Program-made: the position numbers and the translations under genes | Notes under the pieces: generated by a model | The model's database searches: none | What the model saw: the letters and a program-made list of their open reading frames with translations, nothing else | Told to the model about the DNA's origin: nothing | In this document: positions 1-10,112 of the stretch, piece by piece | Position numbering within the stretch: position 1 is the stretch's first letter | Layout: the number at the start of each line of letters is the position of its first letter | Source of the DNA: Clostridiales bacterium | GTDB taxonomy: Bacteria > Bacillota > Desulfitobacteriia > Desulfitobacteriales > Desulfitobacteriaceae | DNA length: 10,112 bases | Assembly: GCA_027357125.1 (NCBI GenBank) | Contig: DAHVVW010000040.1 | Span: 1 to 10,112, forward strand | Direction of reading: 5' to 3'

Positions 1-1529
1 CTTTCAGAAAACTGGGAATTGAGGCTCCTAAAGGAATACTCCTATATGGTGCCCCCGGTACCGGTAAAACCCTAATTGCCCGGGCAGTGGCAGCTGAGAC
101 CAAGGCGCATTTCATTCATGTTAACGGTCCGGAAATCATGCATAAATTCTACGGCGAAAGTGAAGCTAAGTTGCGGGAAGTCTTTAACGAAGCCAAACGC
201 CATGCTCCAAGCATTATCTTTCTTGATGAACTTGATGCCGTGGCTCCCAAGCGTTCAGATGTCCATGGCGAAGTAGAAAAACGGGTAGTCGCCCAATTAT
301 TGGCACTTATGGATGGCCTGGAAAACAGGGGCCAGGTCATAGTTATCGGAGCCACTAATATTCCGACCGCGCTTGATACTGCTTTGAGAAGGCCAGGGCG
401 GTTCGACCGGGAGATTGCTATCCTCCCTCCGGACAAAGAGGGACGCCTGCAGATTCTGAAGATCCATACCAGGAGCATGCCCTTGGCAGCAGATGTGGAT
501 TTAGTCCATCTGGCTCAGATTACATATGGTTATGTCGGTGCAGACTTGGCAGCTTTAGCTAAAGAAGCAGGTATGACTGCACTAAGAAAAATACTGGCTG
601 CGGGTGATTATGACAGCACGATCCCATCATTTGAAGTTGCGATGGAGGATTTTAACTCTGCCTTGCGTGAGGTTGAACCTTCAGCAACGAGGGAGTTCTA
701 TTCCGAGATTCCGGATATCAGCCTGGATCAAGTCGGGGGCTTGGTAGATGTCAAGGATACATTACAACTCTTATTAGAACTGCCGTTGCATAATCCGGAT
801 ATGTGCAAGGAATACCACTTTATCCCGCCGCGGGGAATACTGCTTACCGGTGCTTCCGGAACGGGCAAGACTCTTTTGGCAAGGGCAATTGGCAGGGCTT
901 CTAAACTGAACTTTATTACGGTCAACGGGCCGACCCTTTTGTCTCGCTGGCTCGGCGAAGCTGAGAAAGCCCTGCATGAGCTCTTTGTCAAGGCCAAGCA
1001 AACGGCACCCTGTATTTTGTTTTTTGATGAGCTTGACGGACTGGTGCGTTCGCGGGCCGAGGGCAACAACGGCATGTCAGAACGGCTAATCAGCCAGCTT
1101 GTGTTAGAGTTTGACGGGCTCGATCAATTTGAAGGGGTAACCGTCTTAGCAGCGAGTAACAGGCCGGAATTCCTTGATCCCGTGCTCTTTAGGGCCGGTC
1201 GGTTTGAGTATATCCTGGACCTTCCCTTGCCCAAGGGCACTGAAAGAGAGGAGATTCTTAAGATCCATACGGCGGGACTTCCGCTCGACCCTTACCTGGA
1301 CTTAAGTGAGTTGGCAGAACGTACTAAGGGGATGACCGGAGCAGAATTGGCTACCTTGTGTCACAAAGCCTCATTTATTGCTTTAAGACAATCAATGGGA
1401 CAAGAGACAAGGGTCAAGATAGATCAAATGATATTCAGCAAGGCTCTAACGGAAATTACCCCCCGGGGTGAAATTGAAGGAGGTGAACCGAAGAAGATCG
1501 GGAGAAAAACAATCGAAGCGTTAAGGTAA
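1..1529 (+). CDS. CDC48/VCP-like double AAA ATPase (5' end outside window)
   Basis: The reading frame is open from base 3, so the true start lies upstream and about 508 C-terminal residues are visible. Two AAA modules follow each other. D1 has Walker A GAPGTGKT (48-71), Walker B IIFLDELDAV (213-242) and a second region of homology ending RRPGRFD. D2 has Walker A GASGTGKT (849-872), Walker B ILFFDELDGL (1014-1043) and an FRAGRFE arginine-finger segment. This layout is that of CDC48/p97 hexameric unfoldases, which use ATP to remodel or extract proteins in the cytoplasm; any N-terminal substrate-binding domain would lie in the missing part. The C-terminus ends RKTIEALR without an evident proteasome-docking tail. 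The stop is only 19 bases before the OOR gamma gene, so the two are probably cotranscribed. A role in assembly, repair or turnover of the OOR complex is inference from position only. Family assignment is secure; substrate is unknown. Confidence 0.9.
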   Translation, partial: FRKLGIEAPKGILLYGAPGTGKTLIARAVAAETKAHFIHVNGPEIMHKFYGESEAKLREVFNEAKRHAPSIIFLDELDAVAPKRSDVHGEVEKRVVAQLLALMDGLENRGQVIVIGATNIPTALDTALRRPGRFDREIAILPPDKEGRLQILKIHTRSMPLAADVDLVHLAQITYGYVGADLAALAKEAGMTALRKILAAGDYDSTIPSFEVAMEDFNSALREVEPSATREFYSEIPDISLDQVGGLVDVKDTLQLLLELPLHNPDMCKEYHFIPPRGILLTGASGTGKTLLARAIGRASKLNFITVNGPTLLSRWLGEAEKALHELFVKAKQTAPCILFFDELDGLVRSRAEGNNGMSERLISQLVLEFDGLDQFEGVTVLAASNRPEFLDPVLFRAGRFEYILDLPLPKGTEREEILKIHTAGLPLDPYLDLSELAERTKGMTGAELATLCHKASFIALRQSMGQETRVKIDQMIFSKALTEITPRGEIEGGEPKKIGRKTIEALR

Positions 1530-1548
1530 TTTTGGAGAGGAGGCTAAA

Positions 1549-2202
1549 ATGGTGTCAAGCAACAAATTGTTTGAAGAGCCAGGCCTAAAACAAATTACGG
1601 TTTGGGCCCGAGGAGTTTATGAGAACAAGGAAGCCCGCGACGTGGTTGTCGCCTTGACTGAAGCTGCAGCCAAGGAAGGGAAGTATGTTCAAGCTTGGGA
1701 GAACTATGTTGATTTGCCAGATCGCATTTATGTTCCGGTCCGTGCCTACGGCAAAATCAGTGATCAGCCGATCGAGTCCAAGTATGTTTATGAAAATGAA
1801 ACCCCTGATATTGTGGTTTTGACCGAAGAGACTCTAGTCAAAGGGATTGACATCTTAGAAGGTATCAGACCTGGTGCCGTCTTGGTTGTTAACACAAAAA
1901 GACCTGCCGAATATCTATTCAAATTTATCACCAAAGGCACTGAAAATCTAAAATCGATCATCACAGTTGATGCTTCAAGCTTAGCTAAATCAATTATCAC
2001 GCTCTCCGGTGCCGAGGGTGCAACGGATGCATCCGGTATCGGTAAAGGACTTGGTGCTCCTCTGGCGGCAGCAGTAGTTAAGGCCACTGGAATTGTAACG
2101 TTTGAAAATCTTCTCAGCATCATCGCTAATAAGCAGGCTGCTAAAACTGCTTATGACAAAGCTCAGGTTGTGGAAGTGAAAAGATTAGTTAATGCCGGTT
2201 AG
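1549..2202 (+). CDS. Oxalate oxidoreductase gamma subunit (PFOR domain III type)
   Basis: A 217-residue protein starting at an ATG with a strong upstream GGAGAGGAGG. Size, position and overall pattern fit the gamma subunit (domain III) of 2-oxoacid:ferredoxin oxidoreductases, including VVALTEAAAKEGKYVQAW near residues 28-45 and the late stretch GKGLGAPLAAAVVKATGIV. The N-terminal glycine motif normally seen in this family (GRGGQG) is replaced by ARGVYENKEARD. In PFOR this domain takes part in coenzyme A binding. OOR uses no CoA, so loss of the motif fits an oxalate-specific enzyme (inference). It is the first of four tightly spaced enzyme genes and has its own ribosome binding site. In Moorella OOR this domain is fused to the ferredoxin domain that follows; here a stop and a 35-base gap separate them. 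Alone the protein might be annotated as pyruvate:ferredoxin oxidoreductase gamma; the neighbouring alpha and beta chains decide the substrate. Confidence 0.8.
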   Translation: MVSSNKLFEEPGLKQITVWARGVYENKEARDVVVALTEAAAKEGKYVQAWENYVDLPDRIYVPVRAYGKISDQPIESKYVYENETPDIVVLTEETLVKGIDILEGIRPGAVLVVNTKRPAEYLFKFITKGTENLKSIITVDASSLAKSIITLSGAEGATDASGIGKGLGAPLAAAVVKATGIVTFENLLSIIANKQAAKTAYDKAQVVEVKRLVNAG

Positions 2203-2237
2203 GATTAACGAAATATTTTTGCAGGAGGTGCAAGACA

Positions 2238-2525
2238 GTGAGTATATCCCCAAATGAAGTACCGTTCGCCGGAACCGTGCCTTCGCCCAAGACTGAAAAT
2301 GAAGGAATGATTACCGGCAGCTGGCGAACCCGCCGTCCGATCTTAGATACGGACAAATGCACGGAATGCCTTATTTGCTGGATTAGTTGTCCCGATTCAT
2401 CCATTAAATCCACCACCGCGGGAATGGAGTTTAACTTGAAATACTGCAAGGGCTGCGGTATTTGCAACGAAGTTTGTCCGGTAGGGGCCATCAGTTTGGT
2501 GCCTGAATTAGACTTTGAGGATTAG
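2238..2525 (+). CDS. Oxalate oxidoreductase delta subunit, 2x[4Fe-4S] ferredoxin
   Basis: A 95-residue protein starting at GTG, 7 bases after a canonical AGGAGGTG (2223-2230). After a roughly 33-residue N-terminal extension typical of PorD-like subunits it has two [4Fe-4S] binding motifs: CTECLICWISCP (Cys 41, 44, 47, 51) and CKGCGICNEVCP (Cys 70, 73, 76, 80). In the complex these clusters carry electrons from the thiamine-pyrophosphate site and its proximal cluster in the beta chain to external ferredoxin. The gene sits between gamma and alpha, with gaps of 35 and 21 bases, so all are expected to be made together. Gamma plus delta (217 + 95 = 312 residues) is close to the length I recall for the fused chain of Moorella OOR (about 315), suggesting the same architecture split in two. 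The family call is firm; assignment to OOR rests on the neighbours. Confidence 0.87.
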   Translation: MSISPNEVPFAGTVPSPKTENEGMITGSWRTRRPILDTDKCTECLICWISCPDSSIKSTTAGMEFNLKYCKGCGICNEVCPVGAISLVPELDFED

Positions 2526-2546
2526 ATTGTAGGAGGTGAATGAAAA

Positions 2547-3734
2547 ATGGGAGTTGTCAAGCGAATTTCCGGTTGCGTAGCGACTGCCACGGCAGTGAAG
2601 CTCGCTGACGTTGATGTCATTTGTTCGTATCCAATTCGTCCCTATACAGGGATTATGTCTGAGCTGGCGCGCATGGTGGCCGATGGGGAATTGGATGCAG
2701 AGTTTGTTTATGGTGAAGGGGAACACGGGCAGTTAAGCGTTGTCTATGGTGCCTCCGCCTCAGGAGCCCGTACTTTCACTGGAAGTTCAGGCGTGGGCGT
2801 CACCTATGCCATGGAAGTGTACTCCCCAATATCCGGGGAAAGGCTTCCGGTTCAGATGGCAATTGCCGACCGAACACTGGACCCGCCGGGAGACTTCGGT
2901 TCGGAACATACGGATGCACTGTGCTGCCGTGACCAGGGCTGGATTCAGGGTTGGGCGGCCACACCGCAGGAAGCGTTGGATATGACCCTTATGTACTACC
3001 GGATCGGAGAAGATCCCCGTGTGCTCTTGCCCCAATATGCCTGTCAGGACGGATATTTCGTATCCCATATTTTAGGGGAGGTAGACATCCCCGAAGCTGC
3101 CAAAGTCAAAGAATTCTTGCCACCTTATAAAAACCACCATGTGCTGGATGTACGCACCCCCCAGATCATTGGTGCCCAGATGGAGCCCAAAATGGGACCG
3201 GGCATGCAGTACCAGCGTTATCAGGCAATCGAAGGTTCCCGTAAGGTGATCGAAGAAGTCCATGATGAATTCGGACGGCTTTTTGGACGCAAATATAACC
3301 CATGGGTCGAAGAGTTTATGACCGATGATGCAGAAGTTGCGCTCTTCATTCAGGGCGGCCACGCTGAAACCGCGAAAACAGTCGTACGTCGTCTGCGCAA
3401 CCTCGGGGAAAAAGTCGGTTTAGTTCGTTTGCGGACCTTCCGTCCGTTCCCGACTCAGCAAGTCCGTGATGCGCTTTCGAAATTTAAGGTTGTCGGAACA
3501 GTGGATAACTCCGTGAACTTTGGTATTTCCGGAGCCGCCGGTGTGCTCTTGACTGAGGCGCGCACTGCGATGTACGGTATGGGTGACAAAATCCCAACGG
3601 TAGGTTTTGTGGCAGGTTTAGGCGGAGAAATGATTACCCACGATGAGTTCTATAAAATGTTTATGAAATTAAAAGAGATTGCTAAAGCCGGAAAAGCGGA
3701 TAAAGAGAACTACTGGCTGCCATTCGAACTGTAA
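2547..3734 (+). CDS. Oxalate oxidoreductase alpha subunit
   Basis: A 395-residue protein with an ATG start after AGGAGGTG (2531-2538). It has the alpha-chain fold of the PFOR superfamily: the pyrimidine-binding domain I with the TPP-activating glutamate (E59 in YGEGEHGQ), and domain II from about residue 260 (ALFIQGGHAETAKTVVRRL onward). The usual substrate motif YPITP is YPIRP here, placing Arg at position 31. The segment DRTLDPPGDFG supplies R109, D112, D116 and F117. These are the residues I recall from the Moorella thermoacetica OOR structures as oxalate-binding and switch-loop residues, at identical numbering. OOR converts oxalate to two CO2 and reduces ferredoxin by two electrons, without CoA. 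With the beta chain it forms the cytoplasmic catalytic core. Automatic annotation would probably say pyruvate ferredoxin oxidoreductase; the Arg-31 signature argues against pyruvate. Confidence 0.9.
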   Translation: MGVVKRISGCVATATAVKLADVDVICSYPIRPYTGIMSELARMVADGELDAEFVYGEGEHGQLSVVYGASASGARTFTGSSGVGVTYAMEVYSPISGERLPVQMAIADRTLDPPGDFGSEHTDALCCRDQGWIQGWAATPQEALDMTLMYYRIGEDPRVLLPQYACQDGYFVSHILGEVDIPEAAKVKEFLPPYKNHHVLDVRTPQIIGAQMEPKMGPGMQYQRYQAIEGSRKVIEEVHDEFGRLFGRKYNPWVEEFMTDDAEVALFIQGGHAETAKTVVRRLRNLGEKVGLVRLRTFRPFPTQQVRDALSKFKVVGTVDNSVNFGISGAAGVLLTEARTAMYGMGDKIPTVGFVAGLGGEMITHDEFYKMFMKLKEIAKAGKADKENYWLPFEL

Positions 3735-4694
<960 letters not shown>

Positions 4695-4721
4695 TAAACC
4701 AACTATATCCCCAAAAAGCAA

Positions 4722-4768
4722 CCCCGGGTCGGTTTTACGGCCCGGGGGAGCGTCTCTTTCTTCAATTT
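4722..4768 (+). terminator. Rho-independent terminator after the OOR operon
   Basis: CCCCGGGTCG (4722-4731) pairs with CGGCCCGGGG (4738-4747) across a 6-base loop, a ten-pair GC-rich stem with one G-U pair. It is followed by a pyrimidine/T-rich run ending CAATTTT. It lies 27 bases after the beta stop and separates the enzyme genes from the transporter gene. Confidence 0.85.
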
Positions 4769-4951
4769 TAAACCTGGTGTTCGTCACAGGGATTCGAGTG
4801 GAAATATCGAATGCTCTAGGGATTTTCGTTTGGAAAGAGCTAGTTCTGAAACGCGAGAATCAAACAATATTTTGTTGGAAAACGCGTAAGAGAAGCCTAA
4901 AAACGAAAAAAAAGTCTAAAAAAGGGGAAAATTATCAGAATATTCGCACGT

Positions 4952-4976
4952 GGAGGGAGGTGAGGGTATGACATAG
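4952..4976 (+). promoter_or_regulatory. Strong Shine-Dalgarno with minimal frame ATG-ACA-TAG
   Basis: GGAGGGAGGTGAGG (4952-4965) is followed by ATG ACA TAG (4968-4976), a start codon, one sense codon and a stop. It lies 62 bases before the transporter start. It could be a translated minimal leader, a ribosome standby or stalling site, or the remnant of a lost small gene. Translation is not demonstrated, and the ATG is only two bases from the end of the Shine-Dalgarno run, which is close for efficient initiation. Confidence 0.3.
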
Positions 4977-4989
4977 AGAAATAGGGCAC

Positions 4990-5010
4990 TTTGTGCATTA
5001 TTTTGTGCAT
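4990..5010 (+). repeat. Tandem TTTGTGCAT repeat before the transporter
   Basis: TTTGTGCAT occurs at 4990-4998 and again at 5002-5010, a 12-base period (about one helical turn), 29-49 bases before the transporter start. Direct repeats with this spacing can bind a regulator on one face of the DNA, but with two short copies chance is possible. Confidence 0.35.
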
Positions 5011-5038
5011 GAAAAGAAAAAGGAGGGTGGTCTGTGTT

Positions 5039-6316
5039 ATGGAAAGCAGCCAAAGTCTCAACCCTAAAGAAGTTTATGGTCCGATTTTAGGGAATCGCTG
5101 GGTCCAGCTGATATCTGCAGTTATTGCCATGATCATGATTGCTAATTTACAGTATGCCTGGACTTTGTTTACACCTAGCCTTAAGACAGCTTTTGGTGCC
5201 TCCCTGACGGCGATTCAATTTGGGTTTACGCTGTTTATCTGGTTTGAAACCTTTGCCCAGCCGATTGAAGGGTATTTGCTGGACCGTTTTGGGCCCCGCA
5301 TGTTCTTTACCGCTGCAGGAGTAATGGTTGGTGTCGGTTGGACAGGAATGGGTCTTGTTGAATCGTTAAAGGGTCTTTACTTCTTTTATGCTTTGGCCGG
5401 ACTTGGTGCCGGGTTCATTTACGGTGGCAGTGTTGCCGTAGCCATTCGCTGGTTCAGCGACAAACGCGGTTTAGCCGCAGGCATAATTGCAGCTGGCTTT
5501 GGTGCCGGTTCTGCCCCGTTTATCCCGATTATTGGCAACATTATCAAAAATTCCGGCTATCAGTCAGCATTTATCTCCACCGGTATCTTCCAGGGTCTCG
5601 TAATCTTAATCGTTGCTCAACTCTTGCGTTATCCCCCCGGCAATCAGAAACACGCTGCCCATGCTCAAGTAGATGACAGTGATCCTAATCGAGGCTTCAA
5701 ACCCTGGGAGGTTTTGCGCCAACCTCAATTCTACTTGATCTATATGATGTTCCTCTTTATGACAATCGGGGGTTTGCTGCTCACCGCGAATGCCAAGCCG
5801 TTTGCTAAAGATGTCGGTGTAATCCAGTATTTCGTTATTTTAGGGGTTACCCTCGACCGTATCGGCAACGGAGGTGGCAGGATATTCTGGGGCTGGCTCT
5901 CCGATAAGTTCGGTCGGGAAAACATCATGTTTATCGGCTTTACCCTCAATGCCATATTCACCGCAACTTTCCCGTTCTTCGGCACGAGCGGCTGGGGTTA
6001 CGTTATTTGGATGTTCCTTATCATGGGGACATGGGGTGAACTGTTCTCCCTCTTCCCGTCATTAAATGCAGACCGCTTTGGGACTACCTTTGCCGCCAGC
6101 AACTATGGCCTTCTCTATAGTGCCAAAGGATTTGGTGGTATTTTAGGAGGGGTCGTTGCAACTGCGATTGCCAGCACCTATGGCTGGACAGTGGTATTTG
6201 TGGGCTCAGGTATTCTAGCTTTCGCCTCCGCATTAGGCGCTCTGATTGTTAAAAAGCTGCCTAAACCCACACGCCCGGGAATGTCTATAGATAAAGGAAT
6301 CAGCGAGGGAGTCTAA
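5039..6316 (+). CDS. OxlT-like oxalate transporter (OFA-type major facilitator)
   Basis: A 425-residue, strongly hydrophobic membrane protein with about twelve predicted transmembrane helices. The start is ATG 5039, preceded by AAGGAGGGTGG (5020-5030); the frame could extend to 4991, but that would add a basic peptide without a Shine-Dalgarno. It resembles Oxalobacter OxlT throughout: LGNRW near the N-terminus, QYAWTLF in helix 1, DRFGPR and SDKRGLAAG in the loop motifs, and GNGGGRIFWGWLSDKFGR around helix 8. R281 in that motif and K363 in NYGLLYSAKG line up with OxlT R272 and K355, the positive residues that bind oxalate in the membrane. OxlT exchanges oxalate for formate. In a cell that oxidises oxalate with OOR the counter-ion could differ (for example bicarbonate) or uptake could be proton-coupled; that is inference. 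Its place directly after the OOR operon supports oxalate as substrate. Length is close to OxlT (418 residues). Confidence 0.88.
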   Translation: MESSQSLNPKEVYGPILGNRWVQLISAVIAMIMIANLQYAWTLFTPSLKTAFGASLTAIQFGFTLFIWFETFAQPIEGYLLDRFGPRMFFTAAGVMVGVGWTGMGLVESLKGLYFFYALAGLGAGFIYGGSVAVAIRWFSDKRGLAAGIIAAGFGAGSAPFIPIIGNIIKNSGYQSAFISTGIFQGLVILIVAQLLRYPPGNQKHAAHAQVDDSDPNRGFKPWEVLRQPQFYLIYMMFLFMTIGGLLLTANAKPFAKDVGVIQYFVILGVTLDRIGNGGGRIFWGWLSDKFGRENIMFIGFTLNAIFTATFPFFGTSGWGYVIWMFLIMGTWGELFSLFPSLNADRFGTTFAASNYGLLYSAKGFGGILGGVVATAIASTYGWTVVFVGSGILAFASALGALIVKKLPKPTRPGMSIDKGISEGV

Positions 6317-6403
6317 AAAGTATTATAGGAAATTGTTCGGAAAGTATTTAAGAACGCATGAAAGTATGTAGAAAAGCTTAGAGTAGAAGTTCTTTAAAAA
6401 TAA

Positions 6404-6498
6404 CCCTGGGTATGAGGTAATCGGATTTTGTCATGAATTTAGGGGAGTAATCTTTGCCAGGTTTACCCCATACTATAGCGATTACCTTATCCCCAGGG
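6404..6498 (+). promoter_or_regulatory. Long imperfect inverted repeat, possible structured RNA or terminator
   Basis: CCCTGGGTATGAGGTAATCG (6404-6423) is nearly complementary to CGATTACCTTATCCCCAGGG (6479-6498): 18 Watson-Crick pairs, one G-U pair and one mismatch in 20, around a 55-base internal region. That region contains GGGGAGTAATC (6442-6452), which can pair with GATTACCTTATCCCC of the right arm (with a 4-base bulge) or with TTTACCCC (6462-6469). Several exclusive folds are thus possible, as in attenuators. The right arm is followed by only weakly T-rich sequence (AAATCTTTTCTAATAAT). On the minus strand the stem is followed by TTATTTTTAAAG, a better terminator tail, but no minus-strand gene is present. 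I do not recognise a known riboswitch class. It may simply terminate the transporter transcript. Confidence 0.5.
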
Positions 6499-6558
6499 CC
6501 AAATCTTTTCTAATAATAATCCTATTATAAACGCTTTTACAGGTGTTTGCAATAGGAC

Positions 6559-6580
6559 TTTGGTATACCGGTATACCAAA
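6559..6580. promoter_or_regulatory. Perfect 22-bp palindrome, GntR/FadR-type operator candidate
   Basis: TTTGGTATACC (6559-6569) is followed directly by its exact reverse complement (6570-6580). The site can also be read as two tandem GGTATACC units. GGTATACC dyads flanked by T and A runs are typical of operators bound by FadR-subfamily GntR regulators such as UxuR/ExuR. It lies 33 bases before the next reading frame, a position suited to control of the small carbonic anhydrase operon. No GntR gene is in the window, and I see no clear promoter to anchor it. Confidence 0.6.
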
Positions 6581-6612
6581 AACGAAGCTGGGATCATCGT
6601 AATAGCGTCGAG

Positions 6613-7077
6613 TTGCCTGATGAACAAGCCAATATTAATATTTCCCTAATAAACAAGAAGGTTCTTCCTGGGAAACATGTCTTTATAGTGTATAATAGTA
6701 AAGAGTGGGCCAGTGGCGGGTTAGAACAAATAATTTCTCAGAGTTTATCCAGTTGTGGGCAAGACAAGGTAAAAAATCTTAGTCAGAAAATTCTCCAGGA
6801 AAATATGGGCTATCGTTTCTTTGTTCAAACTAAAGTTCAGGAAGAACTTATGCTCAAGGGATTGCTGTTAAAGGAGGTTTCGCAACGCCCACTTATCGGC
6901 TCGCGCGTGAGCATAAGGGAAAACCTTAAAGACAAAACCCTGCTCAGAAGAAAACTTCCATTACTGCAGGTTATGCTGGAGCAATTTGCCAGCCAGGAGC
7001 CGGAACTAGCTAAGCTTCTGGCTAAAGATGTAGCGAAAAGTTTAATGCCCCCGGTAGCTGCCGGACTGTTCACATAG
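6613..7077 (+). CDS. Unrecognised small protein upstream of carbonic anhydrase
   Basis: A 154-residue frame starting at TTG 6613. I do not recognise the family. It has no signal peptide, no transmembrane helix, no cysteine-metal motif and no repeat. The N-terminal part reads like an alternating beta-strand/helix region (VLPGKHVFIVYNSKEW). The C-terminal half is rich in Leu, Lys and Glu and probably helical (LLRRKLPLLQVMLEQFASQ), ending in LMPPVAAGLFT. The start is uncertain: no Shine-Dalgarno precedes TTG, and the frame is open back to a stop at 6553-6555 without an ATG or GTG. An in-frame GTG at 6688 also lacks a good site. The gene could therefore be poorly translated or 5'-truncated. It ends 15 bases before the carbonic anhydrase start, so the two are likely cotranscribed. 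Coding is supported by length, sensible composition and tight coupling. Confidence 0.6.
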   Translation: MPDEQANINISLINKKVLPGKHVFIVYNSKEWASGGLEQIISQSLSSCGQDKVKNLSQKILQENMGYRFFVQTKVQEELMLKGLLLKEVSQRPLIGSRVSIRENLKDKTLLRRKLPLLQVMLEQFASQEPELAKLLAKDVAKSLMPPVAAGLFT

Positions 7078-7092
7078 ATAGGGGAGAAAGAA

Positions 7093-7632
7093 ATGAATAT
7101 AATTCCGGTACAGGTTGAAAGCGATATTTTTCCTACTTATCAGGCTACTCCGGTCGGGCGCTTACTGGAGTATCATAATCTAAAAAAACCTCATGACAAA
7201 TATTCGGCCCCGGAAATCTTAATCGGGATGTGTATGGATCACCGTAAGAGCCTGATAATCCCTCCTAATTTTGCGTATATCATCCGGACAGGGGGAGGGA
7301 ACCTGCGCTATAACGAGTTTAAGGTATCCTATGCTATAGGAGTAGGAAACGTAGGAGCAATCGCTCTCATTGCCCATAACAATTGCGGTATGGTTAATTT
7401 GATGTCCAGGAAGTCGGACTTTGTTAATGGATTGGTCACTAAAGCCGGGTGGGATTATGCCCAGGCTGAGGAACACTTTCTCAATTTCGCCCCGATGTTC
7501 GAGATTGATAATGAATTGACCTTTGTAGTCAGCGAAGCGAAAAGGCTGCGCTGGCGTTATCCGAAAATCCAGGTCGCACCGTTATATTATAAAGTTGAAG
7601 ATAATTTGCTTTATCAGATAGAAGAAGGGTAA
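7093..7632 (+). CDS. Compact beta-class carbonic anhydrase
   Basis: A 179-residue cytoplasmic protein with an ATG start after AGGGGAG. It has the beta-carbonic anhydrase zinc signature: C47 in CMDHR and H95 plus C98 in HNNCG are the three expected zinc ligands, and D49/R51 form the catalytic dyad of the C-x-D-x-R motif. The segment IRTGGGNLR (64-72) replaces the usual RNAG loop, and the helix before HNNC reads YAIGVGNVGAIALIAH. The length matches the short bacterial and archaeal forms. The enzyme interconverts CO2 and bicarbonate. Beside an oxalate-oxidising operon, which yields two CO2 per oxalate, it could convert CO2 to bicarbonate for export, pH balance or carboxylation; this link is inferred from position. 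Catalytic residues are present, but the divergent RTGGG loop leaves open an altered activity. It forms a two-gene unit with the preceding unknown protein. Confidence 0.85.
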   Translation: MNIIPVQVESDIFPTYQATPVGRLLEYHNLKKPHDKYSAPEILIGMCMDHRKSLIIPPNFAYIIRTGGGNLRYNEFKVSYAIGVGNVGAIALIAHNNCGMVNLMSRKSDFVNGLVTKAGWDYAQAEEHFLNFAPMFEIDNELTFVVSEAKRLRWRYPKIQVAPLYYKVEDNLLYQIEEG

Positions 7633-7704
7633 TGGAATACATATCGAACTCTACTAAGTTTTTAACTTTGTGTTAGGTAACAGAAAAATTTGAGAGTCAA
7701 CGTC

Positions 7705-7733
7705 TTGAGAATATACAGATAATGGTATATAAT
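7705..7733 (+). promoter_or_regulatory. Sigma-A promoter for the second oxidoreductase operon
   Basis: TTGAGA (7705-7710) and a perfect TATAAT (7728-7733) are separated by 17 bases, the ideal spacing for housekeeping sigma factor. Transcription would start near 7740, about 113 bases before the ferredoxin subunit gene. Confidence 0.75.
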
Positions 7734-7767
7734 TATGACCAGGTGATAAATTATTACCTGGTCATAA
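7733..7767. promoter_or_regulatory. 35-bp dyad over the transcription start, likely operator
   Basis: TTATGACCAGGTGATA (7733-7748) pairs with TATTACCTGGTCATAA (7752-7767) around a 3-base centre, with one G-T mismatch/wobble in 16 positions. It begins at the last base of the -10 box and covers the predicted start, the classic place for a repressor site. The inner ACCAGGT/ACCTGGT arms are the best candidate contacts. Alternatively it is a 5' RNA hairpin, or, because AAATTTTCT follows, a terminator for the carbonic anhydrase transcript. Confidence 0.6.
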
Positions 7768-7852
7768 ATTTTCTGAAATCAGTAAGTCTGAACTGGATTT
7801 TGGTTTCTGCCTGCGGTACACAAGTGAAATGAGAATGTGGGGAGGGATTTTG

Positions 7853-8068
7853 ATGCAAAAGGTTTCTTTTGATGAAGACCGGTGTAAGGGGTGTGAACTT
7901 TGTGTCGGGGCCTGCCCAGTAAACATTATTTATTTGGGAGAGAATTTGAACGCAATGGGTTATCATCCGGCCCAGGTACATGAGCAGGGCAAATGTATCT
8001 CCTGCGGTTTTTGTGCCAGGATGTGCCCTGATGTAGCCATCACAGTCTGGAAGGAGGGTGCCAGATGA
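7853..8068 (+). CDS. korD: 2-oxoacid:ferredoxin oxidoreductase delta subunit (ferredoxin type)
   Basis: A 71-residue protein. The start ATG 7853 is chosen because GGGGAGGG (7839-7846) lies 6 bases before it; the in-frame ATG at 7829 has no such site. It carries two [4Fe-4S] motifs: CKGCELCVGACP (Cys 11, 14, 17, 21) and CISCGFCARMCP (Cys 48, 51, 54, 58). The spacer LGENLNAMGYHPAQV is typical of KorD/VorD subunits. It passes electrons from the catalytic beta subunit to soluble ferredoxin. It heads a delta-alpha-beta operon and its stop overlaps the next start (ATGA), indicating translational coupling. Substrate range (2-oxoglutarate versus branched-chain 2-oxoacids) cannot be read from this subunit. 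Confidence 0.88.
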   Translation: MQKVSFDEDRCKGCELCVGACPVNIIYLGENLNAMGYHPAQVHEQGKCISCGFCARMCPDVAITVWKEGAR

Positions 8069-9189
8069 GCAAGGCTCTCATGAAGGGGAATGAGGCTCTG
8101 GCAGAAGCGGCAGTGCGCGCCGGCTGCCGATACTTCTTCGGTTATCCCATTACTCCCCAGAACGAGATACCAGAGTATTTATCCTGGAGACTGCCTGAAA
8201 TGGGAGGGGTTTTCATTCAGGCTGAGTCCGAGCTGGCGGCGATTAACATGGTCTATGGGGCAGCAGGTTCGGGTGCCAGGGTGATGACTTCTTCCTCCTC
8301 GCCTGGGATCAGCCTCAAACAAGAAGGAATAAGTTACATAGCGTGTGCGGAACTGCCATGTGTAATCGTTAATATGATGCGTGGAGGCCCGGGGCTCGGG
8401 GGAATACAGCCTTCTCAGGGAGACTATTTTCAGGCTGTGAAGGGCGGCGGGCATGGAGATTATCACCTTTTGGTTCTGGCTCCGGGCACGGTTCAGGAGA
8501 TGGCTGATTTGGCTGTTAAGGCCTTCACTTTGGCAGACGAATACCGCAACCCGGTAATGATCCTGGGGGACGGAATTTTGGGCCAGATGATGGAGGGGGT
8601 AGAGCTTCCGGAATTCCAGAACCTTGCTGCCCTGCCCTCAAAGCCCTGGGCCACAACCGGTGCTCAGGGGCGTGAACGCAATATCATAAATTCTCTTTAT
8701 CTTGAACCTGAAGAACTGGAGAAAGTGAATCTCAAGCTTCAACGCAAATACCGTTTGATGGCGGAGAAGGAAACCCTGGCGGAAAGTTATTTGACTGAGG
8801 ACGCAGACATCGTATTAGCTGCCTACGGTACTGCCGCCAGAATTGCCAAAGCGGCGGTGGATAGAGCGCGTGCTGCCGGAATTAAGGCTGGGCTGTTCAG
8901 GCCGATTACTCTTTATCCCTTTCCCGCGCAGGAACTTCGTCGAGCGTGTAAAGCTGCCAAGCATGTGCTGACGGTTGAGTTCAGTTCCGGACAATTCGTG
9001 GAGGATGTGCGCTATTACCTTGAGTTTAAAGTGCCGGTACATTTTTATGGCCGGGTTGGGGTTGTGCCGACTACACGGGAAATTTTAGAAGAGATTACGC
9101 ATTTGGCTGGGAACGATGTGGGGAAAAGGTCTTACGCCCAGGCCGTAGACTGGACAGGGATGCGTGGCGCGAATCGTCAGACGAAGTAA
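8065..9189 (+). CDS. korA: 2-oxoacid:ferredoxin oxidoreductase alpha subunit (KorA/VorB)
   Basis: A 374-residue alpha chain whose ATG overlaps the korD stop by four bases. It has YPITP (27-31), the normal substrate motif of 2-oxoacid enzymes, in contrast to YPIRP in the OOR alpha chain at 2547-3734. The TPP glutamate lies in [19 protein letters not shown] (E56), followed by [14 protein letters not shown] and RGGPGLGG, which are characteristic of KorA/VorB. Domain II begins near residue 250 ([21 protein letters not shown]). With the beta chain it oxidatively decarboxylates a 2-oxoacid with CoA to an acyl-CoA and CO2, reducing ferredoxin, or works in reverse. Many databases would name it 3-methyl-2-oxobutanoate dehydrogenase subunit VorB; 2-oxoglutarate or branched-chain oxoacids are both possible. 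Length is normal and no damage is seen. Confidence 0.9.
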
Positions 9190-9242
9190 AGATTTCTATG
9201 CCGCATTGCGGAACGACTAATGAAAGGCAGGGGGAAAGCCAA

Positions 9243-10112
9243 ATGACAATAGTCTATGAACGCCCGCAAAGCCTAACAGAAGTTAAGACTCACTATTGTC
9301 CGGGCTGTACGCATGGGATCATCCACCGCCTGATTGCCGAGGTTTTGGACGAACTTGAGGTCCGAGAGCAGACGATCGGGGTGGCTCCGGTCGGCTGCGC
9401 TGTTTTGGCTTATAAGTATTTCAATGTGGATATGCATCAAGCTGCGCACGGGAGGGCGCCGGCTGTTGCCACCGGGATCAAAAGAGTTAACCCGGATAAA
9501 GTTGTGTTTACTTACCAGGGAGATGGGGATTTGGCGGCCATTGGCACGGGGGAAATTATTCATGCTGCGGCTAGGGGAGAAAAATTCACGACCGTGTTTG
9601 TTAACAACGCAATCTATGGCATGACCGGAGGACAATTAGCGCCGACAACGCTGGCCGGCCAGAATTCCACAACTTCACGTGACGGGCGCAGCCCACACAG
9701 CCACGGTTACCCGATCCGCATTTCTGAAATACTTGCTACCCTTGAAGGAGCAGCCTATATTGCCAGGGTTTCCGTCCATAATCCTGCCGAGGTTGTGAAG
9801 GCCAAGCAAGCTATCAGGACAGCCTTTCAGGCCCAGATCGAAGGCAAGGGGTTTACCCTGGTTGAGGTCCTTTCCAGCTGCCCGACCAACTGGGGACTTT
9901 CTCCCCGGGAAGCACTTGCTTGGGTGAGTACGAATATGATTCCATATTATCCCTTAGGGGTGAAGAAAGAGTTAGGGCAGGGGCTAGAGCAAGGGCTAGA
10001 GCAAGGGCTAGAACAGGGAATAGAGCAAAGCAAGCGTGCGATGGCAAGGAGGTTGATTGCTAAGGGAGTGGAGGTGGAACTGATTGCAGAGGTGACTGGT
10101 TTGTCATTGACC
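9243..10112 (+). CDS. korB: 2-oxoacid:ferredoxin oxidoreductase beta subunit with Rpn-like tail (3' end outside window)
   Basis: The ATG at 9243, preceded by GGCAGGGGGA, begins a frame that is open to the window end (290 residues seen). Residues 1 to about 240 are a complete beta chain. Cys 19 and 22 (CPGC), 52 (VGC) and 213 (SSC) bind the proximal [4Fe-4S] cluster. [12 protein letters not shown] with [12 protein letters not shown] forms the TPP/Mg site, and the end [14 protein letters not shown] is where KorB proteins normally finish. Here the frame continues: ELGQ, then three GLEQ units and one GIEQ, then SKRAMARR and [18 protein letters not shown]. This matches the C-terminal tail of Rpn/PD-(D/E)XK transposase-like proteins (charged-Q/G repeats, then A-x-x-L-x-x-G-x-x-x-x-x-I-A-x-x-T-G-L-S). 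The gap after alpha is 53 bases. Any gamma subunit gene would be beyond the window. Catalysis should be intact; the tail's effect is unknown. Confidence 0.88.
9981..10028 (+). repeat. Four 12-base tandem repeats encoding G-L/I-E-Q
   Basis: GGGCTAGAGCAA occurs twice exactly (9981-9992, 9993-10004), then as GGGCTAGAACAG (10005-10016) and GGAATAGAGCAA (10017-10028). A degenerate ELGQ codon set precedes it (9969-9980). The repeats lie in frame within the beta-subunit tail, encode four-residue helical units, and could expand or contract by slippage without a frameshift. Confidence 0.85.

Follow-up and report, generated by a model that had tools for sequence, protein, structure and literature searches.

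Results

An open reading frame at the end of the contig

The window, i.e. the whole stretch of DNA that was analysed, is a complete contig (C318) of 10112 bases with nothing beyond 10112. It belongs to a genome bin (G000) that comprises 383 contigs with a total of 2.2 Mb and is 76% complete. On the forward strand the list of open reading frames gave a frame of 305 codons (9198-10112) without a stop up to the contig end. Its probable start is at 9243, matching the first Met of P0002, the KorB of an NCBI metagenome-assembled genome (Desulfitobacteriaceae bacterium). A first-pass annotation of this DNA had described the KorB frame as running without a stop into GLEQ repeats and a foreign tail, and the open frame agreed with that description. 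Within the frame we distinguished a native part encoding a KorB-type beta subunit of 2-oxoacid:ferredoxin oxidoreductase (9243..9974, + strand), a GLEQ-coding tract of 12-bp repeats that holds the junction (9975..10028, + strand) and a stretch from the 3' part of an Rpn-family gene, encoding its C-terminal region and truncated where the contig stops (10029..10112, + strand). Translated, the order was KorB, GLEQ repeats, 27 Rpn-type residues and a single Thr before the end of the contig.

Upstream, the ORF at 8065..9189 (+ strand) encodes a putative KorA-type alpha subunit, named by synteny with L003, which has an ORF in the same place upstream of KorB. The contig carries two gene sets of the 2-oxoacid:ferredoxin oxidoreductase type, at 1549-4694 and 8065-10112, in a region colinear with contig C21 of the same-genus genome G001. 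Subunit names in the first set were assigned by eye from the sequence. Between the two sets lie an MFS transporter gene (4991-6316, PF07690) and two small ORFs. No Pfam match was obtained for the ORF at 6613-7077 (154 residues) or for that at 7093-7632 (179 residues). By eye the latter may resemble a carbonic anhydrase (CMDHR, HNNCGM). No + strand ORF of at least 80 residues starts between 7632 and 8065, a region that includes an 18-bp tandem repeat of 2.2 copies at 7731-7770 (TRF).

The beta subunit and the Rpn-type tail

To the Pfam models, searched at E up to 10, the protein gave a match to TPP_enzyme_C (PF02775, E=7.6e-22), the TPP-binding domain of the beta chain. The subfamily model TIGR02177 (PorB_KorB-type) scored 120 bits (E=1.3e-34), below its curated cut-off of 261.9. 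The name KorB was taken from the annotations of close relatives, e.g. P0132, and the substrate is putative. The KorB part was identical to P0002 at 253 of 256 residues and 90% identical to the copy of the same genus. The DNA alignment with G001 spanned 9243-9969 of the gene, and the protein was native up to KK (9963-9968). As for the operon, the alpha-type ORF lies upstream of KorB on the window contig and the gamma gene on a second contig, C121, whose adjacency is drawn from synteny. This would be the order found for the KorB/PorB-type beta subunits of Paradesulfitobacterium ferrireducens and other Desulfitobacteriaceae-type relatives.

The end of the protein matched the C-terminus of the Rpn family model TIGR01784 with E=2.9e-7 for the whole protein and 9.9e-9 for the last 81 residues, residues 261-304 aligning to model positions 224-267 of 273. 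The scores (30.6 and 35.4 bits, respectively) were below the whole-protein cut-off of 52.1, as is expected of a fragment. In a protein search with residues 236-305 the top match was P0001, a full-length Rpn protein of 308 residues with a PDDEXK_2 nuclease domain (PF12784, E=1.2e-65). Over repeats and tail 42 of 46 residues were identical to P0001. The 27 residues past the repeats (278-304) were identical throughout, 27 of the 28 codons in 10029..10112 giving the P0001 residue, and chance or low complexity could therefore be ruled out. A search for relatives of P0001 gave 924 matches, the named ones among the best 120 being mostly Bacillota.

As in the RpnS region of the Rpn family (TIGR01784, PF12784), GLEQ-type four-residue repeats are followed in the tail by these 27 residues, and we concluded that it is an Rpn C-terminal domain with four-residue repeats, as the first-pass annotation had proposed. 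That annotation had also noted the lack of the nuclease domain, and in the Pfam scan at E up to 10 PF12784 gave no match in the window protein. From Rpn nucleases the protein thus differs in having no nuclease domain and in a C-terminus lost at the contig end. According to PMC10327210, Rpn C-terminal domains are dimerising three-helix bundles with an antitoxin role, and dodecamers in the gene give them four-residue repeats that vary. The helical, possibly self-associating character suggested for the tail is in line with this for Rpn C-terminal domains generally. The same paper reports that Rpn genes move horizontally and vary in dodecamer repeat number.

The repeat tract holds the junction

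A 12-bp tandem repeat of 4.7 copies with 81% matches was found by TRF at 9973-10028, coinciding exactly with the switch from KorB to Rpn and coding for the 19 residues after KK (9968). Its two ends belong to different proteins: GQGLEQGL (9975-9998) is present also in the native KorB P0002, and the 10 residues coded by 9999-10028 occur also in the Rpn protein P0001. The junction is somewhere inside the 9975..10028 tract. The repeats had all been credited to the Rpn side before, which had to be corrected, as P0002 shows LGQGLEQGL, at least, to be a native part of KorB. Since korB and the Rpn gene use one and the same register for their tracts, no frameshift arises at the junction.

KorB ends in related genomes

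P0002 shares 12 residues with the window through GLEQGL, then continues with RLGLGPEKELREGVAHA and ends without Rpn sequence; its stop is deduced from the protein record. The contig of P0002 is 7891 bases long. This ending resembles that of the KorB copy of the same genus (GVASA). In the best-scoring related loci, 29 in number and each from a different genome, korB always had its stop 6-18 residues past PLG (29/29), unlike the window KorB, which has none. Among the 120 KorB-like proteins retrieved, 117 had 5-18 residues after PLG; extended tails were found in P0002 (30 residues), P0004 (48) and P0121 (48).

The first-pass annotation had proposed that the same fusion be sought in related genomes. 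It was looked for and not found: the junction occurred in none of the 29 related loci and in none of the 120 KorB-like proteins listed. Of the 357 proteins retrieved, all compared by BLAST, 120 were KorB-like and 82 matched the tail, and none did both; each search listed its best 120 matches, in two cases out of 8000 and 227. The 27-residue Rpn stretch was absent from all 120 of the KorB-like proteins among these matches. A search of species-representative contigs matched 34 loci, and, as judged by residues matched, none but L057 extended over the end of KorB and the Rpn tail alike. L057 (P. ferrireducens) was rejected as a fusion, as its alignment runs across the KorB stop codon.

Continuation of the operon on a second contig

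In G001 the gene order is korA, korB, korC (POR domain, PF01558) and a prismane/Hcp-type gene, with korB closely overlapping korC. The window aligned with G001:C21 in four colinear blocks, the last ending at 9969. Contig C121 of the same bin (4518 bases) was colinear with G001:C21 from its base 104 on, leaving a gap of 25 bases on G001 between the window and C121 matches. Within G000, the top match to KorC (85%) and the sole match of prismane type (88%) were both on C121, arranged as they are in G001.

When the initial 36 bases of C121 were compared with the GGGCTAGAGCAA unit they scored 14, a value reached by 0 of 1659 stretches of the window and 0 of 741 other stretches of C121. For the first 105 bases the score was 16, reached by 0/283 and 0/124 control stretches, yet by 19 of 2000 single-base shuffles. 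The start of C121 thus resembles, at the level of sequence, the 12-bp repeat in a decayed form. The ends of the window contig and C121 did not overlap by 10 bases or more, and exact matches of the window tail to the opening 120 bases of C121 were no longer than 8 bases. Because the ends share no overlap, it is from synteny that we infer the two contigs to be adjacent. The open readings of the C121 start (QRPEQRLEPETG or KAGAKAG...VFNA) did not match the end of P0002. Very likely a decayed GLEQ-type tract contains the native korB end of G000 and is the place where the assembly broke.

Search for the parent gene of the tail

Rpn-type genes were present in 31 of the 61 genomes searched, G000 included. 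The parent gene of the tail was not found in the G000 bin, where the best other match was C95, 42% identical to P0001 residues 150-304. C95 (L116:1190-1639, - strand) is a partial Rpn-type gene (PDDEXK_2, 6.7e-10) and not the tail donor. A DNA search revealed no second copy of the tail in G000 or in three relatives, the next matches having E of at least 0.08. When the search was done at the protein level, only weak Rpn-type relatives of the tail appeared, with at best 50% identity in G001 and 33% in C95. In viral contigs a degenerate pattern of the tail gave 0 matches. Either the parent gene was left out of the bin, or it is missing, or it comes from a different organism.

Discussion

How could a catalytic beta chain come to end in an Rpn tail? 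The comparison of sequences points strongly to an assembly chimera, formed where korB and an Rpn gene each have a GLEQ tract, and we hold this to be very probably the correct explanation. Most likely, the organism itself does not have the fusion. The korB of this Paradesulfitobacterium-like species would have its own short GLEQ-coding 12-bp tract near the 3' end, before korC; Rpn genes have a similar dodecamer tract where the C-terminal domain begins. A short-read assembly could then have passed from korB into the similar tract and out in the Rpn tail, ending about 84 bases further on. The real korB would run on past its tract and stop close to korC, the gene that would open C121. This explanation builds on direct observations, namely a frame made of two parts, the way P0002 natively ends, the synteny of C121 and the repeat-like start of that contig; that the jump happened in the assembly and not in the cell is what we infer from them. 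With chimeric contigs of short-read metagenomes the present case, a probable chimera recognised by sequence comparison, shares a fragmented bin and a switch inside a short tandem repeat close to where the contig stops. The chimera was among the options of the first-pass annotation, and the P0002 end, the stops of the relatives and the synteny of C121 now make it the best one.

The other option given there, that a metabolic enzyme had captured the tail of a mobile gene, found no support, as the 99% identical KorB P0002 ends differently, the 29 relatives stop soon past PLG and the expected continuation of the operon is found elsewhere in the bin, on C121. A rival explanation would be a real cellular recombination between the 12-bp tracts, yielding a korB::rpn-tail fusion in this strain or in some of its cells. 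Recombination could take place at the GLEQ-coding sequence of both genes, PMC10327210 reports Rpn genes to be mobile with variable repeat numbers, and such genes are common in the genomes searched. The retained frame might be added, but it is weak evidence, since any jump between 12-bp repeats in the same register retains it. Against recombination speak the lack of the tail in P0002 and in all of the relatives examined, the korC with a repeat-bearing leader on C121, and a chimeric part of only about 84-140 bases that halts at the contig end. We regard it as improbable; what room there is for a real recombinant comes from the missing overlap between C318 and C121, the unmatched P0002 ending and the lack of an Rpn parent in the bin. 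Slightly less probable still is a broader version, in which recombination between GLEQ dodecamer tracts put an Rpn antitoxin-like dimerisation domain on the beta chain in some of the population and the KorB tails of 30-48 residues with GLEQ/LEQG are decayed traces of earlier exchanges. If the fusion were real, a core metabolic enzyme would have gained a domain of the phage-defence antitoxin type by way of a 12-bp repeat.

An Rpn gene or tail inserted between korB and korC would make both the fusion and C121 real, with more sequence between them. It would fit two contigs without overlap and repeat-like DNA on both sides, but the korB of P0002 ends without Rpn sequence and korB closely overlaps korC in G001, and we consider such an insertion very unlikely. 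The idea that KorB of this lineage simply inherits the tail vertically, as an ordinary part of the protein that is Rpn-like in look only, has a next to negligible chance of being right. The extended tails of the close relatives P0002, P0004 and P0121 would speak for it, the first of them with GLEQGL. It is contradicted by P0002, by the lack of any match to the 27-residue Rpn stretch among the 120 KorB-like tails and by the exact match of that stretch to a full-length Rpn protein, P0001.

The probable chimera carries a warning: when unrelated genes have short in-frame repeats in common, protein fusions that look convincing but are false can arise at contig ends, and these find their way into protein databases. 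With their dodecamer repeats and their frequency here (matches in 31/61 genomes), Rpn tails are likely to act as donors. The KorB tails of this small clade may be mildly interesting in themselves, as they exceed those of the other retrieved relatives in length and variability; one of them, that of P0002, contains the tetrapeptide motif of the Rpn repeats.
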